DNA from: Patescibacteria group bacterium
GTDB lineage: Bacteria > Patescibacteriota > Minisyncoccia > Phycocordibacterales > PALSA-1337
NCBI GenBank assembly: GCA_018970245.1
Contig: JAGWWT010000008.1
Location: forward strand, 1-46,140
Direction: 5' to 3'
Length of the DNA stretch: 46,140 nucleotides
In this document: in pieces, positions 1 to 46,140 of the stretch
How positions within the stretch are numbered: position 1 is the stretch's first letter
How the letters are laid out: each line of letters starts with the position of its first letter
Notes under the pieces: generated by a model
What the model saw: the letters and a program-made list of their open reading frames with translations, nothing else
Database searches by the model: none
What the model was told of the DNA's origin: nothing
Made by a program: the position numbers and the translations under genes

Positions 1-119
1 AACGGCACTAACTGTACTCTGTGTTGGACTCATGAAGACTACCACGGTAAGTGGGTAAAGATTCAAGCGTACTTCCAAGACTACGACAGTATCGAATCTG
101 CCTTTCTCGCTCATGCTTT
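1..119. repeat. Left copy of 119-bp terminal direct repeat
   Basis: Bases 1-119 are identical to 46022-46140. The repeat lies inside the endolysin coding sequence and keeps its frame. The simplest reading is overlap of the two ends of a circular or circularly permuted assembly, which gives a unit genome of 46,021 bp. A true short terminal repeat is possible, but one lying inside a gene with no flanking signals is less likely. Confidence 0.95.
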
Positions 120-282
120 TCTTCTGTCTAAGAACCCGAGGTACGCAAAGGCTATGGCAGTTAAGAACAACCCTGAAGCTTTTGCTGCTGCCCTCACTGG
201 TGTATACGCTACTGATCCTGACTATGGAAACAAGCTGATCACCATTATGAGACAAAGCAAGCTAGAGCAATACGATGTTTGA
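1..282 (+). CDS. Endolysin, 3' part (glucosaminidase-like); gene crosses the contig junction
   Basis: This is the C-terminal 93 codons of a gene that starts at 45872. The frame is continuous across the circular junction because 46022 and 1 are the same codon boundary. The joined protein is 143 aa. Its N-terminal part has a short helical lead and the pattern SLAQYALESAWGR followed by NNYFGIKG, which is characteristic of the glucosaminidase (FlgJ/LytG-like) peptidoglycan hydrolase family. The Glu in ALESAWG is the expected catalytic acid. The part seen here includes the conserved aromatic YF and FL segments and ends with a helical tail (NPEAFAAALTGVYATDPDYGNKL, given as its start and end pattern only: NPEAFAAAL to YGNKL). 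No signal peptide is visible, so export probably needs the adjacent holin. It overlaps the next gene by 8 nt. Confidence 0.85.
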   Translation, partial: NGTNCTLCWTHEDYHGKWVKIQAYFQDYDSIESAFLAHAFLLSKNPRYAKAMAVKNNPEAFAAALTGVYATDPDYGNKLITIMRQSKLEQYDV

Positions 283-535
283 GGGACTGCTGAGATGGAC
301 AGGGTATGTGCTAAATGTGGTTCAATCCTTTTGGCGCCCTCTTTTGTGCATGTCGGCGGTAGGTGCGGTAGTGATGAACACTATCTACCTTCCTTGGATC
401 AATCAAACCTCTGTAGGGTTGGAGCCTCTGTCTGTTCTCATCACTTCCATGTCCGGTCTCGCTGCCGTGCATGTGTGGGAGAAGAGGGATCGAGGTTGTA
501 ACACAGAGACTAAACTCACTGACCCCAATAGCTGA
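275..535 (+). CDS. Probable holin (small membrane protein)
   Basis: This 86-aa protein has two or three hydrophobic segments: about residues 9-18, 22-40 (PLLCMSAVGAVVMNTIYL) and 48-67 (LEPLSVLITSMSGLAAVHVW). A charged tail (EKRDR) follows the last segment. Its start overlaps the endolysin stop by 8 nt, so the two are translationally coupled. The size, membrane topology and position directly after Rz, Rz1 and endolysin fit a phage holin that lets endolysin cross the inner membrane. The layout (conserved RP before the main segment, last segment ending in W-E-K) resembles the three-helix GTA-type holins, but this family link is an inference. The downstream bidirectional terminator ends the lysis transcript. 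Confidence 0.65.
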   Translation: MFEGLLRWTGYVLNVVQSFWRPLLCMSAVGAVVMNTIYLPWINQTSVGLEPLSVLITSMSGLAAVHVWEKRDRGCNTETKLTDPNS

Positions 536-545
536 TGGACATAAA

Positions 546-580
546 AAAGCCCCGGCCTCGAAAGAGGACCGGGGTTTATT
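546..580. terminator. Bidirectional rho-independent terminator between convergent operons
   Basis: A GC-rich stem pairs CCCCGGCCTC (550-559) with GAGGACCGGGG (564-574) around a GAAA tetraloop, with one bulged A. Plus-strand transcripts get the T-rich tract after 574. Minus-strand transcripts get the run of A at 543-548, read as U. It sits between the plus-strand lysis genes and the minus-strand virion genes and can stop both. Confidence 0.9.
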
Positions 581-590
581 TGTATTTAAT

Positions 591-851
591 TTAGTGGACG
601 CCTTTCAGCCACTCAATAGCATAACCGAGTGTGGCCAATAGACCACCACCACTGATGATAGAGAACAACCAAAATACACCAGCACCTTTGTACTTGATGG
701 CCAACAGTTGATCCATCTTGTCTTCCACCTTCTTGTTGTGTTCTAACACACGTTGAAGGGTGCTCTCTAGTACAGCGATACGTGACGCATGGTCTGTGAA
801 CTGGTCTCTTTGTTGGCAGCTCTGGCAATAGCTGTCACAATCATCACTCAT
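591..851 (-). CDS. Small coiled-coil membrane protein, unknown
   Basis: This 86-aa protein is last in the minus-strand virion operon. Residues 4-14 carry three cysteines (CDSYCQSC). A predicted amphipathic coiled coil follows at about residues 24-52 (SRIAVLESTLQRVLEHNKK), and one transmembrane segment lies at about 58-80 (GVFWLFSIISGGGLLATLGY). The start overlaps the preceding gene by one base (TAATG), so it is coupled to the large internal protein. A coiled coil with a single C-terminal anchor recalls XhlA-like haemolysin or holin accessory proteins. A second holin or antiholin is therefore possible, but it lies in the structural operon and I cannot decide. Function unknown. Confidence 0.7.
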   Translation of the reverse strand: MSDDCDSYCQSCQQRDQFTDHASRIAVLESTLQRVLEHNKKVEDKMDQLLAIKYKGAGVFWLFSIISGGGLLATLGYAIEWLKGVH

Positions 852-3800
852 TAATTACCTCCAAACATACTCTTTTTAACGTATGAGCGAACTTCCTTCA
901 CTCGTTCTCTGGCGTACTGCCTCTTTGTGTCATCATCAAGATACTGCCATGCCGGTTGATTAATAAGATCACCGAGAGCTTCATGGAGGTAGCTATGAGT
1001 CATACTCTTAAACTGAGCTGCTTCTTCTTTGGTCATAGTGTACTTCTGGCCGTCTCCATAAGAGAATGACTTAGGATCAGGTCCGATAACACCCTTCATA
1101 TCACCTTCACTAAGAGCTGCAATCTCGTTAGCCACAGGATCATTACGGTCCTGAGAAGTAGAAGGGAAGCCAGTGAAGTTCTGCATTGTCCTGCCGTAGT
1201 TATCTTCCTTTGCAGGGAGAGACTGCGACATACCGGGAATACCTGCCTTGATACGATTGGTAATCATTTCACCCAACGTATCCCCACGAGTATCACGAGC
1301 TGTCTTATCAATCACAGATTGGTTAACAGCACGCACACCAGCAGGAACAGCAACGCTACTAGCAAGGTTAGCGATGGCATTCTTAACAGTGCGTTCACCT
1401 TGGTAGGTATCGTCAGCAGCAGCGAGGACAGGAGAGAAGTCCTTAATCCAGCTACCGTCAACAGCAGCACGACCAGCAGTCTTAGCGATAATGCCAGCCA
1501 TGTCTTGACTGTAGAGATCAGGACGACCATGTTCCTTGTACGCATCTACAGCATTAGCTGCAGCAGTGATTACATCAGCAAAAGGAGACAACCCCTTATA
1601 CTTGTAGTATGTATCACCGATCTTGATTGAATTAGGTTGCCACCCAGTATCCATCAACTCCTGACGCTTCCTGTAGTCTGACGGACCATCGCCTGTAATC
1701 TTCCCGCTGAGAGCCAACGGAACAGCTGTACCGATGATTGAAGTACCAAGAGCAATTCGGCTAAGAGCCTTATCTGCTTCAGCACCACCAGCTTTCAGAC
1801 CTGCGATATTGTACCTATCCATTACACCCAAAGGTGAATAGCGAATAGCTGTACGCAGGATTGAATCAGGACGAGTAGTAAAGGGAATCATGAAGTCGAG
1901 GGCTGTCTTAGTAGCACCATCCTTCATAGTGAAAGACCGACTGTTAATCCACTTGGTAATATCAGACGGAGCATCCTTAAACAGAATACGATCTGTTGAA
2001 TTAGCAACCCTCTTCAATACTTCTGTAGAAGGGTTAGCCATGAAGTCCTTCATGAACTGAGGCATATCCTTCAGAGGAACAGAAGAGTCTTTCATTGCCT
2101 TAGCAGCTTCACCCCACAGAGCTGAAGACTGCACAATCTTACCCATGAACCCTTCGACGTTGTGAAGGACAGCAGTAGGAATACCCACACCCTGTTGCAG
2201 CGACGCCCCTTCTTCATTGCGAAGGAAAGACATAGCAGCGTTCTTCAGACCATTCTCAGGATACGCATCCTTCAGAGCTGAACCAAGACCGTGGATCATA
2301 CCAGCAACGCGAGCAGCCACCTGAGTAGCGTACACTCGATTTGTAGCATCCGGCATATTGCTGAACCGACGAGCCTGACCCAACAGAGACGCACCACCTT
2401 CTGACGCAATGTCAGCAAGAAGGTTGCTCATCATACCTGTGTAGTAATAGGCGTGAGTAAACGGGTTTGACAGAATGTTGTTCCTAAACAGGTCCAACAG
2501 TTCGTTAGGTTCAATCTCCTTCGACATCTTGATAAACTTCTCAAGAGTTTCAGGATCGTCTTTCAGACCTTTAAGGATTGTAGCCTTCTGCGAAGGATTA
2601 AGATCAGAAGCAGGACCGCTGATGATACGACGACCACCAAGCAGACTACCGCTGAAGTTAGCAATCTCTTCGTCTCGGTTCAATGCTTTCTTAGCAAAGT
2701 CCCAAGCTTGAGAGACAGCATCCCGTACAGACTGTGGAGCACTTTCACCAAGGTCTTTAGTGTTATCGGCAAGATTAACAGCCCGCTGAACAGCCTGACG
2801 ACTGATAGTACGAGTAGCCAACTGAAGAGCATGACCATTGTCTTCGTTGACCTTCATGTTCAGAAGATCATCCTCAGAATGGTTCTGCAGAAGATTCCAA
2901 GCGTCTTCTTTCTGCTTATCAAATGTCTGCGGCTCTACGTCTTTAGACATAGAAGCAGCAACACGATCCAGACCTTCCTTCAGTTCATCACTACCAAAGA
3001 TACGATCTTTGTTAATCGTAGTAGTCCGAGGAATTTCAGTAGTTACCGACGGAGAGTTATCACTGATTGAAGTGTCTGCTGGCTGCTGGTACTGAGGAGC
3101 ATGAGGACGCATATCAGGAGCATCTTCAGGATGAAGATCGTTACGAAGACGATCAGCATCAAAGACAATCTCTCGTCCCGGATTAGCACCGCTGATACGA
3201 TGAGCAACTACAGTTTCAACTTCAGGATGAGCTTCAACGATCTTCTGAAGAAGCTGACGAGAAGCTGCTGCACCAATGGAAGCTTTATTCTCCTTATCAC
3301 CGATGTCAATGCTATGGAGAGCACCATCTTCAACGTCGTAACTACCCTTAACAGTTTGACCGTTGGGAGCTGTGTATTTGAACGTATGATTAGGTTGGTT
3401 AAGGCCGTTGTCATCTACAGAAGGACGTTCAGTAGTAGTGAACTTGCCGTCGTCTTTTTGAGGAACTTCAGCAGTAGTTGTTTCTTCCTGAGGGACAGGA
3501 GCGTACCCGTCTTGAGGGTTGGCGTCCTGAATCTTCTTAACTTCGTTACGGAGAATGTTACCTTCGTTCCGACTAATCGGATGAGGGGCACCAGTCTCGG
3601 GATGCTGAAGAACTACCTGACCGGGCTTACCGTTCTCATCAAGGTAGACACGCCCAGTGGCTTTGACGTTACCATCACTGTCCTGAAGTTCAACGTCATG
3701 ACCCGGAGTACCAACGTCAGACGGAGTCTTCTGTGTGACAATCTTATCACCTTCAGAAAGACCACGACTCCAATTAATAGGAGGGGTGGCGTTACCCATT

Positions 3801-4552
3801 GCCTTCTGTTGAACATACCAGTTAACAGTCGGATCGGTATCAGGATAGGCTTTCATGATGTCGTCAAAAGACGCACCATCGTTAACCATCTGCTGAATGG
3901 CAGCCTTCTTCTGAGCAACTGTAATGTCTTCAACAGCGTCAGCAGCAGGCTTCTTAAAGTACGACAGAGCAGCTGACCCAGCTTCACCAAGAGCGTGAAG
4001 GCCACCAGCCAGACCACCTTCGATCAAGGCTTGAGGAATGTCGTAGCCCTGCTGGACACCAGCGTTATTGTTCTCAGCTTGGTTAGCCAGAGACGAACCG
4101 ACGTTAGCTGCACCAACTGAAGCAATACGTGAGGCAGCGGCAGCCAGCGGAGACATACCCTTAGAGGCAACACCACCAAAAGCCCACACAGGGTTGACAC
4201 CACCGAGACCACCCAGAACCTGAGCAGCTGTGTTAGTCCAACCACTGCCGGGGTCTTGCTGATCCAACTGATTGTAGTGATCAATGTCGGCCTTACGAGC
4301 AGCAGACAAAGCCTTCCACCAATCCCCGTCTGACATACCCTTCGGCTTCATATAGCCAGTGTAGTACATCGCATTCTGGACTAGGTTGCCAGCAAAGCCT
4401 TCTTGGGCTGCCTTAGCGTAATCGTCTTGCTCACGGTCCAACCACGACCGCTGAGGGGGAGTGGACGGAGTTGAAGCAGCAGGAACATATCCGTCTTGAG
4501 AGGAAGGCTGACTACCGCCAGCAGGAACGTAACCATCTTGTGTATCAGCCAT
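851..4552 (-). CDS. Large internal virion / DNA-ejection protein
   Basis: At 1,233 aa this is the largest protein of the genome. It lies at the end of the virion operon, where podoviruses encode the big internal proteins ejected with the DNA (T7 gp16-like, P22 gp16-like position). The N terminus carries two copies of the heptad QDGYVPA (residues about 5-11 and 19-25), and a related QDGYAPV recurs near residue 350. The middle is Pro, Asp and Thr rich and looks disordered. The last 500 residues are richer in helices and include hydrophobic stretches such as ALSRIALGTSIIGTAVPLAL. I see no lysozyme or transglycosylase motif. The role is inferred from size and gene order, not from a recognised domain. 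Confidence 0.7.
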   Translation of the reverse strand: MADTQDGYVPAGGSQPSSQDGYVPAASTPSTPPQRSWLDREQDDYAKAAQEGFAGNLVQNAMYYTGYMKPKGMSDGDWWKALSAARKADIDHYNQLDQQDPGSGWTNTAAQVLGGLGGVNPVWAFGGVASKGMSPLAAAASRIASVGAANVGSSLANQAENNNAGVQQGYDIPQALIEGGLAGGLHALGEAGSAALSYFKKPAADAVEDITVAQKKAAIQQMVNDGASFDDIMKAYPDTDPTVNWYVQQKAMGNATPPINWSRGLSEGDKIVTQKTPSDVGTPGHDVELQDSDGNVKATGRVYLDENGKPGQVVLQHPETGAPHPISRNEGNILRNEVKKIQDANPQDGYAPVPQEETTTAEVPQKDDGKFTTTERPSVDDNGLNQPNHTFKYTAPNGQTVKGSYDVEDGALHSIDIGDKENKASIGAAASRQLLQKIVEAHPEVETVVAHRISGANPGREIVFDADRLRNDLHPEDAPDMRPHAPQYQQPADTSISDNSPSVTTEIPRTTTINKDRIFGSDELKEGLDRVAASMSKDVEPQTFDKQKEDAWNLLQNHSEDDLLNMKVNEDNGHALQLATRTISRQAVQRAVNLADNTKDLGESAPQSVRDAVSQAWDFAKKALNRDEEIANFSGSLLGGRRIISGPASDLNPSQKATILKGLKDDPETLEKFIKMSKEIEPNELLDLFRNNILSNPFTHAYYYTGMMSNLLADIASEGGASLLGQARRFSNMPDATNRVYATQVAARVAGMIHGLGSALKDAYPENGLKNAAMSFLRNEEGASLQQGVGIPTAVLHNVEGFMGKIVQSSALWGEAAKAMKDSSVPLKDMPQFMKDFMANPSTEVLKRVANSTDRILFKDAPSDITKWINSRSFTMKDGATKTALDFMIPFTTRPDSILRTAIRYSPLGVMDRYNIAGLKAGGAEADKALSRIALGTSIIGTAVPLALSGKITGDGPSDYRKRQELMDTGWQPNSIKIGDTYYKYKGLSPFADVITAAANAVDAYKEHGRPDLYSQDMAGIIAKTAGRAAVDGSWIKDFSPVLAAADDTYQGERTVKNAIANLASSVAVPAGVRAVNQSVIDKTARDTRGDTLGEMITNRIKAGIPGMSQSLPAKEDNYGRTMQNFTGFPSTSQDRNDPVANEIAALSEGDMKGVIGPDPKSFSYGDGQKYTMTKEEAAQFKSMTHSYLHEALGDLINQPAWQYLDDDTKRQYARERVKEVRSYVKKSMFGGN

Positions 4553-4561
4553 TATTACCTC

Positions 4562-5689
4562 TTACATTTTAGTCCAAGTCTTACCATCTTTAGAGATGAA
4601 AGCCTTTTTGTTATTAACGTACCAAGCATCACCCGGGGATTTAGGAGGATGTGAAGGCATACCTGCAGGAGACCAACCACCTTTACCGGGACGAAGAGAA
4701 GGATCATTAACAGGAATGATCTTACCTGTATTAGGATCGGTGTACCGTTGCTTCTCAAGACTGAGGCGACCCTTGGCCACACCAATCTGAGCAGCAGCCG
4801 CAGCAGCACGACCAGCTTGAGCGCCACCAACAACCTTATTATACTCCGCACGGCTATCAGCGTTCTGCTGAGCAATACCCAGCATACCAACCTTATACGG
4901 GTTAGTTGTCGACAAAGCAATGTTCTTCAGTCGTTCGGGATCAGGCTTACCGCTACTGTCGGTAGGATACTCTTCAGGAATACCCAGCTCGTCTGTAGAA
5001 CCACCAACACGGTTAAGCAGAGCTTGAGCCAATTGGTAGTTATGCTTGTAGTTATCGGGAGTTGAAGTACCAATGAGAGACAGTGCTCTATCTCCGGCTT
5101 TACTCCTAATGTCCTGAAGTTTTGACTGCTGTTCCAAAGCCGCTGTAGCCAACTGACTACGAGCCTGAGCCTGTTGGAGAGGACGCATCAAAGCAGAGTT
5201 GTAAAGCTGCTGTGCTCCCTGTGTGTCACCAGTAGCTGCCAATTTCTGAGCAGCTTCCATCGGATTATCAGTGAAGTTCTGCATAGCATTAGCTTGTGCC
5301 CTCAGCATCGGATCACCGCTGTAAGGGTTGTGCCAACCAGCACCCATTGCAACTACGTCACCAAGCCAATCCAGTAGCTTCTTAGGCGTGCCGCCGATAC
5401 CAAGGATAGAAGTCAGAGCATGATTAGGAACGCTCTGAGGAAGCTGCGGATTGTAGTTAATATCTACAGGAGTATCATTCGCCTGCAGCGGAGAAGAATT
5501 GATACCAATGGGCCCACCGTTAAGCTGAGGCTGAGACGGCTGAGCTGCCACTGTAATCCCTTGATTCTGTCCCTCTTGAGGAGTGTACTGAGGAGTAGGA
5601 ATTTGAGACAGCTGAGACATCAGAGACAGCGGACTGCTCTGTTGAATAGTGGGCGTCTGACCCAATACGTAATCTAGAATACCTGACAT
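4562..5689 (-). CDS. Virion-associated protein, unknown (ejection-protein position)
   Basis: This 375-aa protein has a Gln, Pro and Ser-rich N terminus (residues 1-90) and an Ala/Gln-rich helical core with several QAQARSQLATAALEQQ-type segments (about 130-200). A Gly-rich basic linker precedes a short C-terminal module, WYVNNKKAFISKDGKTW. That ending resembles a small beta hairpin, but I do not recognise the family. It lies between the large internal protein and two small Gly/Ser-rich proteins, the usual place for podovirus ejection proteins. The gene ends 9 nt before the next start. Its long helical, low-complexity make-up fits a protein that must unfold to leave the capsid, which is an inference. 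Confidence 0.6.
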   Translation of the reverse strand: MSGILDYVLGQTPTIQQSSPLSLMSQLSQIPTPQYTPQEGQNQGITVAAQPSQPQLNGGPIGINSSPLQANDTPVDINYNPQLPQSVPNHALTSILGIGGTPKKLLDWLGDVVAMGAGWHNPYSGDPMLRAQANAMQNFTDNPMEAAQKLAATGDTQGAQQLYNSALMRPLQQAQARSQLATAALEQQSKLQDIRSKAGDRALSLIGTSTPDNYKHNYQLAQALLNRVGGSTDELGIPEEYPTDSSGKPDPERLKNIALSTTNPYKVGMLGIAQQNADSRAEYNKVVGGAQAGRAAAAAAQIGVAKGRLSLEKQRYTDPNTGKIIPVNDPSLRPGKGGWSPAGMPSHPPKSPGDAWYVNNKKAFISKDGKTWTKM

Positions 5690-5698
5690 CTTAGTTCC

Positions 5699-5962
5699 TT
5701 ACCTCATCAAACTCTGTAAGAAGTTTGTTAGTGAAGACGTACCTCCACCGTTAAACGTCTTATACAGACTGTCCCATGAAGGCTGTTGAGATGGACTTTG
5801 CATCATTCCACCTGTAGCAAAATTAGGAGTGGGATCAGGAGGACTTTGAAGTATGTTTTTCAAAGAGTCTCCAAACAAATTAGACAGAGACGATCCACCA
5901 GCAGCCTCTTCTCCAAGAGCTTCTGCGCCGCCGCCAGCAAGAGATGCAAGTAGATCACCCAT
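5699..5962 (-). CDS. Small Gly/Ser-rich virion operon protein, unknown
   Basis: This 87-aa protein begins MGDLLASLAGGGAEALGEEA and has a Pro/Gln/Ser-rich middle. It ends with an amphipathic segment (SSLTNFLQSLMR). It starts one base inside the stop of the preceding gene (TAATG), showing tight coupling. No family is recognised. Position and composition suggest a minor virion component or a cofactor of the ejection proteins. Confidence 0.6.
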   Translation of the reverse strand: MGDLLASLAGGGAEALGEEAAGGSSLSNLFGDSLKNILQSPPDPTPNFATGGMMQSPSQQPSWDSLYKTFNGGGTSSLTNFLQSLMR

Positions 5963-6393
5963 TACAGACCCAATCCGCTCTTAGACTTACCACTCTGGTT
6001 AGTCGTACTACCAGCGCTACCAAGAATACCAGCGCTCTGCAGACCCAACCCAGCCAGACCCATCTGGTTCTGAAGGTAGTTGTTGTAATACTGCTGAGCC
6101 GTAGTCTGACCGTAGTTAGACAAAGCTTTCAATGTGCTACCACTATTCAGTAGGCCACTAGCTGCGGCGTTACCTGTAATAGCTTGACTGCCCAGCTTCA
6201 TTGTATTCTGGTAGCCAGCTGAGTTCTCATAGTTATTGAGACCGCTGGTGTTGCCATTAAGCAGCGAAGAGATCGCTGAAATAGCTGTGTTACCAGTGTT
6301 AATGTTGCCAGTCAGAAGGTTCTTTAGAGTACCGTATGCTTGGTTAGAAGTAGTCGACGATGACGAAGAATTACTACCGAGTAGGCTTCCCAT
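5962..6393 (-). CDS. Small internal/DNA-transfer protein candidate
   Basis: This 143-aa protein is very rich in Gly, Ser, Asn and Ala. It starts MGSLLGSNSSSSSTTS, continues with short amphipathic helices (TLKNLLTG, AISAISSLLNG, QQYYNNYLQNQMGLAGLGL) and ends in a basic Gly-rich tail (GKSKSGLGL). This pattern is common in small ejection proteins of P22-like and T7-like phages, such as gp7 or gp14-like proteins. I infer the role from composition and position after the gp13-like gene. It begins 1 nt after the preceding stop and shares its own stop with the next start. Confidence 0.6.
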   Translation of the reverse strand: MGSLLGSNSSSSSTTSNQAYGTLKNLLTGNINTGNTAISAISSLLNGNTSGLNNYENSAGYQNTMKLGSQAITGNAAASGLLNSGSTLKALSNYGQTTAQQYYNNYLQNQMGLAGLGLQSAGILGSAGSTTNQSGKSKSGLGL

Positions 6394-6813
6394 TTATTTG
6401 TCCTTAAAAATAGGTCTGAATAGAACAAAGAGTTCACACGGAGGAGACAAGGTGGGAAGAGCCCCCAATGATGTAAAGCCCAGCTGACGTGCAGCCCACC
6501 TTGCATCTCTCCGGTCAAGAGGACTATATCCTCTCATTGTCTTAACGGCTGGGAAGTTGTCCCATACGAAGTCGATCATGCTCTTACTTGCGTTAAGAGC
6601 TTTCCTTCCTCGAATATCTGCTAGATGAAAGTGGTGGCCGTTATAGATACCATTACCACTGTCTTCAAACATTCCGATACTGCCTTCACCAGTGGCTACA
6701 ACAAAATTGTCTTTGTCGTTCATCCATTTAGTAAGGCGGTCAATCGTCAGGTGTTCTCGATACACAGACAAGATGTCGAATACTTCCTGAGGGTCTGTTG
6801 CTTTATGTACCAT
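6394..6813 (-). CDS. GNAT-fold internal virion protein (T7 gp13-like)
   Basis: This 139-aa protein reads like the DUF2824/T7 gp13 group, small proteins with an acetyltransferase-type fold in podovirus virion operons. Visible features are an N-terminal helix pair (EVFDILSVYREHL, RLTKWMNDKDN), a beta core (FVVATGEGSIGMFEDSG, GIYNGHHFHLADIRGRKA), a helix (ASKSMIDFVWDNFPA) and the closing R-D-A-R-W-A-A-R-Q-L-GF segment typical of the GNAT C-terminal half. Enzymatic acetyl transfer is not shown by the sequence. Family examples act in virion assembly or internal core formation. The gene begins 8 nt after the fibre gene upstream. Confidence 0.65.
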   Translation of the reverse strand: MVHKATDPQEVFDILSVYREHLTIDRLTKWMNDKDNFVVATGEGSIGMFEDSGNGIYNGHHFHLADIRGRKALNASKSMIDFVWDNFPAVKTMRGYSPLDRRDARWAARQLGFTSLGALPTLSPPCELFVLFRPIFKDK

Positions 6814-6821
6814 AACACCTC

Positions 6822-7637
6822 TTAGATTGATTCAAGCTTATATCGACCTGCTTGGAATGTTGCAGTAGAGCTTGTGTTTTCAATGTAGAAATAACCAGTC
6901 CCTCGAAGAGGAATCGTCCCGCTGTTATCAGGAGACCATGTCTGGTGATTACAGTTGACACCCAAAGAACCTTCATAGAAGTAGGTATCAGCTGTCACAC
7001 TGTTGGTGATAGAAAGGTTCATCAACCACGGGCCAGTCAGCGTCCTGCCTTCAGAGTTTGCATTAAAAGGAGTCCACGAAGGGCTGCTTGTAGAGTTCTG
7101 GTAGTAGAGGACGTTATTGCTGTCTACTTGTGATGTAAAGGCTACACCACGAACACCGTCTTGTGAATAGAAAAGAGACAGTTCACCATGGCCGTAGTTG
7201 TTGTAGTTATCAAACAACACCTGCCCGGTTAGAGTCTTTCCTGCTCCAAAAGAAATTGACTGATCACTTCGTGTAAATGTCTTACCACCAATTGTAACGG
7301 TGACACCACCAGTGAAAGTCAGGGCATTCCACGTAGAACCGCCCCCACCTCTGATTGTTACCGTCGCTTCACCCGTTCCAGTAGTAGAGACAGTAGCACC
7401 TGAGAAGACAAGATTATTGACATTGCTTTCAGTTGTTGTGCCATCACTGACAGAAAGACTGCCGCCGCTTTGAGTAAGCCATGTAGTACCATCTGCACTC
7501 AATAGATAAAGGGTTTTAGTGTCTGTCGCCCAATACATAGCCGCAGTACCAGCAGCATAAGTGATAGATGATGGAGTTGGCTTAGCAGAGTCAAGGCCAC
7601 GGCCAAGATAGTCTACAAGTCTAGAAGTTGCTGTCAT
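6822..7637 (-). CDS. Tail fibre-like beta-rich protein
   Basis: The 271-aa reading starts at the ATG at 7637 (MTATSRLVDYLG), which overlaps the upstream stop as TAATG and has AAGGAT 8 nt upstream. A longer in-frame extension exists but lacks this spacing. The N terminus has the form seen in virion-attached fibres (LVDYLGRGLDSAKP, then YWATDTKTLYLL). Gly/Thr/Ser-rich beta repeats follow (GATVSTTGTGEATVTIRGGG), and a C-terminal module ends with FQAGRYKLESI. It is likely a distal adhesin that contacts the host surface. I see no enzymatic motif. Confidence 0.65.
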   Translation of the reverse strand: MTATSRLVDYLGRGLDSAKPTPSSITYAAGTAAMYWATDTKTLYLLSADGTTWLTQSGGSLSVSDGTTTESNVNNLVFSGATVSTTGTGEATVTIRGGGGSTWNALTFTGGVTVTIGGKTFTRSDQSISFGAGKTLTGQVLFDNYNNYGHGELSLFYSQDGVRGVAFTSQVDSNNVLYYQNSTSSPSWTPFNANSEGRTLTGPWLMNLSITNSVTADTYFYEGSLGVNCNHQTWSPDNSGTIPLRGTGYFYIENTSSTATFQAGRYKLESI

Positions 7638-8410
7638 TAAAGAATCCTTACCATTACACACTGACCGTAGGCATCAGCAACCAAATTAGGTCCGGGCAAT
7701 TCGCCAGTAACTGTTGGAGCCCATATACCGCTGTTTACATCTACAGTGGCAACTCCACTACTTTCAGTAACTATGAAATTAGAAGAGAAATTAATAGTTG
7801 AAATGCCAGCAGTAGAGTTAACAGTGATGCCGTTAAAGCCCGGGATGTTTACTGTAAAATTAGGAGCTGTACCCGTTACAGTAACACCACTTCCAGTGAA
7901 AGAATATACGTTGGGAACTACAGCAGTGAGAGTAATATCAACTTCACCTGTAGTCGGGTTAGTGACTGAAGTCCAACCTGTTCCCAGCAACTTTAGCTTA
8001 GTGATTCCTGTGAACGATGACGTTCCGTAGTCTACCTCTAGCGTCCCACTTGTACCATTGGAAGCAGCAATAACCCTACCATATGTATCAACAGTGATAT
8101 TGGCGTTAGTATAACTACCAGCTGTAACACCTGAAGGAGCAATACCGTAAGTAATCGGAGCACCCTTCAGAAGACCTGAAGCAGGAGTCAGAAGAACCAA
8201 CCCCTGAGAAGCTTCAAACTTACTGTTCTGCAACGCAGTAACTTCAGTAGTTAGTGTTGTAATGTCTGTTGAGTTAGTGCTGATTTGACCACCGTGGTTT
8301 GAGATGTACCTCATAAAGTAGTCAGTAGGGTTGCCGTTGTTATCTACAATCGGGAAGCGCTGCTGCAGTGGTTGAATGGGAGTAACCGGAGTAGCACCAT
8401 TACTTGCCAT
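7637..8410 (-). CDS. Tail fibre / head-tail knob-like adhesin
   Basis: The start at 8410 (MASNGATPVTPIQPL) is chosen because GGAGGT lies 5 nt upstream. A longer in-frame ORF reaches 8446. The 257-aa protein has an N-terminal PIVDNNGNPTDYFMRYI motif followed by a short coiled coil (TDITTLTTEVTALQNS, about residues 50-65). This arrangement is common where a phage fibre docks on the tail. The rest is Thr/Gly/Val-rich beta structure (VPNVYSFTGSGVTVTGTAP). It overlaps the upstream gene by 11 nt and the downstream fibre gene by one base. Fibre function is inferred from architecture and position. Confidence 0.7.
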   Translation of the reverse strand: MASNGATPVTPIQPLQQRFPIVDNNGNPTDYFMRYISNHGGQISTNSTDITTLTTEVTALQNSKFEASQGLVLLTPASGLLKGAPITYGIAPSGVTAGSYTNANITVDTYGRVIAASNGTSGTLEVDYGTSSFTGITKLKLLGTGWTSVTNPTTGEVDITLTAVVPNVYSFTGSGVTVTGTAPNFTVNIPGFNGITVNSTAGISTINFSSNFIVTESSGVATVDVNSGIWAPTVTGELPGPNLVADAYGQCVMVRIL

Positions 8411-9242
8411 CAAGCACCTCCATACTGTCGATACGACGAAGAGCACCGTAGTCTGTGAACTTAAAGAGACGACCCGGATACTTCATCGAACCCAGCGACC
8501 TCCAATAGAGACGGCTGTCAAAGTTAGACGGAGTAATTGTGATCGTTCCAACGTCGTTATATGTATTCCCTTTGTCGTCACTGACTGAAAGGTTTACAGT
8601 ATCTATCGAACTATTCGTTTGATCACCGATAGAACCAAACAGCTGAGAGCCAAAACAAGGCTGGCGTCCATAGCCACGGAATGCAATCTGTCCGTAGACC
8701 TCTCGTCTAAATGGTTGAGGGCGCGCACTACCATAAAGTGCATCATCATCTGTATCCTGCAAAGGGTTTAGAAAGTAAAGAGTACCTGTACCGTCATCAC
8801 CAACAATGACATTGCTGCCTTGGCTATTTGCCCATGCCATACCACCAAGCCAGTTGCAACCATTGTAAGCTCGCCAAGTGTTGCCATCACCACTAGCCCA
8901 TGTATACCACTGCTGTGTCTTGTTGTCGTAAACCAATGTTTCTAGATTACCAAGACGAAGAATGTAGTAGTCGTGACCGTCTAGAGTAAATGTCCAAGCT
9001 CGAATGTTAGGATCACTTACTCGACCAATAGCTGCTGCCAACATGCTGAGCTGAGACGAATAAGCAGTCGGCTGAGGCTGTACGGCGGTCAACTGTTGGA
9101 ACTGAGAAAGCTTAGTTTGCGCTGTAGGATAAGATGCAGCAGCCAACACTTGAGCTTGAGATACTTCAGCTTTAGTTGCAGTTGAAGAAGCTGCCACCAA
9201 CTCTTGAAGTTGTGAAGTAGAAGTGGTAACTGCTGCAGTCAT
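8400..9242 (-). CDS. Tail hub protein, C-terminal half (P22 gp10-like)
   Basis: This 280-aa protein has an unusual N terminus of three short Ala/Gln-rich pseudo-repeats (LQELVAASSTATKAEVSQ, AQVLAAASYPTAQTKLSQ, QQLTAV; residues 10-55). The motif AWTFTLDGHDYYILRLG, then LVYDNKTQQWYTWASGDGNTW, matches the C-terminal blades of the P22 gp10 'packaged DNA stabilisation' family as I know it. The rest (GGMAWANSQGSNVIVGDD, then RREVYGQIAFRGYGR) continues that fold. The N-terminal blades of the same family are encoded separately at 10313-11584, with another gene between. It begins directly before the lectin-like gene's stop and overlaps the fibre start by 11 nt. Confidence 0.7.
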   Translation of the reverse strand: MTAAVTTSTSQLQELVAASSTATKAEVSQAQVLAAASYPTAQTKLSQFQQLTAVQPQPTAYSSQLSMLAAAIGRVSDPNIRAWTFTLDGHDYYILRLGNLETLVYDNKTQQWYTWASGDGNTWRAYNGCNWLGGMAWANSQGSNVIVGDDGTGTLYFLNPLQDTDDDALYGSARPQPFRREVYGQIAFRGYGRQPCFGSQLFGSIGDQTNSSIDTVNLSVSDDKGNTYNDVGTITITPSNFDSRLYWRSLGSMKYPGRLFKFTDYGALRRIDSMEVLDGK

Positions 9243-10298
9243 TTAGACAGTCCTTACAATAGACATTGTTGCGTTGTTCACAGCGATAGGGTTCCACGCA
9301 GACCCTGTATTAGGATCGACTTCGCTGATGTCGTATGAGTACGCAAACGAAGTACCGATGTTGTGGTTAGCACCTGTGAAGGTAGCAGAGCCGCTGTGAA
9401 TTTGAGTGTTGATAGTGGCATCACCACCGTCGCTCTTCTCTGCTCGCTGCAGAGTCATTACAGCACGAACACCAACAACATTGCTAGGAAGGTCACTGAG
9501 GTTTACTGTAGCCGACAGAGGAAGACCTGTGTAGCCAGCAGCGATGTAGTTGGAGTCATTCGGAGGATCAGCAGAGGTAATACCTGAAACAGACGTACCA
9601 CCTGTAAGCGTCCACGAGTTAGACACATCCGTAGTCGGAGCCAATCGGTAGACAGAGACAGGACCAATAAATGAGTTGTTCACTGTACCGCTGGTATTCC
9701 AAATGATGAAGTCTTTCATATAAGACGTAGCAGCCTGTGCAGGACTGTAGAGGTCTTGTCGAGGACTCCAACCGATGTTGGCAAAGACGATACTATTGGC
9801 TGCATAAGTCTGATTGATAACCTGAACACCTTCGAGCTTTACTGTAACCGACCCAACTGTGGAGTCAACGTAAATTTCGAAATGCTGCCAATTACCAGCA
9901 GTAACGATAGGATAACCAGTGTTGATAATCTGAGTACCCTGAATCTGAACGGTAAGACTACCGTTTGACTCTACGATGATGTCGACCTGTTTTGCGTTAG
10001 TAAGGTCTCGGTACTGCATCAGAGAGGGACGCACACCTGAAGAACTAGGAAGTGCCTGAGTTCGATAACGGAAAGCAACACCGATCTTAGTACCACTGGC
10101 CGGAAGCGCCACACCATTGTCGACGACGTTTGAGTTACCTGTGTTACCACCGATCTGAAGGACTGTATCACCGCTGCCATCAGGGTTAGCAACTAGCCCA
10201 CCGTTGATACCACCGAGGTACTGATAAGGAGTACCCTGTTGAGCAATCGACAGAGATGTTCCGTAGTTCTGAAAGTTATCCATCCATAGAATAGACAT
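9243..10298 (-). CDS. Concanavalin/LamG-like tail protein
   Basis: This 351-aa protein opens MSILWMDNFQNYGT. Residues 1-190 alternate beta strands in the manner of a concanavalin-type jelly roll: GTKIGVAFRYRTQALP, then VDIIVESNGSLTVQIQG, then WQHFEIYVDSTVGSVTVKLEG. A second beta domain follows (SWTLTGGTSVSGITSADPPN and after). Such lectin-like proteins in tail operons usually bind glycans on the host surface. Here the gene lies between two genes that look like halves of one gp10-type hub protein, so it may be attached to, or inserted in, the hub. RBS AAGGAT lies 9 nt upstream of the start. Confidence 0.65.
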   Translation of the reverse strand: MSILWMDNFQNYGTSLSIAQQGTPYQYLGGINGGLVANPDGSGDTVLQIGGNTGNSNVVDNGVALPASGTKIGVAFRYRTQALPSSSGVRPSLMQYRDLTNAKQVDIIVESNGSLTVQIQGTQIINTGYPIVTAGNWQHFEIYVDSTVGSVTVKLEGVQVINQTYAANSIVFANIGWSPRQDLYSPAQAATSYMKDFIIWNTSGTVNNSFIGPVSVYRLAPTTDVSNSWTLTGGTSVSGITSADPPNDSNYIAAGYTGLPLSATVNLSDLPSNVVGVRAVMTLQRAEKSDGGDATINTQIHSGSATFTGANHNIGTSFAYSYDISEVDPNTGSAWNPIAVNNATMSIVRTV

Positions 10299-10312
10299 AA
10301 ATTAATCCTTAA

Positions 10313-11584
10313 TTAAACAGCGTTAAAGAAGCCTTGCTGTTGGATTGCTAGACGGATTCTTTCTTCGATTGCAGGATTAGAAAGCCTCGTTTGCTGCCCT
10401 CTCCCAATACTAAATACTGCCCCGTCTTCGTCAACAAGAATGATAGAATCCTTAACTTGGATAGCGGTATTCGGCCAACAACCTCGGTCATACAGAATCC
10501 CTTGATACCGTTGCATCGGAGTTGCGGAGTTACCTGTAGTGATCCAAGGCTCAACAGTCTTCTGTCCAAACAGCCAGAACATATCACCGAAGACGCCAAC
10601 TTGATAAAGGCCGTCAGGGCTTCGTTCAGCAGTTGCATAGTTCAGCGGTTGAATGATGTTAGCGCCGGGTTGAATCCAGTAGAACCTACCTTTAGTGTCT
10701 GCCGTCTGTTGAGGAACAACAATGACAAAGCCGTTAATGTAGGCTACAGAGATACAGCCACTGTCGTTAGGAACCTGTACTTGTCGAAGTTCCGGCTGAC
10801 CACCACCCCTGAAAGTAGTTCCATTCCATACCAGATTAGTACCACTGACTGTCACAGCAACAGCATTACCCATAGTGCCAAAGGAGTTGTACTGAACATC
10901 TAGAGTGTTCAAAGTGCTGCTGAACGCTGTGCAAGTGGGGTGCATCGTAATCGCTGAGCTGTAGTCTGTACCAGCAACACCACTAAGGTTGATGGCGTTA
11001 TACAGGTTAGTCAGAGACACAGAGTTATCTGAAGTTGAAAGAGCAACCAACCAAGGGGATGCTGAAGTACCAGCAGGAGTACCGCTGTCTACACTACCAG
11101 TTGTGAACTTGTAGTAGACACCATCAATCGAGATGACGTCGTTGTTAGGAATCAATCCTGTTGCTGTCAACTCTGCACGAGCTTGGCCATTGTCTGTGTA
11201 GAACCACAGGATACCACCATCCGCAATATACAAAAAAGCAGGAGTGCTTCCGAGAGGAGCAGTCGCAGCCATAGCAACAGCGTCTGTCACTGTTTGGCCA
11301 ATCTGCCCTACTTGTGTAGCAACTCCTGCTGAATTAACACGATAAAGGAAAAGACCGCTGACAACAAAGAGGTCATCACTGAAAGTACCTTCACAAGTAT
11401 AAACTCGTCGGATATTTCCTGTACCCACCTGAGTAAAATACTTCAGACCGGGTCGACTGATAACTGATGTTTGGTTGTCGTTGAGAAGAGGATTGTCTTC
11501 CATAAACCTATTACGAAGGAAGACACTAGGAGAGTCTGCTACTTTCCTGTAATAGTCACTACTAAGAATAGGAATGTTAGACAT
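10313..11584 (-). CDS. Tail hub protein, N-terminal half (P22 gp10-like)
   Basis: This 423-aa protein matches the N-terminal part of the P22 gp10-like hub family. It begins with a virion-docking segment (YYRKVADSPSVFLRNRFMED, then NQTSVISRPGLKYF). Beta-propeller-like blades follow (FSDDLFVVSGLFLYRVN, AFLYIADGGILWFYTDNG, FVIVVPQQTADTKGRFYW, YQVGVFGDMFWLFGQKTVEPW, IILVDEDGAVFSIGRGQQTRLS). It ends at AIEERIRLAIQQQGFFNAV, where family members usually continue into the blades found in 8400-9242. P22 gp10 is about 470 aa; this piece plus the other totals about 700 aa including inserts. It sits directly after the gp4-like gene, as in P22. Confidence 0.75.
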   Translation of the reverse strand: MSNIPILSSDYYRKVADSPSVFLRNRFMEDNPLLNDNQTSVISRPGLKYFTQVGTGNIRRVYTCEGTFSDDLFVVSGLFLYRVNSAGVATQVGQIGQTVTDAVAMAATAPLGSTPAFLYIADGGILWFYTDNGQARAELTATGLIPNNDVISIDGVYYKFTTGSVDSGTPAGTSASPWLVALSTSDNSVSLTNLYNAINLSGVAGTDYSSAITMHPTCTAFSSTLNTLDVQYNSFGTMGNAVAVTVSGTNLVWNGTTFRGGGQPELRQVQVPNDSGCISVAYINGFVIVVPQQTADTKGRFYWIQPGANIIQPLNYATAERSPDGLYQVGVFGDMFWLFGQKTVEPWITTGNSATPMQRYQGILYDRGCWPNTAIQVKDSIILVDEDGAVFSIGRGQQTRLSNPAIEERIRLAIQQQGFFNAV

Positions 11585-11587
11585 ATA

Positions 11588-12352
11588 TCACCATACAGGA
11601 AAGCCGCGCTGCCATGAAGCAAACGGAGCGGTGGGGTAAGCCCGATACACTCGGTTCGAAGGAAGACGGATCAGAGCTTGTTCAGAAGCAACTTCAGTAT
11701 TCTGAGCGTACCTCGCCCAAAACTGATTGCGAAGTTTCTTCAGACGAGCAGCCGAAGAGTCAGACAGAGCGAGCCCATTCCGAGTAAGAAGACGATCAGC
11801 CAGTCCAATGACCAGCATGTCATCGAAATCGTGAGGGAATGGAGAAACGTCTGTAATCGCAAGATCATTGACTTGCTCCCAGTTAGCCAGATCAGCTCGA
11901 TAAAAGAAAGCTTGGTTGTAGTTATTGGTCGACAGAGTGATCGAAGGATTGCCTTGGATGTTTCGACCGTTGCCCTTAACAGTCAGAGGGTACGTCTGGA
12001 AATTGCCCGAGGCATCTACAAACTGCATTCGACTACCGTCAAAAGGCTGAGGAGGCATCTCTACTGTCTCAGGACCTTGAAGGTTACACAGTAGTCGAGT
12101 ATTAACAGGAAGGTACGTTTGAACAATGTCGTTGTAGTACATCGGCAGAATAGCTGTAGTGTCGACGTTGTTCAGCCCGAAAGGAATGTTGACGAGATTT
12201 TCGCCCATCTCTGCACCAAACAGAGAGTCGATGTAGCGATTAAGCAACACCAATGCCTCTGCTTGTTCTGCATCAGAGGGGGCCACTCCGACCGCTGTAA
12301 GATTGTTCTCACGAAAAGCGTCAGAGATAATAGAAGAAATCGGAGTACCCAT
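11588..12352 (-). CDS. Head-tail adaptor / tail accessory factor (P22 gp4-like)
   Basis: This 254-aa protein starts with a helical bundle typical of head-tail connectors (SSIISDAFRENNLTAVGVAPSDAEQAEAL, cited as its opening SSIISDAFRENNL; then ALVLLNRYIDSLFG). A beta region follows (FNIP-like VNIPFGLN, RMQFVDASGNFQTYPLTVKG), then FFYRADLANWEQVNDLAI, a signature-like piece of the gp4/T7 gp11-type adaptor. DFDDMLVIGLADRLLTRNG and RLKKLRNQFWARYAQ close the protein. Such proteins ring the portal and connect it to the tail hub. The neighbours agree: a gp10-like hub gene on one side and capsid genes on the other. RBS AAGGAA precedes the start. Confidence 0.8.
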   Translation of the reverse strand: MGTPISSIISDAFRENNLTAVGVAPSDAEQAEALVLLNRYIDSLFGAEMGENLVNIPFGLNNVDTTAILPMYYNDIVQTYLPVNTRLLCNLQGPETVEMPPQPFDGSRMQFVDASGNFQTYPLTVKGNGRNIQGNPSITLSTNNYNQAFFYRADLANWEQVNDLAITDVSPFPHDFDDMLVIGLADRLLTRNGLALSDSSAARLKKLRNQFWARYAQNTEVASEQALIRLPSNRVYRAYPTAPFASWQRGFPVW

Positions 12353-12362
12353 TTAATTTTCC

Positions 12363-12638
12363 TTAGACGACCCCAAGAACCCCTGAGGCACCACTAGAAG
12401 CCACCAACTTAACACCTCCGATAGTTACAAAAGGCATCGGATAATACGTGCCCGCTGTCACAGGGAAATTAGTAAAAAGAGTAGTAGCTGTCGAAACACC
12501 TTGAAGAGCCCCTGTAGTGCTTACAGTAATTGCCCCTGAAGTTACACAAAGAAACCCGCCAATCGAGTTTGTACCTGAAGTAACAGTTGAGTTAACGCCA
12601 ACAGGGATAGGAGCATACCGTTCAAAGACTGCGCCCAT
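12363..12638 (-). CDS. Small beta-rich capsid-associated protein (decoration candidate)
   Basis: This 91-aa protein starts MGAVFERYAPIPVG, and a strong AGGAGA lies 7 nt upstream. The body is Thr, Gly, Val and Ser rich with short beta strands (VNSTVTSGTNSIGGFLCVTS, TVSTTGALQGVSTATTLF). It lies between coat protein and the head-tail adaptor, just after a terminator. That position and the small beta fold suggest a head decoration or head-completion protein. I recognise no specific family. Confidence 0.6.
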   Translation of the reverse strand: MGAVFERYAPIPVGVNSTVTSGTNSIGGFLCVTSGAITVSTTGALQGVSTATTLFTNFPVTAGTYYPMPFVTIGGVKLVASSGASGVLGVV

Positions 12639-12655
12639 AATATTCTCCTAAAAAA

Positions 12656-12687
12656 GTCCCGGCATATCAAAAGATAGAGGCCGGGAC
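12656..12687 (-). terminator. Rho-independent terminator after coat gene
   Basis: On the minus strand the sequence forms a perfect 8-bp stem (GTCCCGGC at one arm, GCCGGGAC at the other) with a 16-nt loop. Six U residues follow (the A run at 12650-12655). It comes 9 bp after the coat stop. Partial termination here would make coat and scaffold mRNA more abundant than tail mRNA. Confidence 0.88.
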
Positions 12688-12695
12688 CGTATTGC

Positions 12696-14000
12696 TTAGT
12701 TGCCGTTAACGCGGATGATCCGACGACGGTCACGGATGTTAGCAGTCAGAGCCACGTCAAAGCGGACATCGTGCTCACCCGTCTGGAAGTTCGACCACTG
12801 CCACATGCGCACCGACAGAGGAACCTTAGTGAGGCTCTTCGACAGGGCCTTACCAGTCGCCGGAGTAATGAGGGGAACAGTGTTCACCACAATAGCCGAC
12901 TTCTGCATATAGGCGCGAGCGCGGTAGCTAGACGACGGATTACCAGTGAAAGTAACCACAGCAGTATCAGCCGGAGCAGCCGACACAGTCGCGTTAGCAG
13001 TGTTGACAGTCGTAGTACCAGTGCCATCGGCAGTACCCGGGACGATGATCGCAGGGAAGATCGTCACAGTAGCCTGACCAGTACCGTCAGCGGTGGCGTC
13101 AGCCACAACCACAAACTCCTGCAGCCAGTCGTTGTTCGCCTGAGCACGGTTATCGTACCCATAGACGCCGGCAATGTTGAAGTTCTCACCAGCCTTAATG
13201 GTGGCGTTAGCACCCAGACCGTTGAGGATCAGCGTCTGAGTAAGGTAACGACCCGGAGCCGGAGACACAGCAACAGCAGAGTAGTTGACGTTCTGACCAG
13301 CACCATGCACAGCCGCAGTCGACGTACGAGTACCAGTCGTCAGGATAGGCAGCTGCTGCGAGAACATCACAGGAGTGCCGTCGATCTGACCTTCGAAGCC
13401 CTTACGGAACGCACCGTCAACCAGACTATCCGAACGCAGACCCAGGATGTAGGCGCCCAGCGTCTCACGATCCTTATAAGTCAGAATACTACGGAGGTCT
13501 TCGTCACCAGCACCCAGTTCCTTCAGACGGGTATACGCCTGAGCGTAGTCGTCCCAAGTATTGATACCGTTGGCGGGGTTGCCGAGCCAATGCTGGCCTG
13601 CCAGAACGGCAGTACGCATAATATAGGCGTCGATCTGTTCGGCGAGGTTTGTAGCAGCATTGCGGAGAGCTTCCGATTCACGAGCTTCGCCGATGCTCTG
13701 AATCTTGAGGAAGTCGCCCCAACCCATCGAAGCACCAAAGGTCTTATTGATAGTGAACTGCTCTGAACCGAAGACAGTGCTCTGCACGCCCGAGGTAAGG
13801 TCAGCCACACCATTGGTGGTCTGGGTCACAGTGTAACGGGGACCAACCTGTTCGGTCACGGTCAGCGCGTTACGGTCATTCATTTCGCCGTCGAACTGCT
13901 TCCACGTCACGGCATCAGCAGCAACGAGGTTGTTCTGGAAAGTAGCGGCAAAGGCATTCAATACAAGCTTGGCTTGATCAACAGTAACTGAAACGGTCAT
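12696..14000 (-). CDS. Major capsid (coat) protein, P22 gp5-like
   Basis: This 434-aa protein matches the P22 coat family in length (430 aa in P22), order and sequence style. The N terminus has VTVDQAKLVLNAFAATFQNN, then VAADAVTWKQFDGEMNDRNA. The HK97-type core shows GSEQFTINKTFGASMGWGDF and EALRNAATNLAEQIDAYIMR, and a beta-rich region with Ala/Thr/Gly follows (AVTVFPAIIVPGT-like segments). The C-terminal strand RMWQWSNFQTGEHDVRFDVA is typical. Codon use is more GC-rich than in the tail genes, as expected of a highly expressed gene. A terminator follows directly and the scaffold gene precedes it. Confidence 0.9.
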   Translation of the reverse strand: MTVSVTVDQAKLVLNAFAATFQNNLVAADAVTWKQFDGEMNDRNALTVTEQVGPRYTVTQTTNGVADLTSGVQSTVFGSEQFTINKTFGASMGWGDFLKIQSIGEARESEALRNAATNLAEQIDAYIMRTAVLAGQHWLGNPANGINTWDDYAQAYTRLKELGAGDEDLRSILTYKDRETLGAYILGLRSDSLVDGAFRKGFEGQIDGTPVMFSQQLPILTTGTRTSTAAVHGAGQNVNYSAVAVSPAPGRYLTQTLILNGLGANATIKAGENFNIAGVYGYDNRAQANNDWLQEFVVVADATADGTGQATVTIFPAIIVPGTADGTGTTTVNTANATVSAAPADTAVVTFTGNPSSSYRARAYMQKSAIVVNTVPLITPATGKALSKSLTKVPLSVRMWQWSNFQTGEHDVRFDVALTANIRDRRRIIRVNGN

Positions 14001-14018
14001 TGATTAAGGGTGTCCTTA

Positions 14019-14951
14019 TTAACGACGCTTGGCAAAAAAGGCCGATGAAAAAGCGTCGAGGTCATCTGTATCACCCGGTACTTCACCACCAACTGCAATG
14101 CCACGATTGACAGGAGCAGGTTGAGGAGCAGCAGACGGGCGGGCTTTAGGTTTTTCCTTTTGGACGAACTGGGCTTCCAGTCGACCCAAAGAGATGGCAG
14201 CATTGATAGGACCACTGTTTACAATACGAGTGGCTTCCTCAATGTTGTTCGCCAGATGATTGAGAACTTCAGGACCGTGTTCCATCTGCATCAGAGTAGT
14301 AGAGAGGAATTCACCATACTGAGGATCAAGACCATTGAAGACGGAGACAAGATTCTGTCCCTTCTCCTTAAAGTCTGGAATAGTCTCAGTGATGTTGTTA
14401 ACCTTCTCTGTCCACTTAGCTGACAGATCGTTAATGAACTGCTTACGTTGAGCTTCAACTGCTTGGGCTTCACGAGCCTTAGCAATATTCGATTGCTCTT
14501 CAGCAATTGTAAACTTGGTTAGATCACGAATGAAGTTTGGATCGAACTCACCAAGAGGATACTTCGCAGTCCCATCTTCATTGACATCATCAGCTGTAGG
14601 AGCTGTGGCTTCAATAACGGGCTTCGGAGCTTCCTTCGGCTTAATCTCTTCCAAAGCTTTGAGTCGAGCTTCCAAAGCGATTCGCGCTTCTCGCTCAGAT
14701 TGCTCACGACGTTCAGCTTCTCGCCTAGCGGCAGTCAATTCGTCGATACGATCCTTGGCCGTCTTCTTCTTCGGCTCTGTGTCTACTGAGTCCGAATGTT
14801 CAACAGGAGTATCAACTACTACGTCGTCTTCGTCTACAGGTTCAGGAGCAGGTTCAGGCTCTGGTTCCGGGGGCGAGGCCGTGCCCTGCAGAAGAGAGTT
14901 GAATGCGTCGAGATCGTCTGTATTAGGATCAACGAAGGTTTTGTCAGTCAT
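14019..14951 (-). CDS. Scaffolding protein, P22 gp8-like
   Basis: This 310-aa protein is highly charged and helical. It has an acidic Pro/Glu tract (residues about 27-45), a long Arg/Glu coiled coil (ELTAARREAERREQSEREAR and following, about 70-105), and a second helical region with EFDPNFIRDLTKFTIAEEQS. The C terminus is basic and Pro/Ala rich (EKPKARPSAAPQPAPVN) and ends FSSAFFAKRR. The position between portal and coat is that of P22 gene 8. It would guide procapsid assembly and then leave. The motif DDLDAF occurs at both ends (N-terminal TDDLDAFNSLL and C-terminal TDDLDAFSSAF), an internal echo. Confidence 0.88.
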   Translation of the reverse strand: MTDKTFVDPNTDDLDAFNSLLQGTASPPEPEPEPAPEPVDEDDVVVDTPVEHSDSVDTEPKKKTAKDRIDELTAARREAERREQSEREARIALEARLKALEEIKPKEAPKPVIEATAPTADDVNEDGTAKYPLGEFDPNFIRDLTKFTIAEEQSNIAKAREAQAVEAQRKQFINDLSAKWTEKVNNITETIPDFKEKGQNLVSVFNGLDPQYGEFLSTTLMQMEHGPEVLNHLANNIEEATRIVNSGPINAAISLGRLEAQFVQKEKPKARPSAAPQPAPVNRGIAVGGEVPGDTDDLDAFSSAFFAKRR

Positions 14952-14997
14952 ACTGATTGCGGTCCCTTAACCGATGCCACTTATTGCGGGTGGTTCA

Positions 14998-15021
14998 GAG
15001 AGGCGTGGCGTTGTGCCTCTC
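14998..15021. other. Stem-loop between portal and scaffold genes
   Basis: A perfect 7-bp inverted repeat (GAGAGGC at 14998-15004, GCCTCTC at 15015-15021) encloses a 10-nt loop in the 90-bp gap. There is no U tract on the minus strand, so it is more likely an mRNA processing or stability element than a terminator. Confidence 0.6.
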
Positions 15022-15041
15022 CGACCCGATGGGGTATTTGT

Positions 15042-17294
15042 TTAAGCTTTGGTATTTAGTTTAGCGGGCTTAGCTTTATTAGTATCACCCGAAGCAACAG
15101 GATTAGTCTGTGCAATCTTCTGAGCACCCTGCTGACGGAAGTGTTCCATCGTAAGGTCGTGAGCGTGCTGCTGGTACAGATGACTATCCTTCTGGGCAGT
15201 CACAATACCCTGTAGCATGTCGTTGCTGGTTTGAGCGTGAATCTTAGCCATCGCTTCATTCTCAGCACGCATACGCTCTGTCTCAGCCTTATACGCATCT
15301 ACAGCGATCTGCTTCATGTGAACATCATGCTTCACCTTCAGCTCTTGATTCTGCATCATGATCTGCTGCATCTGCTGCTGCATCTGCTGGAACTGCTGAG
15401 GATCAACAGGGGGCTGAGCCGGAGCACCAGCGCGTTTCTGTTCATCCGGGGTGAGGAACTGAGGAGGAATAGTCTTCATCAGACGATCAGCCAACTCATC
15501 TGCACCCGGCCAGTTCTGAGCCTTAACGATAAGGTCACCAGCAATCTGCATCAACTGAGGAGCAACCTGAATAGCTTCCATCATAGCCTGAGCAGCTTCA
15601 ACACGACGTGTAGTGAAGGAAGGTCCAGTCTGGATAGCTGTGTCGTAACTGCCAATAGCGAGATCAGGGCTTCGTGGATCCATCGGATCGTTGATACGCT
15701 GAAGACGAATTGACTCATCTTTACCCACAAGACGGACAGTACGAGTACCGTCGTAAATCTGGCTAATGAGCTGGTTACAGACGTCGCCTGCTTCAAGTAC
15801 CGCAGCCGTGCCGTTGTCGTGGTAAGTAATGTTTGCAACATCACCTTCCCGTTGACGGTTAAGAATTGCAGTACCGGACGTCTCATTGCTAACATTGCCA
15901 AGAGAAGCATCTTGAATACCAGTGACATCTTTCATATCCTGTGTATTGATTTGTGCTTCGTTGAGCAAAGCCATCTGAGGCGTCGGAGGTTCCAACCTAG
16001 TCGGAGGAGCTTCTGCACCATCGTTGTAAATCAGCAGAGGATCACGAGTCATGTGAGCCTTGCGGAACTCATCCTCACGACCAGTAACAGCTGACTCAGG
16101 AGCGATCCACTGAGCCTTGGGAGCATAACCCAATTGTTCAGCAGCAACGCTACGCCAGAAGTTACGAAGACGTGCAGGGTCCTTCATGAATCGAACCATG
16201 CCATAACGGACACGACGATTCTGAATAGAAGTAACTCGACCGCTTACCCGGATAATAGGGACGCGGTTAAGCTTGTATTCATACGGACCGCTGAGAATAG
16301 CAAAGCCAGTGCACAGGTGCATCTGAGCATACTGAACAGGAGCAGTGCGGGTCTTAACAGGGGCACCATGCAGCTGGATCAATTGGTCAACATCAACGTC
16401 ACTATCAATGACGTGGACTGAACCATCTTCAAAAAGAGAGAGGACGCGATTGCGAACAATCATACGCCAATACTCTACGATCTTAACTGCTTGGTCATCA
16501 AACCAACGGCCTGCACGGAGCATACCGCTAAAGCGTTCGTTCATGTGCCACGGATCAAGATTGGGCCACTTACGGTTGAATTCCTTCTTCGGAATACGAT
16601 CTTCAACCATTACATGTCGGGCATCTCGACCTGTAGGATCAACACTCATTCGATCCCAAATAACAGACTGAGCGTCTTCAATGGGACGAATAAAGATGTC
16701 TTGATCAAAGACAGAGTCTTTTGCATACTCTACTGCAACTCGGAAAGCACCATCACCGCTGACGATAGCAGACTCAAAGGCTTGGTCGTACACACGACTA
16801 GCTCGGCTCTGCATTTCGATAGAGCGAATGAGATCACCACGAATCTGCGCAACATCTTCGTTGCCGTCGTCGTTGGGAACTACTTCAACTGAGTTACGAT
16901 TCTGTCGCCAATCACCAACAACCTGAGCTACAAACTGAGGAATTGAGTTGATTGTAAGACAAGGAAGACCAATACGAAGCTGCAGAACCGCAGGGTCCCA
17001 CTGTTCACCAGCGGCGAACTTCTTGTCTTCGATAGCGTCTTCACGGTTTTCATAGTCGTAGTCGTAGTCGTGCTGGTACTCTTCCCGCATATCTTCGAGA
17101 AAAGCATCAACAGACTTGAAGCCTTCAGGGACATACTTAGGATCTACATTATCTGTGTAGTCATCCATTGTGTCAAGCTGACGAACGGCTCCAACCTTAG
17201 TTGAGTTTGTCTGAGCCGGATCGCCATTTGATTGCTTCATCTTCTTTCGTTCAAACCCCGGGGTAGAGGAGTCTGTGTTTATATCATAGCTCAT
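15042..17294 (-). CDS. Portal protein, P22 gp1-like
   Basis: I use the ATG at 17294 (MSYDINTD), which overlaps the terminase stop as ATGA. A TTG 12 nt upstream is also in frame. The 750-aa product is close to P22 portal length (725 aa). Family-like landmarks are FLEDMREEYQHDYDYDYENR, KFAAGEQWDPAVLQLR, LTINSIPQFVAQVVGDWRQN, SIEMQSRASRVYDQAFESAI and SGDGAFRVAVEYAKD. The C-terminal third is a long Gln/Met-rich helix (PQQFQQMQQQMQQIMMQNQE), matching the barrel helix of P22-type portals. It forms the dodecameric DNA channel and docks terminase and the gp4-like adaptor. Confidence 0.93.
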   Translation of the reverse strand: MSYDINTDSSTPGFERKKMKQSNGDPAQTNSTKVGAVRQLDTMDDYTDNVDPKYVPEGFKSVDAFLEDMREEYQHDYDYDYENREDAIEDKKFAAGEQWDPAVLQLRIGLPCLTINSIPQFVAQVVGDWRQNRNSVEVVPNDDGNEDVAQIRGDLIRSIEMQSRASRVYDQAFESAIVSGDGAFRVAVEYAKDSVFDQDIFIRPIEDAQSVIWDRMSVDPTGRDARHVMVEDRIPKKEFNRKWPNLDPWHMNERFSGMLRAGRWFDDQAVKIVEYWRMIVRNRVLSLFEDGSVHVIDSDVDVDQLIQLHGAPVKTRTAPVQYAQMHLCTGFAILSGPYEYKLNRVPIIRVSGRVTSIQNRRVRYGMVRFMKDPARLRNFWRSVAAEQLGYAPKAQWIAPESAVTGREDEFRKAHMTRDPLLIYNDGAEAPPTRLEPPTPQMALLNEAQINTQDMKDVTGIQDASLGNVSNETSGTAILNRQREGDVANITYHDNGTAAVLEAGDVCNQLISQIYDGTRTVRLVGKDESIRLQRINDPMDPRSPDLAIGSYDTAIQTGPSFTTRRVEAAQAMMEAIQVAPQLMQIAGDLIVKAQNWPGADELADRLMKTIPPQFLTPDEQKRAGAPAQPPVDPQQFQQMQQQMQQIMMQNQELKVKHDVHMKQIAVDAYKAETERMRAENEAMAKIHAQTSNDMLQGIVTAQKDSHLYQQHAHDLTMEHFRQQGAQKIAQTNPVASGDTNKAKPAKLNTKA

Positions 17295-18718
17295 CCGGCC
17301 ATCCAAGAGTTAGGAGTTGATTTACGAATTTCAGCAGCCCTATAAGACTGCTTTACTTCAGGAAGGTTAGAAACTTCACCTGAAGGTTTACGTCGACGAG
17401 CGGTAATCTTATCGAAGATTTCTGTCAAGCCCCACACAAGGGCATCAACACGGTCAGGAGACCCAAAACCATTGCTTCGAATGTTGTCGATAGAGAAGAT
17501 GCACATTTGATCTTCAAGCTTGTCAAACCTACCACAGTGATGAATCCTATTTTGTTCATACAAAGCTGAAATGGGTTCAGCTCGAATGATCTTACCTCTA
17601 CTGGCATGAACCAAAGTAATCGGAACCGAACGATCAACGGCCTTAATAACCGCTGAGACCATCTCACCGCCTTGGTTTTTCTCAGCTACGATCTTGTCTG
17701 CTGACCACTTGCGGTAGAGCTGTACGGCCTTCCTAGCCCATTCTTCAGGTGTTCCACGTAGTGAACCATCCTCAAGAACATAACCTCGTGCATAGCCGTC
17801 ATTGTCTCGTGCCAAGCCGACGACAACAATACCTGTTTCGTCGCTTCCTTCTTCGGAAGTAGTTGACGGGTCGATTGCAACAAGCACTCGTTCGAGGTCT
17901 TCAGGGGGAGTATGGAGTCGGTTGCCATCAATCATCGTCCTATTCCACAGAGCACCGGGAATGTCTTCCAACATCTCACCTTCAAGCTCTTGTCGACCAA
18001 GACGAGTACCACCGTACTTATCTTCAATGGTTCGAATGAAGTTTGAAGCGAGGTTAGGAGTGTTGTCGAACGTAGAACCACGGGTAACAAATACCGTAGG
18101 ATCATTCAGCATCTTACGAAGCAGAGGAAGAGGGCGAGGAGTAGTAGTGATAATAGCTCGAGGCTTCTCACCAAGACGCAGACCAAACGCCAACTGGTCC
18201 CATGTATCAGCGCAATACCGCCACTTAGCCAGCTCGTCACACCAAGCAGCATCATGCTGAGGACCACGGAGCTGGTCAGGTTCAACGGCGTTATACAGAG
18301 TAGCTACAGCCCCATTTGGCCACGTAACACGCCGTTTAGACGGCTCGTAGACAGGGCGGAAATCTTTAGGGTGAACAGCAAGTAGACCACTTTCACCTTC
18401 AACCATAACGTCTCGGGCGTCAGGAGCAGTTTCAGCAACCAGTGCGATGCGGTTGTATCGACCAGCTGACATTGGAGTAGGTCCACAGACCCAATCACGA
18501 ATTGTTTCTGCCCCTGTACGGGTCTTACCGAAGCCACGACCGGCAAGAATCAGCCATGTTGACCAATCCCCTTCCGGTACTAGCTGATTGGGACGAGCCC
18601 AAAACTTCCAGTTCCACCGGAGGTTAGCAAGTTCTTCAGTGCTGAGTTTCTTCAGCTGTTCCGCTCGGTCGCTGTCGCTCAGCGAGGCCAGCAATTGCGC
18701 GGGTGAAAGCATCTGCAT
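17291..18718 (-). CDS. Terminase large subunit
   Basis: The ATG at 18718 (MQMLSPAQLLASL) is chosen because AAGGTG lies 7 nt upstream; the open frame extends further to 18859. The product is 475 aa. The ATPase domain has a clear Walker A (GRGFGKT, residues 60-66) and the following TRTGAETIRDW. The nuclease domain has the acidic cluster VAIDPSTTSEEGSDETG, with Asp as metal ligand, and a late VDALVWGLTEI. It overlaps the small subunit by 83 nt and the portal by 4 nt. It powers DNA packaging into the procapsid and cuts the concatemer. The packaging mode (headful or cos) cannot be read from this protein alone. Confidence 0.93.
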   Translation of the reverse strand: MQMLSPAQLLASLSDSDRAEQLKKLSTEELANLRWNWKFWARPNQLVPEGDWSTWLILAGRGFGKTRTGAETIRDWVCGPTPMSAGRYNRIALVAETAPDARDVMVEGESGLLAVHPKDFRPVYEPSKRRVTWPNGAVATLYNAVEPDQLRGPQHDAAWCDELAKWRYCADTWDQLAFGLRLGEKPRAIITTTPRPLPLLRKMLNDPTVFVTRGSTFDNTPNLASNFIRTIEDKYGGTRLGRQELEGEMLEDIPGALWNRTMIDGNRLHTPPEDLERVLVAIDPSTTSEEGSDETGIVVVGLARDNDGYARGYVLEDGSLRGTPEEWARKAVQLYRKWSADKIVAEKNQGGEMVSAVIKAVDRSVPITLVHASRGKIIRAEPISALYEQNRIHHCGRFDKLEDQMCIFSIDNIRSNGFGSPDRVDALVWGLTEIFDKITARRRKPSGEVSNLPEVKQSYRAAEIRKSTPNSWMAG

Positions 18719-19205
18719 CTTCTTGCACCTTTTCGTACTGGATTGCACCCCCGTCTTTACCAGTGATTTCCTTCTTTTCGATGAACATACCGAGGTATTT
18801 ACCAAGGAGTTCAGCAGCTCGAAGCACTGCATTGGGGTTAAAGTTTTCGTCGTCTTCACAGCGTTCCAAAGTCTTAGTCAGCTTACGGACGACGTAGCCA
18901 ACATCGACATCAAACGCCTTAGCTTGTTCAGCCTGAAGGTGATCAATGGCGGCTCTTATGCCCGGATGCCGAAGCATCGTGTGTCCAATCCGATTTAGAT
19001 TGGGACCACTGTAACCTGCACGACGGCAGGCTGCAGTAGCATCAAAGTCCTTGATATATTCAGACACAAAAGCTGATTGACGAGGAGTGAATGAGATGAA
19101 GAGGTCTTCAATATTACCAGACTGAAGAGCCCTCTCAATCTTGGGCTTAATCGCCCGTTTACGACCCTGCTTTACAGGGCGAATAACAGAGATGTCGTCA
19201 GCCAT
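18636..19205 (-). CDS. Terminase small subunit
   Basis: This 189-aa protein starts with a basic stretch (KQGRKRAIKPKIE). A helix-turn-helix-like core follows, with the small-terminase pattern FTPRQSAFVSEYIKDFDATAAC..AGYSG (residues 40-68). Next come HPGIRAAIDHLQAEQAKA and a helical domain, then an acidic C terminus. It should recognise the packaging initiation site and recruit the large subunit. Its 3' end overlaps the terL start by 83 nt, a long overlap that suggests coupled translation. Confidence 0.88.
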   Translation of the reverse strand: MADDISVIRPVKQGRKRAIKPKIERALQSGNIEDLFISFTPRQSAFVSEYIKDFDATAACRRAGYSGPNLNRIGHTMLRHPGIRAAIDHLQAEQAKAFDVDVGYVVRKLTKTLERCEDDENFNPNAVLRAAELLGKYLGMFIEKKEITGKDGGAIQYEKVQEDADAFTRAIAGLAERQRPSGTAEETQH

Positions 19206-19214
19206 ATTCCACCA

Positions 19215-19382
19215 TTAAAGCTTAGTAATATCGGTTTCTACAGTGTTTTCAATCGCAGTAAAGACGGCTTCATCAGCAGCTTCAGCTGTCTCAATTACAG
19301 CCTCATCTTCCTTGCGAATCTGCTGGTAGGCGAGGTACAAAACCCCAGCCACAACAGCTAAAATAATCAGAGGAACGATCAT
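19215..19382 (-). CDS. Small single-span membrane protein
   Basis: This 55-aa ORF begins at the ATG at 19382, one base upstream of the stop of the preceding small gene. Residues 1-18 are strongly hydrophobic (MIVPLIILAVVAGVLYLA), and an acidic Ala/Glu/Asp-rich tail ends VETDITKL. The product looks like an inner-membrane peptide with a cytoplasmic acidic tail. Function is unknown. Its position second in the late operon does not point to a virion role. Confidence 0.6.
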   Translation of the reverse strand: MIVPLIILAVVAGVLYLAYQQIRKEDEAVIETAEAADEAVFTAIENTVETDITKL

Positions 19383-19547
19383 TTACTTACCCTTGTTAAT
19401 CTTCTTGATGGCAGCAGTGTCAGCCTTCTTATCAGCCGCTGACTTCTCCCACTTTGCCACGGATACGCCAGCCTTCTTGGCACCAGCCTTATCCATCTTC
19501 TTGTCTTGCTTAGTCTTTTCAAACTTAGCCGGTGTCATCTTAGCCAT
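19383..19547 (-). CDS. Small lysine-rich protein, first gene of the virion operon
   Basis: This 54-aa ORF starts at ATG 19547 with AGGATT 5 nt upstream. About one third of residues are Lys (MAKMTPAKFEKTKQDKKMDK, then KKAGVSVAKWEKSAADKKAD). It is the first gene after the consensus late promoter at 19600-19628. A small, very basic protein may bind nucleic acid. Similar short Lys-rich ORFs are common at the head of phage operons, but I do not recognise a function. Confidence 0.6.
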   Translation of the reverse strand: MAKMTPAKFEKTKQDKKMDKAGAKKAGVSVAKWEKSAADKKADTAAIKKINKGK

Positions 19548-19599
19548 GTTAAATCCTATCTTATGATATGAAAAAGTAAATCTCGAAACCTTATACTAT

Positions 19600-19628
19600 A
19601 TTATACCACAGAATGCAAATGTTGTCAA
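19600..19628 (-). promoter_or_regulatory. Consensus sigma70 promoter for the virion operon
   Basis: On the minus strand TTGACA (19628-19623) and TATAAT (19605-19600) are separated by exactly 17 bp. TGG precedes the -10, giving an extended TGn motif. Downstream is TATAAGG, shared with other promoters here. The first minus-strand gene starts about 50 bp downstream. Confidence 0.92.
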
Positions 19629-19660
19629 CTAAAAAATGCAATATTATCAAAAAAAGTTAT

Positions 19661-19742
19661 GGGAGGGGGGTGCCGCCCCACCGGGGGGTGGGCCATTTAG
19701 ACGCCACCTATCGGCGGCTTTAGACGCCAACATCAGTTGGCT
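19661..19742. other. G-rich tract and two hairpin repeats between divergent promoters
   Basis: Four G runs lie at 19661-19692 (GGG, GGGGGG, GGGGGG, GGG) with a C-rich segment between, so a G-quadruplex or a hairpin could form. The 11-mer TTTAGACGCCA then occurs twice (19696-19706 and 19719-19729), each followed by an inverted repeat. The second is GCCAAC-atca-GTTGGC (19726-19741). No gene is present. The segment lies just upstream of the rightward promoter and behind the leftward one, so it may be a regulatory site. Confidence 0.55.
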
Positions 19743-19775
19743 GGGGACAAAAAAGATCAAGACAGAAAAAAGGTA

Positions 19776-19804
19776 TTGACAGATTTTCATTTTCATGATA
19801 TAAT
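19776..19804 (+). promoter_or_regulatory. Consensus sigma70 promoter, rightward
   Basis: TTGACA (19776-19781) and TATAAT (19799-19804) lie 17 bp apart with an extended -10 (TGA before TATAAT). The -10 is followed by ACTTATATAAAG, which resembles the region after the promoters at 33086 and 37399. Its transcript enters an AT-rich leader and meets a terminator at 20079-20137. Confidence 0.92.
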
Positions 19805-19810
19805 ACTTAT

Positions 19811-19925
19811 ATAAAGAGTATATATAAAGATATATATTAATAGTTAATAGTTAATAATAGTTATTATTAATAAATATTAGTTAATAAATATCATCTAAAG
19901 AATAGTATCTTTAAGATAAGTTTTA
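19811..19925 (+). repeat. AT-rich leader with TTAATA/TAGTTA repeats
   Basis: This transcribed stretch is almost pure A+T and is built from imperfect copies of TTAATAGTTAATAG and TTATTAATAAATATTAGT. No ORF of useful size is present. A similar stretch lies downstream of the 33086 promoter. It could ease DNA unwinding or form an mRNA 5' structure. A GGGGC-GAA-GCCCC hairpin follows at 19936-19948. Confidence 0.6.
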
Positions 19926-19990
19926 AGAATACTTAGGGGCGAAGCCCCAAACCTTTAATTAACCCTCTTTAGTCGAAGAAAGGATAACTG

Positions 19991-20035
19991 ATGATGTACT
20001 TTGTCTTTCCTCTTGATCCGACCGAAGGGAGGTGA
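19991..20035 (+). promoter_or_regulatory. 14-codon leader ORF overlapping a perfect anti-16S sequence
   Basis: An AGGA lies 6 nt before ATG ATG TAC..., which encodes MMYFVFPLDPTEGR and a TGA stop. The stop lies inside GGAGGTGATCC (20028-20038), which is complementary over 11 nt to the 3' tail of bacterial 16S rRNA. No start codon follows at a normal distance, so this is not an ordinary ribosome binding site. A small hairpin (GTCTGT-aa-ACAGAC, 20051-20064) and a terminator come next. The layout resembles a transcription-attenuation or ribosome-pausing leader. This is an inference. Confidence 0.5.
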
Positions 20036-20078
20036 TCCTATCTACCTCTAGTCTGTAAACAGACAGAAGGTTCTAACT

Positions 20079-20137
20079 AGGGCTCTCGGGCTGTCTCTTC
20101 CAACAAGGAGGGGCGACCTTGGGAGCCCTTTTCTTTT
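20079..20137 (+). terminator. Rho-independent terminator of the rightward leader
   Basis: AGGGCTC (20079-20085) pairs with GAGCCCT (20123-20129) and is followed by TTTTCTTTT. The 37-nt internal part can form extra pairing. It would end the RNA from the 19776 promoter after about 320 nt unless antitermination or attenuation control allows read-through into the genes from 21217 on. Confidence 0.75.
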
Positions 20138-20340
20138 GTCAACACTAAATTCAAATATAGATACCCTCTAGAATGCCCTCAGAAGCCCCGTAGAAGCTGG
20201 TTGACATACCCTGAGCTACCCCAGTACCACAGACCCCTATAAACCCTCTGAGAACGCCTTAAAATCGAAATTACAAATTCCTAATTTTTTATATAATTCT
20301 GTGAGCCGGTTAAATACGCAAGGAGTGCCTAAGCATTCTA

Positions 20341-20364
20341 CCCCTACCCCCCTACCCCACCCCC
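20341..20364 (-). other. G-quadruplex-forming tract (G runs on minus strand)
   Basis: The plus strand reads four C runs of 4, 6, 4 and 5, split by TA, TA and A. The minus strand therefore has four G runs with 1-2 nt loops, the pattern of a stable quadruplex (i-motif on the other strand). It directly abuts the first iteron. Confidence 0.75.
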
Positions 20365-20510
20365 TGCTATTGAGAAGCATTAGCAATAACAGATGCTATT
20401 GAGAATCATTCTCATTATCCAAATGATATTGAGAACCATTCGCATCAACCTATCGCTATTGATAATCATTCGCATTAGCATTAAGTTATTGATAACGATT
20501 CTCATTATCG
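20365..20510. repeat. Five Fur-box-like iterons
   Basis: Five 19-bp cores of the 9-1-9 form ATTGANAAN-N-ATTNNCATT start at 20369, 20398, 20428, 20458 and 20488, so spacing is 29, 30, 30 and 30 bp. The second (ATTGAGAAT-C-ATTCTCATT) is an almost perfect inverted repeat. The fourth contains TGATAATCATT, identical to the centre of the classic Fur box. No gene lies in or next to the array. It could be replication-initiator iterons or a multi-site operator. Confidence 0.8.
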
Positions 20511-20513
20511 CCT

Positions 20514-20538
20514 CACATACGCATACGCGCGCGTGTGT
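20514..20538. other. 25-nt alternating pyrimidine-purine tract
   Basis: From 20514 every base alternates pyrimidine and purine, ending in CGCGCGCGTGTGT. Such tracts adopt Z-DNA under negative supercoiling. It lies just after the iteron array. The motif CGCATACGCAT recurs close by (20550-20560). Confidence 0.7.
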
Positions 20539-21127
20539 CTGTTAGTCCGCGCATACGCATTGGAACAAAGAGAGAACACAATGTAAGGTACGAATTTACA
20601 ATACCAGGGTTGACCTGCCAGCCGATATGTGAAACTTTCCAATCATCGGAAGCGCAGGGGCCTTTGAGGCTTGGTTGTCACCCTTCCGACACTTAGCTTG
20701 GCTTTGCCTTTGCCCTCGGGCGTTAGGTCCACAAAGTCAGGAATTGAGGGACAAAAAGAATGTTTGACAGGCCATTCTAAAAATGCCAGTCTACAAACAG
20801 TCAACTGACAGTCCATCCTAGATGGACCAAGGTTGGCAACATCAGTCGCCCCACGATATGGGGACATAGTAGTGATTAGGCGTGGCCTATCGTTAGATAG
20901 TAGTGCGCTTTTGAGCGAAATTGTATGTCCTTAGTGGAAGCGATAACCGGGCAGATTATTCGGTGGGTATATCGTAGGGCTTATCGCCTGTAGGTTGACT
21001 ATCGGGTAAGTAAAGCGACGCCATAGGTATGACAAAGCCTGTGGTCCTTTGGTAAGGTGTAGTCGTGTTTAACTGTCAATATGCCGTAGTCAGCATGATA
21101 ATCGTGCTGCCGCAACTCGGCGAAAGC
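20539..21127. other. 589-bp non-coding stretch with many stem-loops
   Basis: I find no ORF with a plausible start and ribosome site on either strand. Short, clear hairpins are present: GTCCATC-cta-GATGGAC (20811-20827), CCCCA-cgata-TGGGG (20849-20863) and TAGGC-gtg-GCCTA (about 20877-20889). A longer pairing, CCATAGG with CCTGTGG, lies near 21031-21054. The region could be a structured leader RNA for the downstream operon, a small RNA, or part of the origin. No promoter of the consensus type used elsewhere is visible. Confidence 0.5.
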
Positions 21128-21178
21128 CATCCTAGTATCTTCCTGTCTTAACGGGAAGTAGGATGCTAAATAAGACAG
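21128..21178 (+). promoter_or_regulatory. Predicted H-type RNA pseudoknot before the first rightward gene
   Basis: CATCCTA (21128-21134) pairs with TAGGATG (21159-21165), and CTTCC (21139-21143) pairs with GGAAG (21154-21158). The hairpin loop contains CTGTCTTA, which can pair perfectly over 8 nt with TAAGACAG at 21171-21178. This makes either a pseudoknot or a two-state switch. It ends about 38 nt before the start codon at 21217. Confidence 0.55.
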
Positions 21179-21216
21179 CATGGTTACGACATTTCCACTT
21201 TTCGAAAGGGTTTTGT

Positions 21217-21408
21217 ATGGCTCGCGCATCTTATCAGCATCACCATTCGCTCAAGATTGGTAAAACCTACAAGAAAAAGCCGGCTGCTACTGTGCTGCCG
21301 ATTAACAAGACCAAACAGAAGATTGCCGAAAAGGATATTGACGCCTATGTCGCGTCGATTGCCATCAAGGACCGGGTTAAGAAGCCCAAACTGTCATTGA
21401 AATTCTAA
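21217..21408 (+). CDS. Small basic protein, unknown
   Basis: The ATG at 21217 (MARASYQHHHSLKIG) is chosen over an upstream in-frame ATG that lies inside the hairpin, because GAAAGGG precedes it. The product is 63 aa and strongly basic (KIGKTYKKKPAATV, NKTKQKIAEKD, KDRVKKPKLSLKF). No family is recognised. As the first coding gene after the control region it is probably expressed early. A basic early protein could bind nucleic acid or a host factor, but this is a guess. Confidence 0.65.
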   Translation: MARASYQHHHSLKIGKTYKKKPAATVLPINKTKQKIAEKDIDAYVASIAIKDRVKKPKLSLKF

Positions 21409-21421
21409 CTTCGCTACCGTG

Positions 21422-21460
21422 CTGTCTTACCTAGTATCCTCTAGGGTGGAGTAAAGACAG
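21422..21460 (+). promoter_or_regulatory. Two-step hairpin before the 21470 gene
   Basis: CTGTCTT (21422-21428) pairs with AAGACAG (21454-21460), and inside it CCTAG (21430-21434) pairs with CTAGG (21441-21445). The stem ends at the RBS (GGAGTAA) of the next gene. The elements CTGTCTTA and CCTAGTATC are shared with the pseudoknot at 21128. It may be an RNase III-type processing site or translation control. Confidence 0.55.
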
Positions 21461-21469
21461 GAGTAACTT

Positions 21470-22072
21470 ATGGCGAAGTCTTTTAACGCTCAAATGGCTG
21501 ATCGGTTCCGCAAGATCAGTACCGATTACGCCACCATCAATCGTTATGTCCACGATACGGCCATGATGATTGTGCAGCACGCCTACAACACCAAGGACTG
21601 TTCGACAGCCCAAGGTCTGATCAACTGTATGCCGCAATCGGCCCGCAAGCTGGCGCTGATCACGTGGTTTACCAAATACTCCCCGATTGTCGTCAAGGAC
21701 TCGGACAAGTGGCAATCCAAGATGCACAAGCCCGACTCCAAGATGTACGTCGAGTGGCAGCTTGAAGAGGCTGCGGCGAATCCGTGGTACACCATCGCGG
21801 AAGAAATGGGCAAAGAGTCCAAGAAGTATTCGCTGGATGAAATTCTGGCGATGCTGCCCAAGCTGGCCAAGACCGTCCACAAGAAGGCTGAGGGCATGGA
21901 TGGCGACGAAGCCGCTCAGACCGAAGCTTTCGCACAGTGGCTGGATCAGCTCAAGATTCCGTCGTTCGCCTCCGTCAAGGCGGCTGTCAGCAATGACGCC
22001 GACACGCCGGCGGAAGGTGAAGTGGAAGGCAACATCATCGAATTGCCTGATCCCGAAGCCCGCGCAGCCTAA
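21470..22072 (+). CDS. Conserved-looking phage protein, unknown
   Basis: This 200-aa, mainly helical protein begins MAKSFNAQMADRFRKISTDY. Key segments are INRYVHDTAMMIVQHAYNTK, SARKLALITWFTKYSPIVV and EEMGKESKKYSLDEILAMLPK, with an acidic, disordered C terminus. The layout (helical N part, a WFTKYSPI-type segment, acidic tail) is one I associate with uncharacterised early proteins of lytic phages, but I cannot name it. It has a good RBS (GGAGTAA) and C-ending codons. A hairpin precedes it and another follows. Confidence 0.75.
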   Translation: MAKSFNAQMADRFRKISTDYATINRYVHDTAMMIVQHAYNTKDCSTAQGLINCMPQSARKLALITWFTKYSPIVVKDSDKWQSKMHKPDSKMYVEWQLEEAAANPWYTIAEEMGKESKKYSLDEILAMLPKLAKTVHKKAEGMDGDEAAQTEAFAQWLDQLKIPSFASVKAAVSNDADTPAEGEVEGNIIELPDPEARAA

Positions 22073-22084
22073 GCTGTGATTTAG

Positions 22085-22112
22085 TCACCCTATGAAGAAA
22101 TTTGTAGGGTGA
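22085..22112 (+). promoter_or_regulatory. Stem-loop before the 22132 gene
   Basis: TCACCCTA (22085-22092) and TAGGGTGA (22105-22112) form a perfect 8-bp stem with a 12-nt loop. There is no U tract. It is the third such hairpin placed just upstream of a small gene in this operon. Confidence 0.6.
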
Positions 22113-22131
22113 TGTAATCATAGGAGGGTTT

Positions 22132-22308
22132 ATGCCCAAGCCGAACCATTGCCGGCACGTAATGTATCACTACGCCTTTTCTGCCTCTAAGGCTGAAATC
22201 CCTCAAAAAAAGAGGGAATTGAAGCTGCAATGTGCAGATGAGATGGACGTCTCTTTTGATCCTCGGATCATGGGACTGTCTCCTCGCTTCATGTATATTC
22301 ATCAATAG
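22132..22308 (+). CDS. Small protein with His/Cys-rich N terminus, unknown
   Basis: This 58-aa ORF starts at ATG 22132 with a strong AGGAGG 5 nt upstream. It begins MPKPNHCRHVMYHYAFSASK and has a charged middle (PQKKRELKLQCADEMDVSF). The N-terminal His and Cys residues (H6, C7, H9, H13) could bind a metal. No family is recognised. The next gene starts 8 nt after its stop. Confidence 0.6.
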   Translation: MPKPNHCRHVMYHYAFSASKAEIPQKKRELKLQCADEMDVSFDPRIMGLSPRFMYIHQ

Positions 22309-22316
22309 GGGGACTT

Positions 22317-22490
22317 ATGACCTCACTTCGTCAACATCTTATCAGTCAAGGGGTGGATGATGAAGCGGCCCTTCGTCGTCATCTGTTGTTCATCCACAAG
22401 ACGCAGCTTCGTGTCAGTGGGAAGATCAATCTTCTCCGCTATCGGGTCAATCCCGACAATCCGAACGATGCTCCTCTGATGCAAGGATAA
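22317..22490 (+). CDS. Small helical protein, unknown
   Basis: This 57-aa ORF starts at ATG 22317 with an AGGGGGA RBS. The sequence MTSLRQHLISQGVDDEAALR, then HLLFIHKTQLRVSGK, suggests two helices with a basic turn. It lies in a row of three small genes with good ribosome sites and little spacing, so it is likely real. Function unknown. Confidence 0.55.
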   Translation: MTSLRQHLISQGVDDEAALRRHLLFIHKTQLRVSGKINLLRYRVNPDNPNDAPLMQG

Positions 22491-22494
22491 AAAT

Positions 22495-22689
22495 ATGTGT
22501 TACCCCGGAACCCCTGAAAAGACGGATGCTCAATTGGCTTCGGCTCTTCGTCGTTCGTATGAGCTGCGGAACGCTGCCCTTCGTAAATTGCAGAAGCGCG
22601 ACTACAACATCTTTAACTACGGAACGAAAAGGCCTTTGCTTGAACTTGATCCTAAGGAAATCAAGATTCAAAAGATGATCAACATATAG
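22495..22689 (+). CDS. Small basic protein, unknown
   Basis: This 64-aa protein (MCYPGTPEKTDAQLASALRR, then YELRNAALRKLQKRDYNIF) is basic and helical, with AAGGAT 8 nt before the start. It is the last gene before the terminator at 22733. The opening MCYPGTPEK resembles the start of several small phage proteins of unknown role. Function unknown. Confidence 0.6.
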   Translation: MCYPGTPEKTDAQLASALRRSYELRNAALRKLQKRDYNIFNYGTKRPLLELDPKEIKIQKMINI

Positions 22690-22732
22690 CCGCTACAATT
22701 TGCGGCTGCATTTCTCCGCTTTGATCATCAAT

Positions 22733-22779
22733 AAACCCCTGATGGCTGTCAGTAAATGGCGGTTTTCAGGGGTTTTTTG
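22733..22779 (+). terminator. Rho-independent terminator
   Basis: AAACCCCTGA (22733-22742) pairs with TCAGGGGTTT (22766-22775), with a T tract through 22778. It separates the small-gene cluster at 21.2-22.7 kb from the peptide-ligase region. No strong promoter follows, so some read-through is likely. Confidence 0.85.
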
Positions 22780-22806
22780 TTTGTCAATACCAAGGAGGAA
22801 ATATTT

Positions 22807-23058
22807 ATGGCTATCCTGACCCGCACCCAGTACGGCTGCGCCACGGCGAAGACGCTGGCTGATCTCGGCTTGAAGGCCAGCCGTCCGGCTGATGTGTCGA
22901 TTCACCGCTTCGGCAAGAAGAAGGTCAGCAACACGGCCAAGCCGCAGAAGAAGAAGCCGACTCTCCCTCAGCGGCGTCTGGCCATCCGTCAGGCCGAGTT
23001 CGACAAGATGACTGCCGTCCATCAGGCCGGCCACTCCCGTCCCGGCAGCCTTCGGTGA
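22807..23058 (+). CDS. Small Lys/Arg-rich protein, unknown
   Basis: The ATG at 22807 (MAILTRTQYGCATAK) has AAGGAGG 8 nt upstream; the in-frame ATG at 22756 lies inside the terminator. The 83-aa product is basic (HRFGKKKVSNTAKPQKKKPT). No family is recognised. It is the first gene of the C-rich-codon block. A role in nucleic-acid binding would fit the charge but is not shown. Confidence 0.6.
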   Translation: MAILTRTQYGCATAKTLADLGLKASRPADVSIHRFGKKKVSNTAKPQKKKPTLPQRRLAIRQAEFDKMTAVHQAGHSRPGSLR

Positions 23059-23112
23059 AGGGGGTTATTTCCTTCTTCCGCTACGTCCTCAACTACTTCA
23101 AAAAGGTGGATT

Positions 23113-23229
23113 ATGACCCGTATTGACTTTGAAGAGTTCTTCAAGATCGTCGGCGAAGTGATTGTCTTCACCGTGGCTGTTCTCAGCCTCGTGGCCGTCA
23201 TTTCCGTCACCTACGCCCTGTCTCACTGA
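23113..23229 (+). CDS. Single-span membrane micropeptide
   Basis: This 38-aa ORF starts at ATG 23113 with AAAAGGTGG upstream. It begins with an acidic segment (MTRIDFEEFFKIVGE) and continues with one hydrophobic helix (VIVFTVAVLSLVAVISVTYA). A membrane peptide is the only supported statement. Codon use is C-rich like the neighbours, which supports coding. Confidence 0.5.
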   Translation: MTRIDFEEFFKIVGEVIVFTVAVLSLVAVISVTYALSH

Positions 23230-23253
23230 TCGACCAATCGAAAGGAAGTTCCT

Positions 23254-23910
23254 ATGGCCAGTCCGATGAAGCTCGTCACCCACAGCGGCGGTTGCTGTGG
23301 TGTTCACGTCATCTACAATTTCGGCTTCCACGGTCCCGACGCCCGCAACTTCGAGTCGGAGAACGCTTACCGTGCTGAAGGCCACCAAGGCGGCCCCGTC
23401 ACTATGATGGAGACTCGTGTCGAAGCTCTGGATCGTCTGCTCCTCGTCTTTGACAATACCTATGGTGATCAGCGCAATGTTCAGGGCGGTCGGGGCACCG
23501 GCGGTGCTCGAATCGTTGAAGTCTGTCTCAACGAGCGACAGGTCGGAGCGTGGCGTCAGCCGTTGCTTGATCGTGGCTTCTTCGAGGCTTTCGACTTTGC
23601 CAATCGGAACAGCGGCCTTCGGGTTTACATGTTCTTCCGCTATGTCGAAAGCGATGCGCGTACCATCAACATGTCGCGTGCTCTTCGTCCGATGAATCGG
23701 GAACAGATCGTCCAGATCAACGCCCGTCCGGCTGTGCCTCCTGCCGCCGTCGTGGCGACGGAATACTACGCCCATCTTCAGAATGGTGGTCGTCGTGGTC
23801 CGTTCGACAGTCGGGGCGGTGTTCGTCTGGCTTACCCCCGTGTTCGTCGGATCGACCGTCGCTTGATCAACTCCGACGGCACTTCGACGTGGCAAATCGC
23901 GGAGGGCTAA
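23254..23910 (+). CDS. H-GG-CCG family protein, long member
   Basis: This 218-aa protein carries HSGGCCGVHVIYNF (residues 10-23), and near residue 120 FANRNSGLRVYMFFRY. Two smaller proteins at 31695 and 32020 share both motifs in the same order (HGGKCCG and HGGDCCG; SFVNGNSGN and RFVNCNTGN). Paired cysteines next to His and Gly suggest metal or thiol chemistry, which is an inference. The C-terminal 70 residues are Arg/Gly/Pro rich. RBS AAGGAAG precedes the start. The family is not one I can name. Confidence 0.7.
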   Translation: MASPMKLVTHSGGCCGVHVIYNFGFHGPDARNFESENAYRAEGHQGGPVTMMETRVEALDRLLLVFDNTYGDQRNVQGGRGTGGARIVEVCLNERQVGAWRQPLLDRGFFEAFDFANRNSGLRVYMFFRYVESDARTINMSRALRPMNREQIVQINARPAVPPAAVVATEYYAHLQNGGRRGPFDSRGGVRLAYPRVRRIDRRLINSDGTSTWQIAEG

Positions 23911-23911
23911 T

Positions 23912-24256
23912 ATGCTGCCTTTCTTCATCTATTTCGCCGGCATCGCAGAAGCTCTGAAGGACTTTTCGATCTTCGGGGCTGTGTTGATCGTTGGTGCCAT
24001 CGCCATCAATTTTTCGATTGATCTTGCAGAAGGGGGGAACTCTGCTTCACAAAACTTTGTGAAGAAGTCGAAGTGGCTTCTTGCTGTGACGCTGTTCTTC
24101 GCCATCTTCACCCCGTCGCAGCAGACGGTGTACGAGATGATCGCCGGCGAAGTCGCCCAAACGGTCGTCGAAACCGACACCGCCAAGAAGGCTCTCACTG
24201 TCGTCAACAACTGGCTGGATTCTGAATCCGTCAAGATCAAGGAGGATAAGAAGTGA
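23912..24256 (+). CDS. Two-span membrane protein
   Basis: This 114-aa protein has hydrophobic segments at residues 1-34 (FSIFGAVLIVGAIAINFSI) and 54-70 (WLLAVTLFFAIFTPS). A helical, acidic C-terminal tail ends IKEDKK. The FTPSQQTVYEMIAGE junction after the second helix recurs, in my memory, in uncharacterised phage membrane proteins. It starts 1 nt after the preceding stop and overlaps the next GTG start (GTGA). It may anchor or support the products of the surrounding genes at the membrane, which is an inference from co-location. Confidence 0.7.
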   Translation: MLPFFIYFAGIAEALKDFSIFGAVLIVGAIAINFSIDLAEGGNSASQNFVKKSKWLLAVTLFFAIFTPSQQTVYEMIAGEVAQTVVETDTAKKALTVVNNWLDSESVKIKEDKK

Positions 24257-25242
24257 ACAAACCTCTTCACTGGCTCGACTTCGACTACGATCCGAAGACG
24301 GACCCCAACACTGTCGACAAGGCTGTCGAGTGGCTGAAGAAGGAGGGCAGCAACTTCTGCGGCACCGCCAACTTCGCTGTCTTCTCCTCCGATGGCACCC
24401 ACAAGGAGAAGTTCGGCGCGGCCTGTCACTGGGACATTGGCAACGCTCTCAACATTCCTGCTGGTTACCGGGATTGTGTCGCCACGGAGATTCAGCAGAC
24501 CGGGGAGCGCAAACCGGAGTTCCAAAGGGGTGGTGGCGACTTCGAGTTGTTCCTTCAATGGCTGATCCATTCGTCGGTGTTCACTCCCTATATCCTCAAC
24601 CGTGACGACTCGAAGTCGTTGAAGAAGGGGATCGTCATTTCGTCGGATATTCCGACCCAGTTGTTGCAGAATCTCTGCATCATCGGTCGTTATACGACGG
24701 AAGCCCATGCAGGGGCCTTTGAAGCCTTCCGGTTTTTCGTGGAAAAGGGCTTCCTTCCCGAGGTTGCCTTCAGCATTGCCTTCCACACGCCGACCCGCAA
24801 CCAGTCTGTCTTCGACCCCAAGGTTCGGAACATCTACAACTACACCAGCCATTGTGCGTGGGGTTTGTGGGGCAATACGAAGGCGTTCAACAACTTCGTC
24901 AATCGCAAATTCGTCGGCCTCATTCCGAAGCAGACGTATCGCCAGATCGCTTCGATCATGGGCGGTTCGAAGCTGTGTTACGAAAAGGGCACGACGCCCC
25001 CACAGTCGACGTCTTGTCCGACGTTCATCAACCAGCTTCTGACGTTTGACGACTTCCGTAAAGAGCTGTCGAAGTTCCGCAAGGAAGACACCTCTGCTCC
25101 CGTCATCGTCAACCCCTTTGCCCCTCGCACCACTGTCACCGTTCGGCCCGAGCATTCGAGCTGCATCGAAATGGCAGAATTCATCCTTCCCTACCTCAAC
25201 GAGAAAGGTCTCGTCAATGTCTATGCTCACCAATTCGGCTAA
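24253..25242 (+). CDS. Unknown protein at the head of the peptide-ligase module
   Basis: This 329-aa protein starts at a GTG (24253) overlapping the previous stop, with AAGGAGGA 8 nt upstream. It begins NKPLHWLDFDYDPKTD, carries several cysteines (NFCGT, AACHW, RDCVA), and has an aromatic middle (NYTSHCAWGLWGNTKAF). No known motif was recognised. Its 3' end overlaps the class I amidotransferase start by 26 nt. The tight coupling suggests it works in the same pathway. Confidence 0.7.
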   Translation: MNKPLHWLDFDYDPKTDPNTVDKAVEWLKKEGSNFCGTANFAVFSSDGTHKEKFGAACHWDIGNALNIPAGYRDCVATEIQQTGERKPEFQRGGGDFELFLQWLIHSSVFTPYILNRDDSKSLKKGIVISSDIPTQLLQNLCIIGRYTTEAHAGAFEAFRFFVEKGFLPEVAFSIAFHTPTRNQSVFDPKVRNIYNYTSHCAWGLWGNTKAFNNFVNRKFVGLIPKQTYRQIASIMGGSKLCYEKGTTPPQSTSCPTFINQLLTFDDFRKELSKFRKEDTSAPVIVNPFAPRTTVTVRPEHSSCIEMAEFILPYLNEKGLVNVYAHQFG

Positions 25243-26053
25243 GGCCGTCAAACTCAAAGAAGGTCTGCACTCGGCGACGCCCTACAACCACACGGATATT
25301 CCCGACTTCGGTGGTCTCAAGGTCTTCGTCCTGCCCGGTGCCTTCTATGGTTCGTGTTGCGCCCTGATGGCCGAAGCCGGCTGCATCAAGGCTGACAGCA
25401 TCGCTGACGCTGACATCGTGGTCTTCGTCGGTGGCGAAGATGTCAACCCCATTCTCTACAACGAGAAGCCGGTCAACTCGACCTACTTCACCCCCAGCCG
25501 GGATCGTGAAGAGGTTATCGCTTACAAGGAAGCGGTTGCTCGTCGCAAGGTGATGTTCGGCATCTGTCGCGGCGCCCAGTTCCTTCACGTGATGAACGGC
25601 GGCAAGCTGTGGCAGGACGTTGACGGTCACGCTGGTCGGCCCCATCAGATGTTGGACGTCGAAACCGACACCTTCCTCACTGTTACGTCGCTGCATCATC
25701 AGATGCTCCGTGACAATCCCCGTCTCAACATCGTCGGCATCAGCGTCGAACAGCGCACCACTCGCTTCGAGGCGGAAAACGAGGTCGTTCACGTCGGCGA
25801 AAACAGCGTCCAGCCGGGTCTGGAAATCGAGGCCGGCTACTACACCGACAGCCGCTGCTTCTTCGTGCAGGGCCATCCCGAGATCGGCACCCCCCAGTAT
25901 CGTTCGTGGACGATGAACAAGCTGTTCGACTTCTACGAGGAAGCTGTGATGGGTGACGAAGGTCCCGACCCTGACACCACCCCGACTGTCATCGGTCTGC
26001 TGACGCATCAGCCGTCGGCGCTTGAGACGGAGGTTCTTGGTCAGATCGGCTAA
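25217..26053 (+). CDS. Class I glutamine amidotransferase-like (gamma-glutamyl hydrolase type)
   Basis: The start at 25217 (MSMLTNSAKAV) is favoured by AAAGG upstream; 25223 is also possible. The 278-aa product has a strand-rich start (VFVLPGAFYGSC), the GG of VVFVGGEDVN, the nucleophile elbow FGICRGAQFL (Cys117) and the His-Glu pair QGHPEIG (H220, E222). This is the complete Cys-His-Glu triad of the family. Members release ammonia from glutamine or cleave gamma-glutamyl bonds (PuuD-like). Beside ligases it probably supplies ammonia or trims the ligation product. Confidence 0.85.
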   Translation: MSMLTNSAKAVKLKEGLHSATPYNHTDIPDFGGLKVFVLPGAFYGSCCALMAEAGCIKADSIADADIVVFVGGEDVNPILYNEKPVNSTYFTPSRDREEVIAYKEAVARRKVMFGICRGAQFLHVMNGGKLWQDVDGHAGRPHQMLDVETDTFLTVTSLHHQMLRDNPRLNIVGISVEQRTTRFEAENEVVHVGENSVQPGLEIEAGYYTDSRCFFVQGHPEIGTPQYRSWTMNKLFDFYEEAVMGDEGPDPDTTPTVIGLLTHQPSALETEVLGQIG

Positions 26054-26082
26054 GTTCAGCAATTCAAAACGGGAGTAAGCCT

Positions 26083-27516
26083 ATGTGTGGTATCGTTGGC
26101 ATGGCTGGTGACATTCAGCACCAGCATCGTCAGATTTTCAAGGACCTGCTGACCATCTGTCAGCTTCGTGGGCGCGACTCCACCGGCGTCGTCCGGGTGA
26201 CGGGGAACAACGAGCCGGTTGGCTTGAAGCGTGTGGGTGTTCCCGAGTTCCTTCTGGAAACGAAGGCATACGACACGATGATCGACCAAGCCGACACCAA
26301 GGTTCTGATCGGCCACTGTCGGGCCAAGACCTACGGTGGGGTCAACATCAAGAACGCTCACCCGTTCGAGCATGGCAACATCATCGGCGTCCACAACGGC
26401 ACCCTCAAGGGTCACTACAGCATGGAGCGCTACCGCGACTTCGATGTGGACAGCGACCTCCTGTATTGGCACATCAGCGAATACGGTGTCGATGCCACCA
26501 TCCCGAAGCTCGACGAAGACGGCGCTTGGGCGTTGGTGTGGTGGGACAAGCAAGCCGCCACGCTCAACTTCCTGAAGAACAAGAGCCGTCCGCTCTACTT
26601 CACCTACACGAAGGACATGAAGGTGATGTTCTGGGCGTCGGAGCCGTGGTGGTTCGGCGCAGTCAGCCGCAAGACTGACCTGTGGGCCGGCAACGAAGAA
26701 GGGCACGTCTTCCTTCCGCTGGAAAACGACAAGCTGATGTCGTTCGAGATCAACAAGCTCGGCGTCGAACCCAACAAAATCTTCACGTTGAAAACGATGA
26801 AGGAGTTGAAGGGGGAGGTTCGAGGTTACACGGGAAACTATCGCAGCCATGGCTGGACTGGGGTGGAGTATCACGGTTCTTCCCATAACGGAGGGCAGGT
26901 AGCCGACCCTTTCAAGTCGGCAAGGGAAAGCGCAAAAACGCTTCTCGGAAAACTCGACGACAGCACGGACGACATTCCGTTTACAATGGGAAGCAAGCCA
27001 CTCCCCCTCCCGCCCCGAAAGCCGGTGGGCACGCAGACTCCGGGCGTGTCTGGGAGTACAGCGCCGTCTGTGAAAAAATCCGAGACATCTTCGTTGAGTC
27101 ATTCGGCTTCACCGACGGCCTTGACGAGTTCCATCTCTACTGCGCGGCCAAAGCTGTCATTGGTGAGCAATGCTTCGCCGGCCTCTCAGCAGGGAAGCAG
27201 CGAAAGCACCTCCGGAAAGCCCAGCGGCACCTGCATGACCTCCAAAGCTCCGTCGAACTTGATCGTCAAAACTTCACTTCGTGAAGTGGCGGGGTTGGAA
27301 TTCATCACCGACCACAAGACGGGGCGTGAATGGGAAACTTCGTTCTTCGATGAACAGACTGGTGGGTGCTGCTGCTTTTGCCGCGAACCCATCGGAGACC
27401 TCGCCGAAGTCGAAGAAATCTTCATCCGCGTCAACACTCCCGGCTTCCCTGCCGACGACGACATCTCCTTCATCTGTTCGTCGTGCCTCACTTCTTCCAA
27501 CACCGGAACCTGTTAA
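26083..27516 (+). CDS. Class II (Ntn) glutamine amidotransferase with frame anomaly and C-terminal zinc-ribbon-like part
   Basis: The N-terminal Cys2 (MCGIVGMAG) is the expected nucleophile. RGRDSTG (29-35), GHCRAKTYG (about 77) and VHNGTL complete the Ntn glutaminase pattern. Residues to about 300 look like a sound enzyme domain. From about 27000 to 27284 this frame becomes Ser/Thr/Pro-rich with atypical codons, while the -1 frame reads like a normal protein. After that the frame is again convincing and ends with a CCCFCREPIGD...FICSSCL zinc-ribbon-like module. The real gene structure may be glutaminase plus a frameshifted domain, with the ribbon as a separate gene (ATG at 27235). The 477-aa single reading should not be trusted. 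Confidence 0.75.
   Translation: MCGIVGMAGDIQHQHRQIFKDLLTICQLRGRDSTGVVRVTGNNEPVGLKRVGVPEFLLETKAYDTMIDQADTKVLIGHCRAKTYGGVNIKNAHPFEHGNIIGVHNGTLKGHYSMERYRDFDVDSDLLYWHISEYGVDATIPKLDEDGAWALVWWDKQAATLNFLKNKSRPLYFTYTKDMKVMFWASEPWWFGAVSRKTDLWAGNEEGHVFLPLENDKLMSFEINKLGVEPNKIFTLKTMKELKGEVRGYTGNYRSHGWTGVEYHGSSHNGGQVADPFKSARESAKTLLGKLDDSTDDIPFTMGSKPLPLPPRKPVGTQTPGVSGSTAPSVKKSETSSLSHSASPTALTSSISTARPKLSLVSNASPASQQGSSESTSGKPSGTCMTSKAPSNLIVKTSLREVAGLEFITDHKTGREWETSFFDEQTGGCCCFCREPIGDLAEVEEIFIRVNTPGFPADDDISFICSSCLTSSNTGTC
26889..27284 (+). other. Open -1 frame with coding character inside the amidotransferase gene
   Basis: This frame is open from just after a TAA at 26886 to the TGA at 27282, but has no ATG, GTG or TTG start. 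From about 27045 it reads VWEYSAVCEKIRDIFVESFG, then FHLYCAAKAVIGEQCFAGLS and RKHLRKAQRHLHDLQSS. This is a plausible helical domain with C-ending codons like its neighbours (GTC TGG GAG TAC AGC GCC GTC). It could be reached by a -1 ribosomal shift, or the contig may hold an indel. Confidence 0.5.
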
Positions 27517-27588
27517 CGTCGACACAGTGATTACTGTCGTCTTCGTTCTTCTTTTTTGTTCTCTCTTTTTTCTTTGAGGAGTTATCCT

Positions 27589-28578
27589 ATGACCAAGTTC
27601 ACCATCGGCGCCGACCCTGAACTGTTCGTCAAGCAAGACGGCGTTGCCGTGTCGGCACATGACCTCATTCCGGGCACCAAGAAGGCTCCTCACCCTGTGA
27701 AGGACGGTGCTGTGCAGGTCGACGGCACCGCGTTGGAGTTCAACATCGACCCGACTCCGCTGAACACCGGGACGGACAAGGAAGCCTTCAATCAGCGCAT
27801 CATTTCGGTGATGGCGCAGATGAAGGAAATGGTGTCCCAGAAGGGGAAATACTCCTTCAATCTGTCGCCGGTGCAGGACTACAGCGACGAATATCTGGCG
27901 TCGCTTCCTCCCGAGGCTGTCGAGCTGGGCTGCGACCCCGACTACAACGCCTACACCCTCCTTCCGAATCCGCGTCCCGACGTCAAGCTGCCGTTCCGTA
28001 CCGGCTCGGGTCACATCCACATCGGCTGGGGTGCTGACATTCCCGTCGACAATCCCGACCACATTTCCATCTGTGCCAACTTCATCAAGGTGATGGATCT
28101 CATCGTCGGCTTCTACATGACCATCATCGACCGTGACGGTGCTCGCCGTCGTGAGCTGTACGGCAAGGCCGGCGCCTTCCGTCCGAAGTCGTATGGGGTT
28201 GAGTACCGCACCCCGTCGAACGTGTGGCTGTCGTCGGTCGGTCGTCGTCGTTTCATCTTCGAGGCGACGAAGAAGGCGGTGTGGGTGGCGTCGACGCCCT
28301 ACGACTTGCCGAAGATTTTCCGTGTTTGCTACGGTATCCACAAGACGCAGGAAGAGGCCGAGCAGTACATTCAGGACGTCATCAACAACGGCGACTACGA
28401 GGCGGCTTACGAAGGTCTTCGCGGTATCGGTCGTGGGTTGCAGTATTGGGACGAAAGTTCCGATGCCAATCTGCAAGCTGAGCTTCGCAGTCGTCGGGCC
28501 TATGAGGCGAAGAAGAAGATCGACGAAGATGGGGTGAAGCCTGTCGAGACCGGCAAGAAGCCCAAGGCTGCCGCATAA
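27589..28578 (+). CDS. COOH-NH2 ligase, phiEco32-type (amidoligase type 2)
   Basis: The ATG at 27589 follows GAGGAG. The 329-aa protein opens TKFTIGADPELFVK, the hallmark start of the phiEco32-like amidoligase group. TGSGHIHIGW (residues 138-147) supplies the metal- and ATP-binding histidines, and GVEYRTPSNVWL the Glu-Arg of the glutamine-synthetase-like fold. Published comparative work (Iyer and colleagues, amidoligases) places these enzymes with amidotransferases and ATP-grasp proteins, as seen here. They should join a carboxyl to an amine using ATP. The substrate is unknown. Confidence 0.85.
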   Translation: MTKFTIGADPELFVKQDGVAVSAHDLIPGTKKAPHPVKDGAVQVDGTALEFNIDPTPLNTGTDKEAFNQRIISVMAQMKEMVSQKGKYSFNLSPVQDYSDEYLASLPPEAVELGCDPDYNAYTLLPNPRPDVKLPFRTGSGHIHIGWGADIPVDNPDHISICANFIKVMDLIVGFYMTIIDRDGARRRELYGKAGAFRPKSYGVEYRTPSNVWLSSVGRRRFIFEATKKAVWVASTPYDLPKIFRVCYGIHKTQEEAEQYIQDVINNGDYEAAYEGLRGIGRGLQYWDESSDANLQAELRSRRAYEAKKKIDEDGVKPVETGKKPKAAA

Positions 28579-28587
28579 GGAGGACTT

Positions 28588-29250
28588 ATGTCTGAAAAGA
28601 ACCCTATCTTTTGGGAAGACGCCCAACAAGCGATTGACCGAATCAGTGGTACCTACGTCACCTACGACAGTATGCCGGCCTATGTCGACAATATCAACGG
28701 CGGCCGTGATGGTGGTACTCTGTCTGCTGATCTACTGTTTCGACACAGTGGTGAGCGGAAGACAGTTCCCCTGTCTGATCCCGGCTTCCGTCGTTTCCGT
28801 CTTCTCCCGATGACTGGTTGGGTCAACAACGTCAAGTGGAAGAAGGCTCTGCTGGTCGAACGTCGGCCTGTTCGTCGCACCCGTCATGGGTATACCAACG
28901 ACAGCATCCAAGTCGGCGACATCACCCGAGGCTTCTACGAAGTCCAGTGGAGGAACTACAACTATGACATTGTCACCCGAGACGCTGGGTATGCCGAGGC
29001 ACATCAGGGAGTTTTTCCTCCACTCGAAGCCGTGCTCTCTCTGCTGCGAGAGGGAGACACAATCGCCGTTTCCCCTTTGTTCGCAGTGCATCGGGACGAT
29101 CTCGGTCTTCGCTGGCTTTATCGCCTTGGAAATCGCGTGGGTTTGTTTCCTGATGCGACTACCCTTCTTCTGATGAAGGCTCACGCCTATCTTCGTGAAG
29201 AAATCATCAACCATCCTCCCATTGCGGTGACGAATTTGAGGGAGTTCTGA
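28588..29250 (+). CDS. Unknown protein inside the peptide-ligase module
   Basis: This 220-aa protein has a strong RBS (AGGAGGA). It begins MSEKNPIFWEDAQQAIDRIS and has a beta-rich middle with many Arg (KKALLVERRPVRRTRHG, then QVGDITRGFYEVQWRNYNYD). A helical C-terminal half follows, with LRWLYRLGNRVGLFPDATTL. No catalytic motif was recognised. It lies between two amidoligases with 9 and 1 nt gaps and could be a partner or substrate-binding subunit. Confidence 0.7.
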   Translation: MSEKNPIFWEDAQQAIDRISGTYVTYDSMPAYVDNINGGRDGGTLSADLLFRHSGERKTVPLSDPGFRRFRLLPMTGWVNNVKWKKALLVERRPVRRTRHGYTNDSIQVGDITRGFYEVQWRNYNYDIVTRDAGYAEAHQGVFPPLEAVLSLLREGDTIAVSPLFAVHRDDLGLRWLYRLGNRVGLFPDATTLLLMKAHAYLREEIINHPPIAVTNLREF

Positions 29251-29251
29251 T

Positions 29252-30646
29252 ATGTCTTTCATTGAGAAGTATGTGGAAGGAGGGGACCTCAAGAAGATGA
29301 TCCCCCATTTCGAAATGAATCGGCCCGTTGCTCCTTCCAACGGTCTTGCTGACGTCGGCCTTGAGCTGGAAATGGAAGGGCGTGGCCTTCCGTCGGCTGG
29401 CGCTGTTGCCGGTCTGATCGCTCCGAAGAGCAACTCCACGTGGATCACTCACAATGACGGCAGTCTTCGTGGCGAGTCGTTGGAGTACGTTCTCGAACGT
29501 CCTTGCTTCGGCAACGAGATCGAACACATGGTCGGTGGGTTGTATACCTACTTCGGTCGGACTCGGTTCAATCTGTCCAATCGGTGTTCGACTCACGTCC
29601 ACGTCAACATCGGCGGCTACAAGGTCAACGAACTGACTTCGGTCATTCTCCTGTGGTCGATCTTCGAGGACATGCTGGTTCGGTGGTGTGGTGAACAGCG
29701 GACTACGAATCACTTTTGTCTCGGCTTCAAGGACACCAACGCTACGGTCGACGCATGGGATCGAGGTCTGAAGGACGGCGACTTCAACTTCACTGAAGGT
29801 ATGAAGTACACCGCTCTCAACCTCCGTCCCATCTTCGAGCGGGGCAGCGTCGAGTTCCGCACGATGCGGGCTGAAGAAAAACCGGACAACATCATCGAGT
29901 GGGCGAAGTTCTGCCTTGCCTTGGTTCGGTTCGCCAAGCAGAACTACAAGAATCCCTACGACATTGCTCACGCTTTATCGGAGCGTGGTGGTCTTGAGAT
30001 GTTCGCCAACATCTGCGAATCGGGTGGTATCAGCGGCGACTTCTTCGATGGTGTCATCGGTCTTCCCGGCAACGAAAACTTCAACATTCTGTCGGTGGAA
30101 AACTTCCGACGAACGCAGAAGTTGGCTCTCGGCTATCCGTGGTACGACTGGATTCCTGAGATCGACAAAGTGCACGTTCCCAACCCTTTCGGTAGGGGCG
30201 TTCCTGAAGCCCCGCAACCTGCTCGCCCTCGTGCAGCTCCTCAACCGAGGGGCCGCAGGAACGACTTCCTTGAACCAGATGAAGACGATGTTGGTCCTGC
30301 TGCGTTCAATATGGACCAGATTCTTGGACAAAATCAGGACGATCCGCCGCAACCTGATGAAGGTCTTGTGCAGCGTGCTCAGCAGATTTTGGCCAACGGG
30401 AGGGCAGAAGCAGCAGGTCGTAACCAAAATTTGGGTGAGCTTCTTCAGCAGGCTGAAAATCAGCTGCGTATGAATCCATTGCAACAAAGGGTTCGTATCG
30501 CTGAAGTACTACAGGTCAACGATCCTTGGTTCAATCCTCCGGTTGTTGATCCTATCGCACCGCCCCCACAAGAGCGGATTCGTATTCGTCCTGGGCCTGC
30601 TCCTTTCCCCGATCACCGTCTCGACCCTGAAGACCCTGGCTTCTAA
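29252..30646 (+). CDS. Amidoligase family protein with long disordered tail
   Basis: This 464-aa protein has the amidoligase landmarks: GLELEMEG (residues 36-43), then RCSTHVHVNIG with H115 and H117, and SVEFRTM with E201 and R203. These are the expected metal and ATP ligands of the glutamine-synthetase-like fold. From about residue 300 the sequence turns Pro/Gln/Arg rich (VPEAPQPARPRAAPQPRGRR) and then helical with many Gln. Neither part is usual for the core family and both could bind partners. It ends 9 nt before the ATP-grasp gene. Confidence 0.82.
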   Translation: MSFIEKYVEGGDLKKMIPHFEMNRPVAPSNGLADVGLELEMEGRGLPSAGAVAGLIAPKSNSTWITHNDGSLRGESLEYVLERPCFGNEIEHMVGGLYTYFGRTRFNLSNRCSTHVHVNIGGYKVNELTSVILLWSIFEDMLVRWCGEQRTTNHFCLGFKDTNATVDAWDRGLKDGDFNFTEGMKYTALNLRPIFERGSVEFRTMRAEEKPDNIIEWAKFCLALVRFAKQNYKNPYDIAHALSERGGLEMFANICESGGISGDFFDGVIGLPGNENFNILSVENFRRTQKLALGYPWYDWIPEIDKVHVPNPFGRGVPEAPQPARPRAAPQPRGRRNDFLEPDEDDVGPAAFNMDQILGQNQDDPPQPDEGLVQRAQQILANGRAEAAGRNQNLGELLQQAENQLRMNPLQQRVRIAEVLQVNDPWFNPPVVDPIAPPPQERIRIRPGPAPFPDHRLDPEDPGF

Positions 30647-30655
30647 GGAGGTTTT

Positions 30656-31438
30656 ATGCGCAACCCTGTTCGTCGTCAAATCCGTCGTCCCATCAACCGT
30701 GGTCCCCGGACTGTTGTCCTCCCTTACCGGGCGGGCAGCAGGGGGGCTACGGCCCTCGCAGCAGCTCTCGGCTGTCGTGTTCTCCGTCTGGAAGGCAGCC
30801 AATACCGTTATCGTGACGGTGATACCGTGATCAACTGGGGTAACAAAGATGCACACCGACTCTTCCCGCAAGCGCTCAACTCGTCGACCGAAGAAGCAAC
30901 GGACAAGCTCCGGTTCTTCCGTGCTCTCCAAGGTAGTGACATCACTCCTGCATTCTGGACGAATGCCGATGAAATCCCGAATGATGCGTTCCCTATCGTG
31001 TGCCGAACGATCCTCAACGGTCACTCGGGTCGAGGTATCGTCATTGCGGATTCGCGTGATCAGCTGGTGAGGGCACCCCTCTACACCCAGTATGTCAAGA
31101 AGCAGGCAGAGTTCCGCATCCATCTCGGTCGTCGGGGGAATGAGTATGTCACAATCGCCGAACAGCGTAAGGTTCGAGACCCAAATGTCGAGGTCACCGA
31201 CTGGCGAATTCGTAATCACGACAGTGGTTTCATCTTCCAGCGGCAGGGAATCGAAGTACCTGCGAGTGTCCGCGATGTCGCCCGTCTTTGCATTGAAGCG
31301 CTTCGCCTTGATTTCGGAGCAGTTGATGTTATCTATAATGTACGACAGCGACGAGCATACGTTCTAGAGATCAACACCGCTCCCGGTCTTGAGGGCCAGA
31401 CGGTTGAAGACTACGCCTCTTTCTTTCGGAGTTTGTGA
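30656..31438 (+). CDS. ATP-grasp ligase (RimK-like)
   Basis: This 260-aa protein has a strong GGAGG RBS. The flexible Gly loop is LNGHSGRGIVIA (residues 120-131), the central strand QYVKKQAEFRIHLG carries the catalytic Lys/Arg set, and the metal site is YVLEINTAPGLEGQT (E238, N240). These mark an ATP-grasp carboxylate-amine ligase of the RimK/D-Ala-D-Ala type, somewhat short at the N terminus. It should activate a carboxylate as an acyl phosphate and join it to an amine, so it complements the two amidoligases upstream. Confidence 0.85.
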   Translation: MRNPVRRQIRRPINRGPRTVVLPYRAGSRGATALAAALGCRVLRLEGSQYRYRDGDTVINWGNKDAHRLFPQALNSSTEEATDKLRFFRALQGSDITPAFWTNADEIPNDAFPIVCRTILNGHSGRGIVIADSRDQLVRAPLYTQYVKKQAEFRIHLGRRGNEYVTIAEQRKVRDPNVEVTDWRIRNHDSGFIFQRQGIEVPASVRDVARLCIEALRLDFGAVDVIYNVRQRRAYVLEINTAPGLEGQTVEDYASFFRSL

Positions 31439-31439
31439 T

Positions 31440-31640
31440 ATGACCTATCGGATCAAGCGTGCAGTGAACGGTGCCTACTACGTTCAGAAGCTCATCAAGT
31501 TCTTCTCGTATGGCCGTCGCATGGAGAAGTACAGTCGGGTGTCCCCTTTCTACTACAGCAGGGTAGGGGCTGAGGCTTTTGTCGACGCCCAGACTCGTTA
31601 CTGCAACTGTGGGTGCAGCTGTAAGAAGAAGAGCTGCTGA
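31440..31640 (+). CDS. Small basic protein with Cys-rich C terminus
   Basis: This 66-aa ORF starts at ATG 31440, one base downstream of the ATP-grasp stop. It is basic and aromatic (TYRIKRAVNGAYYVQKLIKF, then RMEKYSRVSPFYYSR) and ends RYCNCGCSCKKKSC, with five Cys in the last 12 residues. The ending could bind a metal. As it is small, follows the ligases directly and has a free reactive tail, it is a candidate substrate of the module. That is a guess. Confidence 0.65.
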   Translation: MTYRIKRAVNGAYYVQKLIKFFSYGRRMEKYSRVSPFYYSRVGAEAFVDAQTRYCNCGCSCKKKSC

Positions 31641-31694
31641 TACTTACCTACCTTTTGATTGGTGCAATCGAGCAAAGAAGTAAGGAGTAAACCT

Positions 31695-32027
31695 ATGAGC
31701 ATTCGTCGTCATGGTGGCAAGTGCTGTGGCATCACCCACATCTATGATCTGTATGACTTTCTCTACACAGGGGAAGGACGCTTCTACGAGAATCTGATGG
31801 CTGCCTGTAAGAAGGCGTACCTTCGGAACAAGAAGCGTTTTGAATGGTTCAACCCCAACGTCGGTGGGCACACCATCGAAGTGGTGACGGCAAATCAGGC
31901 GAGGTTCGACAGGGAGCTTGAGAACAATGGGTGGAATCTTTCCTACTCTTTTGTCAATGGTAATAGCGGCAACGTCTGTCGTGTTTATCACAAGACGTTT
32001 ACTTCGGAGGACCAGTTCAATGGCTGA
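31695..32027 (+). CDS. H-GG-CCG family protein, short member
   Basis: This 110-aa protein starts MSIRRHGGKCCGITHIYD at ATG 31695 with AAGGAG upstream. The second shared motif is SFVNGNSGNVCRVYHKTF near the C terminus. It is clearly related to the next gene and to the longer protein at 23254. The two motifs, with conserved His, Gly and paired Cys at the N terminus and Asn/Gly before V-Y-H at the C terminus, may come together to form one site. Role unknown. Confidence 0.7.
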   Translation: MSIRRHGGKCCGITHIYDLYDFLYTGEGRFYENLMAACKKAYLRNKKRFEWFNPNVGGHTIEVVTANQARFDRELENNGWNLSYSFVNGNSGNVCRVYHKTFTSEDQFNG

Positions 32028-32394
32028 TTGGCAACATCATGGCGGCGACTGCTGCGGCATCCGACACATCAACGGCTTCTTTTGTAGGGTAAAGACCATC
32101 ACTTTGATGAGGAATGCGTCTGAAGAAGAAAAGAAAAATCTTCTTGCTGACGAGAAGAAGTGGTTGAAGATTAACATCTGTGAGAAAATCTCCGACGCTC
32201 TTCACGACAACGCCCGTGATGACGACGAGATGTATCCGGGCGGCCTTCTGTTTGAAGTTGCCCTCACTCTGACTCAGCATCCCATCATTCACGACGCGGT
32301 GATTGAAGTTGGCTTCAAGGAAGTCAATCGTTTTGTCAACTGCAACACCGGCAACACTATCGTCGTCTATCATTTCTTCGTTGACAACGACTGA
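32020..32394 (+). CDS. H-GG-CCG family protein, third member
   Basis: This 124-aa protein starts at ATG 32020, overlapping the previous gene by 8 nt, with CGGAGG upstream. It carries HHGGDCCGIRHINGFF (residues 6-21) and ends with NRFVNCNTGNTIVVYHFF. The middle is helical and charged (ASEEEKKNLLADEKKWLK). It looks like a tandem duplicate of the preceding gene with a larger insert. A promoter for the next gene lies in its last 14 bases and just after. Confidence 0.7.
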   Translation: MADWQHHGGDCCGIRHINGFFCRVKTITLMRNASEEEKKNLLADEKKWLKINICEKISDALHDNARDDDEMYPGGLLFEVALTLTQHPIIHDAVIEVGFKEVNRFVNCNTGNTIVVYHFFVDND

Positions 32395-32409
32395 AGATAG
32401 TGGTATACT
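32381..32409 (+). promoter_or_regulatory. Promoter for the 32429 HNH gene
   Basis: TTGACA (32381-32386) and TATACT (32404-32409) are 17 bp apart with TGG before the -10. It overlaps the end of the upstream gene and lies 20 bp before the HNH start. Unlike the other four promoters here it lacks the TATAAG element after the -10. Confidence 0.75.
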
Positions 32410-32428
32410 GAGACAGAAAGGAAGTAAG

Positions 32429-32803
32429 ATGAAGTATGGAGTATCAAATACTGAGGACCCGAAAGAGTACCGTAGAAGGCAGACAGCCGAGTCTCGTCGG
32501 AGAAACCCCATTCAGTATTTGATAAATCAAGTTAAGTATCGTTCTAAAAAACGAGGTCTTGACTTTGACCTTACTTTGTCTGATCTTGAGGTCCCTGAAG
32601 TTTGCCCTATTTTAGGAATTCCTTTAGAACATTCTGAAGGAGGGAGAACAGACAGTAGCTACTCTCTAGACCGGGTTGATAATTCCAAGGGGTACGTTAA
32701 AGGAAACGTTCGAGTTATCTCTTTTGGGGCAAACATGAGAAAAGGTGACTTGACAATTGCTCAAGTCTCTGACCTCCTTTCTTATATGAAAGGTGAATTA
32801 TAA
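32429..32803 (+). CDS. HNH-type endonuclease (homing endonuclease candidate)
   Basis: This 124-aa protein starts at ATG 32429 after AAAGGAAG. A basic N terminus (YRRRQTAESRRRNPIQYLIN) precedes CPILGIPLEHSEGG, SLDRVDNSKGYVKGNVRVIS and GANMRKGDLT, a pattern typical of small free-standing HNH nucleases in phages. It is more AT-rich, with A/T-ending codons, than the module upstream, and has its own promoter. This suggests recent insertion. The stop overlaps the next start by one base (TAATG). Confidence 0.7.
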   Translation: MKYGVSNTEDPKEYRRRQTAESRRRNPIQYLINQVKYRSKKRGLDFDLTLSDLEVPEVCPILGIPLEHSEGGRTDSSYSLDRVDNSKGYVKGNVRVISFGANMRKGDLTIAQVSDLLSYMKGEL

Positions 32804-33045
32804 TGCGATGTGCCATTTGCGACGCAACCCTGTCGCCTGAGAGCGTACAGTGGAGTCACACCCACAATGATTGGGAGCCTTGCCCTTCCTGTCTTGTTGC
32901 AATTTCTGAAGTCTTCAACACTGATATGGACGAAGAAGAGATCACCCGTGTTCTGGAAGACGAACTCGCTGATGGTCCCGACATCATCAGTCTGGAAGAC
33001 GCAGACAAGTACCGTCGGATGGAGGAAATCCATGTGTCAACCTAA
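32803..33045 (+). CDS. Small zinc-ribbon-like protein
   Basis: This 80-aa protein has CAICD at residues 3-7 and CPSC at about 27-30. These two Cys pairs could form a zinc ribbon. The C terminus is acidic (DMDEEEITRVLEDELADGPD). It is the last gene before the AT-rich stretch and promoter for the replication genes. Unknown role; an early regulatory or DNA-binding protein is possible. Confidence 0.6.
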   Translation: MRCAICDATLSPESVQWSHTHNDWEPCPSCLVAISEVFNTDMDEEEITRVLEDELADGPDIISLEDADKYRRMEEIHVST

Positions 33046-33085
33046 ATATATTTTTATTTTTTCTACTGTTGACACCACTTAACCG

Positions 33086-33114
33086 TTGACAGAAGACGCA
33101 GATGATGGTATAAT
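33086..33114 (+). promoter_or_regulatory. Consensus sigma70 promoter for the replication operon
   Basis: TTGACA (33086-33091) and TATAAT (33109-33114) lie 17 bp apart with TGG before the -10. CCTTATATAAGG follows. The start of the primase-helicase gene is 146 bp downstream, after an AT-rich leader. Confidence 0.92.
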
Positions 33115-33123
33115 CCTTATATA

Positions 33124-33235
33124 AGGTTAGTTAAAAGAGATTAGTTAATAGATACTGATTAACTAATGATTATTAATAACTGATATTATTAATAGTTATT
33201 TATTAATTAGTATCTATTAATACAGTATCTATAAT
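33124..33235 (+). repeat. AT-rich leader with TTATTAATA / TAGTTA repeats
   Basis: An A+T-rich stretch of imperfect repeats (TTAGTTAATAGATACTG, TTATTAATAACTGATATTAT, TTATTAATTAGTATCTATT). It holds no gene and resembles the leader at 19811-19925 after another promoter. It may be an origin-type unwinding element or a conserved mRNA leader. Confidence 0.6.
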
Positions 33236-33259
33236 AACCCAGATAAAAGAAAGATAACA

Positions 33260-34876
33260 ATGGGTATTCCAGTTAAAACACATCAGACTTGCCCTCACTG
33301 TCTCCATAACGGGTGCTACACTGTCTTCGATGATGGTGGGTCCTATTGTCACAGTTGTCAGAAGACGACAAAGGCAGACGGTGGTAGTGGCTTTGTAGAG
33401 AAGGAAGACGGTCCTCCTAAGCCGTTCTCTGCTCTTACCACTGTCTTTCGTCCCTTTACTGCTCGTAGTCTTTCTGCTGAGACAGTGAAGCGATACGGAG
33501 TCGATGTCGGTAATGAAGCAGCTACCTACGAAGCTAAGTATCCTCTGTATTCTAACGGAGAGCACGTAGGCAACAAGGTGCGAGCACCCGGCAAACGGTT
33601 CTCCTTTGAAGGTTCTGTAAAGGACCTCGCCCTCTTTGGCCAGCAGGCTTTTCCTCCGGGTTCTGCTAAGTTCATCACTGTCGTTGAAGGACAGGATGAT
33701 GCTATGGCAGCTTATCAGATGATGGGAAGTAAGTATCCTGTTGTCTCTGTCCACTCTTCGTCCACCGCAGAGCGGGACTGCCGAAACAATTTTGAATACC
33801 TCAACTCGTTTGACAACATTGTCTTTGCTTTCGACAATGATGAACCGGGTCTGAAGGCAGCGAAAGCAGCAGCCGCTGTTGGCTTCCCTCTCAACAAGAT
33901 CAAGGTTCTCACTACTCGAAAGTATAAGGACGCTAACGAATACCTCATCAACCGTGAAGCTGATCAGTATACACGAGAATGGTGGCAGGCTCCGCCTTAT
34001 CGTCCTGATGAGTTGAAGTTTGGTAGTGATCTTTTGCCTGAGATTCTCGACAGGAAGGATGCCTTCTCAGTTCCAATGCCGTGGGACGGATTGAATGAGA
34101 AGCGTGCTGAACTTCGTCTGTCTGAGGCTATCATCATTACCGCAGACACTGGCGTTGGTAAGACGTCTTTCATCAAGCACATTGAGCATAAGCTCCTCAC
34201 CGATCCTACTGTGATTGAGAAGGGTTACGGTGTTGGCTTCCTGCATTTGGAGGAACCTAATGGTGATACCGCATTGGGTCTTCTGTCTGTGCACAACAGT
34301 CAGCCTTACCATCTTATGCGCCGTGACGAATGGCCTGTTGAGGAAATCAAAAAGGCTTACACTGAAGTCCTCGATAACAATCGGGTTGTGGTATGGGACC
34401 ACTTTGGCAGCAATACAGTGGACGCTGTCCTCAACAAGGTGCGACATATGGTCGCTCTTGGCTGTCGCTACATTGTGCTGGACCACCTTTCGATTGTGGT
34501 ATCTGACCAGTCAGGCGACGAAAGGAAGCAGCTAGATGAAATCGCAACTAAACTCAAGACACTCACGATGGAGTTGGACATTGCGCTTGTTGCAGTTATC
34601 CATACAAATCGACAGGGTCAAATTCGAGGCACTGCCGGCGTGGAGCAGCTTGCAAATATTGTCATTCGTCTTGAGCGAGACAAAACCGAGTCAAATGAAT
34701 GGCGCCGGAATATCACTAAGGTGTCAGTGGAGAAAAACCGTTTTAGTGGTTTCACTGGCCCGGCTTGTTACCTGTGGTTCAATCATCACACGGCTCGGCT
34801 CATTGAGCTGGATAAAACAGCTGCGGCGCTTTATGAACAAGGTGGCGTCCTCAACGCGGATCAACTTCCTTTCTAA
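33260..34876 (+). CDS. Bifunctional primase-helicase (T7 gp4-like)
   Basis: This 538-aa protein joins three modules. The zinc-binding module has CPHC (11-14) and CHSC (30-33), which reads the primase recognition site. The TOPRIM primase has VVEGQDDAMAAY (E143) and FAFDNDEPG (D192, D194). The RecA-type hexameric helicase has Walker A TADTGVGKTS (294-303), then YIVLDHLSIVV (Walker B-like) and a DEIATKLKTL segment. Length and order match T7 gp4 (566 aa). It primes lagging-strand synthesis and unwinds DNA at the fork. The gene ends 9 bp before the DNA polymerase gene. Confidence 0.93.
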   Translation: MGIPVKTHQTCPHCLHNGCYTVFDDGGSYCHSCQKTTKADGGSGFVEKEDGPPKPFSALTTVFRPFTARSLSAETVKRYGVDVGNEAATYEAKYPLYSNGEHVGNKVRAPGKRFSFEGSVKDLALFGQQAFPPGSAKFITVVEGQDDAMAAYQMMGSKYPVVSVHSSSTAERDCRNNFEYLNSFDNIVFAFDNDEPGLKAAKAAAAVGFPLNKIKVLTTRKYKDANEYLINREADQYTREWWQAPPYRPDELKFGSDLLPEILDRKDAFSVPMPWDGLNEKRAELRLSEAIIITADTGVGKTSFIKHIEHKLLTDPTVIEKGYGVGFLHLEEPNGDTALGLLSVHNSQPYHLMRRDEWPVEEIKKAYTEVLDNNRVVVWDHFGSNTVDAVLNKVRHMVALGCRYIVLDHLSIVVSDQSGDERKQLDEIATKLKTLTMELDIALVAVIHTNRQGQIRGTAGVEQLANIVIRLERDKTESNEWRRNITKVSVEKNRFSGFTGPACYLWFNHHTARLIELDKTAAALYEQGGVLNADQLPF

Positions 34877-34885
34877 GGGTAAACG

Positions 34886-36763
34886 ATGTACCTAACCCAC
34901 CCTGAAGATAAGTTGTGGGCTTCAGATATTGAAGGTGACGATCTCTATCCTGCTGTCGAAAAGGTGTGGTGCCTCTGTGCCATCAACGTCAAGACAGGTG
35001 AGACTGTTCGCCTTCGTACTGTAGCTGACATGTTGAAGTGGATTGTCGAACAGAAGGCCAATGGCTTCAAGTTTGTTTTCCACAATGGACTTGGATATGA
35101 CGCACCAACTCTCGTCAAGGTTGTGAAGTGTGTCCTCGGAGTTAACGATGTCATCGACACAATGATGATGTCAATGCTGTACGTACCCAACGGTCATATC
35201 GCTGGTGTTTACGGACACAGCCTGAAGTCTTGGGGTGAGCGTCTTCAGTTTCCTAAGACAGAGTTTGACGACTTCAAAGGTGGTTGGACTCAGGAGATGG
35301 AAGACTACTGTGTCAATGACGCAGAGCTTTGCCGTCGAATCTATGTAGCCCTTCGTCAGCGTATGCTGATGGTTGGCTTCACAGATGAAGGGTTGAAGTT
35401 GGAGCATCAAAGCTGGGCATTGATCCAGCAGCAGAAGCGGAATGGCTTTCACTTTAACCAGAAGGAAGCTCACATTCTTCTGGCGACTATCCGACAAAAG
35501 GAGAAGGAACTTGAAGGACGAATCCACCAACTTTGGCCACCTCAGCTTACACTCGTTTCGACATTCAAACGACCTATTAAAAAAGATGGCAGCTTTAGTG
35601 CAAACTATGTCCGACACCTACAGCAATACGACAAAGTTGAACTCGGGCCAGATTCGACATACTACGACTGCTATTCTTACGTCCCTTTCAACATTGGAAG
35701 CCCAGCTCAGCGAGTTGAAAGACTGTTGGAACTCGGTTGGACTCCTAGAGAGTTCACAAAACCCTCAGACAGTCATCCTAATGGGCAGCCCAAACCAATA
35801 ACCAAGGGTAAGCTGTCTCCATCTCTCGAAGAGTTTATTGAGAACAATCCTCATCCGGGGGCTGCTCTCATCGCTAAGTGGATTGATTACAATGCCCGTG
35901 GCAACATGATCAACACTTGGTTGGAAGCGTACAATGATGACAGCGGTTGTATTCATGGCAGTCTTTGGCTTGCTAATACCCTACGTTACCGGCATAGTGA
36001 CCCTAACACGGCTAATATCCCGGCTGTACGTATCGGTAAAGACGGTCATCCTCTCAAACGAGACAGCGGTGTCTTCACCTATGAAGCCCGAGACTTGTGG
36101 GAAACCCGCGACAAAGTAAACCGTAAGTTGGTGGGCGTCGACGCTAAGGGCATTCAGCTCCGAGTTCTTGCCCACTATCTGAATAACAAGGAGTTTATGG
36201 ATGCAGTCGTCAACGGCGACCCACACTCTTTCAACCAAGAGGTTGGAGGTTTTGCAACACGTAGTATCGCAAAGACTTTCATCTATGCTTTCCTATTGGG
36301 AGCAGGAGATGCAAAGGTCGGGCAAATCATTGGAGGATCAACGCAAGACGGTCGAGAAATTAAGGAAAGATTCATCAATAATTTCCCTGGACTTGCAGAC
36401 CTACTTGCTCACCTTGATGGACAGATCAAAAGAACTGGCCGAATTGTCCTTTGTGACGGGACACCCATTGCAGTCACCTCTCCACACACTCGCCTTGGGT
36501 ATCTACTCCAAGGAGAAGAGTCCCGAATCATGAAGAGGGCTGCTGTATACACCGCTATTGAAGTAGCACGTCGACAGCTTGACGTCCTCAAAGTAGGAGA
36601 CATTCACGATGAATGGCAAAACGATGTCCTCAACCGCGACGTCCAACAGTTCGCCGAAGAAGTCTGTCCGCAGTCGTTCCGTCGAGCAGGGGAGTCCTTC
36701 AACTACCGATTGCCCATCGACTGTGACGCCAAGATCGGACTCACGTGGGCTGAAACTCATTGA
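34886..36763 (+). CDS. Family A DNA polymerase (T7 gp5-like) with unusual active-site residues
   Basis: This 625-aa protein has an intact 3'-5' exonuclease: ExoI SDIEGDD (D14, E16), ExoII FHNGLGYD (66-72) and ExoIII YCVNDAE (141-147). Motif A is GVDAKGIQLR: Asp419 is the catalytic metal ligand, but Ser is Lys421 and the usual steric-gate Glu is Gln424. Motif B is RSIAKTFIYAFLLGAG, with K463 and Y467 (the position that is Phe762 in E. coli Pol I), but Leu471 replaces the usual Tyr. Motif C is HDE (574-576). It is shorter than T7 polymerase (704 aa). It replicates the phage DNA with the upstream primase-helicase. Confidence 0.93.
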   Translation: MYLTHPEDKLWASDIEGDDLYPAVEKVWCLCAINVKTGETVRLRTVADMLKWIVEQKANGFKFVFHNGLGYDAPTLVKVVKCVLGVNDVIDTMMMSMLYVPNGHIAGVYGHSLKSWGERLQFPKTEFDDFKGGWTQEMEDYCVNDAELCRRIYVALRQRMLMVGFTDEGLKLEHQSWALIQQQKRNGFHFNQKEAHILLATIRQKEKELEGRIHQLWPPQLTLVSTFKRPIKKDGSFSANYVRHLQQYDKVELGPDSTYYDCYSYVPFNIGSPAQRVERLLELGWTPREFTKPSDSHPNGQPKPITKGKLSPSLEEFIENNPHPGAALIAKWIDYNARGNMINTWLEAYNDDSGCIHGSLWLANTLRYRHSDPNTANIPAVRIGKDGHPLKRDSGVFTYEARDLWETRDKVNRKLVGVDAKGIQLRVLAHYLNNKEFMDAVVNGDPHSFNQEVGGFATRSIAKTFIYAFLLGAGDAKVGQIIGGSTQDGREIKERFINNFPGLADLLAHLDGQIKRTGRIVLCDGTPIAVTSPHTRLGYLLQGEESRIMKRAAVYTAIEVARRQLDVLKVGDIHDEWQNDVLNRDVQQFAEEVCPQSFRRAGESFNYRLPIDCDAKIGLTWAETH

Positions 36764-36858
36764 TGTATGGGAAGAGAGCTGTCTCTTTGGCAGCTACATT
36801 CCCGGTGATGGACCTCTTTCTTTGGGAATCTACAGATGAAAACGTGGCTCTACGCTGA
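36763..36858 (+). CDS. Possible 31-aa micropeptide between polymerase and phosphoesterase
   Basis: The ATG at 36763 overlaps the polymerase stop (TGATG) and the frame encodes MYGKRAVSLAATFPVMDLFL and 11 more residues, ending inside the next gene. It fills the only gap in the operon and is coupled to the polymerase. There is little else to support it. Confidence 0.35.
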   Translation: MYGKRAVSLAATFPVMDLFLWESTDENVALR

Positions 36859-37402
36859 TCCTCACTTCGGACACCAAGGTGTTTGTGACTTCCTTCGTCA
36901 TGATGGGAAGAAGCTCCGCCCTTGGTTTGATCAACAGCATATGACGGAAGACATGATCCGATGGTACAACGAGATGGTGAACGACGAAGATCGTGTCTAT
37001 ATCCTTGGGGATGTGGCTTTCAATGTCCGTACCATGAAAGAGGTGGTTGCCCGTCTGAAGGGGAGGAAGGTTCTCGTCCCCGGAAACCACGACCCAAATA
37101 ATCTGCGAAAGTACATCGACGGCTTTGATGACGTCCGTGGCTACGTAGTCAAGAAGGGTTTCATTCTCAGTCATATCCCTATTCATCCGGGAAGCCTTAG
37201 CAGGTGGAGAGTGAACATCCATGGGCACCTTCACTACAACCAAGTAGGAGTCGACTACTATGACGATCCTGATAGTGTTAGTCGTCCTGATCCTCGTTAT
37301 GTCTGCGTCTCTGTAGAACATACCAACTTCCGTCCCATTCTTCTTGATGAAGTCTTGAAGAAGACCGGAATTAATTTTGATGAAGAAGTAATTAGGTATT
37401 GA
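36836..37402 (+). CDS. Calcineurin-like metallophosphoesterase
   Basis: This 188-aa protein has the complete phosphoesterase ligand set: YADPHFGH (D-x-H), ILGDVAFN (GD), VPGNHD (GNHD) and IHGHLHYN (GHxH). It is a compact single-domain form. Such phage enzymes may act on cyclic nucleotides, 2'-3' RNA phosphates or DNA ends; the substrate cannot be told. A second, unrelated-looking phosphoesterase is at 40944. The stop lies inside the next promoter's -35. Confidence 0.88.
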   Translation: MKTWLYADPHFGHQGVCDFLRHDGKKLRPWFDQQHMTEDMIRWYNEMVNDEDRVYILGDVAFNVRTMKEVVARLKGRKVLVPGNHDPNNLRKYIDGFDDVRGYVVKKGFILSHIPIHPGSLSRWRVNIHGHLHYNQVGVDYYDDPDSVSRPDPRYVCVSVEHTNFRPILLDEVLKKTGINFDEEVIRY

Positions 37403-37427
37403 CTTTGTACCGCTTTGATGGTATAAT
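37399..37427 (+). promoter_or_regulatory. Sigma70 promoter for the SSB gene
   Basis: TTGACT (37399-37404) and TATAAT (37422-37427) are 17 bp apart with TGG before the -10. ACAATATAAGTT follows. The SSB gene starts 30 bp downstream, so strong, separate expression of this protein is expected. Confidence 0.88.
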
Positions 37428-37456
37428 ACAATATAAGTTAAAGGGAATTAAAAGTA

Positions 37457-37993
37457 ATGCGTTATCAAGATGTAGTAATTCGTGGTAAGACTTCGTTTGC
37501 CAAGCTGTTGGGTGAACCCGTTCTAAACAAGTTCACTAACGAACGTGAGTGGACTGTTGATATTGAGATCAGTGAAGATACTGTGCGACAGTTTCGTCAG
37601 CTCGGCATCAACGACAAGGTGAAGAGCAAGCCGACGTATCTCGATGGCCGTCCGTATGTGTCCTTCAAGCAGAAGGAATTCCGTACCGACAACAACACTG
37701 GTGAGCGAATCGCCAACCGTCCTGTTGAGATTGTCGACATCAATGACAAGCCTTGGGATGGTAGCCTGCTCGGCAACGGCACTATCGTCGACGTCAAGTT
37801 CCGAGTTGGTGGTAACGGCCCTCGTAAGGGTGCCTACCTCAGCAAGCTGCGAGTCCTCAGCCACGTCCCCTACGAAAAGAAGGGTGACTTCCCTCCGATT
37901 ACTCCTGACGACGAGTTCTTCAAGAACGCTGGCAAGGCTGCCAACGAAGCTGCGAAGAAGCAGGACGAACTCGACGACGAAATTCCTTTCTAA
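37457..37993 (+). CDS. Single-stranded DNA-binding protein (T7 gp2.5-like role)
   Basis: This 178-aa protein has a beta-rich body (YQDVVIRGKTSFAKLLGEP, then NEREWTVDIEISEDTVRQF, and VDVKFRVGGNGPRKGAYLSK) and a conserved-looking acidic C-terminal tail ending DELDDEIPF. Such a tail is the partner-binding tip of SSB proteins. It has its own promoter and lies between polymerase and exonuclease genes. The family assignment rests on size, tail and context. Confidence 0.78.
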   Translation: MRYQDVVIRGKTSFAKLLGEPVLNKFTNEREWTVDIEISEDTVRQFRQLGINDKVKSKPTYLDGRPYVSFKQKEFRTDNNTGERIANRPVEIVDINDKPWDGSLLGNGTIVDVKFRVGGNGPRKGAYLSKLRVLSHVPYEKKGDFPPITPDDEFFKNAGKAANEAAKKQDELDDEIPF

Positions 37994-38023
37994 AGTTAGT
38001 GGGCCCAAAGCATTAAGGGTGAT

Positions 38024-38347
38024 ATGAAAACTACAATCGAAAAAGCTAGAGCCTCTCGAAGAAAATGGTATCAGGCTAACAAAGAAAAAGCTGTTGCTAA
38101 AGTTCTTGAAAGAAAGTCTGAACTAAAAGAGTGGTTGACTGAATATCGTAAAAACACTTGTTGCGAAACTTGTGGAGAAAATGATATAGCTTGTCTCGAT
38201 TTTCATCACACAGATCCGTCATTGAAAGAGATTTCTATTGCTACTACTATTAAGAATGGTTGGAGTAAAGAAAGAATCCTAGACGAGATTTCTAAGTGTG
38301 TTGTTCTATGTTCAAATTGTCATAGGAAGTTTCACTATTACTCTTAG
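38024..38347 (+). CDS. HNH endonuclease (homing candidate)
   Basis: This 107-aa protein carries CCETCGEND and ACLDFHHTDPSLKEIS, then CVVLCSNCHRKFHYY. These are the two CxxC pairs and the His-His of a compact HNH nuclease. The N terminus is basic and helical (KARASRRKWYQANKEKAVAK). A/T-ending codons dominate, unlike the SSB gene just before. It sits immediately upstream of the tRNA pair, a common insertion site for mobile nucleases. Confidence 0.75.
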   Translation: MKTTIEKARASRRKWYQANKEKAVAKVLERKSELKEWLTEYRKNTCCETCGENDIACLDFHHTDPSLKEISIATTIKNGWSKERILDEISKCVVLCSNCHRKFHYYS

Positions 38348-38363
38348 GCGTGGGTCTGCCAAC

Positions 38364-38435
38364 GCTGCATTAGCACAGTGGTACTGCACCTGCCTTGTAA
38401 GCAGGGGATCGGGGGTTCGAGTCCCTCATGCAGCA
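38364..38435 (+). tRNA. tRNA-Thr (TGT anticodon)
   Basis: Acceptor arms GCTGCAT and ATGCAGC pair fully. The D arm is TAGCACAGTGGTACTGCA. The anticodon arm is CCTGC-CTTGTAA-GCAGG, with anticodon TGT (reads ACA). The T arm is GGGGG-TTCGAGT-CCCTC, with one mismatch. CCA is not fully encoded (ACC follows). Confidence 0.93.
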
Positions 38436-38437
38436 CC

Positions 38438-38525
38438 GGAGGGTTGGCTGAGCGGGTTAAAGCAACAGTCTTGAAAACTGTCGGACCTCCGGGTCCCGTG
38501 GGTTCGAATCCCACACCCTCCTCCA
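38438..38525 (+). tRNA. tRNA-Ser (TGA anticodon)
   Basis: Acceptor arms GGAGGGT and ACCCTCC pair fully. The anticodon arm ACAGT-CTTGAAA-ACTGT has anticodon TGA (reads UCA). A long variable arm (CGGACCTCCGGGTCC region) is typical of tRNA-Ser. The T arm is GTGGG-TTCGAAT-CCCAC. CCA is encoded. It lies 2 nt after tRNA-Thr, so both are cut from one transcript. Confidence 0.93.
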
Positions 38526-38539
38526 TTTAAGGAATGAGT

Positions 38540-38743
38540 ATGAAGCGAGTTAAGCTAAAGTTTGAAAAGGTTGCCACTGTTAAAATCAATGGCACCTGTG
38601 AAGTGTTGGTTGAAGATGACGCAGGTCTGAAAGAGATCTATCAGAAAGCCTCTGATGAGGACTTCGTCCGTTACCTTCCTCGTAAGCTCGTCTACTCTGA
38701 TGAGTTGTACAACTTTGACATTGAAGAGGTACGGAATGGCTAA
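38540..38743 (+). CDS. Small acidic protein, unknown
   Basis: The second ATG (38540, MKRVKLKFEKVATVKINGTC) is chosen since AAGGA lies 6 nt upstream of it. The 67-aa product has a beta-rich start and an acidic helical end (YSDELYNFDIEEVRNG). It overlaps the nuclease gene by 8 nt. Function unknown. Confidence 0.55.
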   Translation: MKRVKLKFEKVATVKINGTCEVLVEDDAGLKEIYQKASDEDFVRYLPRKLVYSDELYNFDIEEVRNG

Positions 38744-39593
38744 CATCAAAACACTAATCACCGACATCTACGAGCTATTCAATCCTGAAAAGCATCACGT
38801 TGTTAATGAAGACAATCTCAACGTCTTTCTCAAAGACCTCGGTGATGTTATCCGTCGTCGTCTAGCAGAGCGTGAAGTAATGAAGCCTGAACTCCGGTTC
38901 AGCAATCTCGGTAAGACAGACCGTCAGTTGTGGTTTACTGCTCACGGTTATGAGACAGAGAAGATGTCTGCAAAGACCTACTTCAAGTTCTTGTATGGCG
39001 ACATTATCGAAGCACTCCTTCTGTTTCTTGCCAAGGAGGCAGGGCATGAAGTTACTGATGAACAAAAAGAAGTTGAAGTCCTTGGTGTCAAAGGACACAT
39101 CGACGCTAAAATTGATGGCGTTGTCGTTGATGTTAAGTCCGCTTCTCCTTTTGGCTTCCAGAAATTCCGAGACCATTCGCTCCTACACAAAGACCCGTTT
39201 GGGTATATACAGCAGCTGAGCGGATACGTCCATTGTGAAACACCGGGGGAAGTTGGTGCGTTCTTGGCCTGTAATAAGGTCAGCGCTGATCTGACGTTGA
39301 TGGAAGTTAGTCCTTCTGTTAGTAACGACTATGATCCATACGACCGTATTACCCATCTCCAAGGAGTAATCGACAGTGCAGAACCCCCTCCCCGGTGCTA
39401 CGAAGATATTGCAGACGGCAAAAGCGGAAATCGAAAACTTGGTACTGAGTGCTCTTATTGTAGCTTTAAGCAGCATTGCTGGCCTAACCTTAGGACTTTT
39501 ATTTATTCTACTGGTCCTCGGTTCCTTACACAAGTTGCCCGCCAACCTGATGTTCCAGAGATAAAGGGGGATATTGAAGTTGATGAAGGTTGA
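38736..39593 (+). CDS. PD-(D/E)XK exonuclease with C-terminal Cys cluster
   Basis: The 285-aa protein starts at ATG 38736 (MANIKTLITDIY). GDIIEALLLFLAKEAGHEVT, then GHIDAKIDGVVVDVKSAS, gives the Glu and the D...(D/E)xK core of the fold (D in HIDAK, DVK as the lysine motif). The C-terminal part has CSYCSFKQHCWP, which with another Cys may bind Fe-S or zinc, as in Cas4- and AddB-like nucleases. It is likely the phage 5' exonuclease for host DNA breakdown and recombination (T7 gp6-type role). It overlaps ThyX by 11 nt. Confidence 0.78.
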   Translation: MANIKTLITDIYELFNPEKHHVVNEDNLNVFLKDLGDVIRRRLAEREVMKPELRFSNLGKTDRQLWFTAHGYETEKMSAKTYFKFLYGDIIEALLLFLAKEAGHEVTDEQKEVEVLGVKGHIDAKIDGVVVDVKSASPFGFQKFRDHSLLHKDPFGYIQQLSGYVHCETPGEVGAFLACNKVSADLTLMEVSPSVSNDYDPYDRITHLQGVIDSAEPPPRCYEDIADGKSGNRKLGTECSYCSFKQHCWPNLRTFIYSTGPRFLTQVARQPDVPEIKGDIEVDEG

Positions 39594-40215
39594 TTACATC
39601 ACTCATAGTGGGGACGACCTGTTGGTAGCTAACGCTGCTCGGGTCTCCTTCCACAAGCACAAAGAAGAGTTCGGTGACGATGACGCAAAGCTGCTTGGCT
39701 ATCTTAGCCGTCACAATCACTGGACTCCTTTCAGTCATCCCTCCATTACTCTTCGGGTTAAAGCTCCGATCTTTGTAGCTCGACAGCTGTTTAAGCACAA
39801 AGTCGGTATGACAGAGAATGAAGTCAGCCGTCGATATGTTGACGACACTCCTGAGTTCTACCACCCTAAGCGAGAATGGCGAGGTCGTCCAACTGACGGT
39901 GCTAAGCAAGGCAGCAGCGGGGTTATCGAAACTAAGTTCAGTAGCCTTGTCTATGAAGAAGCAGTAGCACATTGTTTGGAAGCGTACAACCATCTCCTTG
40001 GTGAGGGTGTTGCTCCTGAGCAAGCTCGAATGGTTTTGCCTCAGTCGATGTTTACCGAATGGTATTGGACAGGTAGTCTCGCAGCATACGGCCGCATCTG
40101 TAATCTACGTCTTGACCCTCACGCTCAGAAGGAGACGCAGGAGGTAGCAGAGCAGATCAGCAATATCATTCGTCCTCTCTTCCCTGTAAGTTGGACTTGT
40201 CTTGTCAAAACGTAA
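39583..40215 (+). CDS. thyX: Flavin-dependent thymidylate synthase (ThyX)
   Basis: The ATG at 39583 gives 210 aa (MKVDYITHSGDDLLVANAAR); a TTG 9 nt upstream is closer to the GGGGG RBS. RQLFKHKVGMTENEVSRRY is the ThyX signature (usual form RHR-7-S-x-N-E-x-S-x-R), here with Lys in place of the signature Arg residues. The N-terminal ARVSF and HWTPFSH and the C-terminal NLRLDPHAQKETQE also fit. It makes dTMP from dUMP with FAD and methylene-tetrahydrofolate. It supports phage DNA synthesis together with the ribonucleotide reductase downstream. Confidence 0.93.
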   Translation: MKVDYITHSGDDLLVANAARVSFHKHKEEFGDDDAKLLGYLSRHNHWTPFSHPSITLRVKAPIFVARQLFKHKVGMTENEVSRRYVDDTPEFYHPKREWRGRPTDGAKQGSSGVIETKFSSLVYEEAVAHCLEAYNHLLGEGVAPEQARMVLPQSMFTEWYWTGSLAAYGRICNLRLDPHAQKETQEVAEQISNIIRPLFPVSWTCLVKT

Positions 40216-40240
40216 GTACCGACAAGGTTGGTTCGATGCA

Positions 40241-40372
40241 ATGGACAAGATTATGTTTTTTATAAATAGTCTTGACACTGAAGATATGACAAAAAATCAA
40301 ATCAGGTCTGCTATTTTTAAGGAGTGCATGAGTTGTCCAGAAGTAGTCATCTCCAACGATACTTTGGAATAA
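40241..40372 (+). CDS. Small acidic protein overlapping endonuclease VII gene
   Basis: The ATG at 40241 encodes 43 aa (MDKIMFFINSLDTEDMTKNQ, then FKECMSCPEVVIS). The frame stays open upstream to a TTG at 40202, which would give 56 aa and overlap ThyX. It overlaps the endonuclease VII start by about 40 nt. Two Cys (CMSC) near the C terminus. Good reading, but no family and weak start signals. Confidence 0.45.
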   Translation: MDKIMFFINSLDTEDMTKNQIRSAIFKECMSCPEVVISNDTLE

Positions 40373-40653
40373 CCGAAGAACAGTATGACGAACTTCTGGA
40401 GAAGCAAGGGGGTTGCTGCGCTATCTGTGACAGACACCACTCTGAATTTAAGACTAGGTTGGCGGTCGATCACGACCACAGTACGCTACGTATCCGTGGC
40501 CTTCTGTGCAACTACTGCAATAGGTATCGTGTAGGCCGCCACCGAGACGCCTCTCTTCTACGGCGGATAGCTGACTATATCGAACAGGGAACTGATTGGT
40601 ATGTCCCCGCTAACAGGAAGAAGAGGCGCCCCCGAAAGAAGAAGAATGAGTAA
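40333..40653 (+). CDS. Recombination endonuclease VII
   Basis: The TTG at 40333 has AAGGAG 8 nt upstream; a GTG at 40324 is the other option but touches the RBS. The product is 106 aa with the family pattern LQRYFGITEEQYDELLEKQG, CCAICDRH, LAVDHDHSTLRIRGLLCNYC. This is a zinc-binding His-Me (ENDO VII) core. It resolves branched DNA before packaging, as T4 gp49 and T7 gp3 do. The C terminus is very basic (NRKKRRPRKKKNE). As a stand-alone gene it could also be a homing nuclease. Confidence 0.87.
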   Translation: MSRSSHLQRYFGITEEQYDELLEKQGGCCAICDRHHSEFKTRLAVDHDHSTLRIRGLLCNYCNRYRVGRHRDASLLRRIADYIEQGTDWYVPANRKKRRPRKKKNE

Positions 40654-40954
40654 ATTGGCAGCGCTGTGCCTGCTTTCTGTAGTTTATGGAGAAGCCCGTG
40701 GCGAACCCGAAGAAGGTAAACAAGCAGTTGCTTCGGTTGTCCTTAATAGATCTAGGGATAGTGGCAAAACGATATGTGAAGTCACTAAGGAAAAAGGACA
40801 GTTTCGACCTAGCCGACCACCAAAGAATTTTAGCTTTGCTCTACGGCTCAATTCGCCTATTGAGGGAGCAACATACTTTAGAAACTATCCGGGAAAGTGG
40901 GGAAGGCTCCGCTTCCTAGGTAAAATTGGAGGACATTACTTCTATGGGAAGTAA
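40646..40954 (+). CDS. Compact SleB-like cell-wall hydrolase
   Basis: The ATG at 40646 overlaps the endonuclease VII stop. The 102-aa product has LSVVYGEARGEPEEGKQAVA, the SleB signature with its catalytic Glu, then VVLNRSRDSGKTICEV, GQFRPS and a C-terminal strand pair (ATYFRNYPGKWGRL, IGGHYFYGK). The first 12 residues (LAALCLLSVV) are hydrophobic and may act as an export signal or simply as the domain's first helix. It is distant from the lysis cassette. It may help at entry, weaken the wall, or be a second lysin. Confidence 0.82.
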   Translation: MSKLAALCLLSVVYGEARGEPEEGKQAVASVVLNRSRDSGKTICEVTKEKGQFRPSRPPKNFSFALRLNSPIEGATYFRNYPGKWGRLRFLGKIGGHYFYGK

Positions 40955-41699
40955 GCATTTGATTTTGCCAGACAGCCACGCCCATCCTGACTATCCTAAT
41001 GATAGGTTCGATTGGTTCGGCAAGCTGGTTCTAGACATTAAGCCTGATGTAGTTATCAACATCGGTGATCTCGCTGACCATGCTTCTCTGTGTGCTCACA
41101 GCAATCCTCTTGAAAAGGAAGGGGCTCGCTACAAGGCAGACTGTGAAGCTGCTTATGATGCTCAGAGTCGCATCTTCGCTCCCATTCGTAAAGCCAAGCG
41201 TAAGAACCCCCGTTGGGTATGGACGCTAGGCAATCACGACATTCGTCCTGAACGCTACGTACAGCAGTTCCCTCACCTGCAAGGTAAACTCCGCAATGAT
41301 GACATCGGCTATAATGACTTTCCTTGGGAAGTCATTCCGTTTCTTGAGCCCGTGGATATCGATGGCATTGATTATAGCCACTATTTTACTAGCGGTCTCA
41401 TGGGTCGCCCCATCGGAGGAACTCACTCCGCTTGGTCTACGATTAAGAAGCGTAATAAGTCTTCCGTGTTTGGCCATAGTCACCTTTTTGATTTTAAGGT
41501 CGACCGAACAGGAGGACGATCTCTCCTCGGAATCGCCAGTGGTTGTTTTGTTGACTACCACGCTGGTTATGCAGGCCCTGCTAATGACGTTTGGCATCGT
41601 GGAGTGGTTGTTATCTCTGATATTGAAGACGGGATAGGTGACGTAGAATGGATTTCAATTAATCGTTTGAAGAAGGCATATGGAAGTGCTAATGGATGA
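40944..41699 (+). CDS. Metallophosphoesterase (second copy type)
   Basis: ATG 40944 overlaps the preceding stop by 11 nt. The 251-aa protein has LPDSHAHPD (D-x-H), NIGDLADH (GDxxD), TLGNHD (GNHD) and VFGHSHLFD (GHSH). The internal sequence is unlike the 36836 enzyme, so they are not recent duplicates. It might act on DNA ends or nucleotides during replication or recombination. The substrate is unknown. Confidence 0.87.
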   Translation: MGSKHLILPDSHAHPDYPNDRFDWFGKLVLDIKPDVVINIGDLADHASLCAHSNPLEKEGARYKADCEAAYDAQSRIFAPIRKAKRKNPRWVWTLGNHDIRPERYVQQFPHLQGKLRNDDIGYNDFPWEVIPFLEPVDIDGIDYSHYFTSGLMGRPIGGTHSAWSTIKKRNKSSVFGHSHLFDFKVDRTGGRSLLGIASGCFVDYHAGYAGPANDVWHRGVVVISDIEDGIGDVEWISINRLKKAYGSANG

Positions 41700-41883
41700 A
41701 GAACACCTCACTCCCGAACTGAGGGATGCTATCATTGATCGGTTCGAAGCGTGGGATCTAGTAGACTTCCTAATGCTGAAGACTGAACAAATCGTTGACG
41801 CCTTCGAAGATGTCATTGTAGACAATCTCGAAGACATTATGGACTACGTAAATATACGAGTCAAGGATGAAGACTATGAATGA
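41692..41883 (+). CDS. Small acidic protein, unknown
   Basis: The ATG at 41692 (MDEEHLTPELRDAIIDRFEA) has GGAAG 5 nt upstream; an ATG at 41680 is also open. It is 63 aa, helical and strongly acidic (VDAFEDVIVDNLEDIMDYVN). The start overlaps the phosphoesterase stop. Unknown; acidic early proteins may mimic DNA, but this is speculation. Confidence 0.55.
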   Translation: MDEEHLTPELRDAIIDRFEAWDLVDFLMLKTEQIVDAFEDVIVDNLEDIMDYVNIRVKDEDYE

Positions 41884-42067
41884 TATTGCACAACAGGCCG
41901 CTTTCTTTTGGCTGGGTGCCGACGGTGAGCTTGAAGACCTCACTGAAAAGGATTTCGCCACACGTATTCTAGATCACCAAGATCGTGAACGTGCTTGGAA
42001 GAATGTGGATATTGCTTATACTTCTAACGAAGGTGACTATGGTGAATACAGTGATTGGGCAGAGTGA
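41876..42067 (+). CDS. Small acidic protein, unknown
   Basis: ATG 41876 (MNDIAQQAAFFWLGADGELE) has AAGGAT about 7 nt upstream and overlaps the previous stop. 63 aa, acidic, ending NEGDYGEYSDWAE. It overlaps the next gene by 29 nt. Function unknown. Confidence 0.55.
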   Translation: MNDIAQQAAFFWLGADGELEDLTEKDFATRILDHQDRERAWKNVDIAYTSNEGDYGEYSDWAE

Positions 42068-42464
42068 TGGCGTCGCAGTCGATTCTAGGAAGACCCGGAA
42101 GGCGGAAGACGGTCGTCGATCAGAAACAGACCCCACAGGTCGTCCGGCAAACTCCCCCGGCTCCAAGCTCGACGCAGGAAAGTCTCCCGTCTTTCGAGGA
42201 GCTGTCGGCTACTTCCCCCGAGCCCTCCGAGCCGTCGCTGATGTCTCTGCTTTTGGAGCATCTAAATATCAGTGGAAAGGTTGGGAATCCGTCCCAGACG
42301 GAATTAACCGATACAGTGATGCGATGGTTCGCCACCTTACCTCCGAGGGACAAGGTCAGGTTGAAGATCATGATAGTGGGTTTCTAGAGGCTGCTCACGT
42401 AGCCTGGAATAGTTTGGCTAGATTGGAACTAATGCTTCGAGAGATTGAGAATGTCGGGGCTTAA
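42039..42464 (+). CDS. dATP/dGTP pyrophosphohydrolase-like domain protein
   Basis: ATG 42039 has AAGG 5 nt upstream. The 141-aa protein has a disordered start (to about residue 40), then GSKLDAGKSPVFRGAVGYFP, VADVSAFGASKYQWKGWESV, and VRHLTSEGQGQVEDHDSGF plus AAHVAWNSLARLELMLRE. This is the pattern of the phage dATP/dGTP diphosphohydrolase domain. It may trim the dNTP pool. A second ORF in another frame (42067-42387) overlaps it. Confidence 0.8.
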   Translation: MVNTVIGQSDGVAVDSRKTRKAEDGRRSETDPTGRPANSPGSKLDAGKSPVFRGAVGYFPRALRAVADVSAFGASKYQWKGWESVPDGINRYSDAMVRHLTSEGQGQVEDHDSGFLEAAHVAWNSLARLELMLREIENVGA

Positions 42465-42594
42465 CAGCATTGACGATGAAAAGTTGCGGAGGTCTCAGCG
42501 CCTCCGTGACAAACAAAAGAGAAATTACGATGAGGATGAAGACACGGGAAGAGCTGGTTCAAGATTTCATGGACGCAACCGACAATGGTACTGA
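42451..42594 (+). CDS. Small basic/acidic protein bridging two genes
   Basis: This ORF encodes 47 aa (MSGLNSIDDEKLRRSQRLRD, then KQKRNYDEDEDTGRAGSRFH). It starts inside the previous gene and ends inside the MazG-like gene, overlapping 14 nt and 65 nt. A perfect CGGAGG-8 nt-CCTCCG hairpin lies in it. The mixed-charge composition looks like a genuine phage small protein. Function unknown. Confidence 0.5.
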   Translation: MSGLNSIDDEKLRRSQRLRDKQKRNYDEDEDTGRAGSRFHGRNRQWY

Positions 42595-42895
42595 TCGACT
42601 AGAGGTATCAATCAAATGCTTCATTGAAGAAGTCGACGAACTCAGCAACGAACTGTATAACATGCTCGAAGCTCCCCTGTTGTTTAGTAGGGAGAACTTG
42701 GTCAAGGAGTTGGCAGACGTCCAATACGTTCTGTCTCAGTTGGCCAATGCTTTGGATGTTGATCTTGATCAAGCATTCATTCGAGTTCACGAAAGCAATA
42801 TGACTAAGACAGTGGACGGTAAGGTTCTTCGTCGGGAAGACGGAAAGATTCTAAAGCCTGATACTTACGTCGCCCCTGATCTGTCTGACCTATGA
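42530..42895 (+). CDS. MazG/PRA-PH-like nucleotide pyrophosphohydrolase
   Basis: ATG 42530 (MRMKTREELVQDFMDATD) gives 121 aa; 42536 is also possible. The helical pattern ECFIEEVDELSNEL-type (IKCFIEEVDELSNELYNM), then ENLVKELADVQYVLSQLANA, places Glu/Asp pairs (E-E-x-x-E...E-x-x-D) as in the all-alpha NTP pyrophosphatase fold. It likely hydrolyses a (d)NTP or ppGpp-like compound, and lies next to a dNTP pyrophosphohydrolase and RNR. Confidence 0.82.
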   Translation: MRMKTREELVQDFMDATDNGTDRLEVSIKCFIEEVDELSNELYNMLEAPLLFSRENLVKELADVQYVLSQLANALDVDLDQAFIRVHESNMTKTVDGKVLRREDGKILKPDTYVAPDLSDL

Positions 42896-43305
42896 AATAT
42901 TATATTTATAAACATATTGATCCTTTTACAGGAGAATGTGTTTATGTAGGACAAGGTTCAGGAGGACGTGCTTGGGTTTGTTCAGGTGCAAGATCAGAAG
43001 AGCATTCTAAGTGGATGTCTGATCTATTAAGTCTGGGAATAACTCCTGATAAATGGGTAGAAATTGTAGATAGCAATACCTCTAAAAAAGAAGTTCAAAA
43101 GATTGAACACAACCTAATTCATAAACTCGAACCTAAGTTCAATAAAAACCAGCGAGTCATCCAAACTAAAGTTTCTAAAGATGAATATTTAGAAATGGTT
43201 AAACTTCGTCAGTTAGGGAAAACTTATAAACAAATAAGTGAAGAGTTGGGATGGTCTTTGATGTGTGTTCACCATCATCTTAATGGAAAAACAATTCATG
43301 AGTAA
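42892..43305 (+). CDS. GIY-YIG-type homing endonuclease candidate
   Basis: The 137-aa protein begins MKYYIYKHIDPFTGECVYVG, a GIY-YIG-like start with YIYKHID and YVGQG. A helical middle and a C-terminal helix-turn-helix follow (LRQLGKTYKQISEELGW). Codons are rich in A/T, unlike MazG and RNR on either side. ATGA links it to MazG, and its stop lies inside the RNR start. It looks like an invader between two metabolic genes, next to the RNR it might target. Confidence 0.78.
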   Translation: MKYYIYKHIDPFTGECVYVGQGSGGRAWVCSGARSEEHSKWMSDLLSLGITPDKWVEIVDSNTSKKEVQKIEHNLIHKLEPKFNKNQRVIQTKVSKDEYLEMVKLRQLGKTYKQISEELGWSLMCVHHHLNGKTIHE

Positions 43306-45217
43306 TAATCCTTTTCCGTCGTCTTACGAAGAGTTTATCTATAAGAGCCGATACGCCCGATGGCTCGACAAGGAAGGGCGCCGAGAAGATTGGGGTGAGA
43401 CTGTTTCTCGTCTGACTGAATACTACGCCAACTCTATTCGTGGCAAGATGACAATCGAAGAGTACGCTGAAATCCAAGAGGCGATCTTCAATCTTGAAGT
43501 GATGCCCAGTATGCGAGCTTTGATGTCGAGTGGTCCTGCTATGGATCGCTGTCACGTCCCTGCTTACAACTGTGCTTACCTTCCTGTAGACAGTCTTCGT
43601 AGCTTCGATGAAGCAATGTATATCCTTATGTGCGGCACTGGTGTCGGCTTTAGTGTAGAGGAACAATATGTCAACCAACTCCCCCGAATCTCCGAGCAAC
43701 ACGAACCGACCGCTACTGTCATTGTCGTTGCAGATAGTAAGGAAGGCTGGGCAAAGTCTCTCCGAGAACTCATCACCCTACTCGTTGCTGGTCAACTTCC
43801 CCAATGGGACGTCAGCCGAGTACGACCTGCCGGAGCAAGACTTCGGACCTTCGGTGGGCGCGCTTCAGGACCCGAACCTCTGGTGGAGCTTTTTGACTTC
43901 ACTACGAAGCTCTTTCGAGGTGCTGCGGGACGTCGCCTCACAAGCCTAGAAGCTCATGACTTGATGTGTAAGATTGCAGATGTTGTAGTGGTTGGCGGTG
44001 TCCGTCGATCTGCTATGATCTCTCTGTCTGAAGTCAACGATGATCGTATGCGTAATGCAAAGACAGGTGCATGGTGGGAACGCAACAGCCAGCGAGCGTT
44101 GGCTAATAACTCTGCTGTGTACAACCGTCGTCGTCCTGACATGGAAACTTTCATGAAGGAGTGGAAGGCGCTGTACGACAGTAAGAGTGGTGAGCGTGGT
44201 TTCTTCAGTCGGTATGCTTGTCAGAATATTGCAGCTCGTAGTGGTCGACGCAATACTAACTTTGAGTTCGGAACTAATCCTTGTTCTGAAATCATCCTCC
44301 GTCCCTACCAGTTCTGCAACCTCACTGAAATCATTGTTCGTCCTACTGACTCTGTAGTTACGTTGGAACGAAAGGCTAAGGTAGCTGCTATCTTGGGGAC
44401 GATCCAGTCAACCTTCACAGACTTCAAGTATCTGAGGAAGGTGTGGAAGGACAACTGTAATGAGGAGCGTCTTCTCGGTGTCAGTCTGACTGGCATCCTT
44501 GACAATCCTCAGGTAGCTCTCAATCCTAGTTACTTGGAACATCTCAAGAATGTTGTCATTGAGACAAACAAGGAATGGGCTGAACGGTTGGGTATTCCTC
44601 AATCTACTGCTACTACTTGTGTTAAGCCTAGCGGTACTGTATCCCAATTGGTCGACAGTTCTTCCGGCCTCCATGCTCGGCATAGTCCTTACTATCTTCG
44701 TACTGTCCGAGCAGACAACAAAGACCCGCTGACTCGCTTCCTCAAGGACGCAGGTGTCTATAACGAACCTGAACATCTGAAGCCTGACAACACTACTGTC
44801 TTCTACTTCCCTCGTAAGTCTCCCGAGGCTTCGATCAAGCGTGACGACATTGGTGCTATTCAAGCTCTGGAAATCTGGGATACGTTGCAGCGACATTGGT
44901 GTGAGCACAAGCCTTCGGCCACTGTTTACGTCAAAGAACACGAGTGGATGGAAGTAGGTGCTTGGGTGTATGAAAACTTTGATAACCTTAGTGGTGTTAG
45001 TTTTCTACCCTACGATGGCGGTACGTATAAGCAGGCACCTTATCAGGAAGTTACGGAGGAAGAATACAACAAGTGGGTAGCCGAGCATCCGATGCCTGTT
45101 ATTGATTGGAACGATCTCCGCTTCTATGAAACTGAAGACAATACGACAGGCAGTCAGGAGCTTGCTTGCTCTGGCGGTGCTTGCGAAGTAGTTATGATTG
45201 GAGCTGTTAATGACTAA
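43298..45217 (+). CDS. Class II (B12-dependent) ribonucleotide reductase
   Basis: ATG 43298 gives 639 aa. VPAYNCAYLPVDSLRSFDEA has the first redox Cys. The active-site loop is NPCSEIILRPYQFCNLTEI, with the thiyl Cys and Glu. VKPSGTVSQLVDSSSGLH is a substrate-phosphate loop, and the C terminus is ELACSGGACEV (swinging redox Cys pair). No small radical subunit gene is present and the protein resembles monomeric adenosylcobalamin-dependent RNR in size. It reduces ribonucleoside triphosphates to deoxy forms for phage DNA synthesis. Host B12 supply would be needed. Confidence 0.93.
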   Translation: MSNNPFPSSYEEFIYKSRYARWLDKEGRREDWGETVSRLTEYYANSIRGKMTIEEYAEIQEAIFNLEVMPSMRALMSSGPAMDRCHVPAYNCAYLPVDSLRSFDEAMYILMCGTGVGFSVEEQYVNQLPRISEQHEPTATVIVVADSKEGWAKSLRELITLLVAGQLPQWDVSRVRPAGARLRTFGGRASGPEPLVELFDFTTKLFRGAAGRRLTSLEAHDLMCKIADVVVVGGVRRSAMISLSEVNDDRMRNAKTGAWWERNSQRALANNSAVYNRRRPDMETFMKEWKALYDSKSGERGFFSRYACQNIAARSGRRNTNFEFGTNPCSEIILRPYQFCNLTEIIVRPTDSVVTLERKAKVAAILGTIQSTFTDFKYLRKVWKDNCNEERLLGVSLTGILDNPQVALNPSYLEHLKNVVIETNKEWAERLGIPQSTATTCVKPSGTVSQLVDSSSGLHARHSPYYLRTVRADNKDPLTRFLKDAGVYNEPEHLKPDNTTVFYFPRKSPEASIKRDDIGAIQALEIWDTLQRHWCEHKPSATVYVKEHEWMEVGAWVYENFDNLSGVSFLPYDGGTYKQAPYQEVTEEEYNKWVAEHPMPVIDWNDLRFYETEDNTTGSQELACSGGACEVVMIGAVND

Positions 45218-45431
45218 TACTGATGTTACTGTTGACTCGTCTGCCTCTGAAATTGGTGGCGACTTTTTCGTCTCCGTTCCTCTCGATGAGTTCCTCGAGA
45301 TGAGGGAGCAAATCGAATGGTTGGAAGCTTTGGAAGCTGCTGGTGTTGATAATTGGGAAGGTATTGATCACGCCTCTGACATCTTCCGTGAACGTCTAGG
45401 GAATGAAAATGGGACTCCGCTCTTTAATTGA
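45210..45431 (+). CDS. Small acidic protein, unknown
   Basis: ATG 45210 (MTNTDVTVDSSASEIGGDFF) has GGAG 7 nt upstream and overlaps the RNR stop. 73 aa with an acidic helix (LDEFLEMREQIEWLEALEAA). It overlaps the Rz gene by 23 nt. Might be a small redox or regulatory partner of RNR or just a linker gene before lysis; unknown. Confidence 0.55.
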   Translation: MTNTDVTVDSSASEIGGDFFVSVPLDEFLEMREQIEWLEALEAAGVDNWEGIDHASDIFRERLGNENGTPLFN

Positions 45432-45897
45432 CGACGTCAGCGGAGTAGGGACTAAGGTGTTGGGGGTAGCTGCGGCTGCCCTCCTCATCGTCTCCTCTGT
45501 TGAAGGTTATCTTCTGTACCACCAAGTAGAGAAGACTCAGAAGTGTGCCGACAGTATTACGACAGCGAATAAGGTTTCGTCTGTAGTTAACACTGTAGTA
45601 GCTCAACGGGATAATCAAAATGTTCAGCAAGTTCAGCAAGACGTTAGCAGCCGTATCAACGATGCTATTGGCAAGCTGCGGGCTGCCAAGCCCTCCGTCG
45701 AAGTGTCCCCCACTTCCTCAGCCTCCGACATCGTTGTCACAACCAATCAAACATCCGTCGTACTTCCCTCAGTGATTGAGACTGATAAGGAAATCTGTAC
45801 GACCAACACTATTATCGCTGAAGGTTGGCAAAAGTTCTACAGCGATCTACAGCAAGTAAGGACTGAAACTGATGCAGCTTCCTCAGCAAGTAATTGA
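45409..45897 (+). CDS. Inner-membrane spanin (Rz-like)
   Basis: The ATG at 45409 (MGLRSLIDDVSGVG) has AGGG 7 nt upstream; 45403 is also possible. The 162-aa protein has one N-terminal anchor segment (KVLGVAAAALLIVSSVEGYLL, residues 16-36) and then a long Gln/Val/Lys-rich helical region (VEKTQKCADSITTANKVSSV, then QNVQQVQQDVSSRINDAIGK). This is the shape of an i-spanin. The endolysin gene overlaps its end by 26 nt, and the o-spanin gene lies inside it in another frame. It would join the outer-membrane lipoprotein across the periplasm to fuse the two membranes in lysis. Confidence 0.8.
   Translation: MGLRSLIDDVSGVGTKVLGVAAAALLIVSSVEGYLLYHQVEKTQKCADSITTANKVSSVVNTVVAQRDNQNVQQVQQDVSSRINDAIGKLRAAKPSVEVSPTSSASDIVVTTNQTSVVLPSVIETDKEICTTNTIIAEGWQKFYSDLQQVRTETDAASSASN
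45620..45775 (+). CDS. Outer-membrane spanin lipoprotein (Rz1-like), embedded in Rz
   Basis: In the +1 frame of Rz an ATG at 45620 opens 51 codons to the TGA at 45773-45775. The product has a basic start (MFSKFSKTLA), a hydrophobic core and the lipobox LASC (Cys20), so the mature protein is 32 aa. The mature part is Pro rich (11 of 32; CGLPSPPSKCPPLPQPP). This is the classic embedded o-spanin: short, lipid-anchored and Pro rich. It is below the usual ORF size cut-offs and is easily missed. The signal-peptide prediction is read by eye, but the pattern is strong. Confidence 0.88.
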   Translation: MFSKFSKTLAAVSTMLLASCGLPSPPSKCPPLPQPPTSLSQPIKHPSYFPQ

Positions 45898-46140
45898 TGC
45901 AGCTAAGACTGCTAAGACAGCTACTGGTGTTCCTGCTTCTGTCTCTCTAGCCCAGTACGCTCTTGAGAGTGCATGGGGTCGACTGACGACAGGAAAAAAC
46001 AATTACTTCGGTATTAAGGGCAACGGCACTAACTGTACTCTGTGTTGGACTCATGAAGACTACCACGGTAAGTGGGTAAAGATTCAAGCGTACTTCCAAG
46101 ACTACGACAGTATCGAATCTGCCTTTCTCGCTCATGCTTT
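45872..46140 (+). CDS. Endolysin, 5' part (glucosaminidase-like); continues at 1
   Basis: The ATG at 45872 overlaps the end of Rz by 26 nt and encodes MQLPQQVIDAAKTAKTATGV. It then has SLAQYALESAWGR, with the probable catalytic Glu, and KNNYFGIKG. The last 119 bases repeat the contig start in frame, so the whole gene is 432 nt (143 aa) when closed. Located between spanins and holin, it cuts the cell wall at the end of infection. A muramidase-type or glucosaminidase activity is possible; the sequence fits the glucosaminidase family best. Confidence 0.85.
   Translation, partial: MQLPQQVIDAAKTAKTATGVPASVSLAQYALESAWGRLTTGKNNYFGIKGNGTNCTLCWTHEDYHGKWVKIQAYFQDYDSIESAFLAHA
46022..46140. repeat. Right copy of 119-bp terminal direct repeat
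   Basis: Identical to bases 1-119. See the left copy. Removing one copy restores the intact endolysin gene. Confidence 0.95.

Follow-up and report, generated by a model that had tools for sequence, protein, structure and literature searches.

The window, which is the whole stretch of 46,140 nucleotides analysed here (contig JAGWWT010000008.1, from a Patescibacteria group bacterium), carries seven contiguous genes which, by their sequences, are real and intact, and which we consider, with somewhat more confidence than doubt, to form a cytosolic phage biosynthetic cassette building an amide-linked (peptide-like) modification via a gamma-glutamyl stage. The cassette itself is not new: hundreds of related phages have it, with hosts that include Pseudomonas, Escherichia and Vibrio, and it has carried names for years; the literature we searched holds no tested function for it and no biochemistry for any of its members. 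What is new here is the evidence that points to gamma-glutamyl removal as one likely step of the pathway, together with a new, undescribed family of small proteins, HGGxCCG, which flanks the cassette and travels with it.

Layout and distribution of the cassette

The cassette genes, with the small ORF at 31440 behind them, lie from 24253 to 31640, all on the plus strand and tightly packed, with gaps of -26 to +72 nt between the window ORFs. The seven members, namely U1, the class I protein, the class II amidotransferase, the COOH-NH2 ligase, U2, the amidoligase and the ATP-grasp ligase, are contiguous on one strand as in the Zobellviridae/RIO1-like type, and they stand just upstream of primase/helicase (33260) and DNA polymerase (34886), which is the placement of that type and of the annotated relatives just upstream of their replication genes. 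The first-pass annotation, made from the letters alone, had put each gene in this packed plus-strand run and had read class I Cys117, His220 and Glu222, class II Cys2 and the motifs GADPE, LELEMEG and HVHVN, all of which we recovered. The HMM search that it had proposed places all five enzymes by Pfam and PHROG profiles, including the genes at 27589, 29252 and 30656, whose failure to fall into amidoligase/ATP-grasp families it had named as evidence against its reading. No acceptor gene is evident within the cassette, and no match to known anti-phage defence families was found.

As to distribution, a match to the COOH-NH2 ligase occurs in 316 phage records. Four of the cassette enzymes are present in 97/97 loci and U2 in 96/97, which puts the co-occurrence of the five core genes at 96-97 of 97 loci. 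Zobellviridae carry the cassette in near-constant order, PaP3/LUZ24 and phiEco32-type phages carry it rearranged, and the recurrence of its order across hundreds of phages is more than chance. The relation to phiEco32-type clusters suggested earlier is supported by the cassette comparison, while the suggestion that both GATase types with two amidoligases make an unusual combination is not, this being the usual form in Zobellviridae-like phages and a seven-gene cassette having been published in 2017 (PMC5498523). A genome scan for bacterial versions gave 11 contigs, all from MAGs and possibly of phage origin.

The GC content of the cassette is 56.1% versus 48.0%, a gap exceeding that in any of 150 relatives, which gave the idea of a recent transfer of the cassette. 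This idea was rejected because most of the cassette genes, the primase and the polymerase all point to the same nearest loci, L053/L056 and L009.

Ligases and class II amidotransferase

The cassette holds three predicted ATP-using ligases. The COOH-NH2 ligase type 2, a GCS-like amidoligase (27589..28578, plus strand; PF14395 E 2e-8, phrog_3815 E 2e-71), scores 34.0 against a gathering cut-off of 25 in COOH-NH2_lig and, besides its GADPE motif, has D9, E11, H142, H144, R198, E205 and R207 invariant in 36 sequences. The GCS-like Amidoligase_2 (29252..30646, plus strand; PF12224 E 3e-7, phrog_7469 E 1e-47), whose low-complexity C-terminal extension varies in length, scores 30.9 against a gathering cut-off of 22 and shows the GxExE, HxH and ExR motifs, with LELEMEG and HVHVN as its own versions and G39, E41, E43, H118, H120, N193, E204 and R206 invariant. 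The glutamate-cysteine-ligase (GCS)-like fold of both is a prediction: by profile against PDB neither amidoligase family matches a solved structure, and comparison of the two profiles with each other is not significant.

The third is a RimK-like ATP-grasp ligase (30656..31438, plus strand; phrog_2599 E 6e-60), whose family profile matches RimK and other alpha-glutamate ligase structures at E 1e-11 and whose aligned domain has invariant K72, E140, R142, K160, D212, E226 and N228. It shares with the RimK family alpha-L-glutamate ligases, its best PDB neighbours, the ATP-grasp core and the invariant Lys/Asp/Glu/Asn, which place it in the ATP-grasp superfamily; unlike them, it stays under the gathering cut-off of Pfam RimK PF08443 (17.6 vs 21). 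Among long homologues of the cassette proteins, in which fusion partners were sought, the extra regions hold no informative Pfam domain.

The class II (Ntn) glutamine amidotransferase (26083..27516, plus strand; PF13522 E 3e-13), present in 97/97 loci, has no synthase domain and ends in a C-terminal CxxC pair. It scores 50.4 in GATase_6 against a gathering cut-off of 27, and the N-terminal Cys2 together with Arg80, Asn105, Gly106 and Asp123 of the glutamine site is invariant in 36 sequences.

Evidence for gamma-glutamyl removal

The class I protein (25217..26053, plus strand; PF07722 E 1e-18) has the class I GATase fold of the Peptidase C26 type, with 68.3 against a Pfam gathering cut-off of 20.5 in Peptidase_C26. 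Its triad of Cys117 (in GICRG), His220 and Glu222, counted from the ATG at 25217 which overlaps the 3' end of the 24253 gene, is invariant in 27 sequences. The earlier assignment as a class I GATase stands for the fold; as to its role, the protein resembles a gamma-glutamyl hydrolase more than an amidotransferase that supplies ammonia. Its closest solved structures are Lin1909, 7d4r/7d50/7d53 and PuuD. In NCBIfam it scores best against gamma-glutamyl-GABA hydrolase and gamma-glutamyl-CDP-amidate hydrolase, and stays far under the cut-off of either model. With the PuuD/SpuA-type hydrolases it shares the fold and the motif set GICRG...HHQ...HPE, whereas overall similarity is low and far below the equivalog cut-offs (23.6 vs 266 for PuuD), which suggests that it works like these enzymes and does not make it a member. 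This call is homology-based, in a superfamily that also holds true amidotransferase subunits with the same catalytic triad.

A second line of evidence comes from the phages that lack this gene. Gamma-glutamyl cyclotransferase, none of which was detected in the window, is found in 26/27 loci without a class I gene versus 28/111 loci with one, counts that cover the fetched flanks and would miss copies beyond them. The pattern holds in 9 of 10 separate clades and exceeds simulated independent evolution by two statistics (p = 0.005 and 0.010) and by a third, for which 0 of 5000 runs reached the observed value, although lineage history beyond what such a simple simulation corrects for could also produce it. 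The cyclotransferase replaces the missing class I protein, and therefore removal of a gamma-glutamyl group is a likely step of the pathway. Two unrelated gamma-glutamyl-removing enzymes standing as alternatives make a concrete and cheap assay available, namely cleavage of gamma-glutamyl amides.

U1, U2 and the flanking small proteins

U1 (24253..25242, plus strand), of 329 aa, begins with GTG with AAGGAGG upstream and has a homologue in 80/97 loci. Among its conserved residues Cys58, Ser108, Arg146, Glu150 and His200, the Cys and Arg are invariant and the His nearly so. Its AlphaFold2 model is confident (pLDDT 85.8, pTM 0.87) and finds no PDB match at E<=0.001; the best score, VIA Z 2.5 to blasticidin S deaminase, was taken as noise. 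U2 (28588..29250, plus strand), the near-obligate partner, is modelled with pLDDT 94.3 and pTM 0.88 and has an N-terminal SH3/Tudor-like barrel (the matches reach Z 4.9 and cover some 50 residues), with no clear fold match beyond it; the fold is the same in the CW02 and Vp_R1 counterparts.

The HGGxCCG family is represented by three accessory plus-strand genes, one upstream of the cassette with the variant HSGGCCG (23254..23910) and two downstream (31695..32027 and 32020..32394), and has no match in Pfam, PHROG, NCBIfam or PADLOC. Most cassettes show no gene recognisable as a member, and a simple pattern search near cassettes for more divergent proteins with an N-terminal CC motif gave 56 sense versus 22 antisense hits, a background too high for these to be taken into the family. 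For experiments, U2 offers a defined protein to try as scaffold, and this linked family offers candidates for the acceptor.

The 66-aa Cys-tailed ORF at 31440..31640 (plus strand), which the first-pass annotation had taken as a module member and ligation candidate, is no conserved part of the cassette. A phmmer comparison with the initial set of loci gave no homologue of it, and in the close relatives inspected it does not follow the ATP-grasp gene; for lack of a homologue it was dropped as a substrate.

Proposed pathway and its product

The earlier reading as a coherent route of ATP-dependent amide/peptide ligation agrees with the core co-occurrence in 96-97/97 loci and the invariant catalytic residues; its unusual combination and its role for the 31440 product found no support. 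In a single pathway, glutamine would be the source from which the class II amidotransferase frees ammonia. The two GCS-type ligases and the RimK-like enzyme would couple carboxylates to amines at the cost of ATP, with glutamate as a likely unit, and the PuuD-type hydrolase here, or the cyclotransferase in phages without class I, would remove gamma-glutamyl groups, with U2 perhaps as a binding or scaffold subunit. The cassette may be active mid-infection alongside replication: in PaP3, ORF32-48 belong to the middle genes, with a peak at 10-30 min (PMC4707531), and they take in the cassette genes from the COOH-NH2 ligase (ORF48) to the cyclotransferase (ORF42).

Regarding the acceptor, our tentative first choice, held below even confidence, is the published proposal that unusual amide or peptide links are put on cytoplasmic peptidoglycan precursors so as to block further phages. 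Other papers credit it to Iyer 2009 and Hardies 2013, and it has been put forward for a like cassette in PMC5498523 and for amidoligase/GATase in PMC10580990. The first-listed organism names of the 316 matching phage records all denote Gram-negative hosts, although the phage families concerned would by themselves give this host range. Against it, profiles identify none of the cassette members as a known wall enzyme, no test was found in the literature, and middle rather than early expression in PaP3 (PMC4707531) is late for a superinfection block.

Rather unlikely, and on a par with a free small molecule as acceptor, is the tagging of a host or phage protein with glutamate or amide by the RimK-like enzyme and the amidoligases, with U2 as an adaptor that binds the target and HGGxCCG proteins possibly among the targets. 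It is favoured by the SH3/Tudor-like part of U2, by the HGGxCCG genes adjoining the cassette and by the fact that the ATP-grasp enzyme has its nearest solved relatives in RimK and other alpha-glutamate ligases. However, two further ligases and two glutaminase-type enzymes exceed the need of a single tag, the structural matches of U2 are weak (Z below 5), and most cassettes show no recognisable HGGxCCG gene. It is distinctly improbable that HGGxCCG proteins are partners or acceptors of the ligases in a phage protein-modification system with a dedicated, multi-copy and fast-evolving substrate, with U1 as an additional unknown enzyme.

We give very little credence to an amide-linked hypermodification of the phage DNA. 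The cassette does adjoin primase/helicase and DNA polymerase and is co-expressed with them in PaP3 (PMC4707531), but the scan of window ORFs recognised no base-activating gene of a known kind, and the thymidylate synthase and ribonucleotide reductase of the window are ordinary. Auxiliary nitrogen or amino-acid metabolism, as proposed for Phage-ZRK32, is just as improbable, the near-obligate U2 and three ATP-using ligases being more in keeping with a dedicated product than with a bulk flow of nitrogen.

Comparison with known cassettes

Like the window, phiEco32 (Kuravirus) and PaP3/LUZ24 (Bruynoghevirus) have COOH-NH2 ligase, U2, amidoligase, class II GATase and ATP-grasp; unlike the window, they have class II behind the amidoligase and a cyclotransferase instead of class I. 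RIO1-like podoviruses carry a seven-gene "peptidoglycan modification cassette" of unproven function (PMC5498523), which resembles the window in that a gamma-glutamyl amidoligase, a second amidoligase, an ATP-grasp enzyme and a glutamine amidotransferase form a single block close to replication genes. It differs in having a gamma-glutamyl cyclotransferase, none of which was detected in the window with its C26 hydrolase. In the Zobellviridae (Salinivibrio phage CW02, Citrobacter phage CVT22, Pseudomonas phages O4/PA11/TC6 and phage T5S1-k141_18163), the COOH-NH2 ligase is only 43-48% identical to that of the window and small extra genes stand between the members; CW02 and T5S1 carry, unlike the window, a cyclotransferase too, and the U1 homologue of CW02 lies at the opposite end of its linear record. 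Nevertheless, these phages have the same seven genes in the same order as the window, followed as there by primase/helicase and DNA polymerase.

The phage genome and its amidoligase cassette

By its gene content the contig is evidently a phage genome, with genes for terminase, portal, scaffold, major head protein and internal virion protein on the minus strand, and for primase/helicase, DNA polymerase A, nucleases, thymidylate synthase and ribonucleotide reductase on the plus strand. Since an exact repeat of its first 100 bases begins 119 bases before its end (1-119 versus 46022-46140), it is probably complete at about 46.0 kb, being either circularly assembled or terminally redundant. The contig was binned with a 1.42-Mb bacterial assembly, and the window holds no sign of integration. 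The best matches of terminase and polymerase are below 60% identity, so no close isolate is known. Perfect sigma-70 consensus sites, consensus matches to be read as predicted sites only, occur at 19776 (+), 19628 (-) and 33086 (+); the first two lie within 19600-19804 and point outward at a divergent gene boundary, and the third (33086-33114) precedes the primase gene.

The first-pass annotation had proposed a phage peptide-ligation module in this genome. Each ORF that it named was checked: Pfam and PHROG upheld the five enzyme families, and the catalytic residues agree with the window sequence and are invariant across relatives. The ATP-grasp protein is under the Pfam RimK cut-off and has good support from PHROG and from a profile search of the PDB. 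Neighbouring genes of the cassette (24253-31438, plus strand) nearly touch or overlap, a packing resembling that of one putative transcription unit. Cassette GC is 56.1% versus 48.0% elsewhere in the window, a gap exceeding that of all 150 related loci; despite this, its nearest relatives are largely those of the replication genes.

Two cassette genes are without family assignment. Across 67 sequences, U1 (24253) retains Cys58 and Arg146 without exception and, in the majority, also Ser108, Glu150 and His200. Its confidently predicted structure (pLDDT 86, pTM 0.87) is without a significant match in the PDB, and U1 could be an enzyme. U2 (28588) is a near-obligate member, yet weakly conserved in sequence. 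Its confident model (pLDDT 94) has the overall fold of the CW02 and Vp_R1 counterparts, and its N-terminus forms an SH3/Tudor-like barrel. Matches to this barrel, a widespread arrangement, reach Z 4.9 at about 2 A across some 50 residues; we infer a binding or scaffold role. The gene for a 114-aa predicted membrane protein (23912-24256, phrog_3878) has a translational overlap with U1; just 6 of 97 loci have a homologue of this protein close to the cassette. A small CxxC...CxxC protein (32803-33045; MRCAICDATL...WEPCPSC) is kept between the ATP-grasp and primase genes in many relatives.

A probable gamma-glutamyl step in the putative pathway

The cassette very probably encodes one pathway of ATP-dependent amide formation. 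The class I GATase-fold protein (starting at 25217) bears the C26 hydrolase motif set, and its nearest solved structures are Lin1909, a 'probable glutamine amidotransferase' (7d4r, 7d50, 7d53) and PuuD; we take 7d4r to be the gamma-glutamyl polyamine hydrolase SpuA.

Many relatives have a gamma-glutamyl cyclotransferase gene. The comparison covered 138 non-redundant loci that have 3 kb or more on both sides, and the search extended into flanks no longer than 10 kb (15 kb at most for a few annotated phages). The cyclotransferase occurs in 26 of 27 loci without the class I gene and, where that gene is present, in 28 of 111 (Fisher p 4e-12, uncorrected for relatedness). On a midpoint-rooted tree of four cassette proteins, class I is absent from 10 separate clades, nine of which have the cyclotransferase. 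When the cyclotransferase was simulated as evolving independently on this tree (5000 runs), as few loci without both enzymes arose in 0.5% of runs and as many class I-less clades with cyclotransferase in 1.0%; none of the 5000 runs reached the observed frequency difference. One remote locus, L203, has neither enzyme. This complementarity supports functional replacement, whereby either enzyme could remove the gamma-glutamyl group, and a step removing that group is rather likely to belong to the pathway. The enzymes PuuA/PuuD and those of butirosin synthesis provide precedents, in which a gamma-glutamyl group is attached with ATP and taken off later. An acceptor in the cell wall is a tentative assignment, the remaining probability being shared among protein, small molecule and DNA.

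A family of small proteins beside the cassette

Three window ORFs (23254-23910, 31695-32027 and 32020-32394) have in common an N-terminal HGGxCCGxxHIY-type motif and a less strict later N.NSGN motif. They belong to a previously undescribed family of small proteins, in 1-4 copies, whose N-terminal part holds an invariant H-x-G-x-C-C-G and which have an Asn further along; other members occur in the related phage loci L007, L048, L051, L053 and L127-L145. The ORFs have no significant Pfam, PHROG, NCBIfam or PADLOC match, and tblastn with one member against phage records found nothing. Divergent relatives include the Bruynoghevirus protein PaP3 ORF55 (profile-profile match, probability 88%, E 3e-6). 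An independent profile scan of 2.9 million viral contigs gave 20 loci, all with the amidoligase cassette or the cyclotransferase alongside: 16 have cassette genes inside the 8-kb flanks that were fetched; in the remaining four the cyclotransferase lies near the family gene, on contigs ending within about 2.4 kb. The tie is one of position and occurrence and stops short of proving shared function, because the family may just be confined to this phage group.

Comparison with known cassettes

The combination had been thought unusual, a claim that fails because the cassette is already widespread and published. Its COOH-NH2 ligase matches 316 phage records by tblastn. In a set of 97 loci, each 12 kb or longer, four genes are always present: those for the class II GATase, the COOH-NH2 ligase, the amidoligase and the ATP-grasp enzyme. 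U2 occurs in 96 of these loci, the class I gene in 87 and U1 in 80; the COOH-NH2 ligase's own count is by construction, since the loci were mostly fetched with it. It has been named a seven-gene peptidoglycan modification cassette, with superinfection block as its supposed role (PMC5498523); a second paper cites this proposal for phiEco32 (PMC10580990). No experiments on its function were found in the literature searched. PaP3 ORF32-48 are middle genes peaking at 10-30 min (PMC4707531); by annotation they take in the stretch from the COOH-NH2 ligase (ORF48) to the cyclotransferase (ORF42), as well as the replication genes, and the window has the same gene neighbourhood. Overall the window cassette is of a known type, with useful new clues. 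CW02, CVT22, O4 and T5S1 have its gene order in their annotated regions, with U1 placed by profile; in phiEco32, PaP3, LUZ24, Vp_R1 and 7-11 the cassette is rearranged and lacks the class I gene that the window has.
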